64,000 nt of DNA from Tieghemostelium lacteum. Its lineage: Eukaryota > Evosea > Eumycetozoa > Dictyosteliales > Raperosteliaceae. The translations under genes were made by a program, and so were the position numbers. Location: assembly GCA_001606155.1 (NCBI GenBank), contig LODT01000013.1, positions 558,001 through 622,000 on the forward strand, in the 5' to 3' direction. The notes below the pieces were generated by a model. The model saw only the letters and a program-made list of their open reading frames with translations, was not told the DNA's origin and searched no databases. Below, one piece after another: positions 1-64,000 of the stretch (positions are counted from its first letter, which is position 1; each line of letters starts with the position of its first letter).

Positions 1-3000
1 TGGGTGATTTTAACCCAACTAAACATGTTCCAGGTTCATTAGCGTATGTATTAATATAAGTGCATAGTATGATTAGAAATTTATGTGATATTAATTTAGA
101 TTTGTGATATAAAAGTGTTAAGGAATTTGTGCCACAACAATGGGTAAAAACTAAAGGTATTGAAAAGGATATCTACAGGGAATACAAAAAATTGGTATCT
201 ATGAGTGAAGTCAATGCCAAATATAGATATGTTCAATTATGTAGATCTCTAAAGACCTACGGTATGACTAGTTTTGATGTAAAAATTCGTGATAGAAAGA
301 AATTGGTTGATCATATTTTAGGTGTAACTAGAGAACAGTTGATTTTAATGCTTACTGAAACTAAGGAGGTTTTAAAGAGTTATCCATTGAAACATATTAG
401 AAGATGGGCTGCAACTGAGAAATCATTTACATTGGATTTTGGTGATCATGAGACTGAATACTTGATTCTCCATACCATGAACCCAGAGTCTATTTCTCAA
501 TTGATTAGTGGTTACATTGAGATTATTATGAAATCACGTAGAGATGCTACCAAGACTATTGATGTAGAGGATACATCTATTGGACAAGTTGAACAGGTTG
601 CTGTTAAGAAAGGGTCTGTTACTACAAGTTCAACATACTCAGGTTACCAAGGGTCAGGTAACCCTAACCAATACCAAGTGTCACCAAGTCAACAGATCCC
701 CATTACAGATCTCAAGAATGCATTGAGAGCCACTGATTTACTCATTGGTGAACTTAATTCAATGCGTGGAGGTCAATCTGTACAAGGTCAGACATTCTCA
801 AGATCATTTACAACTCTTACACCACAACAATACAAACATCAGTTGATTAGTCACTCCAATGCTATTGCAACTGCTGCAACTGCTCTCTTTCATGATATGT
901 CAAATCCACCATCTTCAGGTGGTATTGCAGCTTCTCAACAGAATATACTCAAGAGAGCTCAAATCATCATGGCAGAACTCAATACTGTAGGTACCTCAGC
1001 TAAAAATGCTGCTTATTTCCCTGAATTGGCATCATTTTCTGATGAGATTTTAGGTGTTGCAACAAAGATCTCTGAGAGTATGGCTAGACTCTTACAAACA
1101 GCTTCACAGATTCAAGGAGACCATGCAGATGATAAAGGTAGACAATTAGCTCAACATGAAGTATTTTCAATTTCTGCATTGGCAAAGATGATGGTTGCAG
1201 TATGTGATAATGATTATGTTACTGAATCCAGTTCTAATTTACTTATTGAATGTGCTAAAGGTGTTGCCTCTGCAATTAGTCAAATGTTGGAATTGGGTAA
1301 TGATAAAATCAATCTAATTGACGATGAAATTCTCTTCCAACAGGTTCAGTCAACTATCAAAGCTACCGAATTGAATAGTCAGGAATTCTTAACTACAACT
1401 GAACAGTTAGCCTCAACAGCTGCTCACCAAGAATCCAAGAAATCCATTGCTGCTCTATCTCAAGCCACACTCACTAATGTAAACTCTCTATTGACTACAT
1501 TCAAAAGTGGAGATATCCCACAACAAGATTACCTCGCTCTTCAAACTAAAGTAAGTGATATCATGGATTCAATGAATTTAGTCACCTATGCACTAGACTG
1601 CGTTGAACAAGAACAAAAGATATCCATTTCATCCAATGGTACTGAAATTGGTGCCGGTGAGTCTGTAAATATGGGTAATCTAGCTGAGGAATTTGCATCT
1701 GTTGCTAATGATCTCACAAGTTCCATTATGCTACTCAGAAACAATCTTAAGAACCCAGAGACTATTATGGAATCTTATAAAGTAATTGCCAATAATGCCA
1801 ATAGATTAATTAATTGTGCCAAATCAGTTGCATCTAGAGCTGATCCTCAGAGTCAACAGAGATTGTTTAATAGTGCCAATGCAGTATTTGAGAGTGTAGC
1901 TGTACTCTCTAATCATTGCAAATCACTTGTAAAGACACCTGATAACCAGTCACTACATTCCACAATTATGGAAACAGCAGGACATTTACAATTCCTAACT
2001 CAAAACATGTCAGCAGATGCCGGTAAGATTGCAAACATCACAGCACTTCGTGACCATTCAAAAGATATGATTAGTCATGTATCTCACTTGATTTCAACTT
2101 CCAGAGCCTCTGTATCACATCTTCCAGATCAATCAGCAACATCTCTATTGAAGGCATCGAAAGATGTTAGTGACGCATTATCCAAATTGATGGTTGGTAT
2201 TAAAAGAGTTGTTCAAGATCCCAAATCAGAATCCATTCAAGTTGAGTTACTAAATCTCTCTCAGAAGCAATCATTGGCACCAATGAACTTGGTATCGACT
2301 TCCAAACGTCTCGCTGCTAAAATCTCAGACCCCAACCAAAAACAAGCATTGATATTCTCAAGTGATGCTGCTTCTCAATCTGTTCAAAGACTCATGAAAA
2401 CATGTGAGAATTACAAAAAGGTTTGTGGTCACTTGGAAATTGAGGAAGCTTTAGAGGCTTTCGATTCGACCATCTCTGATTTGGATACCACTGAAATTGC
2501 AATTCAAGGTGGTTTCTTGGATACCATTCCAGGACAGACCAGAGAAGGTTCTACAGAGTTACTTATGGTTTCTATCAAAGATCTCAATAATGCCAATCAA
2601 GAGTTAATTACAGAGATTCGTGTTAATCCATCTAGACTTGGTGAATTAGTTAAAAACAGTACTAGCTCAGCATCACAAGTTGCATTGGCTTCTAAATCAT
2701 TGATATCGGTAACCAATGGAAAAGCAGCTCAGAAGAAACTCATGGCTGTTACCAAACAACTCATGAATGATATGGAACAATTGGTTAGAGCTTCTAGATC
2801 AGTTTCAACAAATCCAAATGATCCAGGTGCTGATTTGCTGTTGGATGCTGCAAGTCAAGATGTTGGTATCAGTGTAGCATCACTAGTAGGTGCTGCATCT
2901 CATATTGATTGTAAAGAACTTGAAGAGGCTTCTGCAGATATTACCCAACTAATTGCTGTTAAATTACACCCAGAATTCATTTGCCATCCAACAGAGTCTT

Positions 3001-6000
3001 TTAGCTACTATGTAGAGGAATTGGTACCTTCTAGCAAAGCTTTAAGTGCTGCCATCTTACAAATTGTCTCCATGGCTAGAAATAAGAACATTAAAGGTTT
3101 AGGTGCAAGTTCAAAGATTACAGCATCTACTATCACAACATTAGTAGGTCACTGTGTCAATGCAATTGCATTGGCTGACAATGAAGGTACTAAGCAAAGT
3201 ATCCAACTTGCTACTACTGCACTTGGAAATCAGGTAACTAGTTTATTAGATTTTGCTAAAGCTCGTGTTGCAAATTATAAAGATCCAATTTATGATCAAA
3301 ACCTCCTACAAGCTTCCAAATCAGTTGAAGACACTATTGCAAAGGTCATCAGATCACTAGGATCCGGTGGTGGAAATCAATTGTGTGATGAAGCTATAGA
3401 CAGAATTATTGAATCTACTAGAACTCTTGAACAGACATTTGTACCTGATGCATCTGGTATTCCAACTACTACACTTGAAATGAATAATCAACAATCATTA
3501 TTGGCTCTAACAGAGACTTCCAAGAAACTTGGTTCACTTACCAGTAACTTGGTCTCTCAAAAGAACAATTCAGAACATTTAGGTAACAATGCAACTGAGG
3601 CATCTCATTTGATTAGTGAAATGATTGAAAATGTTAAACAAGTTGTTGTTAGTACAATTTCATCGTCACCACCTGATATGTTGATCCCTTGTAAGACCAT
3701 TTTAGATAACACTGCTGTTATCAATGGTAATATGGGTAATATCCAAACTGTTATCACTAGTGCTCGTATGATTGCTGCTCAAACTTCACAATTGCTCTCT
3801 GTAGGTAAAGAAAAGGTTTCAGCACTCTCTGAAGACGATGAACAAGTTCAACCTATTCGTGACAGTATCATTAAAGCTACACAACAATTAGCCATGTCAA
3901 CTAGTAGTTTGGCAAAAGGTGTAAAAGCACTTTCCCAAAAGGAGCCTGGTTATCAACAACTAATGAATCAAGCTGTAAAGGATATTGAATTGGCAACAGG
4001 TCATTTACTCATTAGTACTTCCACTCCATCCATGGAAAGAGGTATCAATAACAGTGACTTTGAAAAACTCTTATCTACATGTAGATCAGTTTCAACAAAT
4101 ACCTCTCAACTTATAACATCAGCCAATGCATCAGCTACCAAACCTAAAGATATGGAGCTCTCTGGAAACCTTTCTGAATCAGCTATATCCATGTCCAACG
4201 CTATTAAAGAAATTCTCAAGGTTTCATCAAGTATGATGCCAGGTGTCAATTTCTGTGAGGAAGCTATTGAGGTTGCTCAACGTGCAATTTCTGATTTATC
4301 TTCAATGTCTTTATCAGTAGCTGTAGGTTCATTTGACAGTAAGAATAACAATAGAGATGGTGTAACTCATCTTGAAGCTCAAGAAGCAATGGTTGAAATC
4401 ACTAAATCTATTGGTAAGGGAATTAATGAATTACTCAAAGCCTCTAGACAATCACCAGAGGCTATTGGTGTAACTGCAAAATCTCTCAGTTATATCGCAC
4501 CTTCATTGGTAAATACAACCAAGACCTCTTTAGCCACAACCCAAGACCAAGACGAACAGAATAATATAGTAACTGAATCAAAGAATCTTGGTGACTCCAT
4601 TTTGAAATTGGCTCAAGCTTCTTTAGTTGCATCATCTAATCCATCAAAGGAAACATATCAGACTATTGTCACTAAATGTACTGATGCCTCTGATGCAATG
4701 AACAAATTAGTTGCTCAAATCTCATCTGGTGTCAACTTGTACAAAGATCTCGATGAATCCATTGAGAAGATCAAGCAATCTGTAATTAACTCTCAAGTTA
4801 AAACTGATGAATCTTCAACTCGTTCATACCAAGAATACAAAGATGAGATTAACAATAACACTAAGGATCTTACAATTGCACTCAAGAGTCTTGTTGCAAC
4901 TGATCAATCCAATCTCGTACAAATTTCAACAGTCTCTAAAGATGTTGCCAACTATGTCAGTAACATTGCTCAAAGTGTTTCGAGTATCCTCACAACAACC
5001 TCTGATCCAAAGATTAGAGATTCCATCATTGTCAATGCCAAACAAGTTGTCTCTGCAAGTGGTGATATTATCCAATTCCTCAAATTGGCAACTACCGATA
5101 AGAACCTACAAAGTGTTGGTAAATTGAATGATAACTTTAAAGTTGCTTCTGATGGTATCACTAGATTCCTTCAATCTATTAAACAAGGTGCCATCGGTGA
5201 GATTCTCTCTGATGCTGCTATTGACCAAATCAGAAAAGTCATCAGTGATTTGGATGCCTATTCTCTATTTGCAGCTGCTGGTCAACTTGATCTTGAACAA
5301 TCTACCCCAATTCCATCCGGTGAAATGGGTAAACAAAACCATCTAAAGAATCTCCAAAAGGATGTTGTATTGAATGCTAAAGTACTCATTGTCAGTGGTT
5401 CTCAATTAGTAGGTTCATCAAAAGGTACTCAAGAAAATTTAGGTGCTGCCACTACTAAACTCGCTCAAACTGTTCAACAATTGATTAAATTTGCAAAGGA
5501 AATTGCTAGTGTTCTCTCAGACCCTGATTCACAATTAGATATTCTATCAGCTTCCAAAGCACTCTCCATTGCATGTCAACAATTGGTACTTGCAGGTAAA
5601 GACGCTCAAAGATTCAAAAAGGATGCTACAGCCTTCAGATCACTTGGTAAAGCTGCTGAAGCTGTTGCTGAGGCTGTTGGTCAATTCTTGACTTCAGTAT
5701 ACACTGCTATTGCTGATGCTGGTAAAGGTTTGAAAGAACTTGAGAAATCTTATGTCCAGATCTCCAACTACCACGATAAACCAGAGAACTTGTTATCCAA
5801 CCAAAAAGCCACACCAGAAATCTTTGCTCAGTCTGCAAGAGAGGTTGCTAAGAGTAGCATTGAGGTTGTAACTGCCTATTCCACAAGTCAAGATGAGTTA
5901 GTAAAATCATCTCAATTGATAACCAATAATGTCAAAGACTTTATTAGTAATAGTAAAGGTATTACCAATCAATTGGGTGACGATGAAGCTACTAAATCTA

Positions 6001-6923
6001 AAGTTCAAGAATCAGTTAAAGGTGTAACATTAACTGTACTCAATTTAATCAAACAAGTTAAAGATCAAGAAAAAGTTGGAAGTAATGTATCAACCGCTCA
6101 AATTGCTGCCTCAACTAGAGCTGTGGCTGAGAAGATTCAATCTACTTTATTACTCAGCAAGACTCTTCCTGGAGGTCAAAACATTCAAGTCGAAGAAGAA
6201 GACACTGAAGACCTTGAACAAACTGCAGAGAATGAGTTATTGGCATGTGTTAAATCCATTGAAGCTGCTACTGCTAATCTCTTGGCCTCACGTCCAAAGA
6301 CAACTTCCAAAGTCCTCGATGCCAATGGTATTGCAGCTACTATTGTAGATGCAAGTTCAGCGATTGCCAAAGCAGTTTCTAAACTTGTCAGCAGTGCAGC
6401 TGTTGCACAGAGCAAGAGAAGAGAAACCAATCTACAAAGTGGATCATTATATAAGAAAGATCCAACTTGGTCTAATGGTTTAATCAGTGCATCTAAACAT
6501 GTTGCTGGGGCCACAACTAGACTTGTAGAAGCTGCCATTAAGTCAACAAAAGGAAACTTTGAAGAAGAAGAATTGATTGTTACAGCACGTCAAGTTGCAG
6601 CTGCTACAGCTCAATTAGTAACTGCATCCAGAGCAAAGTCTGGTGATGATCCTCAATCTCAAGCTGCACACATGTCACTCAGTCAAGCTGCCAAAGCTGT
6701 AGCTGCTGCAACCTCTGAACTGGTTGCTGCTGCTAAAGCTGCTTCTGCCTTTGAAGAACAACAAATTGAAGAAGATAACCAAGAATTCAATTTCACTGGT
6801 TCCAAGGTCAAAGAACTCGAACAACAAGTTAAAATCCTCAAACTTGAGAAAGAATTAGAAATGGCTAGAAAACAAATGTTAAATACAAGAAAACAAAATT
6901 ACCAAAATGCTCCTAAAAAATAA
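1..6923 (+). CDS. talA: Talin A (filopodin-type), 5' end outside the window
   Basis: Talin links membrane receptors and PtdIns lipids to F-actin at the cell cortex and adhesion sites. The window enters inside the FERM domain: positions 3-43 encode GDFNPTKHVPGSLA, an intron runs 44-115 (GTATGT...AAAAG), and coding resumes at 116 with VKEFVPQQW, which aligns with the vertebrate talin FERM F2 region. Next come RSLKTYG and KSFTLDFGDHE (F2/F3), a very long Ala/Ser/Thr-rich helical-bundle rod, and an I/LWEQ-type actin-binding region near the end. The last ~35 residues form a coiled coil (KVKELEQQVKILKLEKELEM) typical of talin dimerisation helices. No villin headpiece follows, so this is the TalA type, not TalB. 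About 2,282 residues are encoded here; only roughly the first 200 (F0/F1) should lie upstream. Identification is by family resemblance and is very secure. Confidence 0.95.
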
Positions 6924-7065
6924 ATAATTACTTATCAATTTAATTAAAAATAACTTCTCAGAGAAGACAACTTTGAAGATTTTCTAAGTATTTTTTTTTT
7001 TAAAAAAAAACTTAAGCAACATTTAGGATGTTTTTAATTTTCAATTGTTTGGATAATAACGCAAC

Positions 7066-8199
7066 ATGTCTCAAAACAAGCAGTTGAAAATAGTAGTGGC
7101 TGGTGATGGTGCTGTAGGTAAAAGTTCCTATGTGCAGGCATTGGTTACCAATGAGATTTATGAAGATTACGTAGCTACAATAGGTGTAAAAGTTACAAAA
7201 TATACCTATACCTTTGAAGGTGAACCAATAGATATCCTCTTTTGGGATGTTGCAGGTCAAGAAAAGTTTGGTGGATTGAGGGAGGGATATTATATTCAAG
7301 CAGATGCTGCTATTTTGATGTTTGATTTAACTTCTCGTATTACTTATAAAAACATTCCCACTTGGTATTCATCATTATCAAAACATACCAAAAACTTTAT
7401 ATTGATAGGAAACAAATGTGATATGGAAGCTAAAATTCAACAAGAATCTATTTTATTTCATCGTAAAACAAACATGGGTTATCGTAATGTGTCAGTTAAA
7501 ACAGGTTATCAACTCGATGAATCTCTAAATGCATTACTTCGTTCGATAAAAGAAAATGGTGGGTTAAAAACTAAAACTTCTGTTCCATTTGGTAATCCAA
7601 CAACAACAGCATCATCTACACCTTTTACCTTTGGAGCTCTAGCCAAACCAACATCACCATCACCATCAACACCATTTACATTTGGTAATGCAACACCAAC
7701 ATCACCTTTACCCTCTACCTCATTTACATTTGGTAGTGTAACACCAATATCACCTACCGCAGCATACACATTCGGTAATGTAATACCAACATCAACACCA
7801 CCATCAACATCAACACCATTTACATTCGGTAATGTAATACCAACAACAACAGCATCATCTACACCTTTTACCTTTGGAGCTCTAGCCAAACCAACATCAC
7901 CATCAACACCATTTACATTTGGTAATGCAACACCCCCATCATTTGGCAACCCAACACCAGCTTTCACTCAAAATGCCAACGATAACAACAAAATTAGAAA
8001 TGCTGTTGAGTTTGGCATTAAGGTTCAAAACTTCTGTTCTACCCCTGAAAAATACCATCAATTCCTTGGATATTTAGAGCAGTACCACAGAAACCCCAGT
8101 GAATCTAATCAATTGAAATCAAACATGCTGTCATTTTTCCATGGCCACTCAGATTTACTTCAAGAATTTCACCAATATGTAAATAAATCATATATTTAA
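7066..8199 (+). CDS. Ran-like GTPase fused to FG repeats and a C-terminal PAH domain
   Basis: Single exon, 377 aa, starting 142 bp after the talin stop. Residues ~7-165 are a Ran-type GTPase: P-loop GDGAVGKSS, switch I Thr in YVATIGV, WDVAGQEKFGG, the Ran hallmarks GYYIQA and MFDLTSRITYKNIP, the guanine motif NKCD, and SVKT at the G5 position. All nucleotide-binding residues are present, so it should bind and turn over GTP. The Ran C-terminal helix and acidic DEDDDL tail are absent. Instead there is a ~125-residue Thr/Ser/Pro-rich linker with nine FG motifs (mostly TPFTFG), as in FG nucleoporins. The last ~70 residues (IKVQNF...PEKYHQFLGYLEQY...HSDLLQEFHQYV) match the paired amphipathic helix (PAH) fold of SIN3. 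I know of no family with this order of domains. A role at the nuclear pore or in chromatin repression is inference only. Confidence 0.85.
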   Translation: MSQNKQLKIVVAGDGAVGKSSYVQALVTNEIYEDYVATIGVKVTKYTYTFEGEPIDILFWDVAGQEKFGGLREGYYIQADAAILMFDLTSRITYKNIPTWYSSLSKHTKNFILIGNKCDMEAKIQQESILFHRKTNMGYRNVSVKTGYQLDESLNALLRSIKENGGLKTKTSVPFGNPTTTASSTPFTFGALAKPTSPSPSTPFTFGNATPTSPLPSTSFTFGSVTPISPTAAYTFGNVIPTSTPPSTSTPFTFGNVIPTTTASSTPFTFGALAKPTSPSTPFTFGNATPPSFGNPTPAFTQNANDNNKIRNAVEFGIKVQNFCSTPEKYHQFLGYLEQYHRNPSESNQLKSNMLSFFHGHSDLLQEFHQYVNKSYI

Positions 8200-8303
8200 C
8201 TGATGATTTTAAAATCAAAAGTGCCATACATATCCCAAGTTTAAATGAAATATTAACTCCATTCCCAATAGCGTAAAATCTTAAATTTTTTTTTTTTTTT
8301 TTA

Positions 8304-8323
8304 GAAGATATTTAAATATCTTC
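8304..8323. repeat. 20-bp perfect palindrome just upstream of a start codon
   Basis: GAAGATATTTAAATATCTTC reads the same on both strands and ends two bases before the ATG of the peptide transporter at 8326. It follows a T18-like run. In the mRNA it could form a hairpin in the leader; in DNA it could be a dimeric protein-binding site. Confidence 0.7.
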
Positions 8324-8325
8324 CG

Positions 8326-10009
8326 ATGGAATCCCAGTCATATAATAATGAAAGCAAGGAGTTATTAAAACAACAAGATGAATCCATTGAAGAGATATCA
8401 CCTCAATCAAAGATAAAGTTTTCCGATTTTCCAACATCAATTAGATTTATTTTAACATCAGAAATTTGTGAAAGATACTCTTTCTATGCAGTTAGATCAA
8501 TTTTTGTCATATTTCTTATTGAATTTCAGGGCTACGGAGAAGATTTATCAACAACTATACTACACACATTTAATGCCTTTGCTTATTTTTTGTAGGTTTA
8601 GATTATTAACTTTCCTCATGATAATTTACTTATTCTCCAATAGCCCTTTACTTGGATCATATTTAGCAGATTCAAAACTCGGAAAATATAAAGTATTATT
8701 GTATTTTGGTTGTATTTACTCTCTAGGATGTGTATTTTTAACATTAGCAAGTATAGATGGTGTGACTGGGGATGAACCTGGAGGTAGGTCACCTTGGGCA
8801 ATTGTATTAGGTTTAGGGTTATTGGCACTAGGAACTGGTGGAATTAAACCTTGTGTTTCTACATTTATAGGTGACCAATTAGGTAGTGATAAAAATCACC
8901 TCTTAGAAAGACTTTTTCAAATGTTTTATTGGTGTGTCAATTTAGGATCACTTTTCTCAACAATATTATCCCCTATCATTCACAGATATATATCCTATTG
9001 GGTTGCTTTTTTAACTCCAGCTTTTCTATTGGTATCTTCCACAGTTATTTTGTGGGCTGGAAATAAAAGATATATCAAAAGACCACCAACTGATAGTCTT
9101 CTTGTGAAACTTGTTGGTGTGGTCTATACAGCAATTAGAGAAAAGATTAGACTAAGAAAAAGTATAAATCCAGATAGTAAACCACAGCATTGGTTAGATT
9201 ATGCCAAAGTGGAATATGACAGCGCTTTGGTTGATAGTTTTAAAACTGCATTTAAAGTATTAGTAGTTTTTATACCATTACCATTATTTTGGAGTCTCTA
9301 TGACCAATCAAGTTCTAGATGGCTCCTACAAGCAAGAGAAATGAAATTGATTTTTGGAAAATTCGAAATCCAATCAGATCAAATTCAATCTTTAAATCCT
9401 CTAATTGTCATGTTTCTAATTCCTTTAGTGGAATATTTTGTCTATAGGCCACTTAGAAATAGAAACATAGATTTTAAACCGTTGGCAAAAATGACTGTTG
9501 GAATGTTTTTAACAGCCCTCTCGTTTGTGGTTTCATTATTGCTACAGTTGTGGATTGACAGATCGGAACCAAATTCCATACCAGTATTTGTACAGATTCC
9601 TCAATACCTTATCATTGCAATTGCAGAGGTATTAATAAGTATACCTGGACTTGAATTCTCATACTCTGAAGCTCCATCCAGTATGAAAAGTATTATTATG
9701 TCTGGATGGTTACTTACAGTTAGTTTAGGTAATATTTTTGTTGTATTGGTAGTAAGTGGTATAAACTTTTCAGAACAATGGCACGAGTTTTTGTTCTTTG
9801 CAAGTTGTATGTTCTTTTTCGCCTGTATTTTTATTGTAATTGCCAAGAGATATAAACCAACTGATTCAACCATTGCAAACTACACTGAACCTGAAGATTC
9901 ATCTCAGCAATTAGAATACGACAATAATCTAGAATTTAATAATCAAATTATATTAAATACCCCTCCAAAAAATAGGTACCACAAACTTACATCACAACAA
10001 GAGGATTAA
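8326..10009 (+). CDS. POT/PTR (SLC15-type) proton-coupled oligopeptide transporter
   Basis: CDS join(8326..8591, 8644..10009), 543 aa. The 52-bp intron (GTAGGT...CCAATAG) restores AYFFPLLGSYLADSKLGKYK, the signature end of TM2/loop of POT transporters; without it the first frame stops. Family marks: ICERYSFYAVRSI in TM1 (the ExxER-type motif for proton coupling), GLGLLALGTGGIKPCVS, and FYWCVNLGSLFS in TM4-5. About twelve hydrophobic segments are visible, with a long hydrophilic loop around residues 215-275 and a hydrophilic C-terminal tail. The predicted role is uptake or lysosomal export of di- and tripeptides with protons, useful to a cell that feeds by phagocytosis. Substrate range and membrane cannot be read from sequence. 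Convergent with the next gene. Confidence 0.92.
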
Positions 10010-10244
10010 GATAAATGTAATAAAATCTAGTGTATGGATATTGTTAATTTTATTATATGTAGTTGGTACAACAATTTTATTTATTTTATAGTTATAATTT
10101 TTTTTGATACTTATATGGGGTATACATGTCTTAAAAAAAATGAATTTAATTGGGTTTGAAAGGGGTTGAAGGTGAGAGACAACAAGTTAGTGGTGAGTGG
10201 TGGTGAGTGGTAGTTTATATATTATTGAGTGAAGTTTAATGGAC

Positions 10245-13077
10245 CTAACCTTCTTTGTTAATTTTCAATATAATTCTCTTTCCAAATGGAGTATTTTTGA
10301 GTTGAGGAAGATGTGGACGAATAGCTTCAACCAACTTAGTGTGTTGGTGTGGCTCAGAGATGGTAAGAGAGGTTTGAATTACATAGTTTGCGTAAGGATC
10401 TTGTAATAAATGTAATAGATTGTTATAATCAATAACCTCTTGTATCAATACACCTCTAGTTGTTGGATCAGTTACAGAGAGGCATTTCTCAACGACATTG
10501 GAAGAGAATTTTTGAGTAGCCAAAATGGGTACATTACCAAAGAATCTCTTGGCCATTTCACTTGCCAAACCATTAAATGGAAGATCAAGTACATATTGTA
10601 CAACATAATTTCCATATGGATCTTGAACCAAGACTAAAGCATTCTTGATAACCTCGTGGATCAATTGGAGCTTTTGAGATTCAGATGCATGATCAATACA
10701 TCTTTGCAATACACAACAACCATGTCTGTGAGTTGCAACAGCTACACAATTACCCTCAGCACTGACAGAATCATAGATGAATTGGTTGTCTGCTGGTGAC
10801 AATTTGTTTAGACATTTTTGAATTACGTGATTACCGTTGAGATCTTGAATCAAAGGAACAACATAATCCTTAAGAGACAATTTAATGAGATTAATTTGCT
10901 CTGGAGTGGTAAGATATTCAATCATCTTTTGGACAGCTCTAGTGCCGTGCATGTTCATTGAGATTCTAACAATATCAGCACCAACTCTCTCAATGATAGC
11001 CAAACGTTGTTGGTCATTGCAGTGTTCCAATAGTTTCTGACAGAGATAGTTACCAAATGGATCAGTCATCAACTCTAACATGTAGTCACAAACCTCTTTA
11101 AAGATAACTTCGGTTAGTTGAGTTTCATTGTCCTCGAGCTTCTTTTGAAGGAAACGGCAACCATGTTGATCTCTGCACAATGGATAGATACTACCATACA
11201 ATTGGTCAACTGATCCATAAGATTTGTTTGAAATGAAATCAATTTTACTTTGAACATCAGAATTCATTGGTTGAGAAAGATAAGTTCCGTTAATACTGCT
11301 ACTAGAGGTAGATATTGAGCTCTGTTGGTTCTGTTGGTTATTGTTTTGTTGACTATTGTTATTGTTTTGTTTAGAGTTATTTTGGTTCTTTTGGTTTTTA
11401 GAGTTTTGATTTTGGTTCTTTTGGTTATTGTTTTGTTGAAAGTTATTTTGTTGATCATTACTCTTTCTATTTTGATTTTTATTATTTTTATTACTATTGT
11501 TATTATTAGTGTTACTATTGCTACTAGTATTATTATTAGTAGTACTATTATTGTTATTAATATTATTATTAGTATTGGTTGGGGAAGTAGTATTATTACT
11601 GTTATTGGAATTAATATTATTACTTAAATTAATATGGTTGTTATTAGTGTTGGTGTTATTATTAGGAGTGGTTGGAGTGATATTATTACTATTAATACCA
11701 TTTACTATATTATTATTGTGATCATCAATAACTACTGAATTAACAATAGGTTTTTCCAAGGAAGGGTCGGCTTGCTCGTGAACATAATTACATTTACTTC
11801 CTCTACTACAAAAACCTTGTGTATAAAATCGACAAAATTGGGAAGATGGTGATGTGCCACTTGGGGGTGTTGGTGTTCTAGATGGAATAGTCTGAGGTTG
11901 TAGTGGTTGTTGTTGTTGTGAATTTGGTTTAGTGGCAATTGGTTTTTTCAATTCATCATTGCCATTGGAATTTTCATGCTTTAAGAAGTTCTCTAAAGAT
12001 GTATTAATGGGTGTTGGGGCATGTAATTTCCCATTATTATTCTGTTGTTGCTGATTGGTATTTCTCATTGGAGAGATTACAGATTGCTGTTGTTTACCGC
12101 TATTATTTAAATTTGATCTTGGTTGAAGTGGTTCAAATACTTGTTGTTGATCTTTCCACATTCCATTGGCATTGGCAGAGCTATTATCATCTAAAAATTG
12201 ATTAACAGTTGAAAAAGCAACATCGTAAGCTGATTTGGTAATATAATCATCATGACCAGATTTAATGGGGTCATTAATGGAGAGTTTTGACATTCTGTTC
12301 CAAACTTCATTGTTGCCATTTTGGTATTGCGGTTGTTGATGGTGATTGATTCCATTTGAGAAATTATTTTGTTGGAATTGTTGTTGTTGTTGTTGTTGGT
12401 GTTGTGGTTGTGGTTGTTGTGGGTATTGTGATGGTCTTTGTGGTTGTTGAAATTGTTGTTGCTGTTGTTGTCTCTGTTGCAGTACTTGTTGTTGTAATTG
12501 AAAATTTTGAAATTGTTGTTGTTGTTGGAATTGGAATAGTTGAAATTGTTGAAATCCTCTACTTTGTTGTTGTTGGAATGTTTGAGGTAACCCAGTGTTT
12601 TTAAAATACTAAAAAAAATCCAATGATAATTCAAAAAATGAAAAAAAAATATCGGTACTAGTATTAGTAACGAATGAATTGGAAAGGTTATTATGTACAT
12701 ATATTCAAAATACAAACCTCTTGATAGAATTCTCTTTGTGAAAAGTTATTATTTAAACTACTGTTACTATTACCGCTATTGAAACTGTTTTGTTGAAATT
12801 GGGTAACTCCTGGCGGTAATTGTTGTATACCGCTACCATTTGTAATGAAATCGTTACCTTCATTTAAGTGATAAAATGAGTTTTGAATCTCTAGAGGTGG
12901 AGGTAATTTATCTTGATTTTGATGGTTTAGGTAATACTCTAGATAGTTTTCATCCGATCTGATATCCTCATTAGCTCTGAATGCAAACAATGAGTGACTT
13001 GCTAAGAATGAGGGTGGAGCTGATGTAGATCTATCTGGAGGTTTAAACTGTATTTCATCTTCGTCTTCTCTCTTCAT
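10245..13077 (-). CDS. Pumilio (PUF) RNA-binding protein with a CCCH zinc finger
   Basis: CDS complement(join(10245..12608, 12718..13077)), 907 aa; the 109-bp intron is phase 0. The N-terminal half is low complexity (Gln, Asn, Ser tracts). A CCCH finger sits at about residues 380-400 (CRFYTQGFCSRGSKCNYVH, C-x7-C-x5-C-x3-H). The C-terminal ~325 residues hold eight PUF repeats. Their base-reading side chains read CRFLQ, NYLCQ, TRAVQ, NHVIQ, CCVLQ, NYVVQ, SNVVE and NYVIQ for repeats 1-8. By the known PUF code this predicts an RNA site beginning UGUA and close to UGUAUAUA. PUF proteins bind 3' UTRs and repress or destabilise mRNAs. A CCCH finger in the same chain is unusual and would add a second RNA contact. 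Family assignment is firm; targets are unknown. Confidence 0.93.
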
Positions 13078-13964
13078 TTTTTATAGATATTTATACTAAA
13101 TTGAAGAGATGGGCAAAAATATATATATAATGATGATACTGATGTGTCTTAGTGTGATGCTAGATATCTTAATCTACTAAGGTGGAATATGAAAACTTAG
13201 TATTCTGTTACTCTAATACTTTTCCAAATCGAGTTTTGTTGAGGCAAAAAAATTAAAAAAAAAAAAAAATTTCACAACAGCAAGACTTTATCTAACCGAT
13301 TTGATCAAATACAATAAATAATTATTCGATGTGGGATAAACAGTTTTTATCCCAATCAATAGTGGAATTTATAATACAATAAAAATACAAAATCTCTATA
13401 TAGAAGAGAGGGAGAGGAGAATATAGGAATAAATATATATAAACAATTGCACAGAATTGAATACAATAATACAAAATTTTTTTAAATTTGTGTTTTTTTT
13501 TTAATTTGTTGTTGGTGTTGTTAGTGATGAGTTAGGTGGGGTGGGTATTTTTAAATTTTTAAAAATAATCCAACAACATCACATAAAAAAATCTAAAATG
13601 ATTAATCAAATTTAACCTTTTTTATGTTTTATATTACACCCCATATAACCTAGACAGCCACATTCTTTAATTAATTGTCACCTTTTTTACTACAAAAAGT
13701 TTTAATCCACAAACACCTTGAATTTAAAAGAAATAAAACACCTACATTTAACAAAGATATATATATGTATTCACAGTAAATCTACAGTCAACAAAAATGT
13801 AAAACAATTTTTTTTTTTTGATTTAATGACATTAAAATGTTTCGTTTTTTTCAAACACCAAAAATAGATGAGTTTTCGGTCGAGGACCAAAATTAAAGAA
13901 TTTAAAAAGTTATTTGTCTCCTATTCTAACATTTTTAACTATATAATATTTGTTAGATTATTTT
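13078..13964. other. AT-rich intergenic region, 887 bp, no gene seen
   Basis: Lies upstream of the minus-strand PUF gene and downstream of the minus-strand hypothetical gene. It holds poly(A)/poly(T) runs, a GA-rich patch near 13405-13425 and a short hairpin at 13333-13353. No convincing ORF, tRNA or small RNA was recognised. Confidence 0.6.
13333..13353. repeat. Short inverted repeat upstream of the PUF gene
   Basis: GGGATAAA and TTTATCCC, 8-nt perfect arms, flank a 5-nt spacer. Located ~260 bp 5' of the PUF start codon (minus strand), so in its promoter or leader. The GGG/CCC ends make it less likely to be chance than an all-AT palindrome. Function unknown. Confidence 0.45.
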
Positions 13965-14465
13965 TTATTTGTTGATTTCTGGCTGTGGAATTGTATCCAC
14001 ATTTTTTAAAATGATTGATATTTGGTGATCTTTTGAATTTAAAAATGAAAGAGATTTAGATCTGGTTCTTTTTATTACTTGGTTTTGAAGTGGTGTTGAT
14101 TTTTTTAGTGATACTTCAAATTGATAGTTTTTATTATATATTGATGATGAATAGTGTGGATGTGAAATAGTGGGTATAGAGTGAAGGTATATAGGGTTTT
14201 TACTAGTTAAATATAAATTTAAATTTAAATTATATCTATGAATGGAAACAAATGGGAAATTTCGAATTTTTAAATTTTTTGATTGTTTTACACTATTCCA
14301 TTTCTTTTTGATTATTTGTAATTTTTGTAAAGATATTTTTAATTGGAGCTCTGATTGAACTGTGATATTTATTTTTAGTGATGATTTATTATTTTTTTTA
14401 ACTGCAGGCGGGCTATATCCATTACATATATTTTTCATACAATTTTGAAAATTATAAAAATCCAT
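13965..14465 (-). CDS. Hypothetical protein, 166 aa
   Basis: An uninterrupted ORF from an ATG to a stop, in the same direction as both neighbours. It is Lys/Asn/Ser-rich, basic, with a KKNNKSSLKIN patch, a KKWNSVKQSKNLK segment and a Ser-rich part (KRTRSKSLSFLNS) resembling a phosphorylation site cluster. No signal peptide, membrane segment or known domain was recognised. In DNA this AT-rich, 500 bp without a stop is mildly unlikely by chance, and the composition differs from the flanking non-coding DNA, so it is probably a real lineage-restricted gene. It could also be a chance ORF; I give it moderate belief only. Confidence 0.45.
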   Translation of the reverse strand: MDFYNFQNCMKNICNGYSPPAVKKNNKSSLKINITVQSELQLKISLQKLQIIKKKWNSVKQSKNLKIRNFPFVSIHRYNLNLNLYLTSKNPIYLHSIPTISHPHYSSSIYNKNYQFEVSLKKSTPLQNQVIKRTRSKSLSFLNSKDHQISIILKNVDTIPQPEINK

Positions 14466-14856
14466 TATAATAGCTCTATAAAATAATAATATTATTATTT
14501 ATAAAATGTTTACTATCGATTGGTGCAAGTGAAGAAAAAAATTGAATTATATTATACTTTTTTTTTAAAAATCAATTCAGTAAAAAACCAAATTTAGCAA
14601 TGATATCTACTCCTTGTGAAAATTTTTAATTAATTAAAATTGCCAACCCTTGAAGGTTATTTTTAGAACAAATGACCAAATCACCTCTTCAGCAATGAAA
14701 ATATTGATTTTTCTAACCCCAATATACTTTTTTTAAATTTTACTTGAAAAACACACAATACTCCCACTGTGTTTGAACATTGATGGATGTTGTTAAATTA
14801 AAATTTTAACATCTATCATATAGAATATTAGTACTCAAATTAATAACAAGTTAGGT
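14466..14856. other. Intergenic, 391 bp, no gene seen
   Basis: Lies between two minus-strand genes and should hold the 3' end of the pseudo-Ras/ankyrin gene and the promoter of the small hypothetical. AT-rich with T-runs near 14560. Nothing specific recognised. Confidence 0.5.
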
Positions 14857-16304
14857 TTATTTAAATAATTTGTTAAACCAACTTTTGTATTTTGATGCTG
14901 TTATGCCATCATCATCATCAACATGATCATCTACACTATTAGTTTCAGCTGTAGTGGTATTTATAATATTAGCATTGTTTGCGTTGACCTCTACTTCAGT
15001 ATTATTACTTTTGGATTGTTTTTGAGTTAGGTTTTTTAATAGATGTAAAATTGGTTTATAACCATATTGGTTAGCTAAACTGATTGATTTCTTTCGAAGT
15101 GATGGTGAACCATCTAGAATTGATCTAATAGTAGTTTTTTCAAGAATAAATTTTACAAGATCTAAATGACCATAGTGGATGGAATGGTATAATGTCTGTA
15201 TAGATAGATCATATCCCAGTTCACGAATATACTCTATAATCTCAACACTACCTGCTATAGCACATTGCTCTGACAGATAAGGCGATGTCTTTGGATACTC
15301 TGATTCAGAATCCATTAGTAGATATTCCATGAGAAGTTTCATTAATTCCAAATCACGGTTCTTTCTAAGAAAAGTTGTCATTGCATTAGGTGTCATATAG
15401 AACCCATTTTCATATTTTAATTTACATTTCAAGACATTCCATAAGTTATTATTTACACACCACATACTGGATATCTCTGAAAACTTCCTACTTTCCAAAC
15501 CAAGTTGTTTGTGAATCTTATTCACCTTTTTAAAGATTCTGCTTCTCAGGTACTTGTTGTTAAACACCTGCTTAAACAGAGGATATATATTTACATTTTG
15601 ATCAAGTTCAGTTACTTCTAGAACCTTTTGAATGACTCTACTTTTTGCTGTAGATACAGTAGTTCTTGGTACTCTATCTTGGTACATTGATATAGTTAAT
15701 GGTTCTAATAGTTTACTGTATATTACAGTTTCCAAATGACAATAAAACTCATCAGTGAATTTAGAGTGATCATATTGAGTGCTATTGCGGAGATAGGAAA
15801 CTGATTCTAAAATTTCCATATTCTCAAGAGCCAATTGTTTTTTAAGGTAGGTATAAGAGGGTTTGGTTTTCTCATCTTCTATATCTTTACTGTTTATAAC
15901 TATATGTGTAACCTTGGTATTCTTTTTGTGTTTGGACAAATCTCTTAGACATTTGTGAAGATAAGCACACTGTTCTTTAATATTATTTACCATTGGTAAA
16001 TGTAAGACAAAATAAGCAACCTCTGCATTATATATCAAATCACTTATAGCATAAACTATATCATTATAGTATTCTAAATATAAATCTATAATTTCTACAT
16101 TTACATAAGAACCCTCCCATAAAATATAACTAAACTTGTAAGATTGATATGATTTATGTTTATCTACTTTAAACTCTCTATTTCTCTTTTTTTGAATACC
16201 AATATTAGCAATACTCATTTGTAATTATCAATAATACATACTAATAATGTTTCAATTAAGTTACCCTTATCTTTATTACCTAAAAACACAAACTTGAAAA
16301 GCAT
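14857..16304 (-). CDS. Degenerate Ras-like GTPase domain joined to ankyrin-like repeats
   Basis: Proposed CDS complement(join(14857..16185, 16242..16304)), 463 aa. The 63-nt first exon encodes MLFKFVFLGNKDKGNLIETL; with the 56-bp intron removed it joins phase 0 to RNREFKVDKHKSYQSYKF. This follows Ras closely: beta-1, a P-loop position reading GNKDKGNL where GxxxxGKS is expected, then WEGSYVNVEIIDL where the DxxG strand is expected, and THIVINSKDIED near the NKxD position. The catalytic Lys, Ser, switch Thr and DxxG Gly are all lost, so it should not bind nucleotide normally. Residues ~215-240 (NKYLRSRIFKKVNKIH) resemble a segment seen ahead of dictyostelid ankyrin proteins. Residues ~250-400 contain degenerate ankyrin-like repeats (GSVEIIEYIRELGYD, GHLDLVKFILEKT). 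Function unknown; a pseudo-GTPase scaffold is my inference. A shorter model starting at 16218 would lack the Ras N-terminus. Confidence 0.7.
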
Positions 16305-16427
16305 TTCTATATTATATTACACAAACGAATCAAAAAAAAATTTCATCAAACTAAAAATAAATAAATTGTACAGCACTGTGTTTATTTGATCAATTTTTGA
16401 AAGTTCAATATTTATAAAAGTGAAGAT

Positions 16428-18347
16428 TTAGAATTTAATGACAAATTTCAATGAGATGTATGGATTCTGGATACTGAATTCTTTTCCACCACCAGTAGCA
16501 TTGATGGTATGAGTGTGTTGACCATCTGATGATACTTGGTTGTCATCAATATTAATTTGAGCATAACCTTTGTTATTGGTAATTTGAGAATATTTACCAG
16601 CATTTGGGTTATTATCACGATCTGGATGAGCACCAAATTCTTGACGAATTTTATGAGTATGTTTACCAGCTTCAGACATAGTGTGTGAATGTGATGGTAG
16701 TTCATCAACTGATAATTTGACAGTACCTTTACCTCCAATAGATCGGAATGGGAATTTAGCACTAGAACCAATGACAGAACGATCCATTAGATTAGGTAAA
16801 AGGAACTTTTCAATGTCTTGACATTTTCCATAGGTATCACCAATGAGTGTATAGAGTACTTTGTAATCTGATTTGGAGACTGCTGAACCATCACATGGTA
16901 AGAATCCAAATGGAATTTGGTCACATGCTAAACTTACAATGGTGCCTGGAACACCTTGATGCATGAGTGCTGGTGGTCTATTAGATGTATAGATATCTAG
17001 AGGAACAGATAAGCTGGTCATTTGATCAATTGGATAATAGGCAATAGATGTTACACATCTTTTGATATTGGATTCAAAAGAAGATTTTTCAATGAGAGAT
17101 AGACCTCTACTTGTGAATCTTGGTTCAACACCTTTTTCAGTACGGTATTTGTTCATGAATTGATTATACTGATTTTCAGATTCAAAATAGTCTTGTGACA
17201 TGGTAGATTGTGTCATTTCTTTTTCATAACCAGCTTTGGCTGAAAATGGACCATATCCAGCAGAGACTTCAGTAGTGATTCTGTCCTTGTTGGAGGTATT
17301 GGTTACATAGTCTTTAATGGCTTTATTAGCTTGAGATGAATTTGTGGTATTTGTCAATTCATCAGATATATCCCACATGGTTGTAATAGGCTGAAATTGT
17401 TCAGCACTAAGACCAGTTCCCTTTCTAAGTGCATCGTTAATCTCTTTTATATTCTCTCTACTATTAAGAATTTGGCTTTGAATAGAACAGACTTCAAGTA
17501 AACTATCAAAACTTGATTTGGCACTCTCAGCTAAACTTGAAGGTACACCTGGATCTCTATATTCAGTTACGTGGTATTCCTGAGCTGCTGAATCCATTAT
17601 ATCCTGAACTTGAGAAGCACTTACAAATTGACTGCCATCAGTCTTCAAATTCTTGTAAGCAGTTGATTTTTCAATTTCATCAGTTGATAATTGGAATTTG
17701 GCGATATTGATGCTCTTAGATGTGTACTGGATACCCATAGTACCTTGAATAGCACGGTTTTTGAATTTGTTTTCAAACTTGGTTTTGAGGGATCTTGGTA
17801 CGAATACAGTTACAATTTGTTCATCGTTCAATGTTAGATTCTCAGTGGACTTTCCAATTGGGTTAATGTAGGCTCCATCTAGACCTTGGAAGATAAAGTA
17901 AACTTGGTTATGTGTCATTCTAGAAACAGTACCGTGATTAATCTTATAGGTGCTGTCTTTTGAGATGGATTGAATGTAGTTTTGAATGGTATCTTTTGCC
18001 AATACAAAAGATCTCTGATTATGAGCAACTAGAGTTACATCATATTCATAATAGTTTCCATTTTCATTGACAAATTGAGTAATGTCTTTAGAGAACAACA
18101 CACATTGTGGTGCTACATAGTACTTTAGTTCATCCCATTTCTTTCCATCCATTCTTGATTGATTCAAAGTGGATTCAAATACTCTTAAACTGTTACCCAA
18201 TTCATCATAAATTGTAATTGATGATTCCTAATTATTAACCATAATATTAATATTAGGTTTTCTATATAGTATGGTGTACATAGTAGTTATAATTACTTTT
18301 AAGGCTTCTAAACTTCCTGATCCTGATGATGATTCTGTTGGTTCCAT
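16428..18347 (-). CDS. Phage tail collar-domain protein with C-terminal HxH motifs
   Basis: CDS complement(join(16428..18227, 18297..18347)), 616 aa. Exon 1 encodes MEPTESSSGSGSLEALK; the 69-bp phase-0 intron joins it to ESSITIYDELGNSLR. Residues 1-430 match no family I know; they include a Gly/Ala-rich stretch VSAGYGPFSAKAGYE. Residues ~440-520 match the tail collar domain (VPGTIVSLACDQIPFGFLPCDGS, then YTLIGDTYG and FLLPNLMDRSVIG). After it come GGKGTVKLSVDELPSHSHT and three HxH motifs (HSH, HTH, HTH), as in bacterial and phage tail-fibre tips, where such histidines can bind metal. No signal peptide is visible. The intron and normal codon use show it is an established amoeba gene; the domain probably came from bacteria or their phages. 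Cellular role unknown. Confidence 0.85.
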
Positions 18348-18948
18348 TTTATTTCAATTTTGATAATGTTACAAATGTTAATGATTTTAATTAAATAAAT
18401 AAATAAATACAATTGATTTGATTTGATGAAAATGAAATGAAATGTATTTGATTATTTATACTAATGATTGAGTGTAGTGGTTTCTCTGAAAATTTTTATT
18501 TCTACTTGCAATCATTTTGTGGTATTGAGGATCGATCGATTTGATAAGTAGTGGTTTTACATATTCTTCATTGGTTTTTAACCACATATATTGTCAATTG
18601 TTTGAAATTTGATAATTTTTCACATCTCAACCACATCTAAAGTTTCCTTTCACCAAAACACAAAATTTTGATTTGTTGTGTTAATCAATTTTCTAACAAA
18701 TTGTGAAAAAATGTGTTTAAATTGAATTTTTAAAACCTCTTCAAATTTATTATTACAATTTTAATGGTTGTCTCAGTGTGAAAAGTATCTCCTGGTTTTA
18801 AATTGAGTAACAGATAAAATCATAAAATTAAAAGAGTAATTTTTACAATACTTTAATGTATTAGATTTATTAAAATTCGACTATATTAACAATGTAAATA
18901 GGTTGGAATTATTTATAAAACATATAAAATCTTTTTTTTTTTTGTAAA
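18348..18948. other. Intergenic, 601 bp, no gene seen
   Basis: Contains the promoter of the minus-strand tail-collar gene and the 3' region of the O-methyltransferase gene. AT-rich, with tandem AAAT units at 18391-18408. No ORF or RNA gene recognised. Confidence 0.5.
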
Positions 18949-20163
18949 TTATTTGTGAACCATGATTATTAAACCTGGAGTCACACTTGAATTAAATTCT
19001 ACTATTTTGTAGTTACAAGATTCTGCTAAATTAATCCACTCTTGAGGTGATCTTTCACGTCCATTTAAGAAATGTTTCATTTTTATATCATAGATTGGTG
19101 AGAATTTTGATTCATTTTTACTATCACATATACTATCATAAATTATAATTTTTGCGTTTGCATTAGCGTTTTCTATATTTTTTAAAATAATTTTACACTT
19201 TGATAATAGGTATTCATAGTTAGATTTCTAATTAGTTTCATAAAATAAGGTATAATATTTTGAACATACTTTATCATCATTCCAATCGTGGAGTACAAAT
19301 TTCAGAGTATATGCATCTGCAAACGGAACTGAATCAAAAAAGTCACCTGCAACTTCTTCATATCTAGTATTATTATCTTCATTTGATTTTTTATATTCAA
19401 TTATAGTTGGTAAATCAAAATTAATTCCTTTTTGAACATTTGGATTGTTTTTAAGTATCTCTCTTATTAACCTAATATATTCATGTTAATATTATTTACA
19501 GTAATTCATTAAAATTTTAAGTAACTTACATTCCTTGTGAACCTCCTAAATCACATACAATCTTCATACCAGAGAAACTTGTTGATTTAACCAGTGTTGG
19601 AGCGAATAAAATTGAACTTAGAGTCATATATTTATTAAAATTTAAAATTGTGTCTGGATCGGATCTCAGTAAAGCCTCCCAAAAGCCTCCTTCGTATCCA
19701 AAATCACTCTGTGGAATTCCTGTTTGAATTGTTTTTACAAGATTAAGATGAGCTCTATAAAATTTAAATTAATATATATACTAATATTAATTTCTATTTC
19801 TTTGAATTTTAAAACATACTTATATTGTAGATCTCCACAGAGTGTTAAAATTCCAGATCTCATCAATCCTTTATCAGTATTTGTAAGTAAAGTGGAAGTA
19901 GGTGTTTTTGAAAATACACCAAATTCATCTTCTTCTCTCATTATACCTTGAGATGAAAGAGCTCTCATAAGTCTATATACTGAATCAGGATCAGCTTTTA
20001 TCTCTTTGGCAATTTGAAATGCAGATTTTGGACCATTTTCAACATGGTCAGGGAGTCCTAGATAAACACCAGCATGTACTATTCTAGAAATGGTATTGTA
20101 CATTCCAATCTGAAGGAGGTTGTGAATAGGAGTTGTAGAGGGTAAAGTAGGAGGATTTGCCAT
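18949..20163 (-). CDS. SAM-dependent O-methyltransferase (plant COMT/dictyostelid Omt type)
   Basis: Four exons: complement(join(18949..19227, 19270..19471, 19530..19754, 19820..20163)), 349 aa; all three introns are AT-rich and phase-consistent. The N-terminal dimerisation domain is present (QIGMYNTISRIVHAGVYLGLPDHV...). The SAM-binding motif is MKIVCDLGGSQGM (about residues 180-190). LKFVLHDWND holds the catalytic His followed by Asp as in COMT-type enzymes, and the C-terminal methyl-acceptor lid ends WINLAESCNYKIVEFNSS. Dictyostelids have an expanded family of these enzymes; one makes the polyketide DIF-1. The acceptor of this member cannot be told from sequence, but a phenolic polyketide is likely. 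Length is normal and no key residue is missing. Confidence 0.9.
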
Positions 20164-21081
20164 TTTACTTTGAAAATATATTAATTTGAGTAAAAAAATT
20201 AATTAATTAAAAATTTAAAGAAATAAATGTAATATGAAATTAAAAATTGAAGAGAGGTAAGTTCCAATTTAAAATGAAAATTATTTAATTTTTTTTATAG
20301 TGTCAATGTTAAATTTCTAAAAATATAATTCATCCCATTGGACAGAATATAAAAATATGAGGAGATATTTATGTTGTTTATACATTAGGGTGCTATTGTT
20401 GATGTTTTTAAAAGTATTCACTCCTTTACAAGATGCCTACAGTGATGATGTGGTGCGTGTATTATTTTTTTTTAAAATTTTCAAGACCTCCTGACATGAA
20501 ATATTTATGCTCAATTTCATTTTCCTCTGACATGGGGGGTTCAAATCATCAATGATTCTATATAAACAATAGATCTATTATAGTAGTAATCTAACACTAT
20601 ATCTGTGTTATCAAGTTAACAATAACCCCCATTATCATTCTACATCTTTTTTTTTTTTTTTTAATTTTTTTTGTTTATCGGGGGTTGGGTGGTGATTTAC
20701 TTTTCACACATCCTCCTCTTTCTACCAAATTGACAGCATTAATATAGAGAGCATATATAAACAATTAAAAAATTCTACAGACAATAATAAACGAAATTAT
20801 TTATTGTGTAATAGTTTAATCAAAAAGAAATACCTTCCAAAAATGTTTCATTGGTGTATTGTTGTTAGAAATTGCGACACAATAAAAACACAGATATTTT
20901 TAATTAAAAAGAAAAAATTAAATTTAATGTGATATCTTTATTCTATTGAGATTCACATCTTTGTTTAATATAACAAAACCGTCATATATGATACACATTT
21001 AATATGCACATTATATTATAAAAAATTCAGGTAATCAATATACATTGAGATGAAAAAAAATTTATTTTAATAAAATTTATT
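20164..21081. other. Intergenic, 918 bp, no gene seen
   Basis: Between the O-methyltransferase start and the CDC7 stop, both minus strand. It includes a T-run and a G-rich patch near 20645-20690, and a doubled CCTGACATG/CTCTGACATG motif at about 20490-20540. No ORF above background and no tRNA-like fold recognised. Confidence 0.5.
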
Positions 21082-21746
21082 CTATTTATGGTGGTGGATA
21101 TTATTGCTGTTATTGTTGTTGTTGTTGTTGTTGTTATGGCGATAGTTATTTGTTTGACTAAGTGGTAACATAAATGGGTGGTAGAGTGCCTCTGCAGCTG
21201 TTATTCTAGTGAATGGATTTGGATCGAGACATCTATCTAATAAATCATAAATCTCATCAGGAATTGGTTCCTTTTGTTCTGTAGATTCATTTCTGAGACG
21301 TTGCGACAAATCCCTCCATGAAGTTGGAGGAATATGATGAGACAAATGTATTGTTTTTTCTAAACTGTTTGCAACTTCCGTTATTTTTTGTGTACCAATA
21401 ATTGAGATGATCTCAGCCAATGAAGTGAGATCATCGGGTGAAATAAAAAATGGGTATCTTCCTGAAATTATACATAATATTATAACTCCTACTGACCATA
21501 CATCAATAGATGTTGTTTGCTTATTATATTTTAATAAAACTTCTGGTGCCCTAAATCCTCTAGTTCCTGCTCTTGGTGCTTGTTGTGGTTTTAGATCCTG
21601 TTGATTATGTCCTGTTTGTTGTTGTTGATTTGGTGGTATTTGTTGTTGTTGTTGTTGTTGTTGCTGCTGTACATTATTATTTTTAGATGATCTTTTAGAT
21701 TCACTATTATTTCTATTAGATATACTATTTGATTTCTTTGAGATAC

Positions 21747-21799
<53 letters not shown>

Positions 21800-21815
21800 G
21801 TATTGTATACTATAC

Positions 21816-21868
<53 letters not shown>

Positions 21869-23742
21869 GATTGATCATCAATTTCAGGTAACATTTCTTG
21901 AGCTAAACCAAAATCAATTAACATAAAACTATTGGTTTTCTGATTGTACAGAAAATTGGTTGGTTTAACATCTCTATGACAAATGTTATGAGCGTGGATG
22001 TGTTTGAGTGAGGTGAATAATGCAAATAAATAGTGTCTAAATGAATTGATAGACATTTGAAAAAAGTAGTCTTTAAATGGATCGTGTTCAAAGTAAGGTA
22101 GAATAAGAGTGACCTGATCCTTGTATCTCAATACACCTAATAGCGCACTGACATTATGGTGTCCACCAACTTTCATTAAACTGTTAATCTCATTCATAAT
22201 TCTAGCAGGACTGCTAGTAGGCGAAACTCTTTTCAATGCCACAATTGAATTTTGAAATTGACCACTGATACACACACTCTTGTAGACTCCACTAAATGTA
22301 CCTTGACCAATTTTCTCAAGTACACGGAATTTACCTATAATCTCTGGGAATTCAGAATCATTTATATCTCCTATAGGACCTGGTGTGTTTATAATCTGTT
22401 GAAATTCATTCTGTGGCATTTGATTCCTCATAATCTGTTGAAGATTCTTAAAATGTTCTGCGGTAATCTTAATATGCTCCTGTTGTTGTTGTTGCTGTTG
22501 TTGTTGTAATTGTTTTTGTTTACTTTTTGATACTCTGGCTGATGGTTTAGGTATAATAGGTTGTGGAACTACAATTGAATATTCATTACTATTACTATTA
22601 ATACTATTATTATTTTTAATAAAATTAATTGGTGATACGTTATTAGGGCTAGTTGGCTGCTCAATATGAAGGTGATGATGTAGCCCACTATTGATATTAT
22701 AAGTTGGTGAAATCTGCTTTGGTTTAGATTGTTGCTGTTGTTGCTGTTGCTGTTGCTGCTGCTGCTGCTGTTGCTGTAATTGTTGTAATTGTTGCTGTTG
22801 TTGTAATATACTTGAAATTGAATCCAATTCTTGTGGGTAAAATTTAGGTGGTGTATTATCTGAATAGTTAAAGTTACTATGGTAATAGGTAGGTGACAAA
22901 CCACCATTACTACTGCTACTATTTAGAATGTTGCTATTGGTATTATTATTATTATTGCTATTTATGGGTATCTTTTTAGCAGAGGTTTGTGAAGACATAT
23001 ATAGATTACTGTTGGTTGGTGATGATTTATAAGATGAAACGCTGCTCTGTGGGATCAGTGATGGTAAATGTACAGGTATTTTAAACTGATGTTCCGTGGA
23101 TTGTATATTAATAGTTCTAGGTTCTAAAAAAAAGGGTTGTTGTGGTTGTTGAGATTGTTGTTGGTGATGGTTTATATGATGTTGTTGGTGATGAAGGTTA
23201 GGTAATGAGTTGAAGTGGTTTGGTTGAGGTAGCTGCGGTGGTTGTTGTTGCTGTTGCTGTGGGTGGTATATAGGAGACTCATAGGATGAAGAGTATTGAT
23301 GTGAAATATTTGGTGGTGGTAATGGTATAGGTTGATGTAATGTTTGATATTGTTGTATAGGTGAAAGTTGGTTACTAGATGGTTTATTCTGTTGAATGGT
23401 TATCGATAGTGGAGGTAATGGTGAGTTATTACCAGTACTTCCTAGAGGTCCGCTAGTAGTTCTATAGATAAAATTACTGTTATTTTGTTGTGTTGGTATT
23501 GGAGATGATACAGATGGTAATATTGGTATAAATCCAATTTGCTCACTACCATGATGTGTTGGCTGTTGCTGATAGTATGGTGAATGATGTTCTAAATGTA
23601 AAGGCTGTAGTTTATAATTCTCAATATGTTGTAGTTCTAAATCTTCATTGTATATAGGTGGTGATACATGATGATGGTGTTGATTCTGTTGATGATGATT
23701 ATGATGATGGTTTGAAGTATTATGTTGATTATAATAACTCAT
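21082..23742 (-). CDS. cdc7: CDC7-type protein kinase (DNA replication initiation)
   Basis: Single exon, 886 aa. CDC7 with its DBF4 partner phosphorylates MCM helicase subunits to fire replication origins. The N-terminal ~460 residues are His/Gln/Asn/Pro-rich low complexity. The kinase domain runs from about 467 to 870: GKFRVLEKIGQGTFSGVYK, VALKRV (ATP lysine), ICHRDVKPTNFLYN (catalytic loop), DFGLAQEM, then a ~120-residue insert before RAGTRGFRAPEVLLKY. AGTRGFRAPE and DFGLAQ are CDC7 hallmarks, and inserts in the activation loop are a known CDC7 feature. Here the insert is filled with two poly-Asn tracts and a poly-Gln tract. The lobe finishes with TTSIDVWSVGVIIL and RITAAEALYHPFM. All catalytic residues are intact. 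Confidence 0.93.
21748..21868 (-). repeat. Two ATT/AAT trinucleotide tracts encoding poly-Asn in CDC7
   Basis: Pure ATT repeats at about 21748-21799 and 21816-21868 on the plus strand (AAT on the coding strand) encode runs of ~17 Asn each, in the kinase activation-loop insert. Expected to vary in length between strains. Confidence 0.9.
22727..22801 (-). repeat. CAG/CAA tract encoding poly-Gln in CDC7
   Basis: Interrupted CAA/CAG repeat in the N-terminal region of CDC7, giving about 25 Gln with two Leu interruptions. Typical of dictyostelid proteins. Confidence 0.9.
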
Positions 23743-23908
23743 ACTCTATAAATATATATGATATTCTATCTAACTGTCTCTAACACATTTGGTTTATCAA
23801 AAATAAAATAATAATTTTTATTTTGCAACCAACACATTTTTAAAAAACTGTGGTAATATTATAATTTTCATTTCACTAAAGAATTTATTTAAAAGTAGTG
23901 ATAATGAT

Positions 23909-24008
23909 ATAGTATCATAAGATACTATCAGTTTCAATATTATTTGCGTTATTATGATAGTTACCTAGCGATAACTATTGAAAATACCTCTTCTTATGAA
24001 GGTATTTT
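23909..24008. repeat. Three successive stem-loop sequences in 100 bp
   Basis: Stem 1: ATAGTATC...GATACTAT, 8 bp, 4-nt loop (23909-23928). Stem 2: ATAGTTA...TAACTAT, 7 bp, 8-nt loop (23957-23978). Stem 3: AAAATACCT...AGGTATTTT, 9 bp, 10-nt loop (23981-24008). They lie between the CDC7 start and the stop of the small secreted protein gene, hence probably in the latter's 3' UTR or downstream of it. Confidence 0.5.
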
Positions 24009-24033
24009 AGTTTTGTGATGTCTAGTTTCAACT

Positions 24034-24423
24034 TTATTTTTTGTTGTTGTTTACTTGGTTAAAATCTAAACCATGGTGAGAACTGTAACCTGCAGTTGAT
24101 GAAGCAGTAGTCCAATCGCTATTACCACCACTCTCAGAATTTGGAGTTGGAGCACCAGTTGGAGCACCAGTTGCACCAGTAGTACCAGCAGTGGATGCAG
24201 AGGCAGTTGAAGTCATATCAGCAGTAGCTACACCAGTACAATAGTGTTGATCTTTCATATCTGATTTTTGAGCACCAGAACCACTACCAGTAGTACAAGA
24301 ATATGATCCAGTGTAATGTTGATCTTTCATATCAGAAGGTGTTGGAATATTAGTTGATAGGACACTACAACACAGTAATCCTAAAAATAATAATACTACT
24401 AATACTAAATTATTTCTATTCAT
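24034..24423 (-). CDS. Small secreted Ser/Thr/Gly-rich protein with a repeated SDMKDQHY motif
   Basis: 129 aa. Residues 1-23 are a clear signal peptide (MNRNNLVLVVLLFLGLLCCS, then VLS). The mature part contains SDMKDQHY twice, ~23 residues apart, each followed by a short Cys/Thr/Gly segment. Then comes a Thr/Ala/Gly/Pro-rich region with TGATGAPTGAPTP, likely O-glycosylated, and a hydrophilic end. No GPI signal is seen: the C-terminus (QVNNNKK) is polar. No known family recognised. A secreted or spore-coat/slime-sheath component is possible, but that is only an inference from composition. In-frame ATG and stop are unambiguous. Confidence 0.75.
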   Translation of the reverse strand: MNRNNLVLVVLLFLGLLCCSVLSTNIPTPSDMKDQHYTGSYSCTTGSGSGAQKSDMKDQHYCTGVATADMTSTASASTAGTTGATGAPTGAPTPNSESGGNSDWTTASSTAGYSSHHGLDFNQVNNNKK

Positions 24424-24874
24424 TTCTATTTATATTATTTATATTTCTTTTAGTTTCTTTTTTATTGTTGATTAAGTTTATGATGAATACAATCTACGAA
24501 ATTTGAAATATTTAAATAGTCAAAATTTTAGCGAAAGGATTTATGAAATTTAGGAAAATATGTTTAATGTAATAGTAATTTTAATATTCACCAATTCCAT
24601 TGATTCCAAACAGCACAAAGAACATAAAAAATGATAATAATGAAAATAAATATCTAAAAAATCAAACATAAAAATTTTACCGAATAAAAAAATTGGATGG
24701 AATCGGGTAAATTTATTTTAAAAAAAATACTTGAACCATGGTTCCTTTGTAAACAAGAATCTTAAGGAATCCAAATGGAATAATTTTATCAAAAAGAAAA
24801 TAAAATAAACACCTCAAGAAAAAATAAAAACATCAGCTGAGTAAAGTGTTTGATGTGAAATTCCACTTTTATTT
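24424..24874. other. Intergenic, 451 bp, no gene seen
   Basis: Between the start of the secreted-protein gene and the stop of the Nup188-type gene. Holds the former's promoter. AT-rich; no ORF or RNA recognised. Confidence 0.5.
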
Positions 24875-27800
24875 TTATTTTTGGAGTAACTCTTGTAATT
24901 TCTTTAGGGCCAATTCCAAGAGTGTTGAGTTCTTTTTATGATTAATATTGGATAAAACGGAATAGATATTGTTGCCAAAGAGATCTACATTTCTATTAAA
25001 AATCAGGTATCTCAATTGGTTTTTAAATTGTTCAGATTCTTCTGGAGTAATAGGTGAGCTATATTGTTGGCTATCTATAGCTCCTCTAGGTGGTGTTGAA
25101 ACATTACTTTGTTGTTGTGATTGTTGTTGTTGCTGTTGTTGTGGTTTAGATGGTGTATCATTACCTTTAAATAGTGAAAATACCGAATTTAATAATTTGT
25201 TGGGGTTATTATTATTTGATGGCAATAATAAAGATTTATGCTGTTTCTGTTGTTGTTGTTGTTGTGGAGTTGAAGTTAAATCACTTATTTGTAGTTGTCC
25301 ATTATTATTATTGTTATTGTTATTATTATTGTTATTATTATTATTAATATTCATTGATTGGTTTAAAGAGATATTGGTTTTAAAAAGGTTGTTGATGTTT
25401 GAAGTGTAATAAAATGCATGGGAGGTAATAACCAACAGTAAAGACTCTATAGTTTCAAATAAAATATCAGATTTCAAGGTGAGATCTTGAGCTTTATCCA
25501 CTAGAATTTGTTCTATTATTTGGTTTCGTTGTGTTGGTTTGTAAGATTCGATATCAATGCTGCTTGACAAGTCATCAGGTTGATTAGCAAACAGTGATTT
25601 ATATTTCTGTATAGTCAGTTGATCAACTTTTGGTATCAATTGATTTCTAATGTATTCACAATGGTTAATAGTTTGTTCATACAAGAAGGTCTTATCAATC
25701 AAACTGAAAATCAAAATTTCAAACAATGGTAACTTGGAGGAACTCTGTACGGGAAGTGATCGAGAGTTAATATCACTAGTAGAGAAAGATGAATTAAAAC
25801 ACAATGTAAATGGACTACTGATATTGGAGCTACTGTAACTTGGCATGGAAACTCTCTGGCAATACAAAACCAAGTCTCTTATCAACATTAATATTCTGTC
25901 ACGAGTCATAACTTGGAAGAGATTCTTCTTGGATGTTTTCTCACCAGGTGCAGTGTACTCATACTTAGTAGTCAATTGAACCTCATAGTCATTCTCTGGA
26001 ATAGCTTGTTGAATAATCTTCTTTTTCGAACGAACATACTTATTCAAGAGATCCAATAAGAGGTAATGGAATCTATTGAACTGAATCAAGTTATCAGAGT
26101 CTTGGTCTAACCCATGATTGGCAATCTGTGAGAACAGGTATACACAAATTTGCAAAACTTGGAAATTTTTAGTTTTCACACCTTGATTGTTTTGTTTGTC
26201 ACTTAGGATGTTTCCAAAGAGAATGGAGTTCGATTGTTGGTAGACAAATTTACTGACAAGTTGAGTGATTTGGGTTCTTTCAATGGTGTTTTGTGGGAGT
26301 TGTTGAATAATACTAGAGATTAGACGGAGTACTGGTGTTCCAAGTTGCAAGAACTTATCATAGTTTTCTTCTCTGGGTTCGTAGTTGAATAATGTGCATT
26401 TGGAGATACTGGTAATGATGAGAAAATAAATGTTAGAGTCTACTGTTGATTGTGTGATCTTGAGCAACAAGAGCATTTGAGATTCATAGACCTTCAATTC
26501 GTCTTCATTAAGTTCCTCCCATTGTTGATTGGATAGGTATTTCATAGAGATATCATTTATTACATTACCAATGATACCTGATCTCTCAATAAATCTATTC
26601 ATTGGATCACTTGAGTACTCTAAAGAGAGAATAGCTTGTAAACATGTTGCTGCAACTATCTTCCAACCATTCAGTACACTGTTGCAATCCAATGTCAATA
26701 TTCTAATGAATTTATCATCAACTCTTGCAATCATTGATGCCAATGAATTGTATGATCCATTTGGTGTTCTACTACTGCTATTATTATTATTGTTATTACT
26801 GCTAATGTTTCCCAAGTGGTTATTGTTTGTTGAAAGTTTCAAGAGATTTAGGTAATTGGTTATACAAGTGTATGCAATACCTCTAATGTGTTGATATCTA
26901 GATTTCAAAACTGTGATTACCAAGGTATCGAATATCTCTTTTAGTTTATGATCCATGTTCATTAGAGATGCGCTAGGGTCCATTAACCCAAGTTCTTTTC
27001 TGACTTTCAAAAGGTAGATTATAAATAGAGAACATTCACCAATAGAGTAACAAGTTGATAACTCAAAGTACTCATTAGCAAAATCTTGAGAGATTCTAGA
27101 GAGAAGGATAAAAAGAGTGGATTCTACAATGATATCAATGGACTCATAGTAATGGTTCATTGATGCGTGTAGAAGGAGTTTCCAAGATTCCAATGCTGAT
27201 GATCGTGCTTGATGTAATTGATGGACATAGTTATAGGAAATAGCTCTGTCAAAATCCTCTAATGGAAGACCTGGATTATATAGATAGCATTTATACAATT
27301 GTTCAACATCGTAGAGTGAAGGTGTGTTGGTACTCTTGAATTGTGCAAGTCCATCAATTTCTTTAGGTTCCTTTGGAGGAACTTGTAAATCGATACTATT
27401 GTACAATGAGAGAATATTCAAGTCCATTGTACTGTTGATATTGGTGAATAGTAAACGAACTAGATTATTCAAGTCCAAGTTTACATCTTTCTGACAGTGA
27501 ATAGTTATAGCCATTGAATTGAAGAGGAATGAAAGTGATCTTGTTAGACTTTGAACAAGACGTGGATTGGTTATATTAGCTCTTAAAACCTGTTGAATAT
27601 TTCTACAACTGAGTTCGTAATAGTCTACTGGAATGACCTTAATCATTGGATTGCAGGTGTATGGGTTGGATATCATCTTATAGATGATACCATGATAGAG
27701 CTCTAACATGTGTGGATACTTTTGAATGTAAATTGGGTCCACACAAGACATTAGAATAACATTTAAACAAGAGTTGGCGTTGGTTATAAAATCGATATTT

Positions 27801-30675
27801 AAATCAAAGATACTAGGACACCCAAGCAAGAAATGAGCTAAAGTATAGTCATCTAGTTTGGTATCAGGACTAAAGAGACAACTGTAAATGAGATTGGTAA
27901 TAGTCATTGCAGGTGATCTCTGTGCATAGTCTATATAGTTACACTCTTGAACAAACAAATGGTCAGAATAGATGTCTTCAGGTGCACCTTGATGTTTCAA
28001 AACATCAATGAATTTCTGTAGAATTGCATCTGGATCTTGGAGTCCAAAGAATATCTTTGAACACTCTCTTTGTGTACTCTCAAACACATAGATAAATCTA
28101 ATGGCTTTTATAGAGATATTGGGGTTATTATGATTCACCAATTGAGCAATTGATAGTATAGGCGAAGATCTCAAAAGTGGTATAGTTGACATTAGATTAT
28201 CAACTGGATACTTTTGGAAATCTGCTAATGACAATAGAATATCTAAACATTTTTCCAGAACTTGTTCGTAGGTATCTGAAACCTCTTGTAGAGAGGATGT
28301 TTGTGTTGCAACTGCAGAGGAGTTGTCGAGTATCTGTAAGATTGTTCTGAGAGTTCTCTGATCAGTTGTCAATTCAAAGTACAATGGATAAGCAGGATGC
28401 TTCTTATCCTGATTTGATTTTTGGAATTGGTCTAAAAAGTATTCAAAAATCTCTAAAATACTCTTGTAAAGCACCCATTTATCATTTAGATCATTAAATG
28501 TCTTGTTTTGGATAGTTGCAAATACATCAATAAAGTTCTCCAAGTAGCTTTGAAGAGGTATTTTAGGTTGATCGTAGGAAGACTGTAGTGGTACTGAAAG
28601 GTTTCTAATGAGTGAGTTAAAGAGCAATAGAATCTCTTTACTCAACGGATACTCTCCAGAGATTTCATCTTTCATACAACTATTAAAAATGGATATAGTC
28701 TCACATGTATTCCAAATCTGACTCTGATAGTGTACTTGATTGTAACCAGCATAGGCAGTAAAGATACTTAGTGCATTTCTTCTCAAACGAGTTTCATTAA
28801 TTGCCAAGAAGCTTGAAGTTGCAGCCAAAAGTGATTGAGTCTTCTCCAAAGTACTAGCCAACTCATCAGAATACTTTACCAATCTAGCAACCATATTTAA
28901 CATCTCCAATAGAATTGCTTTGTCATCTTCGCTTATATTATTGGCATGTGAGTTACTGTGACTTGCATAATATCTAAAATAAGATATCATCTTGGGTATT
29001 GAATGTGTCACAGCATCTGTTGTCAAAAACACAAATATACTTCTAGGATTATCTTTAGCCAATGATCCTAACAATTGGAAAAATGTAGTAATATACTGTC
29101 TATCACTAGCATTAGACCACAGATCCTTTATAAAATTATTATTATTGCATAGTTGCCAATAGTCGCTGCTATCCCTCTCTTCAAATAGTACGCTAGCCAA
29201 TTTAAAATAAGTAATGAATAATTTGGTAACTTTATAATAATTAAATAAAATTAGTATTAATTTCAAAGATTAAGTGAGAAGAGAAATGGGGGTGACAGAT
29301 ATTTACAATTTTCTTTTGATAATTTAGAATTGATAAAACCAGAGACAAATAAAGTGACAAATGCGTAAAAGTGGTCATCAAAATAGTTTTTAATGACAAT
29401 GGGAACTGATTTATATTCTTGTGATGATATAATTAGAAAAAAATATTCACAAAAATCCGAACCGTTAAAGATTGGTTTTAGATCATTTTCAAAACTACTG
29501 TCAGAGTATTTCTTTAGGTTGTAATAGGATTTAATTGACAATAAAATAGATGGTTGATGTTCCCATTCATTTGTAGATTTCAAACAATCATCAACATTTC
29601 TATCCAACTGTTGCTGATTAATTTCTCTAACTCTATTACCTGTGTATGGGTCCAATTTGTTTTGTTGATCCATTGTCATATTTAATATTATAAAAATGAA
29701 AAAAAATGTCATCTATATTGGATAAAATAATGTAATGTATTAATACTACAACTATAACTACTGATACTACAATCATTGTAAAATAGGTGATAGTTACTCT
29801 AAATAAATGGCTATGTAATGAACTGGTTTTCTGCTGATTTGCCAATATCTTTGATGTTGATTTTAATTGATCGAATGCAGCTGTAATTTGATCTTTTGTA
29901 GAGATATAGTATTGACTAATCATAACTAGACATTGAGTTATTTTATGAAGTTCCTCTAATCTGTATTGTAATTCCAATTCATTGGTATAATTATTTATAT
30001 CTTTGGCTTTATCTTTAAATTTATCCAAAAGTATCTTAACAAGATCACGTGCCAAAAGTTGTGATATAAAGCTATTTAATTGTTTGCTAAAATTACTTTC
30101 ATATGATGTAAACTATTTTAAAAATTAACATCTAAACCCTACTATTGCAATTCTATTGATGATCATCTATATACATACTGTCAAAATCTCTGTTAAAGAT
30201 TCCAAATAAAGTGATCTTTTTTCTAAAATGAATTGTTGGCATGATTTTTCAATTGATTCCAATGATGGTGTTTCTCTACCCTATTTTCATCCAACACTTT
30301 ATTAATATTTATAGATCCACAAAGATTAGATAATTAAGATATACTTACGACTTGATTTAATACATATTGTAGAACGTTACAAGACAAGAATTCATCGATA
30401 TTCATATCATCAGAGATCTTATAGGCAATTTTTAGAAACTCATCAGTGAGATTTAATGTGCCTTGTATAGATTCAAATTTCTTTGTGGAACTTAGTAGTT
30501 CTCTATTTCTACTACTGGCACTACTTTTAGTCTTCACCATCAATAAAAGATTAGAATCTGTAAAATAACTAGACTGATTTTCAAATTCCCTTAAAAGATC
30601 AGTTTCATTATCACCATCTTTTAATAACTGGCTGATTAAATAACATGGTGGTGTTTGAAAAAGTTCTTGATCCAT
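24875..30675 (-). CDS. nup188: Nup188-type (Nup188/Nup205 family) inner-ring nucleoporin
   Basis: Five exons rebuilt by splice phase: complement(join(24875..29229, 29307..29712, 29768..30112, 30179..30280, 30349..30675)), 1,844 aa. The inner-ring nucleoporins Nup188 and Nup205 are alpha-helical solenoids that scaffold the nuclear pore. The chain is helical throughout, with poly-Asn and poly-Gln inserts near the C-terminus. Weak but ordered similarity to human Nup188 is visible: FLKIAYKISDDMNIDEFLSC at the start, ILEKRSLYLESLTEIL, WEHQPSILLSIKSYY, and LKSDILFETIESLLLVITSHA at the end. Length fits the ~1,750-residue family. I cannot fully exclude Nup205. The introns at 29230-29306 and 29713-29767 are short and easily mistaken for gene boundaries. 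Confidence 0.72.
25262..25350 (-). repeat. Poly-Asn tract in the Nup188-type protein
   Basis: Interrupted ATT/GTT repeat (coding-strand AAT/AAC) encoding about 15 consecutive Asn, close to neighbouring Gln runs. Confidence 0.8.
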
Positions 30676-30954
30676 TAGTGCCTCTTTCTATTCCAAAACC
30701 TCAAGGCTCCAGTGCACTCTTTTAATGTTGAATTTTTAAAAATGAAAAAAGCGGTAAAATTTTTTCGAATCAATTTTTGAAGTTATTTAAAAAAAAAAAC
30801 TAATGATGGGGATGGGAATTGTTTTTGTTTATTTGGTGTGTGGAGTGTTTTTCCATATTTGAAATCTTTCACTTCTCATAAAAGATCATCTTTTGTTTTC
30901 TTAGTGTAGTGTGAATGGTGTAAAATAGTAATAATAATAATATGTATATTAAAG

Positions 30955-33900
30955 TTAAGAAACCAATTTCTTAATCATATCACCAAAACTTTGTTTGGCT
31001 GGTTCTTTCTTTTCAGGTTTTTCTTGTGGTACAGGTGGTAAAGGTGTTTGTGGAGGTGGATGTGGTTTTGGTTGTTGTTGTGGATTAAAATTTTCAATAT
31101 TTTGTTGAGGTTGCTGTTGGGGTTGCTGTGAAGGTTGATTAGACTGATTTAAAGGTGGAAAATGTGCAGAAAATGATTGTTGTAAATTTGGTGGATAGAT
31201 AAACGATGGTCTGATATAAGACTGAGTATTGGTTCTGGGAATAGTGCCAGACTCCTCATTGGATGGTTTAGGATTGACAGATGACAATCCTAGATATTGA
31301 CAAATGGAATTACACTGATGGGTGCTAAAGAATCTCTTTATACCCTCAATTCCTAGATTACCTTTTCCAAAGCCCAAACCATCTACCGAGTGAATCTGAG
31401 GATCAGTATAGACATCAGCAACACCTTGGATATCAACGACAATCAATTGACATCCAGAATCCTCATAACTGAAATGACTGAATGCCTGAGGTGTATTTCT
31501 ATCATAATCATTCTTGTATCCAAAGTTATTGTTATGTTTCTCGTATTTTCCTTCAATAAAGAATTCAACAGCACAGAATGGTTTACCCTGTCTCTCGACA
31601 AGCTCCATTACAAACGCCGGTACAAAGTCAATCTTTTTTGGTGGATTTTTCAGATTGAAACGCTCTGCAATCTCTTTGGCATAGGTTTGCATTTCTACAT
31701 CTTTAAAATAGACCATTCGATCTTCATTGGGATCTTTAAAGAGTTTGGCAACCATCTGAGATGATGGACCTTCTGCAGAGAGATCTTTCATTCTAAAAGC
31801 CTTTCTCATAGCACCCTCTGCAAATGGAGTAGGTTCTGTAATGACAATGGTAGCTGTTTGTACCCATTTACCTAATTTAGCATCAAAACGGTGTCTAATG
31901 ACTCTCTCAGTACCAAATAATCTCTGGTCTGGAATAACAGGTGTCTGAGCTTGTTGGGGTGTAGGTTGAGGTGTTGGAACGACTGGTGAAGTTGTCTTTG
32001 TAAGGTTATCAATAATCTGTCTTCTTCTGTGCTCAAACTCCTCTTTATCCATCATTGACATGTCAAAGAGTTTCTTTAGATTCAAAACCTCAGAGACTGA
32101 AGTATCCTCATCTGTACTGGCTTGTAAAGGTTGTGGAGGTGGATTAGGTAGTGATGATGTCTGATAGATAGGTTGTTGAACTCCTTGTGGTTGTTGTTGA
32201 TAAAGTGGTTGTTGTACTGCTTGTGGAGGTTGCTGATAAATTGGCTGTTGTGGTTGTTGTTGTGGGGATATAAAATTTTGAAATTGAGGTTGTGGTTGTT
32301 GTGGTTGTTGATTTTGAGGTATATATTGTGAAGTTGACATATGAGGTTGAATAGGAATTGGTGAATGTATAACAGGTTGTAAAGGTGCAGAACTTGAAAG
32401 TTGTGGTGGTTGTTGTGGTTGATATTGTTGATTTTGTTGTTGTTGCTGTTGTTGCTGTTGTTTTTGTAGTTGCTGTTGAATATACAATTGTTGTTGCTGT
32501 TGTTGCAACAGTTGAAGATTTTGTAAATCTTGATTCTGTAAATTATTTAAATTACCATTGCTAGTGAACTGAATTGGTATAGGTTGGATGATATTATTCA
32601 AATTATTCATTTGTTGATTGTTGATATTATTTGTCATTTGGACAGGTAAAAATGGTGATGGAGAAGGTGATGGTGAAATAATATTTTGTGGATGTATTGC
32701 TTGTGGTTGTTGAATTTGAGCCTGTTGTTGTTGTTGTTGTGGTGGTTGTTGATTATTATTATTATTACTAGTATTTAAATTACTTGTACCACTGCTCAGA
32801 GTACTATTTGTGCTGTTGGCCGAAGTAGTTGTATTTAAACTTAAATTGGAAAAGTTTACTAAATTTGCAAGATTACCATTTGATAAATTATTGGTTTGTT
32901 GAACAAAATTCAGTGTTGGTGATGGTGATGGTGAGTGTGAAACAAAAGATAATGGAACATTTGATAGAGGGTCGGAGGTATTGATAATTTTATCATCTTG
33001 TTGTTGTTGTTGCTGCTGTTGTTGTAATAATTGTTGTTGCTGTAATTGTGCTTGTTGTAATTGGGCTTGTTGTTGTTGTAAATAAATTGTGTGTTGCTGT
33101 TGCTGTAATTGTTGCTGTTGCTGTAGCAACTGTACTTGTTGTTGTAAATGTTGAGGTGGTTGAATATGTTGAGATTGGTGCAAAGAACTAGAATGACGAT
33201 GAATAAGATTAGGGTCATCTTTTTGATCAAGAATGGATATTAATGGTTCATCAATTGTATTATTAGTATTGTTACTATTGGTATAATAATTATTGTTGCT
33301 TGTGTTATTAATATTATTATTACTATTTGTAGTATTGTTGTTGTTGTTATTGATACCATTTGGTATATCAATTAAATGCACTTTGAAATCAGATGAATGG
33401 TGTGTTGGTGAAAAACTACCAGGTGTACTTGGAGTGGATTGATTTGGAGAAGATGGTGTATTTGAACTCAATATATCCAATAGACCAGTATTTCCGTTAT
33501 TTAAATTGTGTATATTATTATTGGAACTTGTTGATAATGGTGCAAAAGGTGGGGTAGAGTTATGGAAATCCAAGGAGTGTAATTCGTTGATATTATTCTG
33601 TTGTTGATTAATTTTAACAGATGGTAAAAATGGGTCAAGATTCTGTTGTTGTTGTTGCTGTTGTTGTAATACTTTTATATGATGGTGGTTTTGAATTCCT
33701 CCACTAAACTTTAATCCATTGCTTGTACTTAAATTAGACCCATTATTACTATTGGTACTATTATAAAGACTATTTGGTAAATCATCAATGAGATATCTAG
33801 TTGGTTTTGGTGATGTTTGTGGTGATGAAAATGGTGATAGTCCTGTATGGTTGTTATTTATAACTCCATTGTGCCCACTATTTGGTATATTTACAACCTC

Positions 33901-34708
33901 GGATTGTGGATATAATTGTTGCTGTTGTTGCTGTTGCTGTTGTTGTTGTTGCAACTGCTGTTGTTGTTGTTGTTGTAAATGTTGTAATATACCATCAGTT
34001 GGAGTTATCCATCTTTTATCTATATATTTCATTTTTAAGAATGCCTCTAATTTAGGATCATCAGGAGGAGGTTGAGCACAATCCTTTGATGTCCATCTAG
34101 CCATCCAAAATTGTTTAGAAACCTATTACCATTGCAGTTTATTAGTATATTTTTTTTTTCTCTAAAAAGAAATCTTTCTGTCTAAAAAAAAAATCTTTTA
34201 TAAACATATATAAATAAATACATACCAAATTTCCTGTTGATTGTAATCTCTGTATCTCCTCATCTGTAAAATTACTACCCATAATCGGTCTAACTTTAAA
34301 CGAAAACTGACTCCTATATAACAATAAATGATAAATGTTAGTGATTACTTAATGTCAATCATTTCCTAAATTTATGCGAGAGTTTAGATATTTACAAATA
34401 ATGTGCACATGTAGGACATATAAATATACCCAACCTTATACAAACATATGGAACATTCTGTATTTAAAAAAAAAGTTAGTATCTCTTCTATATAAACTGG
34501 ATTGTGCAATCCGATATGTAAAAAAGTTCAAGTATGTCCCCGATCAATGCTACCGCTGTCCTCCTATAATCCTCAAAATCCAATATATATCTTCATTCTG
34601 TATACCTACAGGTGAATTACATTCTGCACATTGTTTATTATTGGGATCCTGAAACAAAGTTCTCAACAATGAGAAATTGTCATTATGTGTTGCATTGGTG
34701 GGTTGCAT
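30955..34708 (-). CDS. ak1: Alpha-type protein kinase with N-terminal Arf-GAP zinc finger (AK1-like)
   Basis: Four exons: complement(join(30955..34122, 34226..34313, 34396..34457, 34610..34708)), 1,138 aa. The first three short exons, spliced in phase, encode an Arf-GAP zinc finger: CAEC-x16-CPTC (CAECNSPNVPYVCIRLGIFI, then CPTC) followed by SNFTDEEIQRLQSTGN and EAFLKMKYIDKRW. The expected GIHRSLG segment with the catalytic Arg reads AHYLSQFS, so the arginine finger is missing. A ~650-residue Gln/Asn/Pro-rich linker follows. The atypical alpha-kinase domain spans about 815-1035: FRMKDL, MVAKLFKD, FCAVEFFIEGKYEKHN, VVDIQGVADVYTDPQIH, the Gly-rich GFGKGNLG and a zinc-binding CNSICQYLGL. D. discoideum AK1 has the same architecture. 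Alpha-kinases of this group phosphorylate Ser/Thr, for example on myosin heavy chain; the substrate here is unknown. Confidence 0.88.
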
Positions 34709-35886
34709 TTGATTCTAAAAAAACTGAATGTATAAAAAAATTTTTTATAAATTTCTTTTTTTTTTTTTTTTTTTGTTTAATATGGAGACTACAATACAAA
34801 GCTATTCTTCGAAATAAAAGTGATGTCTATTTTTTGATTGTATGTGATTTCAATTGGTGTACACTGTTCATCCAAAATTATGTCCAAATCTTAAATTGCA
34901 ATGGGCTATTCACAAACAAATAAATAAAATAAATACTAAAAAAACTAAAGTTTTTTTTTTGTTTGATGTTTTTTTGGTTTGTTTTAACAGTTTTGCTAAT
35001 AAACAAATATAGGTAATAACTAACAAATCTTGCTTTTGGAAAAAAAAAAAAAATTGGATAGGATGGAGTAGGTAGTATTTTTGGGTGTTAAGTGTTTAGG
35101 GGGTAGGATAGAGTGTGGGGATGTGTGATAGTAATGTTTAAAAATATGTAAATTTAAATTTATAATCCAATTGAATGAATAGCATAAATTAATTTATTTG
35201 ATATCACTTTTTTTAATTAAATTAACGTTTTGGAATTGAAATGAGTTTAGATTTATCAGTTTACTTGAAAATGAATTTTAATATTAAAAACCATTTATCA
35301 TTTTATAAAATGTTCATTTTAAATTTATTTATTTAAAATATCACTTCCATTTATTAAATGGTTTGTAATTTTATGTATTGGTCACATTATTTAAAATTGT
35401 TCAATAGTAATCTATTTTTGGATTTCAGCATATGAATTTGGATGGATATTTTTTTTCGATTGAGTTTTGCAAGTGAAAACAATAAATAATCTAAAAAAAG
35501 AGAAACGAGAGGTTTGGAAGTGGAGACGTGAATAAAAAAAAAATATATTGTGTGGAATGAGGAGATGTGATGTATGAAATGGGTATTTGTTTCAGTATTG
35601 AGTAGTACTAATATAAAGAATCGAAATGAATAAATTTAAAATTAGCTTTTAATCCCATTCAATCCCAAAGAGTGTTTGAGACAAAGTAAGATATTCCTCA
35701 AAGGGAAACATGATATTTTGAAATTTTTTTGAGTAGAAGTGAGACTTGATTTTAAAAAAAAAATAATAATATAAAATAAAAAAAATACAAAAAAAAAGTT
35801 TTTTGTATATCAAAATCAACTAAAAAAGAATAAGGACCTTAACTCCTCTACATTCATTAAAAATCTTTATTAAAAGATAAAGATAA
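34709..35886. other. Divergent intergenic region, 1,178 bp, no gene seen
   Basis: Separates the AK1-like gene (minus) from the DUF3825 gene (plus) and must contain both promoters. It holds several poly(A)/poly(T) runs, a G-rich patch at 35055-35130 (GGATAGGATGGAGTAGG and similar) and nested AT palindromes around 35288-35364. The open frame over 34612-34923 runs over the AK1 first exon and is not credible. Confidence 0.55.
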
Positions 35887-38080
35887 ATGATAACATATTC
35901 ACCCTCCATTTCACCAAACCTAGAGATCAATGAGACAAATTTAAATAATATTCCAAATAATAATAATAATAACATTATTACCACTAATAGTAATAATAAA
36001 AATTTAAATATAAATCATGAAAATCTTCCAGTTATTTTAAATAAGGGCTCAAATGTTTCATCTAGTAGTAGTACACCTCCATTATATACCATATCATCAT
36101 CACCCCATTTACTTAATCAACAAATTGCATACTATCTTCAATTACAACAGCAACAGCAACAACAAAAACAGTACAGCGGTATAAATAATATTAATAATAT
36201 TAATAATAATAATAATAGTAATAATAATAATTGTTGGAACATTTGGATTTCAGATCAATCCATAAGAACTCAGAGATTTCATAATATAGTTTATTACAGA
36301 ATTGGAAACTTGAAATATCTATCTGATACACTTGCAGAATTGGAACCATGGGGACATGAATTAAAAATACTCAAAATCTACATTGACAATACATTTAAAA
36401 GACTGGTTGAGGAAAATAAAATATTATCCTATACTCCCACATATTCAGATCAACCAATACTCCTACTATTTAACACTGGTTTAATCACAAGGTAAATATA
36501 TACACACACTCTCTAAACATATGTTTTATTATACATATATCTATATAATTTATTTTATTTTTTTTAAACTATTTGTTATTGGTTGTTTGTTAAGAGGCCT
36601 CCAAGTTCTAAAAACTATTTTCCATATGGTTGTGACGTAGTGTGTGATTTTTTTTTTGTGTTTTTTCTAATTGATAGGATCCACTATTACAACACTAAAA
36701 GACATACATGATACTAATATTAATTTCGTTATTTAAAAAATATCTTAATTTTTAATAAAAAAAAAAATTCTTATTCTCTCCCTCACTTTTCCACCATGAA
36801 TGCTGATGTTGATTGGTGTAATATTTCTTTTGCACAATTCAATGATTTTTGATATTTATTTTTTTTGATTTTCAACAAACAAATCTGAATTTTTTGTGAT
36901 TTTTCAATATTTTTTTCTTTTTTACCCTTCACCCCAATTTTTGATCACGTGTTGATGCAATGAATGTCCATATAGGAACTATTGTGAAGAGATATTTTGT
37001 ATTCTACAAAGTATAAAGGTGGCAAGCCCCAAAGACCGAGAACAGGAATTAGGCGGCAGAAAATGTGAAGAGAGACAGTGGATACTGAAGGAATTTGCAC
37101 CAGCATCAGCTTTCAATGATTCAAATATTTTCAATAAATACGGTGTTGGAATTCCCACCTTCAACAGCAGTCTACGTCCACAGAGAGCCTACTACTTTGT
37201 AGATGGAATTCACTATTCTGTCTATGACCCCAAATACGACATTCAGCTAGACAATATTGATTTCTTCCAAATCTTAAAGAATGCAGAGAGATCAAAGATG
37301 GATAGGTTACCTAGAGAGTATGCCAATCTCAATGAACTTGAACTCTGCCATCGATTGCAATTTGGAATCAAATCCACTGTCATTAGACTTAAATCTAATC
37401 CTAGAGTTGCAGTTTGCCAATTTCACAGAGATAGTGATTCCATTTCAAAAATTGATTTACTAGTCCCTATTTCAATGAATAAGAAACCTGAATGTGATTG
37501 TTCATTAGTTATTCGTTTAATTGATAACCAAATCAATACCACTCCATTCTATGTAGTTCGTGGTATACTCTCAAAAGAAGACTCTTATATTAATGCAAGA
37601 GTCATTCAAAAAATTGATCAAAAATGGTTAGAATATAACGAATTAAATGATACAACTTTACCAACACAGTCTCAAAATAGTAAAACTAATACTATTAATA
37701 ATAATAGTAATACCAATAACAATAACAACAATAACAATAACAATAACAATAACAAACCAAACAAAATGTCAAAAAGCATTCAAAATATGAATATTAGTAA
37801 TATTGATTATAGTAATAATATCGATTATAATAATATCGATTATAGTTCAACTATTGTACCAGTTCACAGTAGCCGTCATAATATCACATCCAATGGAAAT
37901 ATTAATGGTCCCGTTCCAGTATTAAAAAAACCAGTTTGGGAATACTATAATTATTATCGTGATCAAACCCCAATGTCTCAATACCCTATGATTCCACCTC
38001 GTTATTTAGTATACACTCCTGCTTTAAAACCTAACCAAAAGCCATTTCCAAAGTCTCAAAAACAAGCGACAACAACCTAA
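35887..38080 (+). CDS. DUF3825-domain protein
   Basis: CDS join(35887..36491, 36976..38080). The 484-bp intron is long for a dictyostelid; its phase-2 junction restores LLLFNTGLITRNYCEEIF, the core of DUF3825. The family pattern is clear: YLSDTLAELEPWG, LKIYIDNTFKRL, FNTGLI, then a central region with VYDPKYDIQLDNIDFF, and the end SYINARVIQKIDQKWLEYN. In bacteria and eukaryotes DUF3825 is an OB-like domain found with LOTUS/OST-HTH and RNA-linked proteins; its biochemical role is unsettled. N-terminal ~110 residues are Asn/Gln/Ser-rich. After the domain there is an Asn-rich linker and a Tyr/Pro-rich end, PPRYLVYTPALKP, stopping at 38080. A Gln/Pro-rich frame continues directly beyond (see 38067-38924), so the true C-terminus is uncertain. 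Confidence 0.82.
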
Positions 38081-38088
38081 CTCACCCC

Positions 38089-38128
<40 letters not shown>

Positions 38129-38924
38129 GCATCAGCAACAACCTCAGCAGCCTCAGCAACAGCCTCAACAGCAACAACAAAGTGTGTATGATAGATCTAG
38201 TTCCACATCACCTCATTTTGATCAGCAATCACCTCCTCCTCCAAGTCAATCTCCAACTCCAAATCAAACACCACCTCTTACATCATCACCACCATTACCA
38301 ACAATGAACCATTTCAACGAATCAATCCCAAAACCAAATAATCCTGTTAATAGTTTTCACCAACCACAATCTAAATACGCATTAAATAGCCAAACATTTG
38401 GCTATACTCCTACATCTTATGAGAATAAACATAATACTAATCAGCAACAACAACAACAACAAAACCATTTTTCAAATAATGAACAACAACATAATATTAA
38501 TCAAAACCAAAGTCAAAATTCAAGGGCTCCACCCAACAACTATACTTACTTAAACAACAACAACGGAGGTGATCAACAACAACAACAACAACAACAATAT
38601 TACCAATTTTCACAAAATAATAACGCAAATAATAACCAACAACAACAACCACAACAACCATCTAAACCATATCAATCACCAGTTCAGAGTGCAGCATATC
38701 AATCGCCACCTCAACCAATAACTGATTTACAGGTATATAAAGCATATCAAGAGTCAACGAAGGGAACTAATTCAAATTCAACAACTCCACCTCCAACACC
38801 AACAAGTACATTTTCCCCTCCACCACCATCTTATCACCAATTATATCCACAATTTTTAAGACAACCAAAGTCACCACCTCAGCAACAACAACAATCAACT
38901 CAGAGTCAACAACAATTCCAATAA
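38067..38924 (+). CDS. Gln/Pro-rich open frame, probable C-terminal extension of the DUF3825 gene
   Basis: An open frame in a different phase overlaps the end of the previous CDS. It encodes RQQPNSP, a long poly-Gln run, and then a Pro/Ser/Gln/Asn-rich sequence of ~250 residues ending at 38924. It has no start codon near its beginning; the first Met is well inside. Joining it by a 58-bp intron (38009-38066, GTATAC...AACAAG, containing CCTAAC) keeps the frame, but that intron would be unusually GC-rich for this genome. A one-base change or assembly slip is the alternative. Content (CAA-rich, no stops for 850 bp) argues it is coding. Confidence 0.5.
38088..38130 (+). repeat. CAA trinucleotide tract
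   Basis: About 13 consecutive CAA units encoding poly-Gln in the open frame at 38067-38924. Confidence 0.9.
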
Positions 38925-39267
38925 CCATATCAATTATATTAAGTGCTCTACCCGGTAAAACACCAAACAACCATTTTTTTTTCCATACCACAACACACAA
39001 ACTATTCATAATAATATACAACAATCTATATATCTCTATTCATACATATATATATACATATCCATATACCATTTTAACACCAAAAAACCATTTTCCTCAC
39101 AAAAAAAAATAAACAAATAATAATAAAATACAATCTAAGTAGTTGATAATTTTTTTTCTTTTTAACTGAACAGTTCAATGAAAGTCAATAGATAATTTGA
39201 TTGTACAAATGGAGGAAATGAATGGACTTTCACACCAAAATTTTATTTTATTCTAAGAGGAATTCAT
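38925..39267. other. Convergent intergenic region, 343 bp
   Basis: Lies between the plus-strand Gln-rich frame and the minus-strand FHA gene, so it should hold two 3' ends. AT-rich with TATA-type dinucleotide runs at 39025-39060. Nothing else seen. Confidence 0.5.
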
Positions 39268-40609
39268 TTAAACATGGATAATTGGAGGTGAGATACTGTT
39301 GTCACTAGATGATGAATTTTCAATTGATTCACAACTGCTAGTAATAATCTCTTGTTGTTGTATTGGTTCTATTATTGTTGGTATTGGAGTCTCATCATTA
39401 TCAGAACCAAAATTTAATCTCTTTTTATATCTATGCTTATCACTGATATCTTCATCGTCGTCCTCCACAATTATAGTTTCTATTTGTTGTTTGTCTTGTT
39501 GATCATTACTATTAAATTTAGAAAGACCAGTTACTGAAATAATATTATTGGGAGAATATGTGGAATTATAGGAACTGAGATAGTTAATTGGAGCCAACTC
39601 AACTGTGAAATTTTGTAATTGTTCATCATTGGAAAAGGTAAAACGTTGTACTTGTTCTTTTACGGAGACTGATTTGGATGAATTAGGAGCCACACAATCT
39701 TGAAGTTTTCTCTTATTTCCAGAGTATTTTTGTTTCTTTGGTGATGCACTAGGTGTAATTTGATCAATGGTATTTCTGGTCATCAAATCGTTCTCCAATG
39801 CACCAGTTTTGTTGAGGTGTGTTAAAAATTTGGTTACTTCTTGTTTGTAAATTTCCATTTCACTTGGTGTTTCATCGTCATCGGTGTCATCTTGACTACT
39901 TTTGTTGTTATTACTATTACTTTTATTATTACTATCTACATTTTTGGTACTGTTGGTTTGGGTGTTATATATACAATAAATACTATCTACACGAAGTAAC
40001 TTTTTCTTTTCTAGTAGGTTTTGAGCGGTCACTTGATTCTCATAATTTATATTTCTATTTACTAACAAAAAAGATGGGTCTTCCCCAAATCTGATTTTTT
40101 CACCTCCTTTTAATTGGTGAGGTATAGATGGTGGAATACGTTTGGAATCTATAAAGGTTCCTTGGAGTGAATTTAAATCGATAATCTGTATATAACCTTT
40201 TTCGTCGTGTCCGATCAATGCATGTTTTCTTGAAATTGTTGGATGTGTCATTATATAATGACAACCTACATTATCGATAAATAAGAAATAAATTAGTACC
40301 ATTAATAAATGAAATAAGTTTAAAAAACTTACATGATGAGGATCTACCTAAAACTATAAATTTGAATTCATCTAAATTCACTATAAATGATGTTTTTGTT
40401 GTACCATTTTGAAAGAAACGTAAATAGTCGTTTCTGAGTGGAATTGGATCTGATGTCCAAAGTGGAGTTTCGATTGTATTTAATTGCTGTTTAGATTTAG
40501 ATATTTTGGAATCAAAATGTTGTTGTGCAGGATTTAATGTAGATTGTTTGTTGTGAGATACAATTGTACTAAAATCGATCTCTGGTGTTGGGAATGAGCT
40601 TGATTCCAT
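39268..40609 (-). CDS. FHA-domain protein, NIPP1/PPP1R8-like
   Basis: CDS complement(join(39268..40265, 40333..40609)), 424 aa; the 67-bp intron falls inside the FHA domain (FIVLGRSSSC | CHYIMTHPTISRKHA). The FHA phosphothreonine-binding signature is complete: GR, SRKHA and the LNSLQGTF strand followed by GGEKIRFG. The upstream linker (PLRNDYLRFF) and a downstream basic region (KKQKYSGNKRKLQD) resemble the order in NIPP1, a nuclear PP1 regulator tied to splicing. A VQRFTF segment lies where the PP1-binding RVxF motif would be expected but is not a perfect match. The rest is Asn/Ser/acidic low complexity. FHA identity is firm; the NIPP1 link is suggestive only. Confidence 0.82.
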
Positions 40610-40938
40610 GGTATTTAAAATGTGTATAAATTCTCTTTCTTTATTTATTATTGCATAATTATTTTTTGTGTAACATTTTTTTTTAAATTTTAAAAATACT
40701 TAGAAATCAAACTGTTAAATTTTTTGAAGAAATGTTTTTTCAAAATTAATTCGAGAAATTTTTCTGTATAGGCACTCGTCAATTATTTATATATTTATTG
40801 GAATTCCCTGTACATAATCTACCAGTTGAGATTTTAACTGGTTATATCTTTGATATTAAATATCTAAAAATGATGACATAATATAAAAAATAAAATTATA
40901 ATTTTTTTTTAAATTTTAATTTTTAATATTTAATTAGA
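40610..40938. promoter_or_regulatory. Divergent promoter region between FHA and BSD genes
   Basis: 329 bp between two start codons on opposite strands, so it must contain both promoters. AT-rich with T-runs at 40677-40690 and 40900-40912. No specific factor site is claimed. Confidence 0.5.
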
Positions 40939-42279
40939 ATGGAATTTCATTATGAAAGTTTAATACAGAGAAATCCACAAGAGGATAGTAATATAACTTC
41001 AGAGAAAAATGAAACAGATTCTACCTCTTCAGAAGAAGATTTAGTTACAGAATTAGATAAATTAACTACAAATGTTTGGGGTTCAATAACGTCACTTGTA
41101 TCAACTGTTAAAGAAAAATCTTCACATTTGATACAGGAGGATAAACCAAAAGATAGTAGCGAACCAAAAGAAGATGATAATGAGGAGATAGAGAATAAGA
41201 CAACAAATGAACAGGATTCTATTAGTAATAATGTTTGGGGATTTTGGTCTGCAATTAAAGAGAAGTCTACAGGTTTGATAAATATCTATAAAGATGATAT
41301 TCAAGAATTTAGATCAAATCTTCAAGTAGATACTGACAGTGACAAGAGTATTGATGGTACATCTACAAATACCATACCGCTGAGTACAGATCCATTGATA
41401 GATGTTATGACATCTAGTTCAACCTCTAATAACAATGAAGATACTGAAATAGATAGAGAACAAATTGTATCCAGTATAAATAACCTTACCAACTCTATAA
41501 TACATAATAATTTAACCTCACCTATTTTCAATAAGATATCACATGGTATTACAAACCTTTTATCAGAATACCCACCTCCACCCTCCTCCACTCCTTTAAC
41601 AGCAGGCACAACCTCCACCAACAAAAATAATAATATAGAAATGGAAGAATCACTAAGTGATGAAGAAAAAGAATCATTTAAATTATTTTTAAATGACCCA
41701 ATAGGTCAAACATATATTTCATATAAAAATAATTTCAAAATTGCAGATAACCAAAAAGAGATTATAGATATTCTCACTAGACAAAACCAACAACACAGTA
41801 TTAAAGAATCATATAACTTACTTGTACCTTCTAAAGTAAATGAATTTGATTTTTGGTGTAGATATTTTTTTAAAGAATTGCAAATCAAGGAAAATAAATT
41901 AAAATTACAAGGTTTAATTTCCAAAGATGAAGAAGAAGTACTTTGGGATAACAATGACAAAGAAGAAGAAAAAGATGTAGAAGAGGAACAAAATAGTAAT
42001 AATAATACAATACAAGATAATAACAATAATGCTATTGAGGAAAAGTTAAATGTAATTGAATCCTATGAAAAAGTACCTACTCCTACCTCTATTACTAATA
42101 CCACTAAACCCATTGTAAATAATAATAATAATAGTCATGTAAATAGTAATATAAGAACCACACCAAAGTTAATAAATAGTAAAGTACCATCTGTTGGTGG
42201 TGAATTAAATGAATGGGAGGTAATAGATAAAAGATCTACAACTTCAACAGAAGAAGAAGATTGGTCTTCTTGGGAATAA
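40939..42279 (+). CDS. BSD-domain protein (BSDC1/SYAP1-like)
   Basis: Single exon, 446 aa. The BSD domain lies at about residues 260-325 and ends with the signature VNEFDFWCRYFFKEL (Phe-Trp pair). The N-terminal part carries two copies of an amphipathic unit, NVWGSITSLVSTVKEKSSHL and NVWGFWSAIKEKSTGLI, as in other membrane-linked BSD proteins of the BSDC1/SYAP1 group. The rest is acidic and Asn/Ser-rich. The C-terminus, ELNEWEVIDK followed by EEEDWSSWE, offers a W-x-x-I motif flanked by acids, which fits the consensus of an Atg8/LC3-interacting region. SYAP1-type proteins act at endomembranes and in kinase signalling; the role here is inferred only. Confidence 0.82.
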   Translation: MEFHYESLIQRNPQEDSNITSEKNETDSTSSEEDLVTELDKLTTNVWGSITSLVSTVKEKSSHLIQEDKPKDSSEPKEDDNEEIENKTTNEQDSISNNVWGFWSAIKEKSTGLINIYKDDIQEFRSNLQVDTDSDKSIDGTSTNTIPLSTDPLIDVMTSSSTSNNNEDTEIDREQIVSSINNLTNSIIHNNLTSPIFNKISHGITNLLSEYPPPPSSTPLTAGTTSTNKNNNIEMEESLSDEEKESFKLFLNDPIGQTYISYKNNFKIADNQKEIIDILTRQNQQHSIKESYNLLVPSKVNEFDFWCRYFFKELQIKENKLKLQGLISKDEEEVLWDNNDKEEEKDVEEEQNSNNNTIQDNNNNAIEEKLNVIESYEKVPTPTSITNTTKPIVNNNNNSHVNSNIRTTPKLINSKVPSVGGELNEWEVIDKRSTTSTEEEDWSSWE

Positions 42280-42512
42280 TAATATAATGTAGATACCTAT
42301 AAAAATTTAATAAAAAACTAAATATTATTATTATTTTATTATTTTTTTTAAATTAAATATTATCAACAGAATTATTATGGTTTTGATAGAAATGTTGAAT
42401 TTAGAATTTGGGAGACAATGGGAGGAGATAAATCAAATTATATCCTTTTTTTTTTTTGTTGATTGTTATTATTATTACTATTATTTAAGTGTATAATTAT
42501 TGGTTTAAATGA

Positions 42513-44267
42513 TTATTTTGACCAAATTTTTAAAGTTGAATCCAGAGAGCTTGTAGCAAAATAATTTGTGTTTTTAGACCAAACTACATCAGTTACAATA
42601 TCAGTGTGATTTGAAAGTGCGTGAATAAAGTGAATGGGGTTGGTTTTACCGTGTATATCATAGAGATTTACATCATTACCAGCAACAGCTAGATAATTGC
42701 CAGAGTAATCAAATTGCAATGAAGAGATTTGATAGTTTGCTGGCATTTGTATCTCTTGAATTTCTTTACATTTTCTTAGATCCCAGAGTTTAACAGTACT
42801 CTTGTCAGCAGCGGCAAGGTAGTAGCCATTCTCTGAGAATGCTAGACCCTTGACAGCTGAACGATGTCCCTCCAGAACAACAGCGTTGGTTTTGGAGTTG
42901 ATCTCCCAAATGGATATCTTTTTGTCCATGGTACCTAATGCTAAGATTAAACCATCAGGTGCAAATTCAATAGATTCATAGGACGACAGTTTAGATGAAC
43001 TTGGTTTGACTTGTAGTAAAGTCTGACCATTGTTAATGTCATAGAAGTTCCAAGACTTGTCTAGGGAACAACTTGCCAGGTAGTCACCAGTTGGGTGTAA
43101 ACTGACACCAGTTACAGAGTCGCGGTGTTGGTTGAATATATATTCGGGTTTTGATGTATCTTGTGATGTGGTATTCCAGAGTTTTACAGTTTTATCCTGA
43201 GAGCAAGAGTAGAGTATATTAGGTTTAGTTGGATGGAATTTAGCTTTGTTTATAGTTTTTTGATGAGCGTTGGCAATAGTGAGTGTGGTCTTGTTACTAT
43301 CCAAATCATAGATTTGCAAAGACTTATCGTTACCACTAGTTAAAATCAGTTGTTGATGACAATCTACAGAAGTTATAGCATTATTGGAACCATGTGGAGT
43401 TATGGAAAGTGTGGGTTTATATTGTTTGATTTCTTCTACATTTGGTAAATTGGCTGGCTTTGATCTTTGTTTTCTCTTTTTAATCAAAGTCTCAGAGGTT
43501 GCAGTTATATTGTCCTGTACCTCTTTAGGCAGTAATTGTGAGTCACCATTAGATTGCTCGAGATCTTCCATATTTACATCACTACTTTGATTCTGTTGTT
43601 GTTGGTTACTATGTCTGATATTCATAAACTCATTTTTGATTTGGTCACGCTCTTTAATCAGTCTGGCAATGACACGACATGCAGCATCATATTGGTAGAT
43701 GGAATGAGCTAACTCTTGTCTTACATTTTCATATTGTTGTTTAAGGGTATAGGTTTCCAGCATCAGTGAGTCCCATTCGTTTTGGAATAGTTGGAGCATT
43801 GATGGAATGCTGGTGGCATTGGCTGGTCTAGGTTTGACACTCTTTCCAACTTTTACACTGACAAGATCACTCTGATTCAGTGGTTCACCTGTTACTGGTT
43901 CCTTTCCATTGGTTTCAATATATTTGTCAATCAGTCTCTTTTCATAAATGTATCCAGATTTTACAGAGATTACTGGTTCATCTGGTACAACTCCTGATAC
44001 TATTAGATAGAAATTTAAAAAAAAAAAAAAATTAAAATTTCAAGTTAGTATCTTCTGTATTTAATTTAATTCTATTTTTTTTTTTTAAAATATATATATT
44101 TTCCGAATTTCAATTTTTGTTTTTTTTTTTTTTGATAAATTTTTTTTTTATTTTATTTTTTCATCCACCAAATTCAACATTTTATCTCTTTTTAAATTAT
44201 TTGTTTTGAAAAGATGAAGAGATAAATTGGAATTTTTAAAAATTTTCTACTTACTTGAACATAACAT
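42513..44267 (-). CDS. prp19: Pre-mRNA processing factor 19 (PRP19), U-box E3 ligase
   Basis: CDS complement(join(42513..43999, 44255..44267)), 499 aa. A tiny 13-nt first exon (MLCS plus one base) is joined over a 255-bp intron to ISGVVPDEPVISVKSGYIYE, giving the N-terminus LCSIS seen in human PRP19. The U-box covers residues 1-70 (YIYEKRLIDKYIETNGKEPV). The tetramerising coiled coil follows (NEWDSLMLETYTLKQQ, SIYQYDAACRVIARL). The C-terminal ~300 residues form a seven-bladed WD40 propeller. PRP19 is the core of the NineTeen complex, which ubiquitinates spliceosome proteins and is needed for catalytic activation. Length and motifs are normal. Confidence 0.96.
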
Positions 44268-44541
44268 ATTGTTGTGTGTATATATTAAAAAAAAAAATAA
44301 AAAAAAGAGATAAAGCTCTGAGCTGACTTTGACTTCAAAAGCCTTGATGTGAGAATTTTTGAGTGATAATCCGTTAAAAAAAAAATGAAAAAAATTTGAA
44401 AAATTTCAAAACAAAATTGAAAAAAAATATTTTGAAAAAAAAAAATAAAAAAAAAAATAAAAAATTAATTCAAATCCAAAGCACGATTGATTTAAATTCG
44501 ACAATTGATTTAATCAATTACATATTAATGTTTGAAAATTA
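44268..44541. promoter_or_regulatory. Divergent promoter shared by PRP19 and USB1
   Basis: Only 274 bp separate the start codons of these oppositely oriented genes, so their promoters overlap or abut. The DNA is extremely A-rich (A-runs at 44288-44310 and 44380-44465). No defined transcription factor site recognised. Confidence 0.6.
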
Positions 44542-45494
44542 ATGAATTTTCTGTCAAACTACGATGATAGTAGTAGTTCTGATGAGCTAGAAGTATACCA
44601 TGACAATATTGAATTTAAAGTTGAGAATAAAGTCAACAAATGTAACAAAAAGAGAACTATTGAACAATTAAATACTGATGATAGTTTTAACACATCTCAA
44701 AATGATTTACCTGAATTACCTGCATTTTTACAAACTTTGAAAGAAGACAAAGAACAAATGAATAATTATGATAGTAAAAAACTAAGAATATTCCAACATG
44801 TTGAAGGTAATTTTGCAACATTTGTCTATTTAAAGGGTATGTTGCTTTAATAAATTCATATTGAAATATAGAACATCTATTAATTTTAAAATTTAAAGTA
44901 CCTATTGGAAGAACAGATCTAAGAGATCAAATAAATGAAATTAATAATTATATAAAGAGTAATTCTAAATATTCAAATTATGAAATATTCAACGTTGACA
45001 ATTACCATATATCTCTATCCAGAACATTTCCAATTAGAGAACACCACATTGATTCATTAGAAGTACAATTGAAATCAACACTTGAGAATCAAAATAGTTT
45101 TGAAATTTCACTGGATCAATTGTGTTATTTTACCAATGAAATAGGTAGTAGGGCATTCTTTTCATTGCTAATCGATCAAGGTAAATCAGAAGTTCTATCT
45201 TTAATTTCAAAAATTGATGAAGCTTTATCTCTATTTGGCTTTCCAAATTTTCATTCTGAACCCGAACCACATTTATCTTTATTTTGGTGCTCTTTAATTA
45301 AATCCTCTAATCCAACAAATAGAGAATCCCACATAAAGGAAGAGAAAGATGTTGAAGATGATGAAGAAGAGGGTTGTTTAATGGAAAATAAAACCCTTCT
45401 AAAATCAACATTAGATAATAAATCTAACCTCATAAAAATCAATAAAATCTATTGGATGGTAGGTAAAAGAGAGTATTCAATAGATTTACATTGA
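44542..45494 (+). CDS. usb1: U6 snRNA phosphodiesterase USB1 (2H family)
   Basis: CDS join(44542..44836, 44899..45494), 296 aa; the 62-bp phase-1 intron rejoins FVYLK with VPIGRTDLRD. USB1 trims the 3' end of U6 snRNA, leaving a protected terminus, and so maintains the spliceosome. The two catalytic HxS tetrapeptides are present: YHISLSRTFPI (about residue 135) and PHLSLFW (about residue 222). The N-terminal ~60 residues are acidic and Ser-rich, as is usual (SSSSDELEVY). An acidic insert (EEKDVEDDEEEGC) is near the C-terminus. Assignment rests on both motifs, spacing and size. Confidence 0.9.
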
Positions 45495-45643
45495 CCAACA
45501 GACAAAGGAATAAAATTTAAATAATATATAAAAGCATGTATGTATGTGTAATTTTATTTTAACTTTTTTAAATTACCAATGTAGTAAATAAATAAATAGA
45601 AAAAATAAAGATGATATTATAGAGTGTTGTAATGGGGGGAAGG

Positions 45644-48600
45644 TTAGTTTTTAATACCCCAACACTCAACTACCATTGGTTTGAAATCATTAGAATAGGA
45701 TAAACATGGATTTCCAAATGTTTCACAAGGTCCAGTGTACCCATTAGTAAAATCACTGTCCATCCAAATACCAAACATTGAACCACCGCCAATAGAAATA
45801 CTGTCAAAGGTAGTAGAGATAAACAGTTCATTTTCTCTAGTCCATTTGTACACTTGGAAATGTGGGTGAAAACTAAAGAGAAATGTCTCACCAGTTCCAT
45901 AAAAGAGTTCTCCAGCTTTGGTAATATGAATTTCCTCTGATAGATAGGCACCAAATATATGTCCATTTTGATCTTTAATGAGTAGTAGTGATTGATCAAA
46001 GTTTTTCAATTTACGATAAAATGTGCTAAATGATATACCATCACAGGTTGTATTAAACAGTAATTGAATATCAGAGTTTTGGGTTCTAATTGGTAAATAG
46101 TGACGTAGTTTCTTAAAGAATTCCATGTTCATTAGAATCTGTTCCTTTTGCTTGTAAATCTCTTGATCGTGGAGGAGTTGTGGTGTATGAGAATTCAAAT
46201 CCTCGAAAGAATCTGGTGTTTCTTGATTTAGGAAAAGTTTAGATATACCACTGATACCTAGGGTATTCAATGAAATGGATTCTGGAATTTGGATAGGTTT
46301 AGATACAGGTGTAGTCTGAAGACTAGAGCTATTCGAAAGACTTTCGCCTACAGCAGTAGAGGTAGATGATGAGTTTAAACTACTGTTATTACTACTTGAC
46401 ATTATTGGTGATGAGTTTTGTGAACTTGAAAGTTTTCTATCAACCAACTGTTTCTTTATATAACTAAAACAGCTGTGAACACTATTTACATCAATTCCAC
46501 GGAAAAACAGAGTTTGTATAAGTCTATCTTTGTGTACTAGTACATAGATGCATGGGAATACTAAAACTTTAGAATCAATAGTTTCACCAGTTAATATATC
46601 AGTTTGTTTCCACATTGTTTGTTCATCTTCCATTTCATTGAGTTTAGATATCTCAGATTGAATAAACTTCTCATGTTGATCATCTTGTTGATCCTGTTTG
46701 GGTGATTTACTATTACCACTACTACTACCACTACTATTTACATTGCTACCACTGTTATTCATCTTCTTGATTAAGTATTGCTCCTTGTTCCAGTCTTTTG
46801 TCAAATGGTGAAGCCATTCAGACTTATTTGGGAAATATTTACAAGACATTATTTGACTGTAGTCTGTAAAGAATTGAATAGGTTTAGGGTTCAGACTGTC
46901 AATCGATTGGAAAATCAATTGGTATGGTGTCAAGGTCAAATTACCAAACACCTTCTTATCCTTCATAAAACATACCAATTTCTCTTTTACAATATGTTCC
47001 TTTGGAATGGTTGTAAAGTTCCTATAAGAATTACCCCATCCACTATTATTATTACTATCTTGTTGTTGCTGTTGTTGAGTAATTTGATTAGTTCTCTGAT
47101 TACCAATATTAACCATTGAGTTGCCTCCAATTGAAAATGCCATTTCAACCTCCTCCTTCAATGGTTTAAAAAGATTATTTATATTAACAGTTGGGCTATG
47201 ACTTGGTTTACTGTTAATCCTAGCTTGTAGAAATGATTGTGCTTTCATTTGATTTATAGCTTTACAATCTGGTGTTGTGATGACTGTTGGATTAGTACCA
47301 TTAGTTGGACCTTCAGGCTGCTCTTTAGTCTCAGAAATGGGAACAACAGTTACAGAGGGTACTACAGGTTGCAAATAGTCTTTTTTCTTGTATACCCATA
47401 GAATGGCACCTGGTATCAACTGTTTATCAGATAGTAATCTATTAGCCTGAACCAATATATCTCTAGGCATATTAAACTGAATAGATATACCAGTTAGAGT
47501 ATCAGTGGGTTTAACAACATACATCTCAAAGAGCACTGATTGACTTCCATAAAAGAGGTTAGCTGGTGGAGGTGGAGGTGCTATAAAACTATTATGAGCA
47601 TTAAATGATGTTGATCTACCTCTACCAAAATCTTGTGATGGTAATACAGTAGATGCTGAATAACTTCTATTTCTACCACTCCCACCACCATTTCCATTTT
47701 CACTAGAAATATTGGGTGATATAATGACAGGTGTTGGTGTACTAGTTGAAGGTGGTGAAAATATACTTGAACCACTACTGATACTACTAAGACTACTGGC
47801 ATCACTTCCACTAGAATCATTCAATATATTATTGTTAATCGACAGTCTTTTAATGTTCTTTATACTCTTTGGAAGATGTTTTTGAATTTGATTATCAGTA
47901 ACATGACGACCTTCTAATGCGTTAAAAAAGTCTGTATTCTGAGCATAAAACTGTGAGAGTGAATGGAGAAGTGGTATAACGAATGGTTTCTTACTATCAA
48001 TTAGATTAAATGTCAATTTATCCAATTTCTTTTTTAATTTAACCTTAATGTTGGTATCAGTTGTTGACATTAGAATTGGTGATTGTGTGAGTGCACTGTC
48101 ATCACTATTCGTCAATGTTGTGGGTGTTGGTATTATTACATCATAGGAAGGAGGTGACAGAGGATACAGGAAAGGAAACAATATAATAATCATCAGTTTT
48201 CTAGAATCTATAGATACTAGACATATCCTATCGTTATAAGATGATTTCTCTATAGTTATCATTTTAAACTTTTCATTATTCATTCTATTGAGTTCTTGTT
48301 GAAGATCCATTATAGGTTGTGATCTTGTTGTTGTTTTGTTACTACTACTATTATTATTGTTGTTATTGTTATTATTATTATTAGGTATATTTACATTTTG
48401 TACTAAAACTTGTTTATTGAAATCTTTATTAGGATCTTCCTCTTTTTGTAAGAGTTGAACCATATCATTAGTGAGATTCCAAAGATTCAATTGATCATCT
48501 TTTCCTATAGAAGTGATATAATTATTTTGATTAAAATTAAGTATATCAAAATCAATAATTGAATTTAAATGACCAAAAAGTTGAAGTGTAGGTTGAGTTT

Positions 48601-49638
48601 GATGTGACTTTGACCAAAAACTAATATCATTATAGGATTTATGTTGAGAAATGGATACAATTGCATCGGTATCTGGAGGTCCATCCACTGAAGGAGTGAA
48701 CAATGAACTTGGTAAAAATCGAGATAATGTACAAGGTGATGGGGTTTGATATTGTTGAATCATTTTAATTGGTGGTGAAAGATCCCAAACTTTAACAAAC
48801 CTGTCAGAAGATGAAGTCAATAGCTTATTTCTATCATAAGGTGACCAATCCACAGATGTAATTTGACCAATATGTGCAGTGAATGCAATAAGAGGTGATC
48901 CAAATTTTCTAGTATCGTATATTCTAATTTCTGAATTCTCATTATGAGATGAAGCCAACATTGTGGAATTAAAAGGATTCCATCTAACTTGAGATAAATT
49001 AGAAGGTGGCTTATTACAAGGTATTGAATTTTGTGTTGATCCACCATTTTTCCCCAACTCTCTTTGATCCCAAATCTTTATAAAACAATCTGAACTTGCA
49101 CTAACAAATATATTTGTATCCTGTCTATTCCAATCCAATGATGTTACATGTCTACCATGTGCTTTAGATATCTGCGATAAAGGTTTTTCAACATCTATAT
49201 CCCATAAACTTAAACTATCATTATTCTATTTCAGAATGTTAGTACCTTTTTGAACTTTATCTAAATCCCGATTAGGAAATACTACATAAAACTTACAGAT
49301 AGTAATAGAATATTAGATTGAGGAGTTGGGTTCCAAGACGAAATATTCGAAGATATGTTTTTAGATATTTTTTTTAAGGTATTATTACTATTGTTGGTGG
49401 ATTCTAAGAGTTCAGAAGTAGATATAACATATAGATTCTTTTCACTGGAAATTGCTATTCTATCACCTAGAGAACTAGCAGAGACATTGTAGTATTTGTT
49501 AAATGAAGATTTTTCGTCTCCACTGTTTAGTGACACTGTCTTTATAGGTTGGTCATTATAGGACATAAAAGAATTTGAAGTACCTAATGATGAGGCCAGT
49601 GATGAGACTACATTTGAGCTTGTATCATCCATTATCAT
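45644..49638 (-). CDS. WDR59-like WD40/RWD protein fused to OXR1/NCOA7-like LysM-GRAM-TLDc
   Basis: CDS complement(join(45644..49225, 49297..49638)), 1,307 aa; the 71-bp phase-0 intron lies in the first blades. Residues ~60-385 are a WD40 propeller (CFIKIWDQRE, VRWNPFNSTMLASS, ITSVDWSPYDRNKLLTSSSD), and ~415-545 resemble an RWD domain (LQQELNRMNNEKF, FPFLYPLSPPSY); that order is the WDR59 layout. In the same open frame follow a LysM domain at ~680-730 (YVVKPTDTLTGISIQFNM), a GRAM-like region at ~850-905 (KVFGNLTLTPYQLIFQ) and a complete TLDc domain at ~1145-1307 (LFYGTGETFLFSFHPHFQVY, GGGSMFGIW, CETFGNPCLS). LysM-GRAM-TLDc is the OXR1/NCOA7 layout. WDR59 belongs to GATOR2 (TORC1 control at lysosomes), and TLDc proteins act on V-ATPase. 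The WDR59 C-terminal zinc finger is absent. Confidence 0.87.
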
Positions 49639-49861
49639 TTTGTTAAATAGTTCGCGTTCTAACTGGAGTTAAAACTAAAAATGAAAAAAAAAAATATATT
49701 TGAGTGTGAAAATGGGGGTCTTTCCTAATATATAAAAATATATTATCATGAATAGAATCATATCTTGAATGAAATGTAATCATGTTTTACAGTAAAGTAA
49801 TATAAATATGGTTTTATTTTAATTAATTAATTAAGATTTACAATTTGATATTTTTAAAAAT

Positions 49862-51526
49862 TTAATGCATTTCTCTTGAGATATTTTTCTTTACACGAGC
49901 GTCATTATTGAATCTCTTGTGACCAAGAACTGCAAGTACACCCATTATAGTTAAGAGAATTGCAAAGATACCAGATGGAGCGACCAACAATGTCAATGCA
50001 TTAACTTCTTCGATACATACAATATCTTCAACCTCATTGATAAATGGAATTAAATTGGAGCAACCAATAACTGGCATGATATTGTTAACCCAGAGGTTAT
50101 TGAGTGCCTCTGTAGTCTGTACAAATTCAGTGGCATTCAAAGAGGTTCCTCTCAAAACTGAGTTTGTACAATTTGTAGCACATACACTAACAGGTTCATC
50201 AAAGTAGTTACAAGTTATAATTTTGTCACCTGAACTAACATCACAGTCTGTAGGTGGTAAATCCAGGTTACAATACTCAGTTGTATTCAAAAATTTACAA
50301 CCGTATTTGAAGTCGTGTACAGTTGAGTTTAGGTAAGTTGCATAATTGGATTTACCACATGTTCCAACTGGACAATCCATGACTTTTCTTTGAACTGGAG
50401 GAAGAGTGTAATCTTCATTTACATAATATGGGTATTCAACTTGACAAAAGTTCTCAAAAACATTACAAATGGCTTCGTAACCGTTGGTTGAAAGATTATT
50501 AACGAGAGATACCAGATTATCAAATACTGGAATGACACCAGTATCGTTTTCAGTACACCCTTTGATAACCTCTTGTACTAGTGCATTAGAGGTATTTCCA
50601 AGTGAATCTACACCAGTCTGGTTATAAGTAACACAGACATCAGAAAGGAATGAATTGATTGGATAATGAGCTGAGAATACAATCCAAGTGAATGGAATCA
50701 AGATTATCAATGCCAAAGCACCAAAACAAGAGAGTTTTGGGATATTTAATAGTGCAGAGACACAAATGACACCAACAGTAACCAAACCAACAATGAAACC
50801 AGCCAAAACAATATCATTTCTGGCATTATTAAATTTATCAATGTAATCAGAGACATCTTCAGCATGATCTCTAACAACTACACCATCATCGTGTATCGAT
50901 GTCAATTGAGTTTGAATCTGGTCAGTTACATCTTGAAGTTTTTGGAAACTTGGATCAGAGAGTGCAGTTGAGAAATTTGCAATCTGATCGAGGATGTTAT
51001 CGGCTTTATCTATAATAACATCACCTAGATCTGTGACATTTGAAGTGGTCTTGGAATTACCTGTAATCGATACGATAAAGATAGGTACACATGCAAGTGT
51101 TACTGCAATAACTACAAACTTTAGAATCCATACATGAGTATTAGTGTAACCCTCTCCAATTTCAGGGTCATACTTTGGACCTGGACACATCCAACCATGA
51201 GTAGGACGACATCCTCCAAAGATAAATCCTCTGAATACCCAAAATACAACACCGAAGACTAATGTAACCAACCCGATAATCAATGTCACACCGGATAGTA
51301 AAACAATAGCCTCTGCGTATTTAGGCCAATCACATTCACCTGCTGGTGTTCCACCGCAGAAACCTTCAGGATATTTGGTCAGTTTACGACCGGTGGTAAA
51401 ATAGGTGTATCTGGGGATATCCTGATACTCCTTGATGATTTTTAAAGCTTTCTCTTCATTATCGGCTCTGATTCCACCAATATATAATGCTACAAATACT
51501 AATAATAAAATGAAGTATTTTGACAT
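49862..51526 (-). CDS. Five-pass membrane glycoprotein of prominin/tweety-like topology
   Basis: Single exon, 554 aa. A signal peptide (residues 1-21) is followed by a short Cys-containing ectodomain. Hydrophobic segments lie near 70-96, 133-155, 238-262, 267-290 and 515-537. This gives two large extracellular loops, the second (~290-513) rich in paired cysteines and N-glycosylation sequons (NQT, NDT, NST, NTT, NCT, NAT). The C-terminus is short and basic. This plan matches prominins and the tweety-type/plant homologues, which shape or sense plasma-membrane protrusions. I cannot choose between these families from sequence alone. No catalytic motif is visible. Confidence 0.7.
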   Translation of the reverse strand: MSKYFILLLVFVALYIGGIRADNEEKALKIIKEYQDIPRYTYFTTGRKLTKYPEGFCGGTPAGECDWPKYAEAIVLLSGVTLIIGLVTLVFGVVFWVFRGFIFGGCRPTHGWMCPGPKYDPEIGEGYTNTHVWILKFVVIAVTLACVPIFIVSITGNSKTTSNVTDLGDVIIDKADNILDQIANFSTALSDPSFQKLQDVTDQIQTQLTSIHDDGVVVRDHAEDVSDYIDKFNNARNDIVLAGFIVGLVTVGVICVSALLNIPKLSCFGALALIILIPFTWIVFSAHYPINSFLSDVCVTYNQTGVDSLGNTSNALVQEVIKGCTENDTGVIPVFDNLVSLVNNLSTNGYEAICNVFENFCQVEYPYYVNEDYTLPPVQRKVMDCPVGTCGKSNYATYLNSTVHDFKYGCKFLNTTEYCNLDLPPTDCDVSSGDKIITCNYFDEPVSVCATNCTNSVLRGTSLNATEFVQTTEALNNLWVNNIMPVIGCSNLIPFINEVEDIVCIEEVNALTLLVAPSGIFAILLTIMGVLAVLGHKRFNNDARVKKNISREMH

Positions 51527-51882
51527 GTTTCTTCTTCTTCTTCTATCTTTAATCTTTAATTATTGATTTTTTTGAAATTTATAAATAAAAAAAGAGACGT
51601 GTTTTGTGGTTTTTTTTTATTTTTTGAGTGACAGATGGGGGGGTTTGTTTTTAGTTTTTTGAATGAAAGTAACCGATCAGATCTGAAGAAAATTTATGAT
51701 AATATTTTTTACAATAATTGAATTTATTTGTGTAAAGTTCTAATTATCTATATATATCTTTAATAATTATTATTATAACACAAAATAGTGAAATTGGTGA
51801 AGTGATGTATAGTTATTATTATTATGTTTCCTCTTTTTGGTTTTTATAAATAATAACAAAAATATTAAAAAAAAAGATGTTT
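51527..51882. other. Intergenic, 356 bp, no gene seen
   Basis: Between the start of the membrane glycoprotein gene and the rebuilt stop of the epimerase gene, both minus strand. A purine-pyrimidine patch of GAAGAAGAAG type lies in the leader of the membrane gene (51527-51548 on the minus strand). Nothing else recognised. Confidence 0.5.
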
Positions 51883-53145
51883 TTACTGGTGTGAAATGGT
51901 TAAATTGGATGTGTACTGTGATTTCAGAGTTTCATATAAATCAACATCTAAAAATTTATAACCATGATTTAGTAACCTACGGGTTATAATAAAAGTAAAT
52001 TCTATTAATATATTGCATTTTTGGGATATGAAATTTAAAAAATCTTTAAATTTCAAGAATGTGATGTGAGATTTTAAGATGAAATCTTACTTTGTGGGGA
52101 TGACTCTTTGGCTGGACAATATTGTTTCTTTTGCCATCTCTGATCCGAGTACTAGTTTAATGAGGAATTCAGGTACCCAAAAGATGGTAGGTCTGTTTAA
52201 GACATAACCCATCATACGAGTAAATGTTGAGTTGGTTGTTGGATTAGGACCTGTGATATTAACTGGACCATTTAAATCATCATTTTCAATTATATACTGT
52301 ATAGAACGACAGGTGTCTCTCAATGATATCCAAGGTATCCATTGATTTCCACTACCCATTACACCTCCTAATCCAAATTTAAATGGGTAGTAGACTGTGG
52401 ATAAAAATGCACCAGATCTGTCAAATACTAACCCAATTCTTAAATTTACAATTCTAACTTTACTTGAAGGTGTCATGGAACTTTCATTTGTATTTGTATT
52501 GGTATTATTGATGTTATATAGATGGTTACTACTGGACTCCAAACTGTCTGTACTGAAATTGAGTTGGTCCATTGGACCTGTTGATATGGATATATTACTA
52601 TCTACACTACTATGAAGATCTTGATGTGAGGCACTGTTTACCAGACTTCCAGGTAGGTTATTTTCATATCTTGCAGTATCACATGCCTTTTCCCATTTTT
52701 CCACGACATTGGAAAAGAATCCAGTTCCTTTTGGTGAATATTCGTCTACTGGCAAATATACATCAGAACCATAATATGTACATCCACTAGCGCATATAAA
52801 TAGCTGTGGTTTATGTTTCAGAGTTGCAATAGTGTCAGACAACAATTTAGTACTCTTTACACGAGAGTCTAATATTTTCTTCTTTTTTTGTTCAGTCCAA
52901 AATCCCATTATATTCTCACCACCCAGATGTATAATAACCTCTGGTTGAATAGTCTCTATTGCGTGTGTATCTATACTGGATCTCTCAGGGTCCCATTCAA
53001 TCTCATATCCACCTGTAACAGGTCTACGTACTAATTGATAGATATCATACATTCCTTGTTCTTGAAGATGTCTAATCAAAGCAGTACCTATAAATCCACT
53101 ACTACCACCAATTAAAATCTTTTTTATCTGTTGTTTAGTTTGCAT
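51883..53145 (-). CDS. SDR39U1/YfcH-type NAD(P)-dependent epimerase-like protein
   Basis: CDS complement(join(51883..51976, 52091..53145)), 382 aa. The long exon alone stops at RVIPTK, but there a GTAAGA donor overlaps the stop; splicing over 114 bp to 51976 gives KLLNHGYKFLDVDLYETL, exactly the conserved family C-terminus. The Rossmann start is KKILIGGSSGFIGTALIRHL. VIIHLGGENI, FICASGCTYYGSD and VNLRIGLVFDRSGAFL are family signatures. A ~55-residue Ser/Asn-rich insert interrupts the fold around residues 175-230. Bacterial YfcH and mitochondrial/plastid SDR39U1 belong here; substrates are unknown and the E. coli relative SulA is linked to division. Divergent from VPS53. Confidence 0.88.
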
Positions 53146-53395
53146 TTCATTTATATATTAGCCAAAGCACACGTGTTGAAAATTAAAAAAAATTTTAATT
53201 AAATTTTTTATTTAGCTTTGACATTATTGGACAAATTTCCTTATAAAATACTTTTCAAAGAATTCCAATTACCTGATTTGATTATTGTAATTTTTTAATT
53301 ATTATAATTATTCAAAGTTATAAATAAATTGAATTATTTAGTTGTTTATTTTTTTTTAATTTTTTTGATTTTATTTTTGCAATTTGGAGTGGAAA
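53146..53395. promoter_or_regulatory. Divergent promoter region between the epimerase and VPS53 genes
   Basis: 250 bp between two start codons in opposite directions; holds both promoters. Very AT-rich with T-runs near 53345-53365. Confidence 0.5.
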
Positions 53396-56014
53396 ATGTC
53401 ACATCCAGAGAACAATAATAATGCAAGTCATCATCATGCTTTGATATTAGATAATAGTGTTGAAAATTGGTCAAATTCATTAATTACAAAAGAGTTAAAG
53501 GAAGCAATTAGTGATATAGTGCCAATTCAAGATACAGATTTTGATAGACATGATTTTGATCCAATACTTTATATAAATGAACACTTTTCAAATGGTAATT
53601 GTTTATGAGAAGATAATGGATTGGGAATGAAAGTCTAACATTGAATTTAATGGAAACTTTTAGAACAATCATTAAACAAATTAGATCATGTAATGAATAA
53701 ATTAAAATTTAAAATCAATAAGATTGATGAAGAGATTATAATGGCAATTAGATTACAAGGATCTGTAAATGATAAGGGTAGAGAGGATTTAGAAAATTCA
53801 AAAAAATCAATATTGGAACTATTGACAAAGATAAAAGAGATCAAAAGTAAATCATTGAAATCTGAAGAGATGGTAACTGAAATTTGTAAAGATATTAAGA
53901 CTTTGGATTTTGCTAAAAAGAATCTAACCTCTGCCATTACAACTCTGAGAAGATTGCAAATGATGGTTTTGGGTTTGGATCAGATGAAAGAGATGGTAGA
54001 GAAGAAGGAATATTCAAGAGTAGCTGGTCTTTTAGAGGCAACAGATCAGATAAGCGAGGCTTTTAAAGCCTATAGAGACAACCCAAAGATTTATATATTA
54101 ACAAAAGATCTTGATAGCATAAAGAGTAAAGTAAAAGAACAAATCTACGATGAATTTAAAAACTATTCTTCACTGGTCTCTACTACTGATCCAGAGCGTT
54201 GGAAGGGCGGTTGTTATGTAATCAATGCACTGGGAGCAGAGATGAAGAAAGATTTTTTTATGTGGTTTTGTGATACTCAATTAGGTACCTACGATGCCAA
54301 TAATTATGATACCTATCCTTTGGAGCAAACTGACCAGAGATTTGGTTGGCTTGCAAAGAAACTCAAGCAATTTAGTACAGATTATGGAAATGTGTTCCCA
54401 TCTGAATGGGACATGGAGGAACAGATTGCCTACAAGTTTTGTACATCTACCAAGTTTGCATTGGCTAATTTATTAAAGGTCAAAAAGGAAAAAAATGAAA
54501 TTGATGTTGCTGTAATGTTAAAAGTACTTAAAAAGACTTTGGAGTTTGAGTCAAGACTCTATGATAAATTCCAACAATTACATAATCTAACTAAACCTGA
54601 TCAAAACAAGAACGAAGATACACCATATATATCATCAGAACATAAAGATGACAATTCAGATTCAGATTCAGAGGAAGAAGAGCAAAAAGATGCTACCCTC
54701 TCACCAGAGGAATCTATTAGAAAACGTTGGCAAGCACGTGAAGAGAAACAAAAAAGAAAGGAAATTGAAAGAAATAGTTCTGCAAATAGTCTGCAATCTA
54801 TGGGTGGTGAGCATTCTGATCAGGGTTCAAATGTATCTTCTAGCCCATCTTTGAATTCCCAGCAAGCTGGTTCACAATCTAAGCCACCTCCTCCACCAAA
54901 GACATATGAAAGATTCCGTGGTATTATCAGCAGTTGCTTTGATCAGTTTATGGAGATGTACATTGAACAAGAAGATAAACTACTCGCTGATTCTCTACAG
55001 ACATTTATGGCCAAAGAGACTTGGAAACTCGAAGATGAATCATCACCTAAAAAAGTACTTACAAGTAGTGCTGATTTGGTATTCTTGTTTATTAAGATTA
55101 TGAATAGATGTTCATCATTATCCAAGAATGAACCCTACTTTTTGTTATTCCAGTTGTTTAAAAAGTATCTAAACAACTATGCAATGATACTTACCAACAA
55201 AGTGCATACTGATGTTAATCGTACTCATGATGTACAAGAAGATAAGACTTTATCTTTGATTATAAATACATCAGAATACTTTATATCTACAAGCCACGAG
55301 ATGGAGGGTACTTTTAAAAAGACTATAGATGAACAGTATAAAGAGCTAATTGATCTCAAAGAGATTACCAATGAGTTCAGTAGTATCATTGCAAAGAGTA
55401 CTAAATCTATAGTATCAGGTGTGGAAGCAAAAATTGATCCACATTTATTATACATGACCAGATTGGATTGGGGTTCTGATGTATATGTTAGTGATACACT
55501 TCCATCAACAGCAGAGATTATTGGTTGTATAAATGAAACTTTTACATTAGAGGCTAAATGGCTGTCACCTGCACACTATCGTTATTTCTGTGACCTTTTT
55601 GCAGCAAGTTTTGTATTGAGACTTCTGCAGACAATCTACAAGTGTACAAGAATATCAGAAACATCAGCTCAATATTTGTTATTAGAAGTATCGACAATGA
55701 AAACTACTCTACTAGACCTACCAAACAAATGCAAAGATCAACGTAATCACAATAGATATACTAAACTAGTTCAAAAAGAATTCCTAAAGGTTGAGAATCT
55801 TCTCAAGGTTGTAGGGTGTCAAAAAGAGGCACTTATCGATACCTACAAACAACTGTTCCCTGAACCATCAGATTCAGAATTCAAAAAGATTATGGATCTA
55901 AAAGGAATGAAAAGCAATGATAAAACTGTTTTACTGGATAAATACATTCAAAAAGCAGATCAAACTCTAACCTCTATTAAAAAGTTTTTACCAATACCAA
56001 CTATATTCAATTAA
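53396..56014 (+). CDS. vps53: VPS53, GARP/EARP tethering complex subunit
   Basis: CDS join(53396..53594, 53664..56014), 849 aa. The 69-bp phase-1 intron rejoins FDPILYINEHFSN with EQSLNKLDHVMNKLKFKI, the conserved VPS53 opening (FxPxxYINxxFPxEQSL). The start is ATG 53396. A long coiled-coil N-terminal half follows (KDIKTLDFAKKNLTSAITTL, LRRLQMMVLGLDQM), then an acidic low-complexity linker (SDSDSEEEEQ) and the helical C-terminal half. GARP tethers endosome-derived vesicles at the trans-Golgi; EARP acts in endosome recycling. Length fits the family. Identification is firm. Confidence 0.93.
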
Positions 56015-56223
56015 AACTTCACCAATTATCAAGTGGTATTTTAATAAATTGTATTATCTTTTTTTAGAAATAATCTCGGACCTTAAAACTTTTTTTTGCT
56101 GGTGGTTTGGACACTCTAGAAAAATTTCAGTTTGTTTACGGAAGATTGGCAAATCAAAAAATCATGATTGTTTTTTTTTTTTTTTTTTTTTGATTCAATA
56201 CATTTAAAAAAGTAAAGATAAAG

Positions 56224-59098
56224 ATGGAGGAAATTCTTGGTAGCCTCGTTAAAGGATGGTCTACCAGAAAAAAATATAAACAATTAATATTACATAAAGA
56301 AAACAGAGATAAAGTAGCCAAAGAAATTTTGGAAACTGAACAAATATATGTTAGAAATTTAGAAATTATTGTTCAGGTAGGTATTCTGTTCACACTGTTT
56401 GGGAATTGATAATGATTTACTTATTTTACTATGATTAATCTGTAGAATTATTTAAAACCATTAAAAAATATAAATCCGCCATTATTATCGGCAAATTCAA
56501 TTCAGATTATTTTTGGACATATTGAAGACTTATTGACAGTCAACAGAGTACTATTGAATGCCATTCAAGATAGAATGTCAACATGGTATGTCAACAAACA
56601 GATTGGAGATAGTTTTACAAAATTGGCCCCCTATTTAAAATTATATACACAATATTGTTCATCCTATGACAAATCAATCAGTAGATTGAAAAGAAAATGT
56701 GATGATTCAAAAGATCTTACTGCTTATTTAAAGGTATGATTTTAAAAGTTATATTTATCAACAATCCAACAGTTATTAACTTTACCACAAACCTTTGTTG
56801 GGGTTTTTATATATAGAGAATAACATCAGAAACAGGATTTGGATTAGATTTACAGTCATTGTTAATTATGCCAATTCAGAGAATACCAAGATACAAGTTA
56901 TTATTGAAATCATTGATTGATTATACACCAATTGAGTCACCTGATTATCCAACTATTATGGATGCATTAGAAAAGGTATCACAAGTCGCCAATCACATTA
57001 ATGAATCTATTAGAGAAAAACAAAATTCTGAAAAGATTCTAAGTATTCAGAGAAGATTTACAGGTTATGTACCACCACTTTTGGCACCACTGAGAACATT
57101 TATTAAAGAGGGCTATCTAACTAAAATCTGCAGAAAAGAACCAAAAAAACGTTGGTTTATTCTGTTTAGTGATGCCTTACTTTATGGTACCAAAATTGAA
57201 ACTGTTGGAACTATGGACCCAATCTATAAATTCCATCGTCTCTTACCTTTAACCAATTCAAAACTTAACAATTTACAAGATAATGAAAAATCCAATAGTA
57301 TGTATTACTTTTGTAAATTTACACTCAAAATATACTAACTTAAATTATGTATGTGAAATTTCGTTTAGAATTTAAAAATTCATTTCAAATCATACACACA
57401 GATAAATCATTTACAGTATTTGCAGATACTGAACAAGAGAAAGCAGCATGGATAAAAGAGATTGAGCAGGTATTAAAGTTTTTAGGTCAAAATGAAGGTT
57501 CAGTAGCCAGAATGAATAAACAATATAGTAGTATGAAAATTCTAAAAAATACAAATGGCCAAGGTGAAGAAGAACAATCTCAAGGTTCTATTTCTGCTCC
57601 TGTATGGATACCTGATAACGATGCATTGGAATGTATGATTTGTACAGCTAAATTTACAACCATTCGAAGAAGACACCATTGCAGACGTTGTGGTAATGTA
57701 GTGTGTGGAAAATGTTCAGATTTCAATTGGAAATTGGATAATCAGAAAAAAGAAGTTAGAGTCTGTAAGACTTGTTATATCAGTTTGAGTAATGGTACTG
57801 GACAAGCTACTATCACTTCCAAACCTACTGGAGATGGAAAATCATCACCTGTAGAACAGTCATCAAGTCCAAATTCCAGTACTATTACTAATGGAGGAAT
57901 TAGTATTGATGTTGATTCTTCCTCTGATAATGACACCGATAATGAGACTTCGTCAATTGGTGATAGCCATTCTGAGATTCCAACCATCTCCGCATTATCA
58001 ACATTGATAATCACTGGTGATACATTTGAATTGCCTCCTCCACCACCCCCAATTGCCATTACAACTTCTTCTACTAGTTCAACTGTAATTCCACCTCAAA
58101 CCACCCCTATTCCACCTCCCATTGCCACTTTTACCACTCCATCAAGCACCAATACAACACCATCAACACCAACAACACCTCCAACACCATTCACACCACC
58201 ACCTCTCACCAAACAGGGATCACAAGCCAATTCACTTTTGAGTTTTTGTAATTTAGTTTTAAATACCAGTCCAAATGTGTCACCATCTCTCGAAAGAAAG
58301 AATTCAACACCAAAACTCTCTGATCTTGCAAAATTCAATATGCCAGAACATGGTAAAAGATCACAGAATTCATCACCAATCTCTTCACCTCAAATTCAAA
58401 GAAAAAATGATACAACTCAACCACTACCTACATCACCACTATCACAATCAGTACCTGTAACATCTAGCATTAACACCACCGAAGAAAAAGTAATTTTACC
58501 TGAAATTAAATCGATATTAAATAATAATACAACACCACCTACAACACCACCACCTTCACAACAACAATCACCCATAATACCACCAACTAAAACTAAACCA
58601 AATTTACCACCAACTGCAATGTTACCAGTTACACCTAAACCTCCAACAACATCATCACCAACAATGAGCCATTCATCACCATCTATACCTATTGTAGTTG
58701 CTAAACCAATACCATCACCACAACCATTTTTATCTCCACCTAATAACAACTCAACAACTACAACCACAAATGGAATTCATTCTAATATACCACTTGGTAG
58801 TTCATTACCAACTATGCCATCGATTCCAAAGAAACCATTACCTCCACCTCCACCACCTAAACAACCATCCTCAGTTAAATTACCACCTACACCACCTACT
58901 ACTCCACCTCCATCATTACAAAACGAACAATCAATTGAAAATATACAAACACCAACTATTGGTGCAGGTGGTAACAATCCTCCACCTCCTATTCCACCAA
59001 AAAGAAAGACAATTGCATTGCCTTCTAACCCACCACCACCAACTCCCCAGCCATTACCTGCAAGAGTACTACCTCCAACTCCACCCAAACGAAATTAA
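56224..59098 (+). CDS. DH-PH-FYVE Rho guanine nucleotide exchange factor (FGD-like)
   Basis: Four exons: join(56224..56376, 56446..56733, 56817..57297, 57369..59098), 883 aa; all introns are under 90 bp and keep phase. The DH domain (residues ~28-205) includes KEILETEQIYVRNLEIIVQ and LLIMPIQRIPRYKLLLKSL, the Rho-GEF helix. A PH domain follows (~250-345; KEGYLTKICR, RWFILFSDALLYG, then KAAWIKEIEQVL after the third intron). The FYVE finger is at ~385-450: WIPD, RRRHHCRRCGNVVC and RVCKTC, all PtdIns3P-binding elements. The last ~400 residues are Pro/Ser/Thr-rich with repeated PPPPPP and PxxP runs, likely SH3/profilin ligands. It should activate Rac- or Cdc42-like GTPases on PtdIns3P membranes such as phagosomes or macropinosomes. 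Confidence 0.93.
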
Positions 59099-59380
59099 AC
59101 ATCACTAACACCAACTCAATCAAAACAACTTTTACTCTATCTTATATAAAATAGAAAAAAGTTATTTTTTTTTTAAAGTATTATGTACTTAACACTAATA
59201 TGTATATGAATAAATGAATAAAAAAAAAGCAAATAAATAATATTGTAATTTGAATTTAAATTCTAATTTAGGAATTTTTTATTTTTATTGATTTGGTTCT
59301 GGAGTAAATTTTACAATTGGGAGGAAGGGAAAGGGGGAATAATTTAAATATACAATTCTGTACAGGAAAGATATAGAATC

Positions 59381-60288
59381 TTATAGAGAGAATAAACTAA
59401 TTATTGATTTCTTTCTAGGTTGTGGAATTACAGGTGATGGACTCATTGATATATTTACACCTGTTGATACACCATCACTTACACATGAAACAATGGTTGG
59501 TGAACTAGGAGGTTTGTTATTATTACCCTTTTGGAATGGTGATCTAGTAGACCCACTATTATTATTATTATTATTATTATTAATATTATTACTACTATTA
59601 TTTGTAGTAATAGTTGGAGTATTTGGTAAGATTGTTGGTATCTCACTATGATCGATATTATTATTACTTTCATTTAAATTTACAGAATGATTTGAGTTAA
59701 AAGAGGTTGAATTTGCTAAAACTTGAGTACCTGGTGAACTTGGAAAACTTCTACCAGTATATAAATATAAATCCTCAGAAATTAATTTCTCTTTTTCTTT
59801 ATCATGAATTTTCATTTGACTTAAATCTCTTTCAACAGTATTACTAGTACTGTTATTATTGTTTACATTAATATTATTATTATTACTATTATTACTATTA
59901 TTAAAAGAATTACTGTGAATATTACTACCACTATTCGTATATTGTTTCAATTGTTTTCTAAGTTCTAGTATCTCTTCCTCTAACTGAGCATGTCTTCTTT
60001 CATGTTGCTTATAAAAAAATTATTAGTACACCAATCTTAAATCAAAGTGTTTAAATATGGGCTTATACCTACACCATTTTCAAATTCATATTCAGAAATT
60101 AATTTATGAAAATTATTAATTTCTTTTTCTTGAGTTTCAATTTTTTGTCTGAGTTCTAAGTTTTCTTTTTCTAAACCGTATACAGTCATTTCAAGACCTC
60201 TAAGTTTAAAAACTGGTGATTGAAGAGGATCTCTCTTTAAATCATTGGTGTTATTGATATTATTAAGAATTGAAGTTGAATCCATCAT
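59381..60288 (-). CDS. Coiled-coil Asn-rich protein
   Basis: CDS complement(join(59381..60007, 60073..60288)), 280 aa; the 65-bp intron is phase 0. Residues ~25-95 form a coiled coil crossing the intron: FKLRGLEMTVYGLEKENLEL, then KIETQEKEINNFHKLISEYE, then QLEEEILELRKQLKQY. The rest is Asn/Ser-rich with short Ser-Pro motifs (SPSPVIPQPRKKS) and a small conserved-looking segment (RDLSQMKIHDKEKEKLISED). No known family recognised. Convergent with the RhoGEF gene (282 bp apart) and divergent from the MATE gene. The splice joining two in-register coiled-coil halves is good evidence that the model is right. Confidence 0.7.
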
Positions 60289-61140
60289 TTTTGTTTAATA
60301 ATTTATAATAAATAATTTCTCACTCACTTTAATTTTTAAATTTAAAAAATGAAGTCAATGGATGGATAGATATTGTAAATAAATAAACAGTATAGTCTAA
60401 CTAAATAACATAGACAATATATAAAATTTAAACAACAATATTAAAAAAAAAAACACCAATTTTTAATAAATTTTATTTTTGTAAATTGTATCAATTTTTG
60501 ATGTAGGAGTGTGTGGGGTGTGGTGGGATAAAATCCAAACTGAAAATGTGTTAACAATTGACCTCTATTTTCATTTAATAGGGTCCTATACCTTGTCAAC
60601 AGTTATTCCAATTCCATTGTATACAAGGTGTTGTGTATTTCTAGATAATACAAGAAATAAACATGTTTGGACATAAAAAATTTAAAAATAAAAAATTTAA
60701 TTAAATTTGTTTTCGTTTTATGACATTTCCACCTTTTGAAAGATTTTTGAATTTCTGCAACTTAGGGCCCAAAGGACACTCGATAATTCTTAAATTGTTC
60801 TCATTCAGCAATAAATCTATCGAATGTGATAGAAGCTTATCCCAAAAACAATAGCACACACAAATTAAACAAAATCCCCCACACCCCCAAACACACATAT
60901 ACTCCTGTTCAAAAGTATAATATCTTGTCTCTTTTACAACAATATTATTGTATGCTTGTCGTGTACTTTGATTAGCGACATTTCATAAACACTCAAAATA
61001 CAAATACACAAATATATACACAAAATTTCATTATTATAAAACAGATATTTAAGGATTAGAGAAAACAATATATATTATATCTCTACCCCCAAAAATAAAC
61101 ATTTACACCAATATATATATATAATACACATAGATAAAGA
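60289..61140. other. Divergent intergenic region, 852 bp, with one ORF-like island
   Basis: Contains the promoters of the coiled-coil gene (minus) and MATE gene (plus). Within it, 60701-60898 on the minus strand is richer in GC than its surroundings and has an open frame ending LRIIECPLGPKLQKFKNLSK. I could not build a convincing gene around it. The CA/C-rich stretch 60855-60900 is also unusual for this genome. Confidence 0.5.
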
Positions 61141-63086
61141 ATGAAATCCATAAATGATAAATATAAAGGTTCCATTCAGAAGGTTAATAGGACAGTTAAA
61201 GGATCAGTAACCAAACTCAGTGACACTTTTAAAGCGAGTAAAGGTATCTATCTAACTATCTATCTATCAATTCATCAGTTATATCTTTAATCACTATCTA
61301 TGATCTATTCTAACATTTTCATTTGTAGATGAGTTATTTTATTTACTAAATTGGACATGGCCTGTATTGATTAGTAATATATTGACCAATGTAGTTTACA
61401 TGTTTATCAATATGGCTTTCATTGGAAGAATAGGTACAAATGAATTAGCTGCTGTGGCACTAGGTAATACATGGCAATTTTGTACAAGTTCAGTTGTCAT
61501 AGGTTCAATGAATGCTATGGATACCTTTATAAGTCAAGGTTTTGGTGCAAGTACGTTTAACTTTATATCATTACAATTCATAATACTAACCATCACTTAT
61601 TATAGAAAATTATAAATTAATTACACTTACAGTTCAAAGAGGTGCAATAGTCTCTCTTCTTCTAAGTTTTTTTGTCGGTGTGTATTTTCAGTGTTATAAA
61701 ACTTCATTTTGAGATATAATATTAATATTGATGAATATTATTAGCAATTTTGTGGTTTTTTACTAAACCAGCATTGATATTAATACATCAAGACCCAGAA
61801 GTTGCAAATTTGGCTCATTTATATGTTTTGTAAGTTTAATGTGAATATTAATGATGGAAATCAATTTAGGATTATTAATTTGAGATATTTGATCAAAAAG
61901 GGGTCTTTTACCAGGTTTATTTATTGGAAATCTATTATTGGTTTTGGAAAAGTATTTACAAGGTATGGGTATAATGCAACCTTCTATTGCCATTGGTGTA
62001 TTTTTGAATATTTTCAATGCAATTTTCAATTTTTTATTGGTTCATGGTGTGTCAAAACATGGTGGTATTGGTATTATTGGTTGTTCAATTTCCACTTCAT
62101 TGTCTAGACTAATTGCTTTGTTAATGTTGTATGGTTGGATAAGGTACTTCAAATTACACCAAAACACTTGGTGTGGCTTCTCAAGAGAGGCTTTTGATTG
62201 GGCAGGTTTGAAAGAGTACTGTAAACTAGGTCTTCCCGCTGGTTTACAATTGAGTTTTGAAGGGTGGGGATTTGAATTGATGACAGTACTCTCTGGAACC
62301 TTTGGACCCACCCAATTAGACGGACACAGTATCTCTATGAATTTTACATTTTTCACATTTATGATACCATTGAGTATCAGTATTGCATTGTCTGTGAGAG
62401 TAGGTCAATTACTCGGCCAGAGAAACCCTGAACTTGCCAGAAAGTCCACCAGAGTGGCATATTGCATGACCATGTTACTCATGGGTATGATATCGATTAT
62501 TCAATACTCATCTAGAAAAGTTATAGGCTCTTTCTACACACCGGATAAAGAGGTGCAGAAAGTTGTGTCGCATATATTGCCAATAGCTGCAATGTTCCAG
62601 TTCTTTGATGGCTTTCAAACTATGAGTCAGGGTGTCATCAGAGGTACTGGTAAGAATAAAATTGGTGCCATGGTTAATTTTGTTGCATTCTATTGTATTG
62701 GTGTACCTTTAGGCTCTGTATTTGCATTTGGGTTTCATAAGCAGGTCTATGGACTGTGGTATGGGTTGGCTGTTGGTCTGTTTTGTAACGCTTTGATTCT
62801 GGGCATCATTGTGCTGAGAATTGACTGGGACAAAGAGGTGCTTAAAACTATTGAAAGAACTTCATCGTTCCAGAAACTAGACGAAATCGATACGGTTGAG
62901 GGAAGTGGAGCTGGAGACGTTCAAGATGATTTAGAAAAACAAGAACAACACTCAGAGAGTGAATATATAATCAACTCCAAATCCAACTCTATTGAGATGG
63001 ATGAATTTGAGAAATTCAATCAAGAAGAGACACCCTCTAATCCATTTGAGAATCTTATTACTAATAATGAGAAATTAAATCATTCG

Positions 63087-63133
<47 letters not shown>

Positions 63134-63260
63134 GAGTCACACAATTTCATTTGATCAGGAGATTTCAAGTGAATCTCCATCAACAAATTCTCTAAATGGT
63201 CATGTATATGACCAAGTAAATTCGGATTCTAAAACAATTAATCATGCCATTTTATTCTGA
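61141..63260 (+). CDS. MATE-family multidrug/organic cation efflux transporter
   Basis: Five exons: join(61141..61243, 61329..61550, 61606..61677, 61745..61829, 61901..63260), 613 aa; every junction keeps phase. The third intron uses a GTGTGT donor, and the last acceptor is CAAAAAG. Restored family segments: WTWPVLISNILTNVVYMFI, FIGRIGTNELAAVALG, then AMDTFISQGFGA joined to KNYKLITLTVQRGA, then VLGLLPGLFIGN and GQLLGQRNPELARKS. About twelve membrane helices are visible. MATE carriers expel organic cations and drugs in exchange for protons or sodium. The N-terminal ~35 residues are basic. The C-terminal ~110 are acidic and Ser-rich, with a pure TCA tract, and are likely cytosolic and regulatory. 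Convergent with SLD5. Confidence 0.93.
63084..63136 (+). repeat. TCA trinucleotide tract encoding poly-Ser
   Basis: About 16 TCA units in the C-terminal tail of the MATE transporter. Confidence 0.9.
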
Positions 63261-63317
63261 TGAAATGATAATGATAACAAAAAAATAAATATTTATTTGC
63301 AAATTGATTAATAATAC

Positions 63318-64000
63318 CTAAATTAAATCAATTTTTCCACTTTCTACAAAGAATTTTATAGGTTTATATCTTAAAAAGTATATTGTATTTATCTTAAATT
63401 CAACAGTTTCCTCACTAGATCCATAAATATATATTAATATAAAATTTCAACAAAATATGAACTTTATATACATACTCATCAATTTGATAATCACCTATAT
63501 TTTCTTTAGGTTTACAGAATATATAACTATCTAATTGAGGTTTAGTTGCATTTTCTTTTTCATTTTCTTTGTATACATCAGGTAATGCATCTAAAAATGT
63601 CTTTTTAAAATGATTTTCTAAAAGATTTGAAAATCTATTGTGATAAGAGTTAGGTATGATACTTATAGACACTGAATATGGTACTTTTAGTATATACATA
63701 CGATTTACAATACTTTAATTCGTTAGGTGATAGTTTTAAGATTTCATCATCGTCTTGTAGTATGTGTGCATAGAATTTCTCAATTTTTTTCAATCTGATT
63801 TTAAGATAGCATTTAATAATGTATTTTAATCTTTCTATTTCCATTTCATAGAGATTAGCTGTAAATTGATGTGATGAGTTCTTTATATCTTCAGAGATGT
63901 TCTTTTCTTTCTCTTCTATCTGTTCCATGATAAATGCAACTAACTCTCCTTCAAAGTTTAATAAATCTGGTGAAAACTTTTCATTTATCCAACATTGTTT
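63318..64000 (-). CDS. sld5: GINS complex subunit SLD5, 5' end outside the window
   Basis: Partial, complement(join(63318..63414, 63476..63634, 63702..>64000)). The window's minus-strand end opens in frame with KQCWINEKFSPDLLNFEGEL, the SLD5 opening WxNEKxxPELLxxE. Next comes the GINS A-domain helix YEMEIERLKYIIKCYLKIRL with KIEKFYAHIL and LSPNELKYCKS. After two introns of 67 and 61 bp comes the B-domain: NLLENHFKKTFLDALPDVY, then a final 97-nt exon encoding INTIYFLRYKPIKFFVESGK and stopping at 63318. That is the normal SLD5 C-terminus (RYKxIKxxVExGKVxLI). GINS is part of the CMG replicative helicase. The missing part is about 20-30 residues. Confidence 0.9.

Follow-up and report, generated by a model that had tools for sequence, protein, structure and literature searches.

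A divergent, tail-less Ran paralogue with an FG-motif linker and a SIN3-PAH2-like C-terminal domain

A single open reading frame in the 64,000-nucleotide stretch of DNA analysed here (the window) probably encodes a real fusion of a Ran-like GTPase, a linker with FG motifs and a PAH domain, 377 amino acids in all (7066..8199, + strand). Comparison of its sequence with known proteins identifies the predicted product as a divergent Ran paralogue that has lost the Ran tail and carries a SIN3-PAH2-like ‘dock’ at its C-terminus. The original prediction stands in its three domains, its open frame and its missing acidic tail, but the emphasis shifts from the three-part architecture to Ran plus PAH, a unit shared with a second gene of the genome (apparently that of a dictyostelid social amoeba, searched as 23.3 Mb in 43 contigs).

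The frame runs without an internal stop from ATG to TAA, and the other five frames contain 21-33 stops across the same interval. Misreading of two adjacent genes, or of an intron-split gene, as a single ORF would also explain the architecture, and is favoured by the presence inside the frame of 22 GT..AG spans with at least 70% A+T, found by a scan for any GT..AG span of 45-600 nt. However, none of these covers the linker (no overlap of more than 100 nt in any of the 22), and the four most A+T-rich among those listed start at 7337 or 7365. Since removal of the listed spans would delete conserved Ran residues, they are judged to be chance occurrences rather than introns. An intron-split model was thus rejected, and the gene is read, as a matter of judgement, as the one uninterrupted exon that had been proposed. 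With the frame continuous for 377 codons and the two end domains also joined within a single frame of a second gene, a misread ORF is very improbable indeed. Three narrower intron scans (one with three donor words, one at 78% A+T and one with a donor pattern that does not fit GTAGGT) gave zero candidates and carry little weight; the canonical Ran intron of the same genome is 73% A+T and has the donor GTAGGT.

The gene has close neighbours on both sides, on the same strand. The 5' neighbour is a talin-like frame (201-6923, + strand) with PTB, rod and I/LWEQ domains, which ends at 6923 and may be only the 3' part of its gene. The 3' neighbour is a POT-family transporter in two overlapping frames (8326-10009, + strand), where inspection by eye makes a short intron near 8594-8644 probable, rather than a frameshift.

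Few small GTPases are as conserved as Ran. The Ran-like domain of the fusion occupies residues 1-165 (7066..7560, + strand; Pfam Ras match over residues 8-162) and was assigned by Pfam, PDB matches, alignment and tree. Residues 5-160 are closest to Ran: 44 of the best 60 PDB chains are Ran/Gsp1 (E 6.8e-44 to 8e-41), against E 1.1e-22 for the best non-Ran small GTPase among those 60, and in a nine-row tree the four Ran-type rows form one branch with support 100/99. Of 156 aligned residues, 73 are identical to human Ran (72/156 over Ran positions 10-165). The switch II stretch, WDVAGQEKFGGLREGYYIQA (residues 60-79; 7243..7302, + strand), is identical to human Ran at 16 of 18 positions (Ran 64-81). 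The P-loop motif GxxxxGKS, Thr42, Gln69, NKxD and Lys152 are all retained, as are Lys71, Phe72 and Arg76, whilst Ala151 is replaced by Val and Thr24 by Ser. The claim of a Ran-type GTPase, with the residues for nucleotide binding and hydrolysis in place, is thereby borne out. Phe72 is the residue of Ran that is described as buried by NTF2 (PMC3852005); a genome scan for NTF2 (PF02136) found no match, with genes matched exon by exon so that introns may hide it. A full-length single-sequence structure prediction (mean pLDDT 41.8, residues 1-305 all <50) is uninformative on the GTPase or on packing. In viral contigs, five stretches fitted a peptide pattern, none of which codes for a relative.

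The protein lacks both the C-terminal helix of Ran and, as had been claimed, its acidic DEDDDL-type tail; the chain instead continues straight into the FG linker, whereas the canonical Ran of the same genome ends in DDDDDQI. Because the tail is missing, the G domain is best placed in the Ran family without being called Ran itself. The canonical Ran itself (contig C24 near 288.3-289.1 kb, - strand; locus L040) reads YIPTLGV, with Pro at position 41 in Ran numbering, provided that its intron borders, which were set by eye, are correct.

The PAH assignment for the C-terminal region (residues 301-377; 7966..8196, + strand) draws on Pfam, PDB matches, a structural model and a comparison of PAH domains. 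In the whole protein, Pfam PF02671 matches residues 328-371 (8047..8178, + strand) with E 6.8e-7 and 29.3 bits, above the curated cut-off of 21.3, and the score from the C-terminal piece alone is 33.1 bits. Residues 297-377 modelled alone give four helices, and the predicted C-terminus is a four-helix bundle like solved PAH domains; a fold unlike that bundle, which would have told against the PAH domain of the original prediction, was not obtained. PDB matches to SIN3 reach E 1.3e-6, but this value sums several PAHs of one protein; among single-domain chains the best value is E 8.3e-4. The protein is not itself a SIN3, which is recognised by several PAHs and an HDAC-interaction region: it has a single PAH, and no further SIN3 family was matched in it by Pfam.

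Seven places in the genome score over the PAH cut-off, and all seven were compared. The window PAH gives 38.5 bits with the PAH of the second fusion gene (the paralogue, discussed below), 36.6 with SIN3 PAH2 and 27.7 with PAH1; the paralogue PAH gives 60.5 bits with SIN3 PAH2, 39.3 with PAH1 and the same 38.5 with the window PAH. Both fusion PAHs match PAH2 best among the genome's SIN3 PAHs, and the window PAH has diverged from it further than that of the paralogue. The contig that carries both fusions also carries the SIN3 gene, at 762-766 kb. Elsewhere, a 51-residue open stretch on contig C19 near 833.7 kb (L038:2684-2839, - strand) matches the second half of SIN3 PAH1 almost exactly (VVIARVTDLFRGHRHLISGF); it is a fragment or else an exon of a further SIN3-like gene. 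A 945-amino-acid frame on contig C2 near 486 kb (L039:1235-4072, - strand) contains one PAH (51.2 bits), scores 25.1 bits with the ZNF598-type PAH model, barely above its cut-off of 25, and matched no other SIN3 family.

The linker between the two domains (residues 166-300; 7561..7965, + strand) is rich in Thr, Pro and Ser and very low in charge: the 136 residues from 165 to 300 include four Lys, but Asp, Glu, Arg and His are all missing. Its nine FG motifs, spaced 8-18 residues apart, comprise six FTFG and one each of YTFG, PFG and SFG; FG dipeptides at 68 and 316 sit in folded domains and were excluded from the count. The number nine, as first claimed, is not easily a product of composition: 100,000 shuffles of the linker letters gave a mean of 1.3 FG and a maximum of 7. 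The linker shares with FG nucleoporins an array of FG motifs in a low-charge, apparently non-globular region. The Pfam Nucleoporin_FG score of 13.0 bits is below its cut-off of 32.2, so the linker is described as FG-like and not classed as nucleoporin. A protein search of the same genome gave 51 other matches, none in the linker alone, where simple sequence may be masked; five extend beyond residue 165 (to 168-217), all beginning in the GTPase.

At the DNA level, the array is a 48-nt tandem repeat of 6.2 copies (7647..7941, + strand) encoding FG units of about 16 residues. Some units are near-identical, and an 81-nt stretch within the array recurs at 93% identity. Most of the FG motifs are thus copies made by the repeat, not nine independent events. 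This favours an incidental array, that is, a T/P/S-rich linker grown by repetition with no role at the pore, in which case the functional unit would be Ran plus PAH, a decoy or adaptor that is linked to a GTPase and takes SIN3 PAH2 ligands. The FG-free linker of the paralogue points in the same direction, and so does the flavour of the motifs. The genome's FG-nucleoporin-like set (nine distinct frames from 26 PF13634 matches, with loci clipped to about 3 kb) resembles the window array in having FG motifs, with a median spacing that ranges from 10 to 17 residues, but theirs are mainly SLFG, NLFG, SVFG or SAFG rather than FTFG, and just 3 of the 210 motifs in these clipped loci are FxFG. No GTPase was noticed in these frames. 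The one place in the genome matching Nsp1_C, a 721-amino-acid frame of contig C39 that is also an FG locus, has mainly SLFG and no FxFG among 18 FG motifs. The scarcity of FxFG in the nine frames indicates that the array was probably not copied from the genome's nucleoporin-like genes. The idea that it was taken from a nucleoporin gene of this genome is unsupported, the FG flavour being different.

A hint that the motifs themselves matter comes from seven repeat units, chosen for having FG, which preserve six FTFG and one YTFG despite diverged silent sites in the core (pS 0.58-0.64). A bare linker would have no obvious need for Phe spacing like that of FG domains, and this linker belongs to a Ran-family protein; both points count against an incidental array. 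Pairwise pN/pS is 0.05 for the FTFG core and 1.09 for the spacers (0.06 and 1.01 with one near-copy dropped), the pairs being non-independent and the units FG-selected. Least-change counts of silent to amino-acid changes, 3:1 in the core and 6:15 in the spacers, do not differ significantly (Fisher p = 0.12), which an incidental array would also allow. Selection for the FTFG core is accordingly suggested and cannot be put more strongly, given the non-independent pairs, the choice of units and the p value. An incidental array is possible, though it seems somewhat unlikely.

The paralogue lies outside the window, about 39 kb before the FG-containing gene on the same contig (C11:525262-526236, + strand; L037:2263-3237), and was recognised by genome search, Pfam and alignment. 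Its frame of 324 amino acids combines a Ran match (E 6.1e-56) with a PAH of 39.6 bits, and its linker has no FG motifs; an acidic stretch follows directly after the G domain. Switch II, nearly intact in the FG copy, is not so here (WDIPGSESFPM). Gln69, Thr42 and Lys71 are all changed to Ser and Lys152 to Arg, changes by which GTP hydrolysis is probably impaired. The genes next to the paralogue, one of B-box/Kelch type and one weakly F-box-like, differ from the talin-like and POT transporter genes, and thus the near surroundings were not duplicated along with the fusion.

Since the paralogue has Ran and PAH but no FG motifs, Ran plus PAH is taken to be the shared unit, with the FG array added to one copy. 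The most likely history on present sequences, with the order set by parsimony, puts Ran plus PAH first and the array later, as a 48-nt tandem repeat. One intron-free Ran copy would have captured a SIN3 PAH2-like segment once, and the resulting gene would then have been duplicated. Subsequently the window copy would have expanded its FxFG array between the domains, whilst the other copy would have lost the catalytic Gln. Two separate Ran plus PAH fusions are possible; the sister grouping of the two fused GTPases has a support of no more than 70/78 and is matched by 180 of 500 label shuffles.

The canonical Ran intron is absent from both fusion frames (borders placed by eye), and the fused GTPases have long branches (0.85 and 0.72, compared with 0.27 for canonical Ran in the nine-row tree). 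These properties would also fit a fast-evolving Ran retrogene born of genetic conflict, which would perturb canonical transport and for which the added domains would matter little. In Drosophila, nuclear transport genes are known to have RNA-mediated duplicates that evolve fast, and Ran pseudogenes are numerous (PMC8645118). However, intron loss alone is no proof of retroposition, and retention of a recognisable PAH in two genes would be hard to explain if it were functionless, so that an origin of this kind is given a low probability.

What the window protein does can be proposed tentatively. The favoured reading, ahead of both an incidental array and a resident nucleoporin but put forward with less than even confidence, is that the tail-less Ran paralogue is a GTP-switched adaptor whose PAH takes SIN3-PAH2-type ligands and whose FG motifs meet transport receptors or the pore mesh. 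The PAH would hold the amphipathic helix of a protein otherwise bound by SIN3 PAH2, and the FxFG array would allow transport receptors, or the FG mesh of the pore, to hold the whole. The nucleotide state of the GTPase, whose hydrolytic residues and switch II are intact, may set which receptor is met. In this way a switchable adaptor would carry SIN3-type ligands to the nuclear periphery, or keep them there. The FG-free linker of the paralogue counts against such an adaptor, since FG motifs are evidently not required for the Ran plus PAH unit. Other points against it are the non-significant least-change test on the FTFG core, the greater divergence of the window PAH from SIN3 PAH2, the NTF2 scan with no match and the modest support for a common origin of the two fusions.

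The original prediction tethered the protein in or near the pore, as a link between transport and gene repression; on this view it would be a stable, nucleoporin-like Ran anchored in the mesh by its FG motifs and recruiting repressors through its PAH. A construct with 52 FSFG motifs (compared with nine FG motifs here) and uncharged spacers coheres strongly in vitro, and it still binds receptors after removal of one third of its motifs (PMC9918544); such behaviour is compatible with an adaptor or a pore resident alike. The density of nine motifs in 136 residues approaches that of nucleoporins, Nup98 having about eight per 100 residues (PMC9918544). But the motifs are few, and no nucleoporin scaffold domain was found by Pfam, which matched GTPase families, PAH and, below its cut-off, Nucleoporin_FG. 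RanBP3, a soluble nuclear CRM1 cofactor, carries FxFG motifs too (PMC3045386), showing that such motifs are possible in a Ran partner and do not by themselves mark a pore resident. Stable residence at the pore is therefore considered unlikely.

A more elaborate form of the switched adaptor is just as doubtful as pore residence. Here, Ran nucleotide would set the place of release, FxFG would ride the pore and the PAH would carry or hide SIN3 ligands, all in one chain. If true, the Ran gradient would directly control where co-repressor partners are available, and the paralogue, with its changed hydrolysis site, would be a constitutively GTP-like counterpart without FG.

Each module of the fusion has known relatives. 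Like Ran/Gsp1, the window protein has the G domain, Gln69, Phe72 and the TSRxTYKN and FHRK stretches, but it differs in the missing C-terminal helix and acidic tail, in its limited identity to human Ran and in the added FG linker and PAH. Its resemblance to SIN3 lies in the match of both fusions to PAH2 and the four-helix model of the window PAH, and its difference in the single PAH of each fusion, with no other SIN3 region matched by Pfam. FxFG-bearing proteins that work together with Ran include Yrb2 and Nup50/Nup2. RanBP3 and RanBP2 are described likewise (PMC3045386). All of these, however, bind Ran in trans via a Ran-binding domain, whereas the window chain contains the Ran-like fold itself and has no Pfam match to Ran_BP1; a Ran_BP1 scan of the genome found two places, so that Ran-binding domains do exist there. 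The Drosophila nuclear-transport retrogenes are similar as RNA-mediated, fast-evolving duplicates, but addition of FG or PAH is not mentioned in the abstract of PMC8645118. Among the literature matches listed (titles and abstracts, with subscription papers and preprints outside the scope), there was no report of a Ran-FG-PAH or Ran-PAH architecture. In this lineage, Ran copies have lost the tail and gained a SIN3-type dock in two genes, and an FG array in one of them. They constitute a natural experiment in what remains of Ran once switch, mesh and chromatin dock are one molecule, and allow a compact test, open to genetics, of whether the availability of co-repressors can be coupled directly to nuclear transport. 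Although the modules are each known, the protein is neither a Ran, nor a nucleoporin, nor a SIN3, and is best described as a G domain of the Ran family set in a new architecture.
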